Assembly (NCBI RefSeq): GCF_014696355.1
Contig: NZ_JACJQA010000044.1
Span: 1-35,974, forward strand
Reading direction: 5' to 3'
Origin: Pseudanabaena sp. FACHB-1998
GTDB taxonomy: Bacteria; Cyanobacteriota; Cyanobacteriia; Pseudanabaenales; Pseudanabaenaceae
DNA: 35,974 bases
The notes beneath the pieces are model-generated. The model saw nothing but the letters and a program-made list of their open reading frames with translations, ran no database searches and had not been told where the DNA came from. Position 1 is the stretch's first letter. Each line of letters begins with the position of its first letter. This document shows, one piece after another, positions 1-35,974 of this stretch. A program made the translations under genes and the position numbers.

Positions 1-94
1 CTATCAGCAGGATTTGCCATAATTCATCTCGCCTTCCTTTTGCCTTACGCGGATCTGGTATCTCTTTGAGATAATCAACTAGACTATTACTCAT
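1..94 (-). CDS. ISAs1-family (H-repeat type) transposase, N-terminal fragment cut by window edge
   Basis: Reading the minus strand from an ATG at 94 gives 31 residues before the window ends. The segment YLKEIPDPRKAKGRRDELW matches the start of the DDE_Tnp_1-associated domain that opens ISAs1/H-repeat transposases (typical pattern: L-x-x-I-P-D-P-R-x-x-x-G-R-R). The catalytic DDE part would lie outside the window, so integrity cannot be judged. It lies just beyond a broken helicase gene on the same strand, which suggests the element inserted into, or next to, that gene. The family call rests on this short but characteristic motif. Confidence 0.75.
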   Translation of the reverse strand, partial: MSNSLVDYLKEIPDPRKAKGRRDELWQILLI

Positions 95-262
95 TTTCTG
101 GCTTATTTAACTTGATTAGATTAAATTATTACAAAATACCTCTACGTCTGTCACTAGCCTTTTTCTGGTTCCTCCTAACCTTTCTTGAAATAACCCTGCC
201 TTGTAAAGGGGGACTTGAAGATTAAGCGCCCGATACCTCCCCACAATTACATCCACATCCGT
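1..262 (-). mobile_element. End of an ISAs1-like insertion sequence (inner boundary approximate)
   Basis: The transposase fragment at 1-94 and its leader form the 5' end of an insertion sequence that runs off the left edge. The neighbouring helicase reading frame resembles its family down to about position 262. It then continues as unrelated sequence to a stop at 116, so the junction probably lies somewhere between about 150 and 262. I cannot identify the terminal inverted repeat or the target duplication because the other end is not in the window. Confidence 0.45.
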
Positions 263-649
263 CGTCGCAGGAAAAGCCAAATCACGGGCACTCATATCCT
301 CCGTATCCGACTTTTTCGACACCTTCGCATCCGAACAAACCGCAATACTCTGCAACCTCACCGTTGCCTCCGCCGACCATTCCCGCAAAGTCTGCGACAT
401 TAACGAGATCGAAGGCACTAAAAATAAAACCGTGGCGCTACCTTTCTCAATGGCAAACTTCTCCGCAATCTGCAAAGCCGTATAGGTCTTACCCGTACCG
501 CAAGCCATGATCAACTTACCGCGATCGCCTGTCTCAAACCCTGCCCTCACCTTGTCCAAAGCCATACTCTGATGTGGTCTAATCGACTTCTTCGGGTTTA
601 ACGGTAAAACTGGGACTGGCGTTACTAGATCAACGCATCGTAATGACAA
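116..649 (-). pseudogene. Remnant of a large DEAD/DEAH-type helicase (COG4889-like), truncated at both ends
   Basis: The 177-residue frame contains a helicase start: RPHQ near residue 24, a Walker A loop ACGTGKT at about 49-55 (Lys54), and motif Ia-like FLVPSISLMSQTLREW. These are followed by ARDLAFPATTD, typical of the large predicted helicases often linked to restriction or phage-defence islands. Family members normally exceed 1000 residues. Here the N-terminal nuclease-like region and everything after the first RecA motifs are missing, and the last 45 or so residues look foreign and probably come from the adjacent insertion sequence. I infer a dead gene fragment, not a functional protein. 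Confidence 0.7.
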
Positions 650-721
650 TTCAGGGATTGTTAGCTACGCTTAACATTTTGTAATGATTTTGTAATAGCA
701 TAGGAGGTAATCATATCTACG

Positions 722-3694
722 ATGAAAACTATGTTGGAATCTTCACCTACTATTACTACTCAAGATGAGCTGATCGAATCAATCACAGCAATCGAAGAAT
801 TGAAGGTTCCTAAAGACTATTTAGGGGAATGTCTTAGTCCAGATGCCTTTGCGCCTACGGATAGCTTTATCCGCCGTCACATCGGCGCTAGTTCTCCAGA
901 AATCCAAGCCATGCTCAGGGCGATCGCCTGTGACTCCCTTGAGGAAATGGTGGAAAAAACTGTACCCGACTCCATTAGGCTCAAGCAGCCCCTCGATTTA
1001 GGCGTAGCGCGTGGGGAATACGAGCTACTGCAAGAACTGAAAGCGATCGCCTCAAAAAATCAAGTTTGGCGCTCTTACATCGGTACGGGCTATTACAATT
1101 GCATCACTCCACCAATTATTCAGCGTAATATTCTCGAAAATCCGGGCTGGTATACCCAGTACACTCCCTACCAAGCCGAGATTGCCCAAGGAAGACTAGA
1201 GGCTTTGCTGAACTTCCAAACAATGATCATTGACTTAACGGGCTTAGAAATTGCTAATGCTTCCCTCCTTGATGAAGGTACAGCCGCCGCCGAAGCGATG
1301 ACGATGGCAGCAGGGCTTGCCAAAAATAAAGGCAACAAATTTCTAGTTTCCAGTGATTGTCATCCTCAGACGATCGCCGTAGTTAAAACCCGTGCTATTC
1401 CTCTCGGAATTGAAGTAATCACAGGCAAGCATGACGAATTTGTCATTGATAGAAGTTGCTTTGGCATCTTGCTACAATATCCCGCTAGTGATGGCGCAAT
1501 CTACGACTATACGGAATCTATCCAGCAAATTCATGCTCAGGGTGGCTTAGCGATCGTGGCGGCAGATTTATTGGCGCTCACCTTATTAAAAGCCCCTGCG
1601 GAATTTGGTGCGGATATTGCGATCGGTAGCGCCCAGAGATTTGGTGTTCCCTTTGGCTATGGTGGACCCCATGCCGCTTATATGGCAACCAAAGAGGACT
1701 ACAAGCGCCAAATGCCGGGGCGCATGGTGGGAGTTTCCAAGGATGTGCATGGTCAACCTGCGCTGCGGCTCGCTCTGCAAACCCGTGAGCAACATATTCG
1801 CCGCGATAAAGCGACCAGCAATATCTGCACGGCTCAAGTTCTCTTAGCGATTATGGCAAGCATGTATGCGGTCTATCATGGTGCAGCAGGACTTAAAAGT
1901 ATTGCTCAACGGGTGCATTTTCTTACCCAAACCCTAGCCCAATCCCTTGAAAAATTGGGGCATCAAGTCTTGCATCCCGACTTCTTTGATACGATTCTCA
2001 TTCAACCCAAGGGAACTTCCCTAGCGGAAATTAAAGATCGCGCCGCCGCCCACAAAATCAATTTGCGCTATCTGGAAAATGGGGCGATCGCGATCAGTCT
2101 TGATGAAACAGTCTCTAAGCAAGATTTACTCGATCTAATTAACATATTTTCTGAAGATCAATCAGCAATTACGAATTACAAATTACAAGTTCCTGATTCT
2201 CAATTCTCAATTCCTAATTCCCTAACTCGCAACACCACCTACCTCACCCACCCCGTTTTCAACACCTATCATTCCGAATCTGAACTACTGCGCTATATTT
2301 ATCGCCTCCAAGCCAAGGATCTATCACTCACCACCTCGATGATTCCCCTTGGCTCCTGCACCATGAAGTTAAATGCGACTTCCGAAATGCTGCCTGTCAC
2401 ATGGTCGGAATTCGGCAATATTCATCCCTTCGCACCTTTAGAACAGACCCAAGGTTATCAAATTCTCTTTCAACAACTAGAAGTATGGTTAGCCGAAATC
2501 ACAGGATTTGCAGGTGTATCGCTTCAGCCCAATGCAGGCTCGCAGGGAGAATATGCAGGCTTACTCACCATTAGAGAATATCATCAACATCGTGGGCAAA
2601 CCAATCGCCATATTTGCTTGATTCCCACATCGGCTCATGGCACAAATCCCGCCAGTGCGGTGATGGCAGGGATGAAGGTGGTGACCGTGAATTGTGACGA
2701 TGAAGGCAATATTGATGTGACAGATCTTAAGACTAAAGCCGAAAAGCATCAGCATGAATTGGCGGCGCTCATGGTTACCTATCCTTCCACTCATGGCGTA
2801 TTTGAGGAATCCATTCGGGATATTTGTGATATCGTCCATTACTACGGCGGACAGGTCTATATGGATGGCGCAAATATGAATGCTCAGGTCGGTCTCTGCC
2901 GTCCAGGAGATATTGGTGCGGATGTTTGCCACTTGAATCTGCATAAGACTTTCTGCATTCCTCACGGTGGTGGTGGTCCCGGGATGGGACCTATCTGTGT
3001 CGCGCCTCAGCTAGTGCCATTTTTGCCGAAGCATCCCTTCACCACAGAAAACCCCAGTACGATTTCGGCGGCTCCTTGGGGGAGTGCTAGCATCCTTACA
3101 ATTTCTTGGGTGTATATCGCACTGATGGGAGCAAAGGGTTTAAAGCTTGCCACTGAGGTCGCCATTCTCAATGCCAACTATATGGCGCATCGCCTTGCAC
3201 CCCATTATCCGATTCTCTATACTGGCAAAAATGGCTTGGTTGCCCATGAGTGCATTCTCGATTTACGGGGATGCAAAACCATTGCAGGGATTGAAGTAGA
3301 TGATATTGCGAAGCGCTTAATGGATTATGGCTTCCATGCACCTACGGTGTCTTGGCCGGTTGCTGGAACGATGATGATCGAGCCTACTGAAAGTGAGTCT
3401 AAGGCGGAACTCGATCGCTTCTGTGAGGCGATGATTGCAATTAGTCAAGAGATTAAGGCGATCGCCTCTGGTGCGATGGACAAGCTCGATAATCCCCTCA
3501 AAAATGCGCCCCATACAGCTGCAACCCTCTTAGCCGATGATTGGAACCATGCTTACTCTCGCAGTCAAGCCGCCTATCCTGCCCCTTGGCTCAAGGAGCA
3601 TAAGTTTTGGACAAGCGTAGGACGCATTGATAATGCTTTTGGCGATCGCAATTTTGTCTGTTCCTGTCTACCCATCGAAGCCTACAATGAATAG
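722..3694 (+). CDS. gcvP: Glycine dehydrogenase (aminomethyl-transferring), P-protein of the glycine cleavage system
   Basis: This 990-residue protein is the PLP-dependent glycine decarboxylase of the glycine cleavage complex, central to cyanobacterial photorespiration. It decarboxylates glycine and passes the aminomethyl group to the lipoyl H-protein. Both homologous halves are present: the N-terminal half opens with [17 protein letters not shown], and the C-terminal half holds the PLP lysine in [18 protein letters not shown] (Lys742) and the glycine-rich loop. Length is normal for the family. The start is supported by a strong AGGAGGT about 10 bases upstream of the ATG. One oddity is the linker between the halves (about residues 481-502), which is encoded by low-complexity repeat-like DNA (see separate entry). 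A long hairpin overlaps the stop codon. No other gcv genes are in the window. Confidence 0.97.
2161..2225 (+). repeat. Repeat-derived in-frame linker inside gcvP
   Basis: The DNA here is made of short overlapping direct repeats of AATTAC/AATTACAA and CAATTC/TTCCTAATTC. This composition is typical of cyanobacterial intergenic low-complexity repeats and unlike the surrounding codons. It is read in frame and encodes the P-protein segment [18 protein letters not shown], between the end of the N-terminal half and the conserved TYLTHPVFN start of the C-terminal half. Confidence 0.6.
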
Positions 3695-3731
3695 ATAAAG
3701 GTTGTGCTGTAAGCACAATCTTTATCTATTC
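3689..3731 (+). terminator. 20-bp hairpin overlapping the gcvP stop codon
   Basis: A 20-base arm starting in the last Glu codon and stop of gcvP pairs with its complement across a GTA loop (TGCT-GTA-AGCA). There is a single G/A (G-U in RNA) mismatch. There is no long T tract, so it may act as a 3'-end stabiliser as much as a terminator. Confidence 0.7.
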
Positions 3732-3747
3732 ATCAAAAATTAGTTTT

Positions 3748-4695
3748 ATGTCTCAGTCGTCAAGCGCATCACCCGTTAAATCCTCAATTAAAATAGCTGT
3801 GATTGGTGATGTGCATGACCTTTGGCAGCCCATAGAAGATCGTCAAGCCTTACATAGCCTTGGCGCTGATTTAGTTCTTTTTGTGGGAGATTTTGGCAAC
3901 GAAGCAATAGAAATTGTCAAGGCGATCGCGGATTTAGACTTACCGAAAGCTGCGATTTTAGGCAATCATGATGCTTGGTATAGTGCCACTGATCCCTATA
4001 GCAAAACTCCTCCTAAGCACCAATGTCCCTACGATCGCACTAAGGAGGATCGCGTTCAGCAGCAGTTAGATTTGCTAGGCAAATGTCATGTGGGCTATAG
4101 CTGGCTAGACTTTCCTGAGTTCAATCTCTCGGTAGTTGGTGCGCGTCCCTTTAGTTGGGGCGGTAGTAAATGGAAGAAAAAGTTTTTCTATCGCGATCGC
4201 TTTAATATTAATAGCTTTGCCGAATCTACCCAGCGCATCAAGCAGGCGATCGCCAGTACTGACCACGAAACGATTATCTTTCTCGGTCACAACGGTCCTG
4301 CGGGACTAGGAACTGAAGAGTATTCTATCTGCGGTAAAGATTGGAAACCCATAGGCGGCGACTATGGCGATCCTGACTTTGCCGAGGCGATCGCCTATTC
4401 CTATCAATTATCGAAAACTGTACCTCTCGTAACCTTTGGGCATATGCACCACCACTTACGCCATACATCTAGCCGTAACCGTGATGCGATCGCGACTAAT
4501 GCTATGGGGACATTTTTTGTAAATTCGGCTCTAACTCCCAGAATTATCCAAACCCATAGCGGTTTTCATCGCAATTTTTCTTTAGTTAATCTTGAGCATG
4601 GTCAAGTAACTCAAATTTCGATTGTCTGGCTAAATCAATCTCATCAAATAGTCCATGAAAGCATTTTATTCAAAACATGCAAACTATTCGCTTGA
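3748..4695 (+). CDS. Cyanobacterial metallophosphoesterase (TIGR04168-like)
   Basis: This 315-residue calcineurin-like phosphoesterase shows all the metal-binding blocks in order: GDVHD near residue 20, GDFG near 48, GNHD near 74, GHNGPAG near 177, and GHMHHH near 231. The substrate is unknown. The family is conserved in cyanobacteria and plant plastids without an assigned reaction. No signal peptide or membrane segment is visible, so it is probably cytosolic. It follows gcvP by 53 bases, with the gcvP hairpin in between, so cotranscription is doubtful. Confidence 0.85.
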   Translation: MSQSSSASPVKSSIKIAVIGDVHDLWQPIEDRQALHSLGADLVLFVGDFGNEAIEIVKAIADLDLPKAAILGNHDAWYSATDPYSKTPPKHQCPYDRTKEDRVQQQLDLLGKCHVGYSWLDFPEFNLSVVGARPFSWGGSKWKKKFFYRDRFNINSFAESTQRIKQAIASTDHETIIFLGHNGPAGLGTEEYSICGKDWKPIGGDYGDPDFAEAIAYSYQLSKTVPLVTFGHMHHHLRHTSSRNRDAIATNAMGTFFVNSALTPRIIQTHSGFHRNFSLVNLEHGQVTQISIVWLNQSHQIVHESILFKTCKLFA

Positions 4696-4763
4696 ATGGG
4701 GAATCTGATGTAGCTCATTCACCTATTTCCTCAGATGAGCAAAAGAGACGACAATAGATTTAG

Positions 4764-5705
4764 TTACCAAGATGAAACTATCCTTTCCATAGTTTTTTCT
4801 GCAAGTCCTTTTACCCTAGAGATTACATCATCTATTGATATAAATAGCTGTTGTGATCGCTGCTCATGAATTGGGCGTGCAAACTTGATATTTCCTTTAG
4901 CTGACTGTTTTAATTTGTTTTCTAGATCAGCAATATTGAGAGTATTAAAGTCACTAAGTACCTGTGAGATTTGAGAATTATCATCAATATTTTTATTCTT
5001 CGCAGCAGTTTTTTTACTCTCAGACTTGGGTTTAGTTGGAGTTTTAGATGTAGTTTTAGCAGTTGCTTTCGATTTAGTAGCTTTATCGGTTTTGGAGATT
5101 TTTTCAGGTTCTAACTCTGCAACTGCTTGTATAGTTTCTGGCTTTGTGTCAATTACTTGATGAACAGGGACGAGGGATAAAGATTGACGAAAATCGTTTA
5201 AATGAGCATCTAGTTGTTTAGTAACTTGTCCCACAATTAATTGCAAACTAACACTGATACGTTCTTCAATGGTCTTCTCGATCGCCGCAGTTAGTTTTTG
5301 CTCTAATCGATTAGCGATCGCCTCTTCGATCTTAGCTAAATCTGGAGAAGTTTCATGATTCAGTTCTGGAGGAGCGGGAATAGGTGTTGAGGCAGAAGGC
5401 GATCGCAGAAATTTATACTGCTCAAGAATCGTGGATTCTAATTCAGGTGGCACAACGTAAGCGCGAATTGCGGTAAATTGTTCATCAATTTCTTGAGCTT
5501 TAATAGCTGCATAATATTCAAAATGACCTTCTAAAACTTCAAAAGCAATCGGTGAGATTTTGCGAACAATGATGGGGCTAACAGTATCACCAGCTTTTAA
5601 AAATAAACTAGCTAGATTTTCAACTTGATGAGATGGGAATTGAGAATTAGATATTGCTGGTGGTGTGATTGTATCTAGATCGATAGAAGAAGTTAATAGG
5701 CTCAT
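4764..5705 (-). CDS. ParB-like N-domain protein with coiled coil and histone-H1-like basic linker
   Basis: This 313-residue protein begins with a ParB/sulfiredoxin-type fold (about residues 12-85). VSPIIVRKI is followed by the loop EVLEGHFEYYAA, which sits where ParB has its G-x-R-R-x-x-A nucleotide-binding motif. Arginines there are replaced, so CTP or ATP handling is uncertain. Residues 120-180 look like an amphipathic coiled coil. Residues 203-238 are a Lys/Thr/Ala/Ser tract resembling histone H1 tails. A small helical module closes the protein (245-313). No ParB helix-turn-helix is evident, so DNA contact may be through the basic tract. Its ATG overlaps the stop of the upstream ParA-like gene by 4 bases (ATGA), indicating translational coupling and a shared function. 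Confidence 0.75.
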   Translation of the reverse strand: MSLLTSSIDLDTITPPAISNSQFPSHQVENLASLFLKAGDTVSPIIVRKISPIAFEVLEGHFEYYAAIKAQEIDEQFTAIRAYVVPPELESTILEQYKFLRSPSASTPIPAPPELNHETSPDLAKIEEAIANRLEQKLTAAIEKTIEERISVSLQLIVGQVTKQLDAHLNDFRQSLSLVPVHQVIDTKPETIQAVAELEPEKISKTDKATKSKATAKTTSKTPTKPKSESKKTAAKNKNIDDNSQISQVLSDFNTLNIADLENKLKQSAKGNIKFARPIHEQRSQQLFISIDDVISRVKGLAEKTMERIVSSW

Positions 5706-7132
5706 GCACTTAATCCTACTTTTTCAAGAACTTCATTAGCTAATTCCTCAAACTCAGCAGCAGATATGGAGTCTGGCTTAAAGTCAAAAATAGACTTAGG
5801 ATCAGGAATTTGGCGATCTCCTTCAAATACAAAATTATCAATTGCCCTTGATAGGTCTTCACGCTGGAAAATTCTGGTTTCTAACACAGGAAATCCATAG
5901 CGCTCTTCGACAACTTTTTCTTGTTTAGGCAAAGTTGCTTTGATGTAATTGGCATTAGTCAATATTTTGGAAGGTAATACACCTAAAACCTTGATCGCAG
6001 GTTTATTGATAAAAGTCCGAAACTCATCAATTTCTTCAATAAAGTTTTTAACATTGCGTAAACCTTCATTGGCAAAAGGCTTTAGGTCAGAAGGAATAAT
6101 TAGATAATCACAGGCTATCAGCGCAATTTTGGCATAGAGATTCAGTGATGGTGGCGTATCGATTAGAACCACATCATAGTCATCTTTCACTAGTTCTAAT
6201 TTCTTGACTAAATGGGTTTTAGAACTATCTTTATCCACTAATCTTGCTTCTTGCCAGATCAAGTTAATATGAGCGGGAATGACATCCACTGGGGGATAAG
6301 TAAAAGTACTTTTGAGCGCAATTTCAGGAATATAGTTGGATTTGGGATAGAAGACAACATTGTAAATGTTGCTATCTTTGAGCGTGTCTTCTTCCTCAGT
6401 TTCAAACTTCATTAAACCTGCGGCATAGGTAGTATTTGCTTGACTGTCAAGGTCAATAATTAAAACCTTTAAACCTTTGCGGCTAATAGCGGCGGCGAGA
6501 TTAATAGTCGTCGTCGTTTTTCCGACACCGCCTTTATTGTGATAGATTGCGATCGTTTTCATGCTTTTGGGGTTTGAAATATTAGTATCAGAAAGTTGCA
6601 GAGAGATTGAAGGCGAGACAATTAATTCACTAATTAGCGGAGCAGGCTTCTGTGGCAGATTGACTAAATTAGCTAAATCAATAGGCTTGTTATTTTTAAA
6701 CTCAGCTAGTTTATCTCTCCCAATAATATCCTTAATTTTTTCGATTTTGTCGTCAATTTCTATACCTTGACATTGGAAATTTAGTTTAACCTGATCACCT
6801 ACAAGCTCATAAATCCGAAAGTCTTTGCCATTAGTTAAAACCCCATAAACAACCCGTAGACGAGTTAAATAACGGCTCAATCGCCGCACATGAGAATCAA
6901 GATTTTGCTTGGGGTGCTTCGCTTCCATCACTACGCAAACTTTAGGGGTGCTATCTGTAGCGCTTGGAAAAATTTGGGAAGTGAGCGCTAAAAAATCTAA
7001 GCGAATACTCCCTAAAGCAACTTCTTGATGCCATTTACTTGCATCATAACCAAGCGTAGGCAAAAGATACTGAACAATTAATTTACTTTCGACTTCGCTC
7101 TCATTGCGACAAAGACTTGGATTGAAACTCAT
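5702..7132 (-). CDS. HsdR-N-like PD-(D/E)XK nuclease domain fused to a ParA-type ATPase
   Basis: This is a 476-residue two-domain protein. Residues 1-110 resemble the N-terminal nuclease domain of type I restriction HsdR subunits: acidic residues at 11-15 in NESEVESKLI, Asp46 in SIRLDFLAL, then MEAKHP giving Glu70-x-Lys72, and LTNGKDFRIYEL. Residues 191-476 are a complete ParA/MinD-family ATPase: deviant Walker A KGGVGKTTTT with signature Lys200 and Lys205, A' motif IIDLDSQANTT, and Walker B VVLIDTPPSLN. M191 begins an otherwise typical ParA, so an internal start is possible, but the upstream frame is clearly coding. The gene overlaps coaX by 32 bases and the ParB-like gene by 4. ParA ATPases move DNA or protein cargo. 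What the nuclease domain adds is unknown. Confidence 0.88.
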   Translation of the reverse strand: MSFNPSLCRNESEVESKLIVQYLLPTLGYDASKWHQEVALGSIRLDFLALTSQIFPSATDSTPKVCVVMEAKHPKQNLDSHVRRLSRYLTRLRVVYGVLTNGKDFRIYELVGDQVKLNFQCQGIEIDDKIEKIKDIIGRDKLAEFKNNKPIDLANLVNLPQKPAPLISELIVSPSISLQLSDTNISNPKSMKTIAIYHNKGGVGKTTTTINLAAAISRKGLKVLIIDLDSQANTTYAAGLMKFETEEEDTLKDSNIYNVVFYPKSNYIPEIALKSTFTYPPVDVIPAHINLIWQEARLVDKDSSKTHLVKKLELVKDDYDVVLIDTPPSLNLYAKIALIACDYLIIPSDLKPFANEGLRNVKNFIEEIDEFRTFINKPAIKVLGVLPSKILTNANYIKATLPKQEKVVEERYGFPVLETRIFQREDLSRAIDNFVFEGDRQIPDPKSIFDFKPDSISAAEFEELANEVLEKVGLSA

Positions 7133-7850
7133 GGCAGTGCCATAATCCCCAAAAAATTAGATTTTTATCAATTATATCTACTTGTAGTCCCCATTTCACT
7201 AAATGATCGCCATCTCCCCCAGTAATAATCACCTTGGCATCAGGAAATTGCGATCGCCAATTATCAATATAAGCTTGTAAACCTGATAAAAATATGTGAG
7301 CAATTCCCCCTTGAATGGAGCTACGCGTATCCATGCTCCAGCGATTTGGCAAGGTTTCGGGAATATGCACATCGGGTAAAGCTGCCGTACTTTGATACAA
7401 ACTTAAAAACTGCGATCGCAATCCCGCCACAATTGCCCCACCCACTAAAGCCTTATTCATATCAATTCCCGTTAAAGTAATCGCTGTCCCCGCATCAATT
7501 ACTAAAACTGGATAGCCATAGATTTCCCCTGCGCCATACGCCGCCAAAGCGCGATCACATCCCATCGTTGCGTATAAACCTCGCAAAGGCACATCAGCAG
7601 TTTTAATAATTTGGGTTTGAGGTAAATTATGCCAAATAGTTATCAATTCAGGGACAACTGAGGCGATCGCAATATGTACAAAATCTCGCTCCGCAAGTTC
7701 TGCTTCTAAGATTGTTAATTGCTCATGCCTAAAGGCATATTCCTCCATAATTTGGCGATCGCTACCAAAAATTACTGCCTTAATTCTGGTGTTGCCAATA
7801 GTGATCGCTAAATAGTTATTTAAATGATTATTCATCCCAAAACTTAACAC
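7101..7850 (-). CDS. coaX: Type III pantothenate kinase
   Basis: CoaX phosphorylates pantothenate in the first committed step of coenzyme A synthesis. It has the ASKHA fold: a P-loop-like ITIGNTRIK near residue 19, VLVIDAGTAITLTG near 125, and VIITGGDGDHL near 210. The usual first motif is D-x-G-N-T. Here the Asp position is Thr, a variation that I believe occurs in other cyanobacterial CoaX, so activity is not excluded. The ATG at 7850 overlaps the upstream DUF29 gene by 23 bases. An ATG at 7835 (MNNHLNN) would overlap by only 8 and is an equally good start. It sits inside a string of overlapping genes with the ParA/ParB-like pair. Confidence 0.9.
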   Translation of the reverse strand: MLSFGMNNHLNNYLAITIGNTRIKAVIFGSDRQIMEEYAFRHEQLTILEAELAERDFVHIAIASVVPELITIWHNLPQTQIIKTADVPLRGLYATMGCDRALAAYGAGEIYGYPVLVIDAGTAITLTGIDMNKALVGGAIVAGLRSQFLSLYQSTAALPDVHIPETLPNRWSMDTRSSIQGGIAHIFLSGLQAYIDNWRSQFPDAKVIITGGDGDHLVKWGLQVDIIDKNLIFWGLWHCHEFQSKSLSQ

Positions 7851-8286
7851 TCAACATCGCGTCGATTTCACGGCTAAACTGCCATTGCTCAGGGATGTAA
7901 TAACCTTTTTTCTCATACTCATCCTTGACTTTGAGCAAGGCAAGCCCCCATGCCACATCAAATAATTCTTCCCAAAACCTTTTTAGGCTTGGCATATCGT
8001 TGAGTTCAACCCTAATTTCAGCGCGTTGCTCTCTAATAGTGCGTTCCCATCCATTAAACTCTTGGGGCATATCGACATAGATCCTCTTAATTAGATGTTC
8101 TAGCAAAGTTTTTAGTCGATTTCTAACCTCCTTTTTTTCAGAACGTCCCAATGATTCGATCTCCTCTATCAAGTTTTCCAAGTCTACATGGTCAAAATCT
8201 TTAGCTTTAAGCTTGGCTACAGTTTCCTCAGTCCATCGCAAAAAGTCCGACTCATACAAAGATTTACGAGTTATAGCTTGCGTCAT
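7828..8286 (-). CDS. DUF29 family protein
   Basis: This 152-residue protein has the DUF29 signature: YESDFLRWTEETVAKLKAKDF, then DLENLIEEIESLGRSEKKEVRNRL, then a conserved LLEHLIK helix. The family is abundant and lineage-expanded in cyanobacteria, all-helical and of unknown function. It is the first gene of the overlapping minus-strand string leading to coaX and the ParA/ParB-like genes. The upstream region towards the RDD gene is divergent and contains palindromic repeat DNA. Confidence 0.9.
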   Translation of the reverse strand: MTQAITRKSLYESDFLRWTEETVAKLKAKDFDHVDLENLIEEIESLGRSEKKEVRNRLKTLLEHLIKRIYVDMPQEFNGWERTIREQRAEIRVELNDMPSLKRFWEELFDVAWGLALLKVKDEYEKKGYYIPEQWQFSREIDAMLSVKFWDE

Positions 8287-8339
8287 TTTGATTTTGCTCC
8301 TTTGCTCTAAAGTCTATTGAAGCTTTAAATAATACAAAT

Positions 8340-8410
8340 AAATTTTTGAAAGCCTCACTTTGCGGCGATTCTAAAAATTTCTTTGGGTTTTCCTTCAGCG
8401 CTTTGCGCTG
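8340..8410 (+). repeat. Two small palindromes in the DUF29/RDD divergent region
   Basis: AAATTTTTGAA (8340-8350) pairs imperfectly with TTCTAAAAATTT ending at 8380, around an ACTTTGCGGC centre also seen at 13468. It is followed by CAGCGC-TTT-GCGCTG (8396-8410). Both belong to the dispersed hairpin set of this window. The reading frame open across this stretch is not taken as coding. Confidence 0.55.
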
Positions 8411-8486
8411 TAAGTGCAATTATAAAGGCATAGAATATAACTCTGTGCCTTCACCACGAATCAAGCAATCACAACAAGCAATCACA

Positions 8487-9362
8487 ATGGACTTCGAGCC
8501 AGCCTATAGCCGCTACCCTCTTGCTACGGTCAATCAACGCCTCGGAGCGCTCATCGTAGACTTTTTAAGTTGTTGGTTTATTTCCGAATTAACCGTATCG
8601 ATCTTATCGATTGACCCAGCGAACCCTCTGCATCTATTTATATTTATCTCGACATGGTTTGTCTTTCGGGTGTTTATCGCCGCCCGCGCACAGGGGCAGA
8701 GCTTTGGTAGATGGCTGATGAGTATTCGGGTGATTGATGCGGAATTTGGCAAAACGGCTGGACTGGGCGCATTTATGAAGCGGGAGATTTTTGTCTTTGT
8801 CTGTGCCATTTTTCTGATTAAAACTATCACCTCGACCCTCATTGTCTTTGCTTGGATTCCCTTTGTTGCCGATGCCGCCTTTGCGATCGTTGATAACGAA
8901 AAGCGTCAAGCCTTTCACGATCGCATTAGTGGCACGATTTCTATTCAAACCCGCAAAGGTTTTGCGATCGATGAAAAGCTAGGCAAACTCTTTAACCAAG
9001 CAGGTCAGCAAGCCACAAAGCTCTATCAAAGTCGCCAAGAGCGTGATTTGTATGAAGACGAATATAGCGCCCCTCGCCAAAAAACTAAGCGCCGCCCCCG
9101 CACCAAATCCCGTCCACCTCAAGACTTTAATTTTGATCGAGATAGTGACTTTGATCGCTCTTATCAAGATTCTTATCAAGATAATTACAACGATCCCTAT
9201 GCGGAGCCTTTAGATCCGCCCAAAAATGCTTATAAAGGCGATGTGGATGGTTTCGATAATTGGGACAAAGATGATCTTCGTGATGATAGAGGCGATCGCC
9301 CTAAGTCCTACGATGATGAACCACCAATTAAGCGATCGGCGCGTCGTCCTAGGCGGAGGTAG
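8487..9362 (+). CDS. RDD-family membrane protein with long charged C-terminal tail
   Basis: From the ATG at 8487 this is 291 residues. The RDD domain spans about residues 1-150: SRYPLATVNQRLGALIVDFL carries the Arg...Asp pair in the first membrane helix, and further hydrophobic helices (LFIFISTWFVFRVFIAA; FVFVCAIFLIKTITSTLIVF) follow. SFGRWLMSIRVIDAE is the typical connecting loop. The remaining 130 residues are a disordered tail rich in Arg, Asp, Gln and Pro, alternating basic and acidic stretches. RDD proteins are inner-membrane proteins, some linked to ion exchange; the role here is unknown. The frame is open 47 codons further upstream, but that part runs through palindromic repeat DNA, so I prefer 8487. 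Confidence 0.85.
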   Translation: MDFEPAYSRYPLATVNQRLGALIVDFLSCWFISELTVSILSIDPANPLHLFIFISTWFVFRVFIAARAQGQSFGRWLMSIRVIDAEFGKTAGLGAFMKREIFVFVCAIFLIKTITSTLIVFAWIPFVADAAFAIVDNEKRQAFHDRISGTISIQTRKGFAIDEKLGKLFNQAGQQATKLYQSRQERDLYEDEYSAPRQKTKRRPRTKSRPPQDFNFDRDSDFDRSYQDSYQDNYNDPYAEPLDPPKNAYKGDVDGFDNWDKDDLRDDRGDRPKSYDDEPPIKRSARRPRRR

Positions 9363-9380
9363 TCGCATTAGTGAAGGATT

Positions 9381-9409
9381 GGTGTGGCGCGGCAACGCCG
9401 CGCCACACC
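9381..9409 (+). repeat. Perfect 13-bp GC-rich hairpin after the RDD gene
   Basis: GGTGTGGCGCGGC pairs perfectly with its complement across an AAC loop (apex GC-AAC-GC). It lies 19 bases after the RDD stop codon. It could serve as a terminator or 3'-end stabiliser, but lacks a T run. Confidence 0.75.
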
Positions 9410-9508
9410 TGCCCGATACTTGTATTATTAAACATTCCTTAATGCTGGAACAGTAGTAAAGCAAGTAAAAGCAATCTATGATTTAGTCAGCCTGTAGACT
9501 GGTTTGCT

Positions 9509-10156
9509 ATGAAAATAGATCATCCGACTTATACACAAGAACAGATTTCAGCGTGGTTGCGGGGATTGATGAGTGTTGCCCTCGCAGACAATGATTATAG
9601 TGACCAAGAGCGTAGCCTCTTCGATCAAATCAGCCATAGTGATGAATGGGGTGAAGAAGTAACGATCGCTAATTTTGAACCAATTAGCGCCCAAGATTTA
9701 GCAACAGCATTAGGTAGTGATTATGCTGTGGGGCAGAATTTCCTGCGGATGGCAGTAATGATGGCTCTTGCCGATGGAAAATATACAGATACGGAAGATC
9801 TCGTTATTCAAGGATTTTGTAAAGCCCTTAATCAAGAAGTAAAAGCGATCGATGATCTACGGGAGAAATTAGCTTCCGCCTCCCACCATGAGGAACACCA
9901 TCCTGATTTATTAGAACCAGTTAAAGAATGGCTCGATCACATGGATATTCATGATTCCAAACTTGCTAATTTAATCTGTAAAGTTGTCCCTGCTCAATGT
10001 CCATTTGAGCGTGATATTGTCTTGTTTGGACGCAAAATCATGCATATTCCTGCTATGTGCGAAATCAATCCTCTATACGATCAACTAGTGGGCTTAAGAT
10101 TCCGATCGCTAAGTTATCTTGCTGATAAAGGTGAAGATATTTCCAAATATTATTAA
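9509..10156 (+). CDS. TerB-like domain fused to Mo-dependent nitrogenase C-terminal domain
   Basis: This 215-residue protein has two parts. Residues 10-125 look like a TerB/tellurite-resistance helical fold, with two repeats of the acidic pattern: LRGLMSVALADNDYSDQE and MAVMMALADGKYTDTED. Residues 135-215 match the cyanobacterial 'Mo-dependent nitrogenase C-terminal' family: VKEWLDHMDIHDSKLANLICK, PAQCPFERDIVLFG, IPAMCEINPLYDQLVGLRFR. Despite its name, that family also occurs in cyanobacteria that do not fix nitrogen, and its function is unknown. No nif gene is nearby. The gene stands alone, ending immediately before a MITE-like repeat. Confidence 0.85.
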   Translation: MKIDHPTYTQEQISAWLRGLMSVALADNDYSDQERSLFDQISHSDEWGEEVTIANFEPISAQDLATALGSDYAVGQNFLRMAVMMALADGKYTDTEDLVIQGFCKALNQEVKAIDDLREKLASASHHEEHHPDLLEPVKEWLDHMDIHDSKLANLICKVVPAQCPFERDIVLFGRKIMHIPAMCEINPLYDQLVGLRFRSLSYLADKGEDISKYY

Positions 10157-10240
10157 TAAATAGCTAGGCATAATTAATTACCAACCAAAACCCGTAAAGT
10201 TGCGCTCCGTAGGGGTGCAACTTTACGGGTTTTGGTAATC
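10157..10240 (+). repeat. MITE-like palindromic element, right end truncated
   Basis: The left end TAAATAGCTAGGC (10157-10169) is one base off the 13-bp terminal repeat seen intact at 31584. It begins directly after the stop codon of the upstream gene. Inside, a 19-bp arm (CCAAAACCCGTAAAGTTGC, 10185-10203) pairs with 10217-10235. A near-identical copy lies at 21304-21391. The right terminal repeat is absent, because the convergent CHAT gene starts its stop codon at 10245. It probably works as a shared terminator for the two convergent genes. Confidence 0.75.
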
Positions 10241-10244
10241 TTTT

Positions 10245-13166
10245 TTATTTGCCATTGCCAATCAAAATAAAAGAAGCCCAAAAATATGGATGTTGTAAAT
10301 TAGATTGAGGGGATTGCAGAAGACCTAATTGGGCTTGGCGAAGAGAATTAATCACATTACTTCCCTTTTGCAACTGCGTATAAAAATTACTCATCAATAA
10401 CTGTGTTCCTTGATCGCTGACCGTCCATAGTGAGGCGATCGCAGCTTTAGCTCCCGTACGCTGAATCTGATAGCCAAAGCCAAGAATTTCTTCCCCACTA
10501 CCCACAACCCCTCCAAGGGCAGTTTGACAAGCGCTTAAAACAACTAGTTGAGTATTGGGTAACTTCCATTCGCGCAACTCTCGCAAATTTAGGCGATCAC
10601 CATTTCCCATTAATACAAAGGAATCCTCTGGAGTTCCGTTGACAAAAGCCGCATGGGTTGCCAAATGAATCACACTATAGTTACCAAATTGAGAAACGAT
10701 CGCTTGACGATTGAAGAGGGTATCAACTAATTTGGTAGTGTCTGGAAAAGTTGTGGCAATCTTATCAATTTCTTTGCCAGCAAAGGGTAGTCCTTTAAAA
10801 GTAAACTTCTCATTGCCAATTTCAAACTTGACATCCCCTTGAGTAAAGGCTGCCGCAATGATTTTAAGAGAACCTTTAGCGACGGATGGGAAGTCTAAAA
10901 ATCCAGAAGCAGTTAAGTAATTAAAGCCATAGCGTTCGATTAACCACTTTTTGCCATCATAGAGCGCGGAGAGAGGGATATAACGCAATTTGCCATCAGG
11001 CGCATAAAGCAGAAGGTCAATATTGGCAGCTTGCAGATCTGCTTCAATCGGCTTGATGAGATATCGATAAAGTTTTGCCGAGGATTCTTTAACATCAGCA
11101 GAACTAGCATCTTGTAAATCGGCTCGAAAATCCTGTAATAGTTTAGTGAATTCCTCCACATTAACTTTAAGGGAACGTAAAATAGGGGCTGATTTGGCGG
11201 GAAGAAGCACTAAAAAAAGCTGATCTTCAAATAATAATGGATAAAATAATGAAGCCCGATCGCCAAATCTCTGGACATTCGCCAAGAGCGATCGCGAAGT
11301 GGCGAGATTCAGGCTTTCCCGTGCGGCTGTATTCTGGATTTGAGTTACTAGAGGTGAGCCGTTTAGGAGGATTTTTACATCAGTATTAATGAGCGCTTTT
11401 TCAGCGTCAAAAAGGGTGATGCCGATAGCCGTGCGATCGTTGCCTTTGACATCACGCAGATAGTCCTGTAACTCTTGAACCTTCAGTAAATCCAGAATTT
11501 GAATTGCTTCATTAATGCGATTTTGCTGGAGAAGTAATTTTGCTAAGTTGCGATAGGTATAGGAAACGCTTTGCTTATATGCCGAGCGATCTTCACGGGG
11601 TAACATCCTGATGGATTGACGAATTGCTTCGCGGACATTGATGGATTCTTTAAGATAGGCGATCGCACTTTCAAATTGTTTTTGCTGAGTAAGTAAATCC
11701 CCAATATTGGCAAGGACAACGGACTCGGTGCTGCGATCGCGTACTTCTCTAGCAATTTTTATCGCCTGTTGATAGGACGCGATCGCCTCGGCTTGCTTTC
11801 CTAAATTGGCATAGGCGCGACCCAGATTACTGAGCGCCACGCCTGTACCCGATAAATCTTTGACCTTTTCGTACTGTGCTAAAGCCTGTTGATGAAAAGC
11901 GATCGCCTGTTCCAATTGCCCGAGGCGAGAGTAGGTACTGCCAATATTGTCGAGGGTAATCCCAATTCCCAAATCATTGCCAATCTCTTGATAGGCTACT
12001 TTAGCTTTTTGAAAGAAGTTCAGAGCTTCTTTATATTTCCCACTGTTGCTGTAAAGTTGAGCAATATTATTGAGGTTATTAGCTTGTCCCGCTTTGACCG
12101 TGACATTATCGTTGGCAGTATCTCCTACCGTAGCCCGTACTGATAAACCTCGACTCGTCAAGGTCGGATTGCTGTTATCTTCCCCAAGGACATCATGGAG
12201 TAATTCTATTTCTGTTTTCTTTAAGCCGACAAAATCTTCAGGAGTGAGCTTGAAATAGATCTTGGTCGCTTGTTCGGCTAATTCCAAAGCACGGCGATTT
12301 TGTCCAAGACTGTAATAGAGAGCGCTGATATTGTTAATGATTGCTGCCTCATCACCTCGATAACAACAGAGCGTTCTTACAAGGGCTAGAGACTGTTCGT
12401 AGGATTCTAAGGCTTGGGCATATTGGGTTTGATTGGCATAAATTACACCAATATTATTTAAAGTCTGAACTCTCCCAATAGTATCTTTTTGCTCAACACT
12501 TCTGGGTAACATTTGCTGATAGCTAGCTAAGGCAAGATCGTATTGCGAAGATTTGAAATAAATGGAAGCCATGCGCGAAAGGGTCACGCTTTCACTGGTT
12601 AAGAGGCTATCCCGATCGCCTTTTTTTGCCTTAAGGCGATCGCGAAAAATATCCAGAGCCTGTTGATAAAGGGGCAAGGCTTGGGCATATTGCCTCTGTT
12701 TGTCATAGACATCAGCGATATATTGCAAGGTATAACCGACACTTACAGGATCGCCATCGGGAAACTTGGCGAGATCCTTTGCAATTACCAGTGCTTGCTG
12801 AAAATAGGGCATTGCTTTGTCATACTGCCCTGTTGTCAAATAAACATCACCTAAGATATTCAGGGTATCAAGCTCGCCGCCTGTCGCTTTCCATTTCCGA
12901 AACAGTTCCAGCGCCTTTTGCAAATCCGCGATCGCCCCCTGCGGATCGGCTTTTTGTAAGCGATCGTATCCCGATTGCTTGAGATAAACCGCTTCCGTAA
13001 TTTGTTGCGATCGCAAATCTTCAGAGGATTGAGCAGGGGATTGAGCAACTGTCTGAGCGATCGCGCTAAATTCTGATTTCGCAGCTAATTTTGTAAGTAT
13101 CAACGTTGGCGTAACGACAATCGCCAGCAATATTCCGAGCCTTACAAAACTACGAATTAAGCGCAT
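10245..13166 (-). CDS. Exported TPR-CHAT protein (caspase-like peptidase domain)
   Basis: This is a 973-residue protein with an N-terminal hydrophobic signal-like segment (about residues 8-28). About eleven tetratricopeptide repeats follow (about 55-560), for example LNNIGVIYANQTQYAQALES and LSNLGRAYANLGKQAEAIAS. The C-terminal CHAT domain (about 690-973) is of the type found in HetF and related caspase-like proteins. The expected catalytic pair is present: His838 in HLATHAAF and Cys880 in VLSACQTALGG, with the downstream SGEEILGFGYQIQRTGAKAAIASLW block. The function is probably protein binding through the TPRs coupled to regulated proteolysis. The signal suggests it acts outside the cytoplasm. 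It begins 2 bases after the stop of the TIGR03643 gene, so the two are very likely translated together. Confidence 0.92.
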   Translation of the reverse strand: MRLIRSFVRLGILLAIVVTPTLILTKLAAKSEFSAIAQTVAQSPAQSSEDLRSQQITEAVYLKQSGYDRLQKADPQGAIADLQKALELFRKWKATGGELDTLNILGDVYLTTGQYDKAMPYFQQALVIAKDLAKFPDGDPVSVGYTLQYIADVYDKQRQYAQALPLYQQALDIFRDRLKAKKGDRDSLLTSESVTLSRMASIYFKSSQYDLALASYQQMLPRSVEQKDTIGRVQTLNNIGVIYANQTQYAQALESYEQSLALVRTLCCYRGDEAAIINNISALYYSLGQNRRALELAEQATKIYFKLTPEDFVGLKKTEIELLHDVLGEDNSNPTLTSRGLSVRATVGDTANDNVTVKAGQANNLNNIAQLYSNSGKYKEALNFFQKAKVAYQEIGNDLGIGITLDNIGSTYSRLGQLEQAIAFHQQALAQYEKVKDLSGTGVALSNLGRAYANLGKQAEAIASYQQAIKIAREVRDRSTESVVLANIGDLLTQQKQFESAIAYLKESINVREAIRQSIRMLPREDRSAYKQSVSYTYRNLAKLLLQQNRINEAIQILDLLKVQELQDYLRDVKGNDRTAIGITLFDAEKALINTDVKILLNGSPLVTQIQNTAARESLNLATSRSLLANVQRFGDRASLFYPLLFEDQLFLVLLPAKSAPILRSLKVNVEEFTKLLQDFRADLQDASSADVKESSAKLYRYLIKPIEADLQAANIDLLLYAPDGKLRYIPLSALYDGKKWLIERYGFNYLTASGFLDFPSVAKGSLKIIAAAFTQGDVKFEIGNEKFTFKGLPFAGKEIDKIATTFPDTTKLVDTLFNRQAIVSQFGNYSVIHLATHAAFVNGTPEDSFVLMGNGDRLNLRELREWKLPNTQLVVLSACQTALGGVVGSGEEILGFGYQIQRTGAKAAIASLWTVSDQGTQLLMSNFYTQLQKGSNVINSLRQAQLGLLQSPQSNLQHPYFWASFILIGNGK

Positions 13167-13168
13167 AG

Positions 13169-13438
13169 TTATTTATTCTTGAGTTTATCTTGTTGTCCGC
13201 AACGAAATCTTTGCGCCATTGAACTCTTAGCGTGTTTGGTTTTACGACCGCTTACTCGCTCTCTCCACATCAAAAAAGAAGAGCGCTTCATGGAACTACG
13301 CATGATTTTAATTACTTCTGTCTCCGAAATCCCAAATTGGGCATAAATCGTATCAAAACTGGTGCGATCTTCCCATGCCATTTCGATAATGCGGTCAATG
13401 TCCTCAGGTGTGAGGGCTTTAAGAGCTTGTTTATCCAT
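13169..13438 (-). CDS. TIGR03643 (DUF2805) small protein
   Basis: This 89-residue basic protein carries the family block LTPEDIDRIIEMAWEDRTSF, then FGISETEVIKIMRSSMK and FLMWRERVSGRKTKH, with a lysine-rich tail. The arrangement resembles a small helix-turn-helix protein that might bind nucleic acid, but the family has no assigned role. It lies 2 bases upstream of the TPR-CHAT gene on the same strand, suggesting cotranscription. A hairpin separates it from the preceding DUF2325 gene. Confidence 0.85.
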   Translation of the reverse strand: MDKQALKALTPEDIDRIIEMAWEDRTSFDTIYAQFGISETEVIKIMRSSMKRSSFLMWRERVSGRKTKHAKSSMAQRFRCGQQDKLKNK

Positions 13439-13448
13439 ATAATTACAT

Positions 13449-13492
13449 ATAAAATTTAGAAAGTGCCACTTTGCGGCGCTTTCTAAATTTTA
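13449..13492 (-). terminator. 19-bp hairpin between DUF2325 and TIGR03643 genes
   Basis: ATAAAATTTAGAAAGTGCC pairs with 13474-13492 with one G-U position, around a loop containing ACTTTGC. Orientation cannot be decided. It lies just upstream of the TIGR03643 start at 13438 and just downstream of 13504, where the DUF2325 gene ends, so termination of the latter is plausible. Confidence 0.6.
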
Positions 13493-13503
13493 TATTAGCT
13501 TTT

Positions 13504-14535
13504 TTATCCTTGCTTCCAATGACGCGCTAATTGTTTGGCTTTTAGTCCCGATTCAATTACTTCTAGTAGTCTGGTCATACCTGTTGTATTCACAATTTCA
13601 TAGGTTTTGTTAGCCCGACGGCAAGCCTCGATCGCTCTCTCAGTGAGTGAGTGGCTGGCATAACCCGTCACGATAATAATTAAATCCCCACCAGCAATTT
13701 GCGCCTCACCCTGTGCGGCGAGCTGCAAACCATCCTGCTCGGTGTACCACATTAAATTAATTGCCGAATCTCGCAATCTATTTTTTACAGCCGTTTGTAA
13801 GCGATCGTGTCCACCAAAGACCAATACCTTACCGCTTAGGTCAGTATACAAAGCAGGGCGCTTTTCGGTCTTACGGTGTCGGGCGTTAGGTTGTACATCA
13901 GGGGCGCGATCAACACGGGAGCGATTTTCGAGGGCTTTATTGTAAATAAATGTCAGTGTTTGTTCATGGCTACCACGTAAACGGGCTACAGGTCCTTCTT
14001 CGCTGTGGGAATTTATTTGATTAATCAGCGCTTCGACGACCTCTTCCAGAGAACCGATCGCTTTTAGGTCATTGGCATATCCCCGTACAGCGATCGAGGC
14101 ATCCGTAGCACTAAAGAAATCATGCTGCTCTTCGATCATCTCTAACAGATCGGCTCTTAACTCTCGCCGCCACTGAGCCGTTTGTTCAGTTATTCGTTCA
14201 TCTAGAAGTCTTTCTTCGCTCAAAATTAATTGGCGATCGGCAAGCTGGGCTGCTAGGCTCGGAGCTTCGGCGATCTCCTGTCGAATATCGGCGGCTTTTT
14301 TTTCTAGTTTTAGCTTAGTCTCACTGTCTGGGCTTCCCCCCTCACGAGTATATTCCTCCAACATCTGCTCAACCTTTGCCAACAGGGGTTTTAACCGTCC
14401 TTCAATTTGGGATACAGCCTCTTGAATTTGGCGATCGCGTTGTTGTTGAAGCCGATTTTGTTCTAACTCCACCTTAGCCATCGTCAGTAAATCACTGACT
14501 GAAGCTTCTAATTCATCTAATTCAGAAATATGCAT
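13504..14535 (-). CDS. Coiled-coil protein with C-terminal DUF2325 domain
   Basis: This 343-residue protein has a long charged coiled coil over roughly residues 10-160 (ELEQNRLQQQRDRQIQEAV and following). The C-terminal part (about 235-330) resembles DUF2325: KVLVFGGHDRLQTAVKNRL, GDLIIIVTGYASHSLTERA, EACRRANKTYEIVNTTG. That fold looks Rossmann-like, and the family sometimes occurs beside DNA-processing genes, but its activity is unknown. A basic stretch at 210-230 joins the halves. It is separated by 65 bases and a hairpin from the TIGR03643/CHAT pair downstream. Confidence 0.75.
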   Translation of the reverse strand: MHISELDELEASVSDLLTMAKVELEQNRLQQQRDRQIQEAVSQIEGRLKPLLAKVEQMLEEYTREGGSPDSETKLKLEKKAADIRQEIAEAPSLAAQLADRQLILSEERLLDERITEQTAQWRRELRADLLEMIEEQHDFFSATDASIAVRGYANDLKAIGSLEEVVEALINQINSHSEEGPVARLRGSHEQTLTFIYNKALENRSRVDRAPDVQPNARHRKTEKRPALYTDLSGKVLVFGGHDRLQTAVKNRLRDSAINLMWYTEQDGLQLAAQGEAQIAGGDLIIIVTGYASHSLTERAIEACRRANKTYEIVNTTGMTRLLEVIESGLKAKQLARHWKQG

Positions 14536-14696
14536 ATATATTTACTTAAAATTTACCTAGTATTTGTATGTAACTAATATGTAATTAATCGATTAGCTAT
14601 TGAGCCATCCGAAATGACCAAGAAAATGACCATGAATAAGTAATTATAAGAAGTTATAGTCACTAATTCCTAATGTAACCTCTTGCTTACTTAAGT

Positions 14697-15365
14697 GTGT
14701 ATAGTTTTATGCTCCAAACCGATCTCGATCCCATCCCCTATATTGATTACGCCGTACTAGATCCATCCGCCACTCATGAACAGGTGGATCGAGCCTGTGA
14801 AGAAGCTGATCGCTTTGGATTTGCTAGTGTTTGCGTCTATCCTTGCAACGTCAAGCGAGCTACGGAGCGGCTCTTAAAAACCAAGGTGGAAATCTGCACA
14901 GTGATTGGATTTCCTAGTGGCGCAACCACGTCTAATGTAAAGCTTTATGAAGCAATGGAAGCGGTAGAGAATGGGGCAACGGAATTAGATGTAGTTATTA
15001 ATTTTGGTTGGCTCAAAACAGGACAAACTAATCTGTTGCATCAAGATTTAGCTCAGATATGTCAAGAATCAGGAAAAGCAGTCAAAGCAATTTTAGAACT
15101 GAGTTTGCTAACTGCTGACGAGCAAGAGCTTGCTGCGGAAGTATGTATGGATGCAGGAGTTGCTTTTTTGAAAACAGGAACAGGCTGGGCGGGGGGCGCA
15201 ACCGTAGAAATGGTGAATTTCCTCAAGGAAATCTCGCACGGTAAAGTTGGAGTCAAAGCTTCGGGGGGAATTCGCACTAGAGAGCAAGCGATCGCTTTAA
15301 TCAATGCAGGTGCTACTCGTTTAGGCACATCCCACGGCGTAGCGATCGCCCGCGAGAAAACATAG
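14697..15365 (+). CDS. deoC: Deoxyribose-phosphate aldolase
   Basis: DeoC cleaves 2-deoxyribose-5-phosphate to glyceraldehyde-3-phosphate and acetaldehyde in deoxynucleoside salvage. This 222-residue TIM-barrel enzyme has the Schiff-base lysine in [13 protein letters not shown] (Lys159), the proton-relay lysine in [11 protein letters not shown] (Lys188), and the acidic residue in ELDVVINFG (Asp98). The first motif reads [11 protein letters not shown] where most relatives have IDH-x-L-L-K-P, a divergence outside the catalytic centre. The frame can start at GTG 14697 or ATG 14709 (MLQTDLD); neither has a convincing ribosome site. It is apparently monocistronic. Confidence 0.93.
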
Positions 15366-15375
15366 CTCACACAGT

Positions 15376-15481
15376 TAATACCAAAACTAAAAATGGCATA
15401 GCCATTTCTAGTTTTGAAAACCATTACGGGGTTTGATTTTCAATTCACAAAAATACGACAATACTTGTGTGAATTGGTATA
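15376..15481 (+). repeat. MITE-like repeat (second family) with two internal hairpins, in a 326-base gene-free gap
   Basis: The gap 15366-15691 opens with an element bounded by AATACCAA (15378) and TTGGTAT (15474-15480). Inside are a hairpin at 15382-15416 (apex GC-ATA-GC) and a second at 15441-15477 (CAATTCACA against TGTGAATTG). The middle segment AAAACCATTACGGGGTTTG recurs, diverged, after 29163. The rest of the gap is AT-rich leader of the next gene, with AAAAGGAAAA ahead of its ATG; I see no small gene there. Confidence 0.65.
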
Positions 15482-15691
15482 AGTTGATTAGCGAAAATTT
15501 TATATAACTTTTTGATAACTTTCCTGTGTTTGAATTCCGATTGTTTAGGTTATTCTTTGAATAGACAAGCAAAAGCACAAGAATTTAGTGATCGCATAGT
15601 AACAAGAAATTGCCATTATGACGGGGGGACGAGCTAGTTTTTATATTGCTGTCAAAAGATACGGGGTTAAATCATTTAAAAGGAAAATATC

Positions 15692-18600
15692 ATGCTTGAG
15701 AACCAGAATGCAGGCTATGCCTTTGGCATGAGTGGTGGTGTCGATACTTCAACTTTTGGCACAAATCCGCTCCCAGATGTCTTTGGTATTGTTAAGGCAA
15801 AACTCCAACAAGCTGCTAGCAATCCCGATTTGTTTTCCCAAGTTTTTGGGGATAAGGCAAATACATCTGAACTGCAATCTGTAATCAAGCAATGGGCGAT
15901 CGGTGATTTTAGTCAGTTGCCATCCGTACAAGTTATTTCTGCTGATATTACAAAGGGTGCGTTTGGACTATACGCTCATGATACTCAGACAGTTTATCTA
16001 TCTGACATACTATTTCAATCTAATGCTGCGCCAACAAATTCATTATTCGGAGCAGTAGGTGTTCTAGTTGAAGAAACTTTTCATTGGTTGGATGATCGTG
16101 TTGGTACAGATACGCAAGGGGATGAAGGGGAACTTGGTCGGAATTTGTTGTTTAACTCTAATCTGAGTAGCGCTGAACTAACTCGCATTAAATCAGAGGA
16201 TGATAGTGGGATTATTGTGCTGAATGGACAATCTCTCGCTATCGAAAAAAATGACACCCTAGCGACTGCAGACAACCTAGGAATTCTAAACTCAGTTTGT
16301 ATAGGGAGAAGCGGTTGGGTGGGAACATATCGAGAATGGTGGGGTAATAACTGGGTTCCCAACGACTACTATCGGTTTCAGCTTACTAATCCTGCAATGC
16401 TTGATTTAAGGCTGATGAATTTAGAAAATGACGTTGACTTATATCTTCTAAATTCTAATGGCAATATTATTCAATCTTCAACAAATGGTGGAAGGTCTGA
16501 AGATAGTATTGCTCGGCAATTAGGTGTTGGTACTTACTATATTCAAGTTAAGCAATACACCCAAAACAGCGGCAATAGCAGATATGACTTGGCTATAAAC
16601 TCAATCTTGGATTATGCAGGAAATGATAGAAGTTCTGCTCGTAACATTGGGACGCTAATCACTAGTGACACCAGCTATATTGACTCTGTGGGTAATGTAG
16701 ACAAGGATGACTACTATGGTTTTTACCTTAATGGTACTCGCGACTTACGATTGAGTTTAACTGGATTGAGTGCTGATGCAGATGTACAGGTGTTGAATAG
16801 TGCTGGGACTGTTATTAGCGAGTCAAAACGGAGTGGTAATAGTTCAGAATCAATCAATCTAGATAATTTAGGGGCTGGCACTTACTATGCAAGGGTTTAT
16901 CGTTACAGTGGCGATACTAACTATACTTTGCGTTTGAGAGCAGAGAATCGCTTCGACCAGTATATGGCTAATGTTCGTCAGATTTACTTAGATGTACTAA
17001 ACCGAGATCCAGATTCAGGTGGTCAGCAGGGTTGGGCGAATGCAATGTTATCTGGATGGACTTACGCTCAAGTACGATCTGGTATTGCGAACAGTCAAGA
17101 ATCTAGGAACAATGTCAATGCTGCTTACCTGAACGTGTTACTGCGTAATGCTGATGCGGGTGGATTACAGGGCTATGTGAATGCACTAGCTAATAATTCG
17201 ACATTGCGGCAGGTATACGAAAGTATAGCTACAAGCAATGAAGCACGTTCTAATTTTTGGACGGCTCAGTATTACAACAATACCGATCGCAATGGCTCTG
17301 TTGTATTTGCCCAAAGTTTTGGACGCACCAATACAGGTTTTGATCGCAACTGGGGATACAGTTCACCTTCTGGTTGGGTAAGCTCTGACAATTTCTCGGC
17401 TCGTATTTTTGGACAAGTTTCTTTTGCCGCAGGGCTTCAAGAAATTCGTGTAGGGGCTGATGATGGTGTAAGAGTAAGAGTTAATGGTCAAACTATCATT
17501 GATCGTCTTGTCGATCAGGCTTTCACTACAAATACAGCAGTTTTCAATGCTGGTAATGGTGGCAATTTCAATGTTGAGATTGAGTACTATGAGCGTGGTG
17601 GTGCAGCAGCTTTAAGTTTCAGTACTATTCCCGTCATACCACCTGATTCTGCTGGAAACTCAGCAAGTACTGCTCGTAATCTTGGGACTTTATTTGATAA
17701 TGGTCAGGGTCGATATAGTTTTACTGCTAATGATTTTATTGGTAGCGTCGATCCAAATGATTTCTATCGCTTCAGTTTGAGTAATAGAAATACTTTTAAC
17801 CTGACACTGAACAATCTGAGTGCCGATGCTGATTTACAACTCATTTGGGATAGAAATGGGAATGGGGCTATTGATTCCTACGATGAGACATTTAGTTCAA
17901 CTTCGGGTGGAACGAGTCAAGATTCAATTAGCAGAATTCTTGAGTCAGGTTCCTATTTTGTCAGAGTGTTTCAAGGTTTGGCTAGTGTAAACACTAGTTA
18001 TGCTCTGAATTTTTTAGCTGACCTAAATTGGGGAACTATTTCAGGAATCAATGGATTTGGACAAACGCTTACTCATCAAATTGGACTTCAGCGAGTGAAT
18101 GGTGCATCCACAGCAGTTAGCAGTTCTACAAAGACTTGGGTAGTTATTCATGGAATGGATGGAAATCCTAATGGAGGAGATATTAATCTTTTAGCTCGGG
18201 CAATAGACGGTTACGAGGATGGGGATCAGGTCTTTGCACTGGATTGGTCTAGTGCAGCTAAAAGCAATCAAGCAATCATTCCTTTGCCTGGGATTGGAGC
18301 GTCTTGGATTGAAGTTGCCTCCAAATGGGCAGCCGATAAACTGACTGCTTGGGGAATTAGCGGTTTAAAAATTAATCTCGCTGGTCATAGTTTGGGGGCT
18401 TACGCCAGCGCCGAGATTGCAAAGCGGATCTCAGGAGGTGTAAATTTCTTGATTGCATTTGATCCTGCTAAAGCACTTCCAGGTGGATATGCTTCAGAAT
18501 CTATCAATTTTAGTGCCAATTCCCAATGGTCTTGGGCTTTTTACACAAGTTCTTTCGGTAATTCTGGTCGAGTTACAACTGCTGATGACTCTTTTACAAT

Positions 18601-18907
18601 TGAGTTTAATGATGACATTAATCCAATTAACCCAGTTCAAAATCATGGCGCTGGCATGAATTTGTTCGCATCTATGTTAGGTCAAAATGATAGCGTTAGT
18701 TCTTTGTTCAAGTTAAATAGAATGGGACAAAGACCTTGGATGCTTGATCAGTTTGATGAGTTTGGAATTAGAGGAAATCCACTTGGAGGAAAATATGAAG
18801 GACGTATAGGAGCAAAATGGGTAAATGGTCGTTGGGTCTCACAGTATCTTCTTTACCGTCCTGCAAACGCACAATTTTTTGACCCAAATATTAAATTATG
18901 GGCTTAA
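15692..18907 (+). CDS. Large multidomain secreted-type protein with C-terminal lipase-like hydrolase
   Basis: This is 1071 residues. Residues 60-185 match the N-terminal module of many cyanobacterial exported calcium-binding proteins (VLVEETFHWLDDRV...GDEGELGRNLL, then an SEDDSGIIVLNGQ ending). It is followed by two pre-peptidase C-terminal (PPC) beta domains (about 190-310 and 315-412), a DUF4214 helical domain (421-520, with NRDPDSGGQQGW and NADAGGLQGY), a PA14-like domain (522-648) and a third PPC domain (650-775). The C-terminal alpha/beta hydrolase (about 810-1071) has GHSLGAY (Ser900), FDPAKA (Asp924) and QNHGAG (His985). The 24-residue Ser-Asp spacing equals that of pancreatic-type lipases. 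There is no Sec signal peptide and no RTX nonapeptide repeats, so the export route is unclear. The substrate is unknown. Confidence 0.85.
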   Translation: MLENQNAGYAFGMSGGVDTSTFGTNPLPDVFGIVKAKLQQAASNPDLFSQVFGDKANTSELQSVIKQWAIGDFSQLPSVQVISADITKGAFGLYAHDTQTVYLSDILFQSNAAPTNSLFGAVGVLVEETFHWLDDRVGTDTQGDEGELGRNLLFNSNLSSAELTRIKSEDDSGIIVLNGQSLAIEKNDTLATADNLGILNSVCIGRSGWVGTYREWWGNNWVPNDYYRFQLTNPAMLDLRLMNLENDVDLYLLNSNGNIIQSSTNGGRSEDSIARQLGVGTYYIQVKQYTQNSGNSRYDLAINSILDYAGNDRSSARNIGTLITSDTSYIDSVGNVDKDDYYGFYLNGTRDLRLSLTGLSADADVQVLNSAGTVISESKRSGNSSESINLDNLGAGTYYARVYRYSGDTNYTLRLRAENRFDQYMANVRQIYLDVLNRDPDSGGQQGWANAMLSGWTYAQVRSGIANSQESRNNVNAAYLNVLLRNADAGGLQGYVNALANNSTLRQVYESIATSNEARSNFWTAQYYNNTDRNGSVVFAQSFGRTNTGFDRNWGYSSPSGWVSSDNFSARIFGQVSFAAGLQEIRVGADDGVRVRVNGQTIIDRLVDQAFTTNTAVFNAGNGGNFNVEIEYYERGGAAALSFSTIPVIPPDSAGNSASTARNLGTLFDNGQGRYSFTANDFIGSVDPNDFYRFSLSNRNTFNLTLNNLSADADLQLIWDRNGNGAIDSYDETFSSTSGGTSQDSISRILESGSYFVRVFQGLASVNTSYALNFLADLNWGTISGINGFGQTLTHQIGLQRVNGASTAVSSSTKTWVVIHGMDGNPNGGDINLLARAIDGYEDGDQVFALDWSSAAKSNQAIIPLPGIGASWIEVASKWAADKLTAWGISGLKINLAGHSLGAYASAEIAKRISGGVNFLIAFDPAKALPGGYASESINFSANSQWSWAFYTSSFGNSGRVTTADDSFTIEFNDDINPINPVQNHGAGMNLFASMLGQNDSVSSLFKLNRMGQRPWMLDQFDEFGIRGNPLGGKYEGRIGAKWVNGRWVSQYLLYRPANAQFFDPNIKLWA

Positions 18908-18920
18908 CTGCTGTTAGTTC

Positions 18921-18986
18921 GGTGGGGTGCTTTCATGAAATATAACGCAATCAAATCTTTTTCATATTTGTGCGTTACACTCCGCT
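18921..18986 (+). repeat. Imperfect inverted repeat downstream of the lipase-like gene
   Basis: TAACGCA (about 18943) and TGCGTTA (about 18971), with flanking GGGGTG and CACTCC, form an interrupted palindrome of the kind dispersed in many cyanobacterial genomes. The centre is AT-rich. Termination is possible but not demonstrable. Confidence 0.4.
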
Positions 18987-19040
18987 AACACACACTACTG
19001 AACAAAAAATAACTGTTTGATTCGAGATTAGATGGTACTA

Positions 19041-19076
19041 GCCCTTCGAGTTTAAAACTTGAGGGGTGTTTTTTTG
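19041..19076 (+). terminator. Rho-independent terminator downstream of the lipase-like gene
   Basis: GCCCTTCGAGTTT pairs with AAACTTGAGGGG around a short A-rich loop, followed by a run of T residues. This is the most classical intrinsic terminator in the window. It would insulate the toxin-antitoxin promoter that starts in the T run. Confidence 0.75.
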
Positions 19077-19100
19077 ACTTGATAAATATCGCACTATAAT
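19074..19100 (+). promoter_or_regulatory. Candidate sigma-70 promoter for the toxin-antitoxin pair
   Basis: TTGACT (19074-19079) and a perfect TATAAT (19095-19100) are separated by 15 bases, slightly short. The start codon of the antitoxin lies 26 bases beyond the -10 box, so the leader would be very short. Confidence 0.45.
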
Positions 19101-19126
19101 CTAACTAACATTTCTCCTGTATTTCT

Positions 19127-19498
19127 ATGACATTAACAGAGATCTTGCCATCACTACAAAAGCTATCCCACTTTGAAAAAGTTAAAGCCATCCAGTTTTT
19201 AGCCACAGAACTAACTAAAGACGAACAAACCTCAGCTATTCTTGAAGATGGAAAAACCTATGAAATTTGGTCGCCATACAACGCTTTCTCCGCAGAAAAA
19301 GTTTTGACTGATATGTTGCATCAGCCGATTCTCATTAAAGAAACGACAGGTAACGCAATTTTAATTTCTGAACAAGAATGGAACGAAATTCAAGAAACCC
19401 TCTATATTCAGTCTATTGCTGGGCTTACCGAGTCAATTCATCAGGAGGCAGCTACTCCTATTGAAGAATGTATTGATGTTGAGAATATCGAATGGTGA
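19127..19498 (+). CDS. Antitoxin-like protein with Phd/YefM C-terminal half and atypical N-terminus
   Basis: This 123-residue protein has a C-terminal part (about residues 66-105: NAILISEQEWNEIQETLYI, then AGLTESI) that matches the Phd/YefM antitoxin segment which wraps a YoeB toxin. The N-terminal part (MTLTEILPSLQKLSHFEKV...YEIWSPYNAFSAEKVL) is not the YefM DNA-binding fold. It resembles a small cyanobacterial module I have seen on other short proteins of unknown function. Operon autoregulation through the usual YefM domain is therefore doubtful. It overlaps the toxin gene, which fixes its role as the partner. Confidence 0.75.
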   Translation: MTLTEILPSLQKLSHFEKVKAIQFLATELTKDEQTSAILEDGKTYEIWSPYNAFSAEKVLTDMLHQPILIKETTGNAILISEQEWNEIQETLYIQSIAGLTESIHQEAATPIEECIDVENIEW

Positions 19499-19752
19499 TG
19501 TGGAAAGTAATTCTGACAAAACAAGCCAATAAAGATGCTAAAAAATTGACCGCCGCAGGATTAAAAGCTCAAACGGAAACATTACTAGCAATTTTAGCCG
19601 AAAATCCTTATCAGTCACCTTATGAGAAATTAAAAGGTGACTTATCTGGCTATTATTCCCGAAGAATCAACATTCAGCACCGCTTAATCTATCAAATTAT
19701 CCCAGATGAAAGAATAGTTAAAGTTTTACGGATGTGGAGTCATTATGAATAG
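19492..19752 (+). CDS. Txe/YoeB-family mRNA interferase toxin
   Basis: YoeB-type toxins bind the ribosome and cut mRNA at the A site. This 84-86 residue RelE-fold protein has the family order WKVILTKQANKDAKKL, YEKLKGDLSGYYSRRI, HRLIYQI and the C-terminal RMWSHYE. Candidate catalytic residues are the Glu of YEKL, the Arg of HRLIY and the His-Tyr of the C-terminus. It can start at ATG 19492 (7-base overlap with the antitoxin) or at ATG 19498 (TGATG overlap of one base), both implying translational coupling. The product looks intact. Confidence 0.92.
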   Translation: MVMWKVILTKQANKDAKKLTAAGLKAQTETLLAILAENPYQSPYEKLKGDLSGYYSRRINIQHRLIYQIIPDERIVKVLRMWSHYE

Positions 19753-19800
19753 AGTTGTTCAACTAGATTCAATTCATGTTTTGCGCGATCACTGATTTGT

Positions 19801-19900
19801 GTGGTTGAAGGAGCAATCGTTGGTTTGTAGGAATGAGGGGCGATCGTTGTTTTTTGTGGTTGAAGTGGCGATCGCTGTTTGATGGAGGTGAGGGCGAGAG
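19801..19900 (+). repeat. Degenerate tandem repeat, unit about 27 bases, built around GCGATCG
   Basis: Units begin near 19801, 19827, 19856 and 19881, each reading roughly GTGGTTGAAG-GGCGATCG-TTGTTT. They form a short array downstream of the toxin gene. The second and third units carry CGATCG/HIP1 cores; the first has one substitution. No coding function is evident. Confidence 0.55.
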
Positions 19901-19992
19901 AAAAAAAATGCAAATACGTCGATCGCAATTTAGATGACCATTACCCAAAGCACTGTTGATCAAACAGAAATAAATTTTCAGAAAAGTCTGTA

Positions 19993-19998
19993 TATAAT
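19993..19998 (+). promoter_or_regulatory. Candidate -10 box for the following gene
   Basis: TATAAT lies 34 bases upstream of the ATG at 20032, with AAGGA at about 10 bases before the ATG as ribosome site. No good -35 hexamer is visible at the normal spacing. Confidence 0.35.
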
Positions 19999-20031
19999 CT
20001 CTATCAAAACGTTAGTTTAAGGAATTACTTC

Positions 20032-20853
20032 ATGGCAAATAATGATATTGAGCGATCGCTACTAAGCAATCTCACAGCCTATGTAAAGAAATTTGAGACC
20101 CAGAATTCTCCTGAAGAACTCCTTGCGATCGCTAGTTCGATTTTGACATTTCAGCAGAAGCAAGGAATTATAGAGATCGCTAGCACTGAAGCCGAAGAAT
20201 TAGTTCAACAGGTTGTCAATGGCTTTAATGCAAAGGCTGTTGCGGATTCTATCATTGACTCAACTACTGATACATTGATTCAGAATGTCAATCATTGGAA
20301 GTCAACTCTCGAAAGTCAAGTAATTCAAGTCTTAAGGGCCTATGTCCAGAAATTACCATCGGTGGAAATTGCTAACTTGCCCGATATGGTTTCATCCATT
20401 CTTCCGTTAGTAGAAGGTATGCAGATTCCTAAACTAGCATTTGACTCTTTAGTGCGACAGGTAGAATCAAAATTTAATGCTCAAGCTGCGATCGCCCAAA
20501 TAATCGATCCTCAGGTAATGGCGATCGCTGACAAATTGATCGACTCACTAAAATTTAGCGATCTAGAAGATTTAGTAAAGACTTCTCTATTAGGCGATCA
20601 GCAATTATTCAACCATACGGTTGAGAATATCACCGAGTCTCTGGTGAATGTTCAGATTTCCAAAATTCTTGGCAGTAATGTCCTGCAAGTAAATATTGAT
20701 GCCGATGCTCAACAACTAATGGTGAAGCAAGTAACTCTCAAGCTCAATATCATGCAATCGTCTTCCCCTGCTCCTTCAAAAAGTGCTGAAGAAATTTCTA
20801 CGCAAATGGATTCAGAAATCGAAAGATTTAAAGCATCAAGAAAACTTGAGTAA
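20032..20853 (+). CDS. Helical protein of unknown function
   Basis: I do not recognise this 273-residue protein. It is predicted to be almost wholly alpha-helical, with no signal peptide or membrane segment. Two segments resemble each other: VVNGFNAKAVADSIIDSTTD (about residue 63) and VESKFNAQAAIAQIIDPQVM (about 145), suggesting an internal duplication of about 80 residues. The C-terminal 30 residues are polar and likely disordered. Base composition matches its neighbours and HIP1 octamers occur within it, so it looks native. It stands alone between the toxin-antitoxin pair and the tRNA gene. A perfect hairpin overlaps its stop codon. Confidence 0.8.
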   Translation: MANNDIERSLLSNLTAYVKKFETQNSPEELLAIASSILTFQQKQGIIEIASTEAEELVQQVVNGFNAKAVADSIIDSTTDTLIQNVNHWKSTLESQVIQVLRAYVQKLPSVEIANLPDMVSSILPLVEGMQIPKLAFDSLVRQVESKFNAQAAIAQIIDPQVMAIADKLIDSLKFSDLEDLVKTSLLGDQQLFNHTVENITESLVNVQISKILGSNVLQVNIDADAQQLMVKQVTLKLNIMQSSSPAPSKSAEEISTQMDSEIERFKASRKLE

Positions 20854-20900
20854 AACCAAATTAAGAAATAGCATAGCTATTTCTTAATTTGGTTTTACTC
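20848..20900 (+). terminator. Perfect 25-bp hairpin spanning the stop codon of the 20032 gene
   Basis: The 25-base arm starts at the last sense codon (GAG) and includes the TAA stop. It pairs without mismatch with 20876-20900 across an ATA loop (apex GC-ATA-GC). The T-rich right arm could support termination. Confidence 0.8.
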
Positions 20901-21005
20901 AAAGCTAGGGAATTTATTGGGTTTTGGGTAGATGTGGCGGGAAGCTCTGCATCACTAATGCTTGGGTGGAAAGAGAGTAGGCAAGTTTTGCTCAGGACAA
21001 AAATC

Positions 21006-21038
21006 AAAAAAGGATAGGCTTTGAGCCTATCCTTTTTT
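21006..21038 (-). terminator. Intrinsic terminator after tRNA-Ser
   Basis: AAAAAAGGATAGGCT pairs perfectly with AGCCTATCCTTTTTT across TTG. The T/A tracts at both ends make it functional in either direction. It lies 15 bases beyond the 3' end of the tRNA gene. Confidence 0.8.
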
Positions 21039-21052
21039 TGGTAATTTTTTAA

Positions 21053-21139
21053 CGGAGAGAGAGGGATTCGAACCCTCGTTAAAGTTTCCCCTAAACAGCA
21101 TTTCCAGTGCTGCGCCTTCAACCACTCGGCCATCTCTCC
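21053..21139 (-). tRNA. tRNA-Ser (anticodon GGA)
   Basis: Reading the minus strand from 21139, GGAGAGA pairs with TCTCTCC as the acceptor stem and the discriminator base is G. The anticodon loop CTGGAAA gives anticodon GGA. The molecule has a long variable arm (between about 21079 and 21097) and a T arm with GGTTCGAATCC, as expected for a class II serine tRNA of 87 bases. CCA is not encoded. It reads UCC/UCU codons. Confidence 0.97.
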
Positions 21140-21219
21140 TCGCTTAACCCTAACTAAAACTTTGTTCAAGTTGCTCGTTTTGTTTCGCGGAATCTAATCA
21201 TACCAAAGCTTGGTACATA

Positions 21220-21272
21220 TGCAAGCGTTAAAACTATAAAAAAATTTATTTTTTATAGTTTTAACGCTTGCA
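21220..21272 (+). repeat. AT-rich inverted repeat upstream of tRNA-Ser
   Basis: TGCAAGCGTTAAAACTAT and its complement flank an A/T-only centre, giving a near-continuous palindrome of 53 bases. It is preceded by a smaller one (TACCAA-AGC-TTGGTA, 21201-21215). They lie between the tRNA and the fcl terminator region. Confidence 0.7.
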
Positions 21273-21303
21273 CAGAAAGGGCGGCACTTTGGGATGCTCC
21301 TTC

Positions 21304-21391
21304 TAAGTAGCGAGGCATAATTAATTACAAACCAAAACCCGTAAAGTTGCGCCCCTACAGAGGCGAAACTTTACGGGTTTTGGTAATTTAT
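21304..21391 (+). repeat. MITE-like palindromic element, copy of the one at 10157
   Basis: It begins TAAGTAGCGAGGCATAATTA, one base off the 13-bp terminal repeat, and shares the ACCAAAACCCGTAAAGTTGC arm with 10157-10240. The right arm ends near 21386; the right terminal repeat is degenerate. It sits just downstream of fcl (whose stop is at 21422) and may terminate that transcript. Confidence 0.75.
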
Positions 21392-21421
21392 TTTGCTCAA
21401 GCACCCATGATGATGAAATAT

Positions 21422-22402
21422 TTAGGCTGCGTGTTGACGATACCAAGCGATCGTTTGATTTAAGCCATCACGGAAACTCACTTTGGCTGTAAATCCAAAG
21501 GCTTGTTTAGCTTTTTCGACATCTAGACAACGGCGCGGTTGTCCATTGGGCTTATCAGCTTCCCACAGGATTTCGCCTTCATAACCCATCAAATCGCAGA
21601 TTAAATGAATTAGGTCTTTGATCGAAATTTCGGAGCCAGTGCCAATATTGATCGGTTCCGAATCATTGTATTTGGCTGATGCCATGACAATGCCCCTTGC
21701 CGCATCTTCTGAATAGACAAACTCTCTAGTCGGTGTCCCGTCACCCCACACAGAAATAGTGCGATCGCCCCGTAGTTGAGCTTCGTGAACTTTGCGAATC
21801 AGCGCAGGAATGACATGGGAGCTACGCGGATCGAAATTGTCTTCTGGTCCATATAAATTTACAGGCAAAAGATAAACGCCATTAAATCCGTATTGCTGAC
21901 GGTAGGACTGCAACTGCACCAGTAAAGCTTTTTTCGCCACACCATAGGGAGCGTTAGTAACTTCAGGGTAGCCATTCCAAATATCTTCCTCTTTAAATGG
22001 CACAGGCGTAAAGTTAGGGTAAGCGCAAATTGTGCCAACACAAACAAATTTCTTGACCCCAGCTTGATAGGCGGCATGAATTAACTGTACGCCCATCATC
22101 AAATTGTCGTAAAACAACTCAGCAGGTTTTTCGCGATTTAGCCCAATGCCACCTACATGGGCGGCGAGGTGAATAATTAAATCCTGTCCCTGTACGACTT
22201 GCTCACAATTGCTAAGCGATCGCAAATCATGGTCTTTAGAGCGGGGTACGGTAATCAAATCGGGATTAGCGCCTGCGGCAACTAATTGAGCAATTACCTG
22301 CTTACCCAAAAAGCCAGCACCACCAGTTACTAAAATTTTTTGATTTTTAAATTGCTCTTGGGTTTGTAAGATCGCTTGTGTTGAGGTCTGGCTATTTAGC
22401 AT
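21422..22402 (-). CDS. fcl: GDP-L-fucose synthase
   Basis: This 326-residue epimerase/reductase converts GDP-4-keto-6-deoxy-mannose to GDP-L-fucose, a donor for surface polysaccharide. It has the SDR Rossmann motif LVTGGAGFLG (residues 25-33), NLMMGVQLIHAAYQAG, the catalytic Tyr-x3-Lys in NAPYGVAKKALL, and the substrate region LYGPEDNFDPRSSHVIPAL. Length is normal. It follows gmd on the same strand after 69 bases that contain a small hairpin, consistent with one pathway and probably one transcript. Confidence 0.93.
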   Translation of the reverse strand: MLNSQTSTQAILQTQEQFKNQKILVTGGAGFLGKQVIAQLVAAGANPDLITVPRSKDHDLRSLSNCEQVVQGQDLIIHLAAHVGGIGLNREKPAELFYDNLMMGVQLIHAAYQAGVKKFVCVGTICAYPNFTPVPFKEEDIWNGYPEVTNAPYGVAKKALLVQLQSYRQQYGFNGVYLLPVNLYGPEDNFDPRSSHVIPALIRKVHEAQLRGDRTISVWGDGTPTREFVYSEDAARGIVMASAKYNDSEPINIGTGSEISIKDLIHLICDLMGYEGEILWEADKPNGQPRRCLDVEKAKQAFGFTAKVSFRDGLNQTIAWYRQHAA

Positions 22403-22430
22403 AGAAATTTTTTACGTGAGTTTAAACCCA

Positions 22431-22485
22431 GTTCAAAACCTGCTAAGCAGATTTTGAACTACCAATTTGAATTACCAATTTGAAG
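22431..22485 (-). repeat. Hairpin plus 13-bp tandem duplication between gmd and fcl
   Basis: GTTCAAAACCTGC pairs with GCAGATTTTGAAC (one mismatch) across TAA, apex GC-TAA-GC, at 22431-22459. TACCAATTTGAAT (22460-22472) and TACCAATTTGAAG (22473-22485) are a tandem copy that includes the gmd stop codon region. Confidence 0.65.
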
Positions 22486-23542
22486 CTTGATGAGCGCTTC
22501 TTAAGGTAGCAATGTCCTGAGATTCGGTTCCTCGGGGATTAGGTAGCCCCAAGGCATGAAGATCTGCGTCAACCATGAGTTCCACCAAACCTTTAAAGGT
22601 AACTTTAGGTTCCCAGCCAAGTTTTTGCTTAGCCTTAGTGCAGTCGCCTAATAGTAAATCTACCTCCGCAGGACGGAAATAGCGGGGATCGATCTCTACA
22701 TAATCTTCCCACTTAAGATTTACATAGGCAAAAGCTTCTTCAAGAAATTCTCGTACCGAGTGAGTTTCTCCTGTGGAAATTACATAGTCGTCTGGTTCAG
22801 ACTGTTGCAACATTAGCCACATCGCCTCGACGTAATCCTTGGCATAGCCCCAGTCACGCTTGGAGTCAAGATTACCTAGATACAACTTTTTCTGCTGTCC
22901 AGCCACAATGCGAGCGATCGCTCGCGTAATCTTTCTAGTTACAAAGGTTTCACCACGACGAGGGGACTCATGGTTAAACAAAATGCCATTGCAAGCAAAT
23001 AAGCCGTAGGATTCGCGATAGTTGATCGTTTGCCAGTGAGCGTAGACTTTAGCGCAGGCATAAGGACTGCGTGGATAAAAAGGTGTGGATTCACTTTGAG
23101 GCACAGCTTGGACAAGTCCATACATTTCTGAAGAACCTGCCTGATAAAAACGAATATCGCCTCCATTCCTCTGCTGATAATCGCGCAGGGCTTCTAATAG
23201 ACGTAAAGTACCCATGCCCACAGCATCCACTGTATATTCGGGTGAGTCAAAGCTAACTCTTACATGGGACTGAGCGCCGAGATTAAATACTTCATGAGGC
23301 TGAACTGCTTCTAAAATGCGTCCTAGGGTTGTCCCGTCGGTAAGATCGCCGTAGTGGAGAAACAATTTTGTTTCTGGTAAATGGGGATCTTGATACATAT
23401 GATCGAGGCGATCAGTATTAATCGTTGATGTGCGGCGAATAATTCCATGCACTTCATATCCTTTTGAGAGTAGAAGCTCCGATAGATACGATCCATCCTG
23501 ACCCGTAATGCCTGTGATTAAGGCGCGTTTAGATTTACTCAT
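22472..23542 (-). CDS. gmd: GDP-mannose 4,6-dehydratase
   Basis: This 356-residue SDR enzyme performs the first step of GDP-L-fucose synthesis, dehydrating GDP-mannose to the 4-keto-6-deoxy sugar. It shows [18 protein letters not shown] (NADP site, residues 7-24), the [13 protein letters not shown] loop, SSEMYG, the catalytic Tyr-x3-Lys in [12 protein letters not shown], and [16 protein letters not shown]. Length and motifs are standard. With fcl downstream it gives a complete GDP-mannose to GDP-fucose pathway. It lies downstream of the REC-GGDEF-EAL gene on the same strand, with two hairpins in the 267-base gap. Confidence 0.96.
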
Positions 23543-23649
23543 GAAGTATGGTGTAAAGACTCAACAAAAGTTTACTCGTTAGCATACCCAATAAACTCTA
23601 AAACTTATAAAGATTGATTGTATAGCTGTTGCCATTTTTGTTAGGACAC

Positions 23650-23703
23650 AAAACCAGAAGACGAGTTGCGGCGCGAAGCGCCGCAACTCGCTTCTTGGGT
23701 TTT
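23650..23703 (-). repeat. GC-rich hairpin upstream of gmd
   Basis: CGAGTTGCGGCGC (23662-23674) pairs perfectly with 23678-23690 across GAA (apex GC-GAA-GC). The flanks AAAACC..GAAG and CTTC..GGTTTT extend the stem imperfectly to about 23650-23703. Confidence 0.7.
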
Positions 23704-23759
23704 GATTTGCCCTAATGCAAGTGACCATAGCTATAATCATAGCCATAAGGTTTAACTCT

Positions 23760-23816
23760 GTTATGAAGCCAAGCTGAAAGTGCCGCGAAGCGGCACTTTC
23801 AGCTTGGCTTCATAAC
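23760..23816 (-). terminator. Perfect 27-bp hairpin overlapping the stop codon of the REC-GGDEF-EAL gene
   Basis: The 27-base arm 23790-23816 includes the TGA stop of the gene ending at 23810. It pairs without mismatch with 23760-23786 across GAA (apex GC-GAA-GC). It probably limits read-through from the regulator gene into gmd. Confidence 0.8.
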
Positions 23817-25549
23817 GATGTAGGTTTTGCTAAGGATTTACCTGCAATCAACATTTTCTCAAATTCGTTTGAGGGGAGAGGCGGACTAAAGAAATAACCT
23901 TGCATTTGATCGCAGCCATGTTCTTTTAAAAACTGAACTTGTTCCTCTGTCTCTACACCTTCGGCAACAACTTGTAGCGATAGACTATGGGCAAGATCAA
24001 TAATTGCTAAGGAAATAGTTGCATCATGGCGATCGGTGGTGATGTCCTGAATAAAGCAGCGATCGATTTTGAGGGCATTGACAGGGAAATGCTTGAGATA
24101 ACTTAAAGATGAATATCCTGTACCAAAATCATCGATCGCCACCTTAACCCCCATAGATTGCAACTGTGATAACACCTTAATTGTAAATTCGGCATTTTGC
24201 ATGATGATGCTTTCCGTGAGTTCAATCTCTAAATCACTTGGTTCTATGCCCGTTTCTATCAAAATATTGCTAATAATCTCTATCAAGTTATTTTCAGGTC
24301 GAAAATGTTGTCCTGATAAATTAACTGCCACAAATCCGTAGTTTATTCCTAATTCTTTCCACGATCGCATCTGCTCGCAAACTGATGACAACATTAGTTC
24401 ACTAAGGCGTAAAATTAAGCCCGTCTGTTCAGCTACAGGAATAAATTTGCTAGGCATAATGATTCCTAACTCAGGATGCTGCCATCTTGCTAAAGCTTCG
24501 GCTCCGATAATTTGCCCTGTTTGAAGATTTACTAAAGGCTGATAAAAAACTCGAAATTCTTGGCGATCGATCGCACGGTGTAAGCTATTAGCCAAAGCCA
24601 TATACTCCGACGACTGCACATTGAGATCAGAGCTAAATAACTTATAGCTATTTCTACCATTAGCTTTTGCATAGTACATTGCTAATTCTGCATTTTTGAT
24701 TAATCCATCTGCCTCCGCATGATCGTCGGGGAAAATTGTGATGCCGATACTGCTAGTAATAAATACTTCATGTCCATACAGGTTATAGGGACGGCTGAGG
24801 AGATCTAAGATCTTTTGAGTTGCTTGCTTAACACTTTGGGAATCTTTAATATCAGAAATAATCATCGCAAATTCATCTCCTTGAATTCGCGCCACCATGT
24901 CGCACGGCGCAGCGTAACGTCTAAGCCGTTCAGCGATCGCTTTAAATAATTGATCGCCAATATCAGTACCAAGAGTATTGTTAATGATATTGAAATTATC
25001 CATATCTAAAAAGAGTAGAGCTAAGGATTTGTTATTAATTTTGGCGTGAAGTACGGCTTGCGTCAGGGAGTCATGAAATAAGATGCGATTTGGTAACTGC
25101 GTCAGTCCGTCATGGTGAGATAGATATTCAAACCTAGCGCCCACAGCTTTGATTTCGTCATAGTAATGTTCTTTTACCGAATTATATTTTTGTAATCGCG
25201 ATGAAATTGCTCCTAACAATTCTGCGGAAGTAAAGGGCTTAGTCAGATAGTCGTCTGCCCCCAATTGCATCGCCTGCCGCATATCGGCTTTTTCGGTCAT
25301 CGCAGTTAGAAATATAAACGGAATCATCGAAGTCTTAGGCTCTTGCCGCAAAGTCACTAGAGTCCCGTAGCCGTCTAATTCGGGCATTGCAATGTCACAG
25401 ATGATCAAATCGGGTACAAATGTTTTGGCAATCTGTACGCCAACAACTCCATTTTCCGCACCTAGTACATCAAACCCTTCGTAAGAGAGGGTTTCCATTA
25501 TTTCCTCTCGTAAAGCTTCTACATCTTCGATGACTAGAATCGTTGTCAT
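23810..25549 (-). CDS. Response regulator with REC, GGDEF (degenerate) and EAL domains
   Basis: This 579-residue protein has a REC domain (1-122), with phospho-acceptor Asp52 in ICDIAMPE and Lys104 in YLTKPF. A GGDEF domain (about 145-310) follows, in which the active-site motif reads RIQGDEF, so the first Gly is Gln223 and diguanylate cyclase activity is probably weak or lost. The EAL domain (about 325-575) looks competent: GAEALARW (Glu351), IELTESI, DDFGTGYSSLSYL and VAEGVETEEQ. The likely net activity is c-di-GMP hydrolysis, controlled by phosphorylation. The neighbouring upstream gene on the same strand is the LOV/cyanobacteriochrome kinase, its probable partner. Confidence 0.92.
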   Translation of the reverse strand: MTTILVIEDVEALREEIMETLSYEGFDVLGAENGVVGVQIAKTFVPDLIICDIAMPELDGYGTLVTLRQEPKTSMIPFIFLTAMTEKADMRQAMQLGADDYLTKPFTSAELLGAISSRLQKYNSVKEHYYDEIKAVGARFEYLSHHDGLTQLPNRILFHDSLTQAVLHAKINNKSLALLFLDMDNFNIINNTLGTDIGDQLFKAIAERLRRYAAPCDMVARIQGDEFAMIISDIKDSQSVKQATQKILDLLSRPYNLYGHEVFITSSIGITIFPDDHAEADGLIKNAELAMYYAKANGRNSYKLFSSDLNVQSSEYMALANSLHRAIDRQEFRVFYQPLVNLQTGQIIGAEALARWQHPELGIIMPSKFIPVAEQTGLILRLSELMLSSVCEQMRSWKELGINYGFVAVNLSGQHFRPENNLIEIISNILIETGIEPSDLEIELTESIIMQNAEFTIKVLSQLQSMGVKVAIDDFGTGYSSLSYLKHFPVNALKIDRCFIQDITTDRHDATISLAIIDLAHSLSLQVVAEGVETEEQVQFLKEHGCDQMQGYFFSPPLPSNEFEKMLIAGKSLAKPTSL

Positions 25550-25622
25550 AATTACAATTAGACCTATGGACTAAAAATTTCCTAATATATTTACAATGCT
25601 TTGTGCTGCCATAAAAACGATT

Positions 25623-25791
25623 AAAGTTTTTAAAGATATCTTTTGCGGCACTTTTAAAAACTTTACCGTACTTTTTAGTTACTCCCTTCCGCGTGTAAAT
25701 ACCTAGTAGTGCGTGGAGGAGTAACACCCCCCCTAAGATTAACTGATTTGAGAGAGAGATTCACAAATCGGGCACTTTCTCAAATCAGTTA
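25623..25791 (-). repeat. Three inverted repeats between the kinase and the regulator genes
   Basis: AAAGTTTTTAAA pairs with 25651-25663 (25623-25663). GTTACTCC (25678) pairs with GGAGTAAC ending at 25725. TAACTGATTTGAGAGAG (25740-25756) pairs with one mismatch with 25775-25791. The last begins 3 bases after the kinase stop codon. They suggest partial termination or RNA processing between the two genes. Confidence 0.6.
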
Positions 25792-25794
25792 GGA

Positions 25795-28602
25795 TTAATT
25801 TAGATTAATTGGCAATTTAACTTGGACAGTTGTGCCATTATTCTCAACGCTATTAACTTTAATTGTTCCTCCCATCATATCTATTGATTTTTTAATAATC
25901 GCCATTCCTAAACCTGTACCTGAAATCATGCCGACATTATGCGCTCGGTAAAAATGCTCAAATATTTTATCTTGATCTATCTGAGGAATACCAATACCCT
26001 GATCTTGAATTTTAACCAGTAACTTAGGAGTTAAATCACTAGTTAAAGAAACTGTAAGCTTGACCTCCCCTCCTTCAGGAGAATATTTAATTGCATTGGA
26101 TAGTAAATTAGAAATAATTTGCTTAAAAAACTTAGTGTCAATGACCAAATGGGGAGGAGCATTAATATTCTTAAATATAACCTGATGATGATTGCTAGCC
26201 AATAGCTTTGCTTGTTCAATTATTTCTAAACAAAAATCATCTAAGTTAATATCTTCTGGTTGTAACTCAAATTTACCTGATTCAGTTTTACCAATTACTA
26301 GAACTTCTTCTAAGAGACTAGTCATTCCTTTGACTTCGCGTTGAATTTTATCAATTCTTTCTAGTTTTTTGTCTTCGGACATCTTGTGACCATAGTTACG
26401 CAGTAGATCACTAGCTGTCTGAATAGTCGCAAGCGGTGTCCGAAATTCATGGGAAGCTCTAGAGATAAACTGAGACTTAAGCTCATTGAGTTCTTTTTCT
26501 TTTAATAAGGCTCCTTCTAGTTGACTTAGACTCTGCTCTAATTGTTGAGTGCGATCGGCAACTTGACGCTCTAAATTTTTATTAAGATCCTGCACTCTCT
26601 CAAATAACTGTACTTGCTGAATAGCGATCGCCACATGATTTGCCAATTGCCTTAGTAAATCAATTTCAAAATCTTCCCAATTCCGAGGTGCGTAACATTG
26701 GTGAGCAATTAATAATCCCCATAAAGTATCTCCAAAAGAAATAGCTACAACTATATTGGCTTTTACATTAAATAGTTGCAGAAGTTCTTTATAGCAATCA
26801 CCTAAATTTGATAATTCAACATCATTAATACTAGAAATAGGGTTGCTTTGATATTGTAGTATATTTTCTTTGTTAAAGCAGGGGTCATTAATTGTACTGC
26901 CAATGACTGATAGAGATGGATGGTTAACAGCCTCTACCACAAATTTTCCAGTCCAATCATCTTGAAATTTATAAATTACAACTCGATCAATTCGCAATAA
27001 TTCTTGGGCTTCTTTAACGGTAATTGATAGAATTTGATCGAGATTTAGCTCTCGCTGTATTTTGAGTAAGATGACATTTAATAAACGTTCACGTTCACTT
27101 TGATAGCGTAATTGAGTCTCCACTTTCTTGCGTTCAGTAATGTCATAGTAACTACTCAAATACATGCGTTTGCCTTTATAGGTCATAATTCTTGTAGAAA
27201 CTAAAACATCTTTAAAGTTTCCATCTTTATGACGTATTCTCGTTTCAATGGTCATGGCTTGACCAGTTTCTTGTAGATGTTGTAATCTCTGTAAAGCTTT
27301 ATAATGCTCGTTAGGATCGGGATACAAAAAGTTAGTAAAGTCCTTACTATCATTAGCTTCAAAAATGGTATATCCCGTTAGATTTTCCATCCCATCATTG
27401 AAAATCGAAAAATAGCCTGAGTCATCGCTGAAGGTAATTCCTTCTTTAATGGAAGTAAGGACGGTACGCAGGCGTTCTTCGCTTTCGAGTAGTCTTTGGG
27501 TAGACTTTACTTGCTCAGTAATATCGGTTTGAATGCCAATATAGTTAGTTAGTTCACCGTGATCATTAAATACTGGCGCAATATAAAGATCGTTCCAAAA
27601 AGGTGTGCCATCTTTGCGATAGTTAAGTAAGACGGCATGACATTCGCGTTGTTCTTGAATGGCTTGATGCAAGTCTAAAATGCCAATTTGGCTCCGATCG
27701 CCACCTTGTAAAAAACGGCAATCTCGTCCAATTACCTCGGAAGCATTATAGCCCGTAATCCTTTCAAAGCTAGAATTGACATAGATCATGGGGTTATTCG
27801 GCTTAGTGGCATCAGTGATCACAATGCCATTGGAACTGGCCGCGATCGCCCGTTCGCGTAATTTGAGTGATTCCTCTACCCGATTGCGCTCGGAGACATC
27901 TCGTAAGGAGGCAACAACATAAACCATGCGATCGTCATCAATAGTTTCAGATACGCGCATTTCTGCGGAAGTGGTTTTACCGCGATTAAGAATATGTACA
28001 TCCGTACTTTCGCCGACAACGATAGGCAAGCCAAATATTTCCCCAATCATATCTTCGGTTTTACAACCAAATAATTCTTCCGCCGATTCATTGATATAGC
28101 GGACAATTCCTTCGCGATCGACTACTACCAAAGCATCAGAAGAAGCATTAATTAAATGACTAAACTTAGGATCACTTAATGGAAGTGCTTGAAGTTTTTT
28201 GTGGTCTTTATTATTGGCAATAATATTTTGACAAGTTCCAACAATTTTAGGTAGATCATTTTCAATTTTAAGAGCTAAAGAAATCAACAAACAGGTGTCA
28301 GGATCGCTGTGGCTGAAAGTAAACTCAATAATTTTCTGCGATCGCAAACATTTTTTGCAGTTTATGTTTAATAAATTAACCAAATCTATAGGCAAGCATT
28401 CAGATATTTCTTTGCCTATAAGATCGGAGCTTTTAATATTAACATTTTCCTCAAGTAAAAAATTAATGAAAGCATTATTTAAATCAGCAAATTCTAATAG
28501 TAAATCTTGTTCATTAGCAAGATTTATATTCACCAAATTTGTATTTGGTGTAACTACCAAAACAAAAATTCCGCATTGAATATGATCTAGAATATTTTGC
28601 AT
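25795..28602 (-). CDS. Soluble hybrid photoreceptor histidine kinase: PAS-PAS-LOV-PAS-cyanobacteriochrome GAF-HisKA-HATPase
   Basis: This 935-residue kinase has no membrane segment. It has a PAS-like N-terminus (1-130) and a PAS domain (about 150-240). A LOV domain (249-368) follows, with GRDCRFLQG (adduct Cys295, Gln299), Asn327, Asn337 and Gln358 at the same spacings from the Cys as in Chlamydomonas phototropin LOV1 (+4, +32, +42, +63). Next come another PAS (about 370-492) and a GAF of the DXCF cyanobacteriochrome class (about 510-675), with DPCF (Cys575), canonical bilin Cys603 in GDCYKELL, and VKANIVV and LWGLLIAHQC. A short coiled coil leads to HisKA (His718 in SHEFRTPL) and HATPase (NLLSNAIKYSPEGG, DQGIGI, GTGLGMAI). 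Likely a blue/violet-to-green bilin photocycle plus flavin blue-light sensing; the output probably goes to the adjacent REC-GGDEF-EAL protein. Spectral type is inferred, not seen. Confidence 0.93.
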   Translation of the reverse strand: MQNILDHIQCGIFVLVVTPNTNLVNINLANEQDLLLEFADLNNAFINFLLEENVNIKSSDLIGKEISECLPIDLVNLLNINCKKCLRSQKIIEFTFSHSDPDTCLLISLALKIENDLPKIVGTCQNIIANNKDHKKLQALPLSDPKFSHLINASSDALVVVDREGIVRYINESAEELFGCKTEDMIGEIFGLPIVVGESTDVHILNRGKTTSAEMRVSETIDDDRMVYVVASLRDVSERNRVEESLKLRERAIAASSNGIVITDATKPNNPMIYVNSSFERITGYNASEVIGRDCRFLQGGDRSQIGILDLHQAIQEQRECHAVLLNYRKDGTPFWNDLYIAPVFNDHGELTNYIGIQTDITEQVKSTQRLLESEERLRTVLTSIKEGITFSDDSGYFSIFNDGMENLTGYTIFEANDSKDFTNFLYPDPNEHYKALQRLQHLQETGQAMTIETRIRHKDGNFKDVLVSTRIMTYKGKRMYLSSYYDITERKKVETQLRYQSERERLLNVILLKIQRELNLDQILSITVKEAQELLRIDRVVIYKFQDDWTGKFVVEAVNHPSLSVIGSTINDPCFNKENILQYQSNPISSINDVELSNLGDCYKELLQLFNVKANIVVAISFGDTLWGLLIAHQCYAPRNWEDFEIDLLRQLANHVAIAIQQVQLFERVQDLNKNLERQVADRTQQLEQSLSQLEGALLKEKELNELKSQFISRASHEFRTPLATIQTASDLLRNYGHKMSEDKKLERIDKIQREVKGMTSLLEEVLVIGKTESGKFELQPEDINLDDFCLEIIEQAKLLASNHHQVIFKNINAPPHLVIDTKFFKQIISNLLSNAIKYSPEGGEVKLTVSLTSDLTPKLLVKIQDQGIGIPQIDQDKIFEHFYRAHNVGMISGTGLGMAIIKKSIDMMGGTIKVNSVENNGTTVQVKLPINLN

Positions 28603-28703
28603 AATCGCTCAATTCCCTAATAAATATTGCGGCTAAAACATATCTGTAGCGATCTTACTTTATCTACAATCAATTAATAATTTTGATACATTGCTTAACT
28701 TGA

Positions 28704-28816
28704 TATAGCAATCCTATTTCATTTGTGAGAAAGACAAGGCGCTTAAGCCCCTTGTTATAAGTTTCTGTTTCCAAGACTCATTTAGGATTGCTATAGCAAT
28801 CCTAAATGAGTCTTGG
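28704..28816 (+). repeat. Repeat cluster with a perfect 23-bp palindrome, in a 311-base gap
   Basis: The gap 28603-28913 holds the divergent leaders of the kinase and HMA genes. CCAAGACTCATTTAGGATTG (from 28771) runs into its exact complement to 28816 with centre GCTATAGC. A partial copy (TATAGCAATCCTATTTCATT) lies at about 28704, and a smaller stem CAAGG-CCTTG with GCTTAAGC centre lies at about 28736-28754. I see no gene in the gap. Confidence 0.7.
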
Positions 28817-28913
28817 AAAATTAAATAATTTTTTGAGGTTGCGCTATTTTGGATTTGGGGCGCAAGCTATAGTTATTCAGTATTGTCAATTAACCATAAT
28901 ATTGTCGTTTTTT

Positions 28914-29108
28914 ATGTCTATTAAACTATCCGTTCCTTCCATTGGTTGTGCTAGCTGCATTGAGACTATCACCAAGGCGATCCAAGCTGTTGATACTCAA
29001 GCTACGATTTCAGGTGATTCTGCAACTAAGTCTCTAGAAATTGATAGTCAGTTGTCGGAAGCAAAGATCCGCGAACTAATAGTTGTTGCTGGTCATCAAG
29101 TTGCTTAG
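28914..29108 (+). CDS. Heavy-metal-associated (HMA) domain protein, copper-chaperone-like
   Basis: This small 64-residue ferredoxin-like protein has the metal-binding Cys-x-x-Cys in SIGCASCIETI (Cys12, Cys15). It ends near AGHQVA like Atx1-type chaperones, which carry Cu(I) to P-type ATPases, in cyanobacteria towards thylakoid plastocyanin. I chose the ATG at 28914 because it gives a canonical-length chaperone. The frame is open upstream from 28806, but that part runs through palindromic repeat DNA. No copper ATPase gene is nearby. Confidence 0.85.
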   Translation: MSIKLSVPSIGCASCIETITKAIQAVDTQATISGDSATKSLEIDSQLSEAKIRELIVVAGHQVA

Positions 29109-29125
29109 TATTCAGACAATCAATA

Positions 29126-29200
29126 ATACCAAAGCACAAAATGGCTACGCCATTTTGTGCTTTTAAAACCCTTACTGGATTTGGTTTTTAATTCAAAAAA
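29126..29200 (+). repeat. Second-family repeat with hairpin, after the HMA gene
   Basis: AATACCAAAG opens the element. A perfect stem AAAGCACAAAATGGC / GCCATTTTGTGCTTT (29131-29163) encloses TAC (apex GC-TAC-GC). The following AAAACCCTTACTGGATTTGG and TTTTAATTCA resemble the element at 15376. It lies between the convergent HMA and moaC genes. Confidence 0.7.
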
Positions 29201-29240
29201 GACATAGTGTTGCTTTGCGGTACTACTCTTTGGTCATAGA

Positions 29241-29744
29241 TTAAAAGTCATGGCTAGCAGCATTGAAATCCCCAGATTTACCGCCACTCTTATGTAATAA
29301 CCTTGCATTGGAAATGATCATCGTCTTTTCCAGAGATTTAGCCATATCGTAAATGGTTAAAGCAGCGATCGTTGCTGCTGTAAGAGCCTCCATTTCTACA
29401 CCCGTTTCTGCTTTGGACTTAACTTCAGCTTCGATCTGATATCCAGGAATATTTTCATCTAAAATAATCTTGACATCAACACTAGTTAAATTTAAGGGAT
29501 GACACATCGGGATCAGGTTGGGCGTTTGCTTAGCCGCCATGATGCCCGCTAGCCTTGCTGTTCCTAAAACATCCCCCTTAGGCAAGTCGCCTGCTTGAAT
29601 GGCATCTAAGGTTGTGGTTTTCATGGATATTTCGCATACAGCGATCGCCCTTCGCACAGTTTGCGGTTTATGAGTCACATCCACCATTTGAGCATTACCA
29701 CTTTGATCAAGATGAGCGAGCGACTGAAGAGAATCCGTATCCAT
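29241..29744 (-). CDS. moaC: Cyclic pyranopterin monophosphate synthase (molybdenum cofactor)
   Basis: MoaC converts the MoaA product (3',8-cyclo-7,8-dihydro-GTP) to cyclic pyranopterin monophosphate in molybdopterin synthesis. The 167-residue protein has [14 protein letters not shown] (residues 20-33), [14 protein letters not shown] (MCHPL at 80-84), [11 protein letters not shown] (114-124), [10 protein letters not shown] with the catalytic Asp133/Lys136 region, and KSGGKSGDF (152-160). It is full length. It is divergently oriented from tsaE across 155 bases. No other moa genes are in the window. Confidence 0.97.
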
Positions 29745-29899
29745 AAAAGCTTTGCCGAAATTAGCACGATAAAATTAAAAACAAAAATCAAAATTATTCA
29801 TAGAAGAGTTTCGTCACTGTTAAGTAGCTACCGTCAAGATTTAGATAGTTATAGCAGTGGCTACAAACTCTTCCCTAGTACAAAAGTCTACCCGAATAT

Positions 29900-30514
29900 A
29901 TGACTGAGACTGTAAAGATCGATATTTATGCCAATAATCTTGTTGCCACTCAAGCGATCGCCACCCAACTAGCCCAATTAGTTTCCGCAGGGACAATTAT
30001 TTTACTCGAAGGAAATCTGGGCAGTGGGAAAACTACTTTTATACAAGCCTTTGGCAAATCTCTTGGCATTCACACAACGATCGCCAGCCCTACCTTTACC
30101 CTAATTGATGAGTACACCGAAGGGCGTTTACCCCTCTATCACATCGATCTCTATCGTCTCGAGCGATCGCAAGTAGCCAGTCTCCATCTTGAAGAATATT
30201 GGCGAGGTGAGGATTTTCCGTTGGGTGTAGTAGCGATCGAATGGGCAAGCAAATTATCCAATCTTCCCCCTGAATATCTCAACATCAACCTTGCTGTTGT
30301 CGAGGAATCTCTAGCTCCTCAGCAAATCCAAACGCCTCTTACCGAAATATCTCCCCAACATCAGCTAGCAATCCCAAGTCTTTCTGATCTTGAAGGGGAG
30401 GGGGACTTAGATCAAGACTTGGCAGAAGATTTTCCCGAAACTCGACTCATCGAGTTAATTGCTCATGGTGAAACTTACATAAAACTTCTTGAGTGCTTTA
30501 AATTCTCGCAATAA
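29900..30514 (+). CDS. tsaE: tRNA threonylcarbamoyladenosine biosynthesis ATPase TsaE
   Basis: TsaE is the P-loop ATPase that resets the TsaB-TsaD complex making t6A37 in ANN-decoding tRNAs. It has Walker A EGNLGSGKTTF (residues 37-47), SPTFTLIDEY (63-72), the Walker B-like YHIDLYRL (80-87) and AIEWASKL (112-119). At 204 residues it is about 50 longer than usual. The extra piece (about 133-180, rich in Gln, Pro, Glu and Asp) separates the core from a C-terminal strand and helix. The stop codon touches a GC-rich hairpin shared with the convergent tatA. Confidence 0.95.
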   Translation: MTETVKIDIYANNLVATQAIATQLAQLVSAGTIILLEGNLGSGKTTFIQAFGKSLGIHTTIASPTFTLIDEYTEGRLPLYHIDLYRLERSQVASLHLEEYWRGEDFPLGVVAIEWASKLSNLPPEYLNINLAVVEESLAPQQIQTPLTEISPQHQLAIPSLSDLEGEGDLDQDLAEDFPETRLIELIAHGETYIKLLECFKFSQ

Positions 30515-30536
30515 TCGCGGCGCATTGCGCCGCGAT
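30514..30536 (+). terminator. Bidirectional hairpin between convergent tsaE and tatA
   Basis: ATCGCGGCGC pairs perfectly with GCGCCGCGAT across ATT (apex GC-ATT-GC). Its first base is the last base of the tsaE stop codon, and it ends 6 bases from the tatA stop. Confidence 0.75.
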
Positions 30537-30542
30537 CATCCT

Positions 30543-30716
30543 TTAACTATCAACATCTTGAGATTTTACATCGTCACTTTTCCCCTTTACTTCATCTTGA
30601 AACCCACGCAAAGCCTGTCCCACGCTTCGACCAATTTCAGGGATTCGCTTTGCCCCAAAAATTGCCACACCAACCAACGAAATTACAATTACCTCTGGCC
30701 AACCAATTCCAAACAT
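30543..30716 (-). CDS. tatA: Twin-arginine translocase subunit TatA/TatE
   Basis: This 57-residue gene reads MFGIGWPEVIVISLVGVAIF at the N-terminus: a short membrane helix with the conserved Phe-Gly and polar Glu8. The family hinge and amphipathic helix follow (GAKRIPEIGRSVGQALRGFQ), then an acidic/basic tail. TatA multimers form the pore that exports folded proteins across the thylakoid and plasma membrane. The hinge residue before Lys is Ala where most relatives have Pro (FGPK-R/K-LPE). It is divergent from the 30796 gene with 79 bases between them. Confidence 0.93.
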   Translation of the reverse strand: MFGIGWPEVIVISLVGVAIFGAKRIPEIGRSVGQALRGFQDEVKGKSDDVKSQDVDS

Positions 30717-30795
30717 ATCGCTTACTTCTCCTCAATCAAAAGCATCTGCTATTCTTTTATTCTCTACGCAAATGACAAATAAGCGCTAAAAACTA

Positions 30796-31320
30796 ATGGA
30801 CTCAACCATTACTTGGACACTTGGCAGCACCGATCCTGATGCTGAGACAAATCTTGCCCGCATCGCCCAGTGGTGGGCAGCCCTTGCGGGACAAGAAATC
30901 ATTTGGCAACAACGTCCTATTACTGAAAATACAGATCGAGCAGCGATCGATTGGAGCAAAGAGTCCCTAGACGAGACTTTTACTATCCAATCACCATCAT
31001 TGCGAGGTATCACGCTCTATTGGTATAAACCTAATAGCCCAGACGAGCGTAATATTTCCGTCGGCTATCTCCAACTCGATCTATTCAACCAACAGTTAAA
31101 TGTTTTGCCATCTTCGGGCAAAAGCTATCAACTTCGTATTACCCTTCCCAAGATCGTTTACCAAAAAATTCAGCTTGGCGATCCCCAATTTGGTAGTCTC
31201 ATCCAATCTAATGGCGATACAGTTCTTCTATTCAGGGATGAAAAACAACGTCTAGAAATTCAGATCGATCTCAGTTCTGCCAACGCTACTTTACTCAAAC
31301 AAAAGCTGTCCTATCTTTAA
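30796..31320 (+). CDS. Cyanobacterial protein of unknown function
   Basis: I cannot assign this 174-residue protein. It is soluble and mixed alpha/beta, with no signal peptide or membrane helix. It begins with a helical segment (DAETNLARIAQWWAALAGQE) and continues with alternating beta-type stretches (ISVGYLQLDLFNQQLNVLPS, YQLRITLPKIVYQKI, TVLLFRDEKQRLEIQIDL) that may form a sandwich. Codon use and composition match its neighbours. It is divergent from tatA and followed by a large repeat cluster, so the context gives no functional hint. Confidence 0.8.
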   Translation: MDSTITWTLGSTDPDAETNLARIAQWWAALAGQEIIWQQRPITENTDRAAIDWSKESLDETFTIQSPSLRGITLYWYKPNSPDERNISVGYLQLDLFNQQLNVLPSSGKSYQLRITLPKIVYQKIQLGDPQFGSLIQSNGDTVLLFRDEKQRLEIQIDLSSANATLLKQKLSYL

Positions 31321-31380
31321 ACGCTTTTCTGCCAAAAGCCTGAAGACAGCTACAGTGCTTTGCGCTTTCTGAAAACCTAG

Positions 31381-31425
31381 ATAAATTTCCAAAAAGCTGA
31401 TGAAGTCAGCTTTTTGGAAATTTAT
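31381..31425 (+). repeat. Perfect 20-bp hairpin
   Basis: ATAAATTTCCAAAAAGCTGA pairs without mismatch with 31406-31425 across TGAAG. It is 60 bases after the unknown gene and opens a 490-base gene-free stretch (31321-31810) that consists almost wholly of palindromic elements. Confidence 0.8.
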
Positions 31426-31428
31426 ATG

Positions 31429-31535
31429 TAAGTAATTAGGCATAATTAAATATAAAACCCAAATAAGCGGATTCGCCCGCGAAGCGGGCGAATCCGCTTA
31501 TTTGGGTTCTTGGTTTTATTAAGCCGAGGTACTTA
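31429..31535 (+). repeat. MITE-like element with 25-bp internal palindrome
   Basis: Terminal repeats TAAGTAATTAGGC (31429-31441) and GCCGAGGTACTTA (31523-31535) match at 10 of 13 positions. The internal arms 31456-31480 and 31484-31508 are perfectly complementary across GAA (apex GC-GAA-GC). The outer ATAATTAAA matches the other copies, while the inner stem sequence is unique. Confidence 0.8.
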
Positions 31536-31583
31536 ATACCTAATGTCAATTCACAAAAGTGTGACAAAACTTTTGCGAACTTG

Positions 31584-31688
31584 TAAGTAGCTAGGCATAA
31601 TTAAAAACTAAGAACCAAAACCTGTGGCGCACGCGCAGCGTGCGCCACAGGTTTTAGGATTTTATATTTAATTTCGCCTAGCTACTTA
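31584..31688 (+). repeat. Best-preserved MITE-like element with perfect 13-bp terminal inverted repeats
   Basis: TAAGTAGCTAGGC (31584-31596) and its exact complement GCCTAGCTACTTA (31676-31688) bound a 105-base element. Inside, 31617-31634 pairs perfectly with 31638-31655 across GCA (apex GC-GCA-GC). No coding capacity. Just left of it (31545-31582) is a decayed copy of the ATTCACAAAA motif of the second repeat family. Confidence 0.85.
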
Positions 31689-31810
31689 TTACCTAATTTT
31701 CTGGTTATTAATATTAGTGAAGTATGGAATGTTTTAATAAAATCCCCACGGTTCTTTGCCCTATGATTTGTTCATAATTTGGCACATAAAATTGATGCAA
31801 GGGTAAATCT

Positions 31811-32296
31811 ATGACACTTCAAGAACTCCCACCTCCGATTAGCCCCCGTCAGATGGATATGCTTCGCGCTGTAGCAGCTATGGCTTGGGCAGATGGCACG
31901 CTAGAACCTGATGAAATTCGCGTTATGCTCGATGAATTTGCAGTACTATTTGCAAAGTCTGAATCTGAGCATGATTCTCTCAAAAGTCGTCTTAGAGACT
32001 ACTTAGGACAAAATATTCCTCTCGAGGAAGTCGTCCCCCACATCAAAAGTATTGAAGATCGCAAGATGACTCTTCGACTTGGCTACCAAGTAATCCAATC
32101 TAGTCGTCGCAATCCCGATGAACCCATGATCAACCTTGATGAAGCTGCCGCATACCAAAGATTAGTAAGAATTTTAGATTTGCCCTCCGATGTGGTTGCT
32201 GATATCGAAGCCTCTATTGTTCCCCCCGATGAATTTCAAACCAATGGTATTATCAAATCTCTTGCTTTCAGGCTACATAAATTGCTAAATAATTGA
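31811..32296 (+). CDS. TerB-family protein
   Basis: This 161-residue helical protein begins its domain with PRQMDMLRAVAAMAWADGTLEPDEIRVMLDEF, the acidic first repeat of TerB/DjlA-type folds. It continues with a second helical half (IEDRKMTLRLGYQVIQSSRR...INLDEAAAYQRLVRILDLP). The family is associated with tellurite resistance and envelope stress but has no defined reaction, and no other ter genes are present. It is soluble. It is distinct from the TerB-like domain at 9509, though both show the ADG-x(3)-D-E signature. Confidence 0.8.
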   Translation: MTLQELPPPISPRQMDMLRAVAAMAWADGTLEPDEIRVMLDEFAVLFAKSESEHDSLKSRLRDYLGQNIPLEEVVPHIKSIEDRKMTLRLGYQVIQSSRRNPDEPMINLDEAAAYQRLVRILDLPSDVVADIEASIVPPDEFQTNGIIKSLAFRLHKLLNN

Positions 32297-32335
32297 ATTG
32301 CTTAAAGAATTGCTTAATATATCTATAACAAAACT

Positions 32336-32376
32336 CCATAGAGAATTACGATGCGAAGAACCGCAATTCTCTATGG
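32336..32376 (+). terminator. 12-bp hairpin after the TerB-family gene
   Basis: CCATAGAGAATT pairs perfectly with AATTCTCTATGG around a 17-base loop that looks like a decayed inner stem (contains GCGAAG and CCGC). It lies 40 bases after the stop codon. Confidence 0.6.
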
Positions 32377-32553
32377 GCTTTAGTAGTTACAGTTATAGTT
32401 AAGCCGAAATTAATTATTGGGATCTTTAAAACTCCTAACAAAATTCCTAAGTCTTTGTGCTGAGGAGCAATACCGATCGCCACAAACTCAGATAAAGTGT
32501 TTACTTACATTAAAATTTTACAGCGAAGTTTTTAGGGGCTAAGAGCGGCTACT

Positions 32554-33246
32554 ATGCGCGACGGAACTGATCTTCAGCAAAAAATTATGTCTGCCCCATT
32601 TTTTATGGGGTTGCCTGATGAGGCAGTAGTTAGAGCAACTGCCCATATGGTCACACGCACCCATCCAGCCGATCAAGTAATTTTGTTGGAAAATGACTGG
32701 GGAAACTCAGTGTATTTCATATTAAGTGGCTGGGCTAAAATCCGCACCTATAACCTTGATGGCAAAGAAATCACCTTAAATATTTTGGGCTTTGGTGAGA
32801 TGTTCGGTGAAATGGCTCCCCTCGATCAAGTTCCTCGCTCAACGGATGTGATCACCTTAACACCTACAACCATTGGTAGCCTTCCTGCTTCTGACTTTGT
32901 CCATCTTATCGAGACAGAGCCAGCTGCAGGCATCCATTTAGCAAGACTTATGGCGAAACGCTTACGACAAGTCAATCGTCGCCTACGCTTGCGTGAAGCT
33001 GATAGTACTTCGCGAGTGGCTGATGTTTTGCTATTTTTGGCTGAAGGTCAAGGTACCAAGGGAAGTAATGGTGTAGAAATCCCCAATTTGCCCCATCGCG
33101 AGCTTAGTAGTCTCAGTGGACTAGCTAGAGAAACGGTCACTCGGGTATTAGGGAAGCTAGAACGAAAAAATTTAATTCAGCGTATTCCCGATCGCGATGT
33201 GTTGTGTATTCTCAACTCCGAAGGGTTAGAGGCTTTGATGGTTTAA
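32554..33246 (+). CDS. Crp/Fnr-family transcription regulator
   Basis: This 230-residue regulator has a cyclic-nucleotide-binding beta roll (about residues 15-130) and a C-terminal winged helix (about 150-225). The phosphate-binding cassette GEMFGEMAPLDQVPRSTDV keeps the Gly-Glu and Arg95-Ser96 pair that contact cyclic nucleotide phosphate, so cAMP binding is possible. The recognition helix is SGLARETVTRVLGKLERKN. It does not look like NtcA. It precedes murC in the same direction with an 86-base gap that contains a hairpin, so a regulatory link to murC is only a guess. Confidence 0.9.
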   Translation: MRDGTDLQQKIMSAPFFMGLPDEAVVRATAHMVTRTHPADQVILLENDWGNSVYFILSGWAKIRTYNLDGKEITLNILGFGEMFGEMAPLDQVPRSTDVITLTPTTIGSLPASDFVHLIETEPAAGIHLARLMAKRLRQVNRRLRLREADSTSRVADVLLFLAEGQGTKGSNGVEIPNLPHRELSSLSGLARETVTRVLGKLERKNLIQRIPDRDVLCILNSEGLEALMV

Positions 33247-33257
33247 GTCGAGCGTAA

Positions 33258-33290
33258 ATCAAGGGGGAACGCTTTGCGTAACCTCTTGAT
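33258..33290 (+). terminator. Hairpin between the Crp-family gene and murC
   Basis: ATCAAG...ACGC-TTT-GCGT...CTTGAT forms an interrupted stem with apex GC-TTT-GC, beginning 12 bases after the regulator stop. Confidence 0.55.
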
Positions 33291-33332
33291 CTGATATGAT
33301 GAGGCACGTTATTTGGTAGGTAAAAAGTATAA

Positions 33333-34715
33333 ATGCTGAATCCAGTTGATTTCAGCGGTAGACCGTTTCATTTTGTGGGTATTGGTGGGATCGGCATGTC
33401 GGCGATCGCCTATATCTTAGCAAAGCAAGGCTTTACGGTTTCTGGCTCGGATCTTAGTAGCAATCGCATCACTCTCAAGCTGCAAGATCTTGGTGTAAAA
33501 GTTTTTCAAGGGCATCACAAAGACAATATCGATCTTGAGAATGCTCCCCAATTGGTTTGCTCTACCGCCATAAATCAACAAAATCCCGAATTTCAAGTTG
33601 CCCTAGCTAATGGACTGCCAATTCTGCATCGTTCCGATTTATTAGCCGCTTTAATTGAGCAGTTTCAAGGTATTTCCATTGCAGGAACCCATGGTAAAAC
33701 CACAACTAGCAGCTTAGTAGGATATTTATTGCTCAAAGCAGGGGTTGATCCCAGCATTATCATTGGCGGAGAGGTGAGCGCTTGGCAGGGAAATGCAAGG
33801 CTTGGCAATGGTAAATATTTAGTAGCCGAAGCCGATGAGTCAGATGGGACTTTAGTGAAATTTTTGTCTCATATCGGTGTGATTACCAATATTGAACTAG
33901 ATCACCCCGATCATTACCATAGCCTTGAACAGGTAGTTGAAATATTTCAGACCTTTGCGAAACGTTGTGAAGTTGTGATTGGCTGTCTTGACTGTCCCAC
34001 AGTTAAATCTACAATTCATTCGGACATCACCTATAGCTTGGAAGATGCCACGGCTGACTACACAGTATCTGATGTGCGATATAACCCTAGCGATACCAAG
34101 GCGATCGTGATTGAGCGAGGTCAACCCTTGGGCGAAATTTCTTTAGGTTTACTAGGCAAACATAATTTGAGTAATGCTCTAGCCGCGATCGCTGTCGCTC
34201 GTTATGTGGGCGTGGAATGGCAGGCGATCTCTGAGGCTTTACCAGATTTTGTGGGCGCGAGCCGTCGCTTTGAGATTAAGGGCGTACAGGATGGGATTAT
34301 TTTTGTCGATGACTATGCTCATCATCCCAGTGAAATTATTGCGACTTTGGCTTCAGCTAGACAGCAAAATACTAATAGCCGTGTAATTGCTATTTTTCAG
34401 CCCCATCGTTATAGCCGCACCACCAGATTCCTTACAGAGTTCAGTCAATCCTTTGGTGATGCCGATATGGTTGTGGTAACTGATATTTACGCTGCTAGTG
34501 AAACTAATGATGGCAAGATTAATGGCGAACAGGTGGCTGAAGCGATCGCCGCCATGCGTGACCAAGTTTATTATCAGCCGACCCTTAAGGATGTGCAGTC
34601 TTTTTTAGCAAGTCACCTTCAATCTGGAGATCTTGCCGTGTTTCTGGGCGCTGGTAATCTCAACCAAGCGATCGCGCCAACCATGCAGGAAATGGCAACA
34701 GCTATCCAAGTGTGA
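33333..34715 (+). CDS. murC: UDP-N-acetylmuramate--L-alanine ligase
   Basis: MurC adds L-alanine to UDP-MurNAc, the first amino acid of the peptidoglycan stem peptide, in the cytoplasm. The 460-residue ligase has the N-terminal UDP-binding fold (FHFVGIGGIGMSAIAYILA, 12-30), the ATP P-loop AGTHGKTTTSS (117-127), VAEADESDGTL in the central domain, the GKHNLSNALAAIA helix, and the C-terminal DDYAHHPSEI and FQPHRYSRT. It is full length. It starts at the ATG after TAGGTAAAAAG. It is followed by murB in the same direction, a common cyanobacterial pairing, with a perfect hairpin in the 94-base gap. Confidence 0.97.
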   Translation: MLNPVDFSGRPFHFVGIGGIGMSAIAYILAKQGFTVSGSDLSSNRITLKLQDLGVKVFQGHHKDNIDLENAPQLVCSTAINQQNPEFQVALANGLPILHRSDLLAALIEQFQGISIAGTHGKTTTSSLVGYLLLKAGVDPSIIIGGEVSAWQGNARLGNGKYLVAEADESDGTLVKFLSHIGVITNIELDHPDHYHSLEQVVEIFQTFAKRCEVVIGCLDCPTVKSTIHSDITYSLEDATADYTVSDVRYNPSDTKAIVIERGQPLGEISLGLLGKHNLSNALAAIAVARYVGVEWQAISEALPDFVGASRRFEIKGVQDGIIFVDDYAHHPSEIIATLASARQQNTNSRVIAIFQPHRYSRTTRFLTEFSQSFGDADMVVVTDIYAASETNDGKINGEQVAEAIAAMRDQVYYQPTLKDVQSFLASHLQSGDLAVFLGAGNLNQAIAPTMQEMATAIQV

Positions 34716-34720
34716 GATTC

Positions 34721-34775
34721 AAAACTCAAAACACAAGTAACAGTGCAAAGCACTGTTACTTGTGTTTTGAGTTTT
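34721..34775 (+). terminator. Perfect 26-bp hairpin between murC and murB
   Basis: AAAACTCAAAACACAAGTAA and the following six bases pair without mismatch with 34750-34775 across AAA (apex GC-AAA-GC). It starts 5 bases after the murC stop and ends in a short T run. It may attenuate murB or protect the murC 3' end. Confidence 0.8.
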
Positions 34776-34809
34776 ATGTCCTGATAGATTCTATTCAAAT
34801 CAAGTTTCT

Positions 34810-35706
34810 ATGTCTCTAGATTCCCCTGAACAACTACAAATCCGCGATCGCGTATCCCTTGCACCACTAACCTCCATGAAAGTAGGTGGTGCTGCGGAAT
34901 ATTTTATTTCGCCACGCTCGGCTAGTGAATTAGCAGCTAGTCTTACATGGGCTAGTGATCGTCATTTACCAACCACAATCATTGGTGCAGGTAGCAATCT
35001 TTTAATTAGCGATGAAGGTTTAGAGGGGTTAGTAATCTGCACAAGACATCTTCGCGGTATTGATTTTAATGAGCAAACAGGTCAAGTTAAAGCCGCAGCA
35101 GGCGAACCCGTAGCTCGCTTAGCGATGCAAATTGCTACTCATGGTTGGTCAGGCTTTGAATGGGCGGTGGGTATACCCGGAACTGTCGGCGGCCTGGTAG
35201 TGATGAATGCAGGAGCGCAGGGAGGATGTGCGGCGGACTGTGTGGTCGAAGTCCAAACCGTAAACTTTATGGGGCAAACTCAACTAATTTATCCGCAAGA
35301 TTTAAATTTTAGCTATCGTACCTCAGCATTGCAGAATTCTCAGTTACTAGTAACGGGCGCAACCTTAAATCTTCAAACTGGTGGTAATCCCGAGGCGATC
35401 GCCACCGATACGGAAGCAAAACTAAAAGCAAGACACTCTACCCAGCCTTATCATTTACCGAATTGTGGCAGTGTATTTCGCAATCCTTTGCCTCAATTTG
35501 CCGCAAAGTTAATTCAAGATGCTGGTTTAAAAGGCTATCAAATCGGCAAGGCACAAGTGTCTGAGCTACATGCTAACTTCATTGTCAATCTGGGCAATGC
35601 TAAAGCCAAAGATATTTTCAGTCTCATAGAACACATAAAAACTGTAATTAGCGATCGCTATGGGGTATTACTGGAAACCGAAGTCAAATTGATCGGTTAT
35701 TTCTAA
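34810..35706 (+). CDS. murB: UDP-N-acetylenolpyruvoylglucosamine reductase
   Basis: MurB reduces enolpyruvyl-UDP-GlcNAc to UDP-MurNAc with NADPH and FAD. The 298-residue flavoprotein has TSMKVGGAAEYF (21-32), IIGAGSNLLISDEGL (57-71), WAVGIPGTVGGLVVMNAGAQGG (118-139), and the catalytic residues Arg170 (SYRTSAL), Ser221 (NCGSVFRNP) and a C-terminal Glu in LLETEVKLIG. It is of the shorter MurB type, lacking the extra loop of the E. coli enzyme. With murC it covers two consecutive cytoplasmic steps of peptidoglycan precursor synthesis. Confidence 0.96.
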   Translation: MSLDSPEQLQIRDRVSLAPLTSMKVGGAAEYFISPRSASELAASLTWASDRHLPTTIIGAGSNLLISDEGLEGLVICTRHLRGIDFNEQTGQVKAAAGEPVARLAMQIATHGWSGFEWAVGIPGTVGGLVVMNAGAQGGCAADCVVEVQTVNFMGQTQLIYPQDLNFSYRTSALQNSQLLVTGATLNLQTGGNPEAIATDTEAKLKARHSTQPYHLPNCGSVFRNPLPQFAAKLIQDAGLKGYQIGKAQVSELHANFIVNLGNAKAKDIFSLIEHIKTVISDRYGVLLETEVKLIGYF

Positions 35707-35763
35707 AGGATTAGGACTTGTCAGCGATCGCATTGAACTATAGATAGATTTAAGGTTTAACTA

Positions 35764-35812
35764 TTTACATTCCTCAACACTTCAACTAATGTAATTAGTA
35801 AGCGAAAGCTTA
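35764..35812 (+). promoter_or_regulatory. Candidate promoter and 5'-UTR hairpin of psbA
   Basis: TTTACA (35764-35769) with a weak TAATGT 17 bases on could be -35/-10 elements. TAAGC-GAAA-GCTTA (35799-35812) is a small stem closed by a GAAA tetraloop in the leader. The leader continues AT-rich to AAGG about 15 bases before the ATG. The psbA transcription start is not determinable from sequence alone. Confidence 0.35.
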
Positions 35813-35861
35813 ATCATAATTTTCCATAATTCATTTATTTCCTTAAGGTTTATTCGCAATT

Positions 35862-35974
35862 ATGACCACAGCAGTACAAAGACGCGAAAGCGCTTCGATC
35901 TGGGATCAGTTTTGCAACTGGATCACCAGCACCAACAACCGTCTATACATCGGATGGTTCGGCGTATTGATGAT
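35862..35974 (+). CDS. psbA: Photosystem II D1 protein, 5' end only
   Basis: The 37 residues before the window edge ([20 protein letters not shown], then [17 protein letters not shown]) are the unmistakable D1 N-terminus: the SASIW and [12 protein letters not shown] blocks are near-invariant. D1 is the reaction-centre protein binding the photosystem II electron-transfer cofactors and is synthesised rapidly in light. The reading frame is intact up to the end. Which psbA copy this is cannot be told from the fragment. Confidence 0.97.

Follow-up and report, generated by a model that had tools for sequence, protein, structure and literature searches.

A LOV and DXCF cyanobacteriochrome histidine kinase of Pseudanabaena, predicted to act as a two-pigment light switch beside a probable c-di-GMP phosphodiesterase gene

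Photoreceptors with two photosensory modules in one protein include the PYP-bacteriophytochrome kinase Ppr (PMC5812497) and dualchrome (PMC11879098), both with chromophore pairs other than flavin and bilin. The histidine kinase CcaS of Synechocystis unites, like the kinase described here, a cyanobacteriochrome GAF domain with a LOV-like flavin-binding PAS domain, and for an engineered CcaS (Highlighter) a blue-light response was observed in E. coli (PMC10513317). Typical DXCF GAF domains are blue/green sensors that isomerise phycocyanobilin to phycoviolobilin (PMC11284453). Among cyanobacterial c-di-GMP phosphodiesterases, blue light activates SL2 (LOV-GGDEF-EAL) and inhibits the cyanobacteriochrome enzyme SesB, which teal light activates (PMC8846402). 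Our search of the open-licence literature brought up no natural protein described as combining an intact LOV domain with a DXCF cyanobacteriochrome, though one may still have been published.

The window, i.e. the whole stretch of 35,974 nt from Pseudanabaena sp. FACHB-1998 that was analysed, carries at positions 25795–28602 on the minus strand, which also holds all parts of the kinase and partner genes named below, one uninterrupted open reading frame with an ATG start. ORF and Pfam analysis identify it as a sensor histidine kinase gene of 935 aa with the domain order PAS-PAS-LOV-PAS-GAF(DXCF)-HisKA-HATPase. The HisKA domain (residues 709–776, 26275–26478) bears the phospho-acceptor His718 (SHEFRTP, 26449–26451), which is kept in 30/30 aligned orthologs, and is followed by a HATPase domain (residues 822–932, 25807–26139); both are intact by Pfam and alignment, in agreement with the initial annotation, which had proposed a soluble flavin and bilin sensor kinase with both domains in the same polypeptide. 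Solubility is consistent with a maximum 19-residue mean hydropathy of 1.65, located at residue 615 within the GAF domain. Residues 1–128 (28219–28602) are PAS-like in the strand/helix pattern of the structure model and poorly conserved (mean identity 0.38 within the genus); no Pfam stretch falls here among the best stretches listed per family, and the ortholog L046 shows PAS_4 at 19–118. Further PAS domains were assigned by Pfam and conservation to residues 146–235 (27898–28167; PAS_8 146–191, PAS_4 152–190) and, between LOV and GAF, to residues 378–490 (27133–27471; PAS_3 402–481). These additional PAS domains were absent from the initial annotation, as was the downstream REC-GGDEF-EAL gene. 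The structure model was computed from an alignment of 24 of the 30 orthologs (L030, L033, L037, L040, L045 and L049 left out), and a separate query was built from 15 orthologs. Since the full-length model has a pTM of 0.35, it does not fix the domain arrangement; it contains an unbroken helix from the GAF domain into HisKA (residues 644–719).

The LOV domain (residues 252–365, 27508–27849) was assigned by Pfam, PDB sequence matches and conservation. At a threshold of E ≤ 0.001, 158 different PDB sequences matched the region, the best being 7r5n ('Sensory box protein', E 2e-40), presumably a Pseudomonas LOV protein, which shares the DCRFLQ core. Phototropins, aureochromes, YtvA and LOV kinases occur among the 60 of these 158 matches listed, and by these matches the nearest relatives of the domain are LOV domains and not other PAS domains. 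The LOV motif G-x-N/D-C-R-F-L-Q is present with its adduct cysteine and the FMN-contact Gln, two Asn and Gln; the positions that had been given for them, Cys295 (VIGRDCRFLQG; codon 27718–27720), Gln299, Asn327, Asn337 and Gln358, are exact in the translation. The alignment comprises 30 orthologs, counting the window protein; two of these sequences lack part of the N terminus. Cys295 is kept in 29/30, and the second FMN-contact Asn is Val in two. No sensor domain is better conserved than LOV among 23 genus members: its mean identity is 0.89, vs 0.38–0.85 for the others. Judged by these residues, the domain is predicted to bind FMN and to form an adduct at Cys295 in blue light.

The GAF domain (residues 505–680, 26563–27090) was identified as cyanobacteriochrome-type by Pfam, sequence and fold. 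At E ≤ 0.001, 78 different PDB sequences matched it (best 6.5e-39), with cyanobacteriochromes matching best, and the predicted fold gave Z scores of 25.1 to miRFP670nano and 23.7 to the blue form of TePixJ, ranks 1–9 of the fold comparison all being cyanobacteriochromes. In the comparison with the whole model, LOV histidine kinases were among the top matches. VIA-align re-aligns only the best 1000 Foldseek hits, and its rows span mainly residues 386–671, so that this comparison is little informative on LOV. No PHY domain was among the Pfam matches of the window protein. Alignment to TePixJ, PPHK and miRFP670nano identifies Cys603 (GDCYKE; codon 26794–26796) as the canonical bilin-attachment cysteine of the GAF helix, and Cys575 (NDPCFN; codon 26878–26880) lies 28 residues ahead as the second cysteine, in an Asp-Xaa-Cys-Phe motif (DPCF). 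Both positions, too, agree exactly with the translation, and the spacing, which the initial annotation had likened to TePixJ, recurs in the printed sequence of that protein (DPCF...ECH). In a GAF tree with weak deep forks, the window GAF falls into a DXCF-rich half that also holds CL-type GAFs, and TePixJ lies in the other half. Phycocyanobilin or phycoviolobilin would be the chromophore inferred for such a domain, and blue/green colours would be typical of the DXCF type, the sequence itself not setting them. The same genome carries a PcyA gene (NF002760, 352 bits, cut-off 206) and two heme oxygenase genes.

Pfam labels the two sensor domains merely PAS and GAF because no LOV or cyanobacteriochrome model was among the matches. 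An ordinary PAS and an ordinary GAF domain were considered and ruled out, so far as sequence and fold tell, by the best matches to LOV domains and cyanobacteriochromes in sequence and GAF fold; chance cysteine matches were ruled out by conservation among the orthologs, and the PDB matches of both regions lie well outside what chance would give. The identification as a flavin and bilin sensor kinase is supported at this level, and integration of the two signals by the kinase would follow the same reading.

An ortholog was found in 25/25 other Pseudanabaena genomes searched; in three genomes of the family (G026, G031, G033) there was no LOV match at 1e-32. Cys575 and Cys603 are each kept in 27/30 aligned orthologs, both together in 26/30 and all three cysteines in 25/30. 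L035 and L037 have lost both bilin cysteines, as expected if the cysteines act as a pair, L038 lacks the canonical and L046 the DXCF cysteine. All four keep LOV, so with each of the two cysteines missing in 3/30 orthologs the bilin input is less strictly retained than the flavin input. L049 has both bilin cysteines and no LOV domain at the corresponding place. These proteins offer natural controls: L035/L037 without both bilin cysteines, L038 and L046 without one, L049 without LOV. Outside the genus, L047 and L048 combine LOV with both GAF cysteines at GAF identities of 46% and 44%.

Directly downstream on the same strand, a gene at 23810–25549 encodes the presumed partner, a REC-GGDEF-EAL response regulator of 579 aa, assigned by Pfam and neighbourhood comparison. 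Pfam and alignment place in it a REC domain (residues 3–114, 25208–25543) with a conserved CDxxMPE stretch, a degenerate GGDEF domain (RIQGDEF; residues 143–299, 24653–25123) and an EAL domain whose catalytic motifs are intact (residues 320–556, 23882–24592). A REC-GGDEF-EAL gene follows the kinase gene in 20/20 loci examined (17 Pseudanabaena and three genomes from two other genera of Pseudanabaenaceae), with gaps of about 8–360 bp; in the three latter genomes the remaining window neighbours that were tested did not occur within the stretches examined. Across the partner proteins the EAL motifs are conserved and GGDEF is degenerate. The partner is probably a c-di-GMP-degrading phosphodiesterase, whose GGDEF domain, degenerate in its motif, may still be active. 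The gap measures 245 bp in the window and exceeds that of 19 of the 20 other loci, so that co-transcription is not certain there; the minus strand of this intergenic stretch showed no terminator-like site. The region 23500–29300 contains 11 terminator-like sites vs 3.7 in shuffles. Promoter-like sites number 14 in the same region, below the 19.7 of the shuffles, and the only hit of Rfam and tRNA scans across the window was one tRNA-Ser.

With a flavin-type and a bilin-type sensor in one chain and a probable c-di-GMP-degrading enzyme encoded alongside, the kinase appears to be a two-pigment switch by which light controls cell behaviour. The computed results are the domain identities, the conservation of the cysteines, the pairing of the two genes and the presence of chromophore-biosynthesis genes, and we consider it likely that together they describe a soluble two-chromophore photoreceptor histidine kinase acting on a c-di-GMP phosphodiesterase. 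In the LOV domain, blue light would join Cys295 reversibly to FMN, and the adduct would be lost again in darkness. The GAF domain would hold phycocyanobilin via Cys603, probably converted wholly or partly to phycoviolobilin, with Cys575 as a second, light-breakable bond to the bilin. A blue-absorbing 15Z state would be converted into a 15E state that absorbs at longer wavelengths (green to orange), and green or orange light would reverse this. Both sensors lie in series ahead of the HisKA helices, so that blue light would drive both, the LOV signal being transient and the bilin signal stored until longer wavelengths erase it. The kinase would alter the phosphorylation of REC in the adjoining protein, whose intact EAL domain would hydrolyse c-di-GMP; the sign of the light effect, the phosphotransfer to the neighbour and the c-di-GMP output are what we infer here.

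The losses described above could also belong to a kinase that answers to blue light through LOV only, its GAF domain being a bilin-binding relic or binding bilin with no effect on the kinase. This would fit the LOV cysteine being kept in 29/30 orthologs and the bilin pair in 26/30, the higher identity of LOV than of GAF within the genus (0.89 vs 0.75), and the retention of LOV and kinase in the two orthologs without both GAF cysteines and the one without Cys603. However, those 26 proteins include L047 and L048, which lie outside the genus and have LOV, and L049, which has none, and the modelled helix from GAF to HisKA is continuous; we regard a LOV-only kinase as unlikely. Conversely, a bilin-sensing kinase might use LOV as a redox or dimerisation module instead of a blue-light sensor. 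Ser replaces the LOV cysteine in 12/95 surveyed loci, and in CcaS a Cys-less LOV-like domain beside a cyanobacteriochrome apparently binds flavin (PMC10513317). Yet the orthologs keep the adduct cysteine in 29/30 together with the FMN contacts, apart from the two Val substitutions, so that a role independent of light would be a less simple assumption, and we give it very little weight.

Both sensors might also function while the kinase addresses another regulator and the REC-GGDEF-EAL neighbour serves a different kinase. The genome is rich in signalling proteins of related type, with 85 matching places for the query (its own among them) at E ≤ 1e-10, and the 245-bp gap would suit such an arrangement. 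Still, adjacency on the same strand holds at 20/20 loci, including the three outside the genus without the window's other tested neighbours in the stretches examined, which makes a different target a slim prospect.

A survey of LOV-bearing regions found proteins with LOV and DXCF also in cyanobacterial families other than Pseudanabaenaceae. Uniqueness of the combination is ruled out by these occurrences, and the combination is less rare than the initial annotation's rating implied. Exclusive pairing of LOV with DXCF, initially seen in 7/7 cases of the survey, was later dropped. Against a background of 40/80 canonical-Cys GAFs in six genomes, Fisher's test had given p 0.011; this background contained two LOV-linked GAFs (L284, L321) and left out 7/107 GAF places. 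L321, in which a LOV domain with its cysteine stands beside a CL-type GAF (EVF...PCL), contradicts the pairing. Hybrid GAFs from several genomes share one cluster and are not independent events. The GAF tree separates Pseudanabaena, L190/L197 and a group of L056, L206, L232, L236, L243, L244 and L284 (support 89/87, not starred), its deep forks being weak and the bootstrap unsettled. The LOV tree, which has few columns, shows four label changes, only one of which is forced by starred branches. A single origin of the LOV-GAF fusion is not settled by these trees. More tentatively, these kinases may form a conserved class found throughout Pseudanabaena and recurring in other cyanobacteria, in which a flavin switch that decays thermally and a bistable two-cysteine bilin switch that green light erases act in series on one kinase and c-di-GMP breakdown reports blue light and the blue-to-green ratio. 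If true, the kinase would have a built-in short-term and long-term light memory.

With two chemically distinct photoswitches on one kinase, signal integration lends itself to direct testing: exchanging a single cysteine switches off either one of them, and the pairing with a predicted phosphodiesterase supplies a measurable output. The protein is potentially a compact two-colour kinase for engineering.

The single features of the kinase have separate counterparts. Its LOV domain resembles short Pseudomonas LOV proteins, of the PpSB type, and LOV kinases (E 2e-40, DCRFLQ core); none of these is known to have a bilin domain. Its GAF domain shares with TePixJ the DPCF motif, the canonical cysteine 28 residues on and the fold (Z 23.7), but TePixJ is by its PDB name a methyl-accepting chemotaxis protein and not a kinase, and the residue after the canonical cysteine is His there and Tyr (after Cys603) here. 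PPHK contains a REC domain and CcaS is membrane-anchored. The best PDB match of the GAF domain is PPHK, a dual-sensor histidine kinase of Leptolyngbya JSC-1 (PDB 6oap, E 6.5e-39). It too is a two-input kinase, the title of its paper speaking of 'molecular logic OR'; by its name, however, the second input is phosphorylation and not LOV, and its GAF domain has DQYF in place of DXCF. In SL2 and SesB the sensor is fused to the enzyme, whereas the present system would rely on phosphotransfer to a separate REC-GGDEF-EAL protein. CcaS has a green/red GAF domain and a LOV-like PAS domain without the adduct cysteine (GKTPRVLQ; PMC10513317), whereas the window kinase carries both DPCF and Cys295 and lacks the CcaS-type combination of a GAF domain without DXCF and a Cys-less LOV-like PAS domain. 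By this analogy the kinase would work like CcaS without being one, and CcaS serves as a partial precedent.

The kinase gene (25795–28602, minus strand) is a single open reading frame with an ATG start encoding 935 amino acids, and every key residue that the initial annotation had claimed for the protein was found at its position. The best Pfam stretches were PAS (residues 146–191), PAS_9 (258–363), PAS_3 (402–481), GAF (520–661), HisKA (709–776) and HATPase_c (822–932). Residues 1–128 are a fast-changing PAS-like region (identity 0.38 within the genus), as judged from the strand pattern of the predicted structure (mean pLDDT 76.8, pTM 0.35); PAS_4 at residues 19–118 of the ortholog L046 matches this region.

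A search with residues 245–371 gave 158 distinct PDB matches at E ≤ 0.001, with phototropins, aureochromes and YtvA among the best 60 of the 158. They are led by 7r5n, a Pseudomonas LOV protein labelled 'Sensory box protein' (E 2e-40). The LOV identity proposed for the region around the predicted adduct cysteine Cys295 was borne out. Three of the four LOV alignments among those listed likewise have Asp in front of the cysteine (DCRFLQ), so the GRDCRFLQG motif is no warning sign against a LOV domain. The cysteine and the Gln at +4 are retained in 29 of 30 aligned orthologs; in this alignment L049 has no LOV at the corresponding place, and the second Asn is replaced by Val in two of the 29 (L047 and L048). 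LOV is the most conserved sensor domain of the kinase (0.89 in 23 genus members). No LOV match at 1e-32 was found in three genomes of the same family (G026, G031, G033).

The closest PDB sequence to the GAF domain is that of PPHK (6oap, E 6.5e-39), followed by miRFP670nano; TePixJ (3vv4) matches at E 1.4e-26. In fold comparison, where rows at most 1 Z apart count as tied, modelled residues 519–664 superpose on miRFP670nano at Z 25.1 (146 residues, rmsd 1.4). For TePixJ in its blue form the superposition takes in residues 517–665, at Z 23.7 (149 residues, rmsd 2.2). The spacing claimed to be TePixJ-like agrees with the printed TePixJ sequence: the cysteines of DPCF and ECH lie 28 residues apart there, as do Cys575 and Cys603 in the window kinase. 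Each of these two cysteines is retained in 27/30 orthologs, both together in 26/30 and all three cysteines, including that of LOV, in 25/30; in L035 and L037 both GAF cysteines are gone together. L035, L037, L038 and L046 have naturally lost one or both bilin cysteines with LOV intact. Cys603 is followed by Tyr in the window protein and four other orthologs and by His in 25/30, a swap that may tune colour.

Kinase matches at E ≤ 1e-100 were obtained in 34 of 58 genomes: the window's own (4.78 Mb, 64 contigs), 25/25 of the same genus, 7/9 of the same family and 1/23 others. The same-genus matches L040 and L045 are partial, and L051–L054, with identical scores, are the same loci as L260, L265, L269 and L270.

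We inspected the surroundings of 20 of the 29 non-window orthologs, 17 from Pseudanabaena and three from genomes that represent two other genera of the family. In all 20 a same-strand REC-GGDEF-EAL gene comes next after the kinase gene, about 8–360 bp beyond the kinase stop codon. In the window this response regulator (23810–25549, minus strand) follows after 245 bp and has a degenerate QGDEF with intact EAL motifs. DDFG and CDxxMPE occur in 21/21 partner sequences, and EAL and other motifs are conserved, apart from a few changes, among the rows listed; GGDEF reads QGDEF in 18/21 and departs further (GDQF, GDVF) in 3/21. These conserved EAL motifs beside a degenerate GGDEF suggest c-di-GMP breakdown as the likely output of the pair. 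In 15 of the 17 Pseudanabaena loci the pair is followed by the GDP-mannose dehydratase and epimerase genes of the window. The pair persists in the three genomes from other genera, and none of the other tested window neighbours was found in the stretches fetched from them. By eye we spotted an inverted repeat immediately past the kinase stop codon (25741–25790, minus strand; 13-bp arms AACTGATTTGAGA and TCTCAAATCAGTT), which may be a small inserted repeat; the intergenic gap holding it exceeds that of 19 of the 20 other loci. Elsewhere the window encodes a TPR-CHAT protein of 973 aa (10245–13166, minus strand) and a tRNA-Ser (GGA) gene (21053–21139, minus strand).

LOV domains form a cysteinyl-flavin adduct under blue light and recover in the dark. 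The genome encodes two heme oxygenases and one bilin reductase, PcyA (NCBIfam, 352 bits, cut-off 206), and from this gene content PCB should be available to the cell. Typical DXCF GAF domains are described in PMC11284453 as isomerising PCB to PVB and switching between a blue and a green form as the second cysteine bond is made or broken. Both sensors of the kinase would then be switched by blue light; the LOV part would relax spontaneously, and the bilin part would persist until reset by longer-wavelength light.

A LOV match at 1e-32 occurs in 167 of 388 genomes of the class. We surveyed 95 regions, 93 among the LOV matches listed and two from the window's genome: 80 have an open reading frame with the LOV Cys and Gln, and seven of these also carry a canonical-Cys GAF, with DXCF in 7/7 (L190, L197, L206, L232, L236, L243, L244). 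Further cases are L056 (Coleofasciculus sp. LEGE 07092) and L284. Architectures differ: LOV and GAF lie 254 residues apart in L056 and 253 in both L232 and the window protein, with an intervening PAS that passed the chosen threshold in L232 and not in L056, LOV adjoins GAF in L206 and L243, and GAF is ahead of LOV in L190. A HATPase domain is present in all six scanned (L056, L190, L206, L232, L236, L243). In L321 (genome G187) an intact LOV stands beside a CL-type GAF, presumably CcaS/RcaE-like, in place of DXCF. With such cases, the pairing of LOV with a cyanobacteriochrome recurs. A recurrent group of cyanobacterial LOV domains has Ser for the adduct Cys with the other flavin contacts kept (L191, L200, L217, L218, L220, L222, L235, L238, L242, L249, L250, L253); in L218 it lies beside a CL-type cyanobacteriochrome GAF.

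The open-licence literature searched yielded no description of a natural protein with an intact LOV and a DXCF GAF, and the combination is unmentioned in the available parts of PMC6798134, PMC5812497, PMC4469895, PMC8846402, PMC5578081, PMC11480761, PMC8582858 and PMC10572898. The nearest precedent found is CcaS, a cyanobacteriochrome kinase of the green/red type. Its second PAS resembles LOV and lacks the cysteine, and an engineered form is reported to show flavin-like spectra and to respond to blue light (PMC10513317). The locus L300 (genome G379), with a cysteine-less GKTPRLLQ LOV-like domain flanked by two CL-type GAFs, resembles CcaS. Excerpts of PMC6798134 name YHF, an engineered LOV-plus-heme kinase, and state that inputs of multi-sensor kinases are thought to be merged along helical coiled coils. 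The window kinase is genuine and well conserved, makes coherent functional sense and is open to testing, and it belongs among these multi-sensor photoreceptor kinases rather than being a separate kind.
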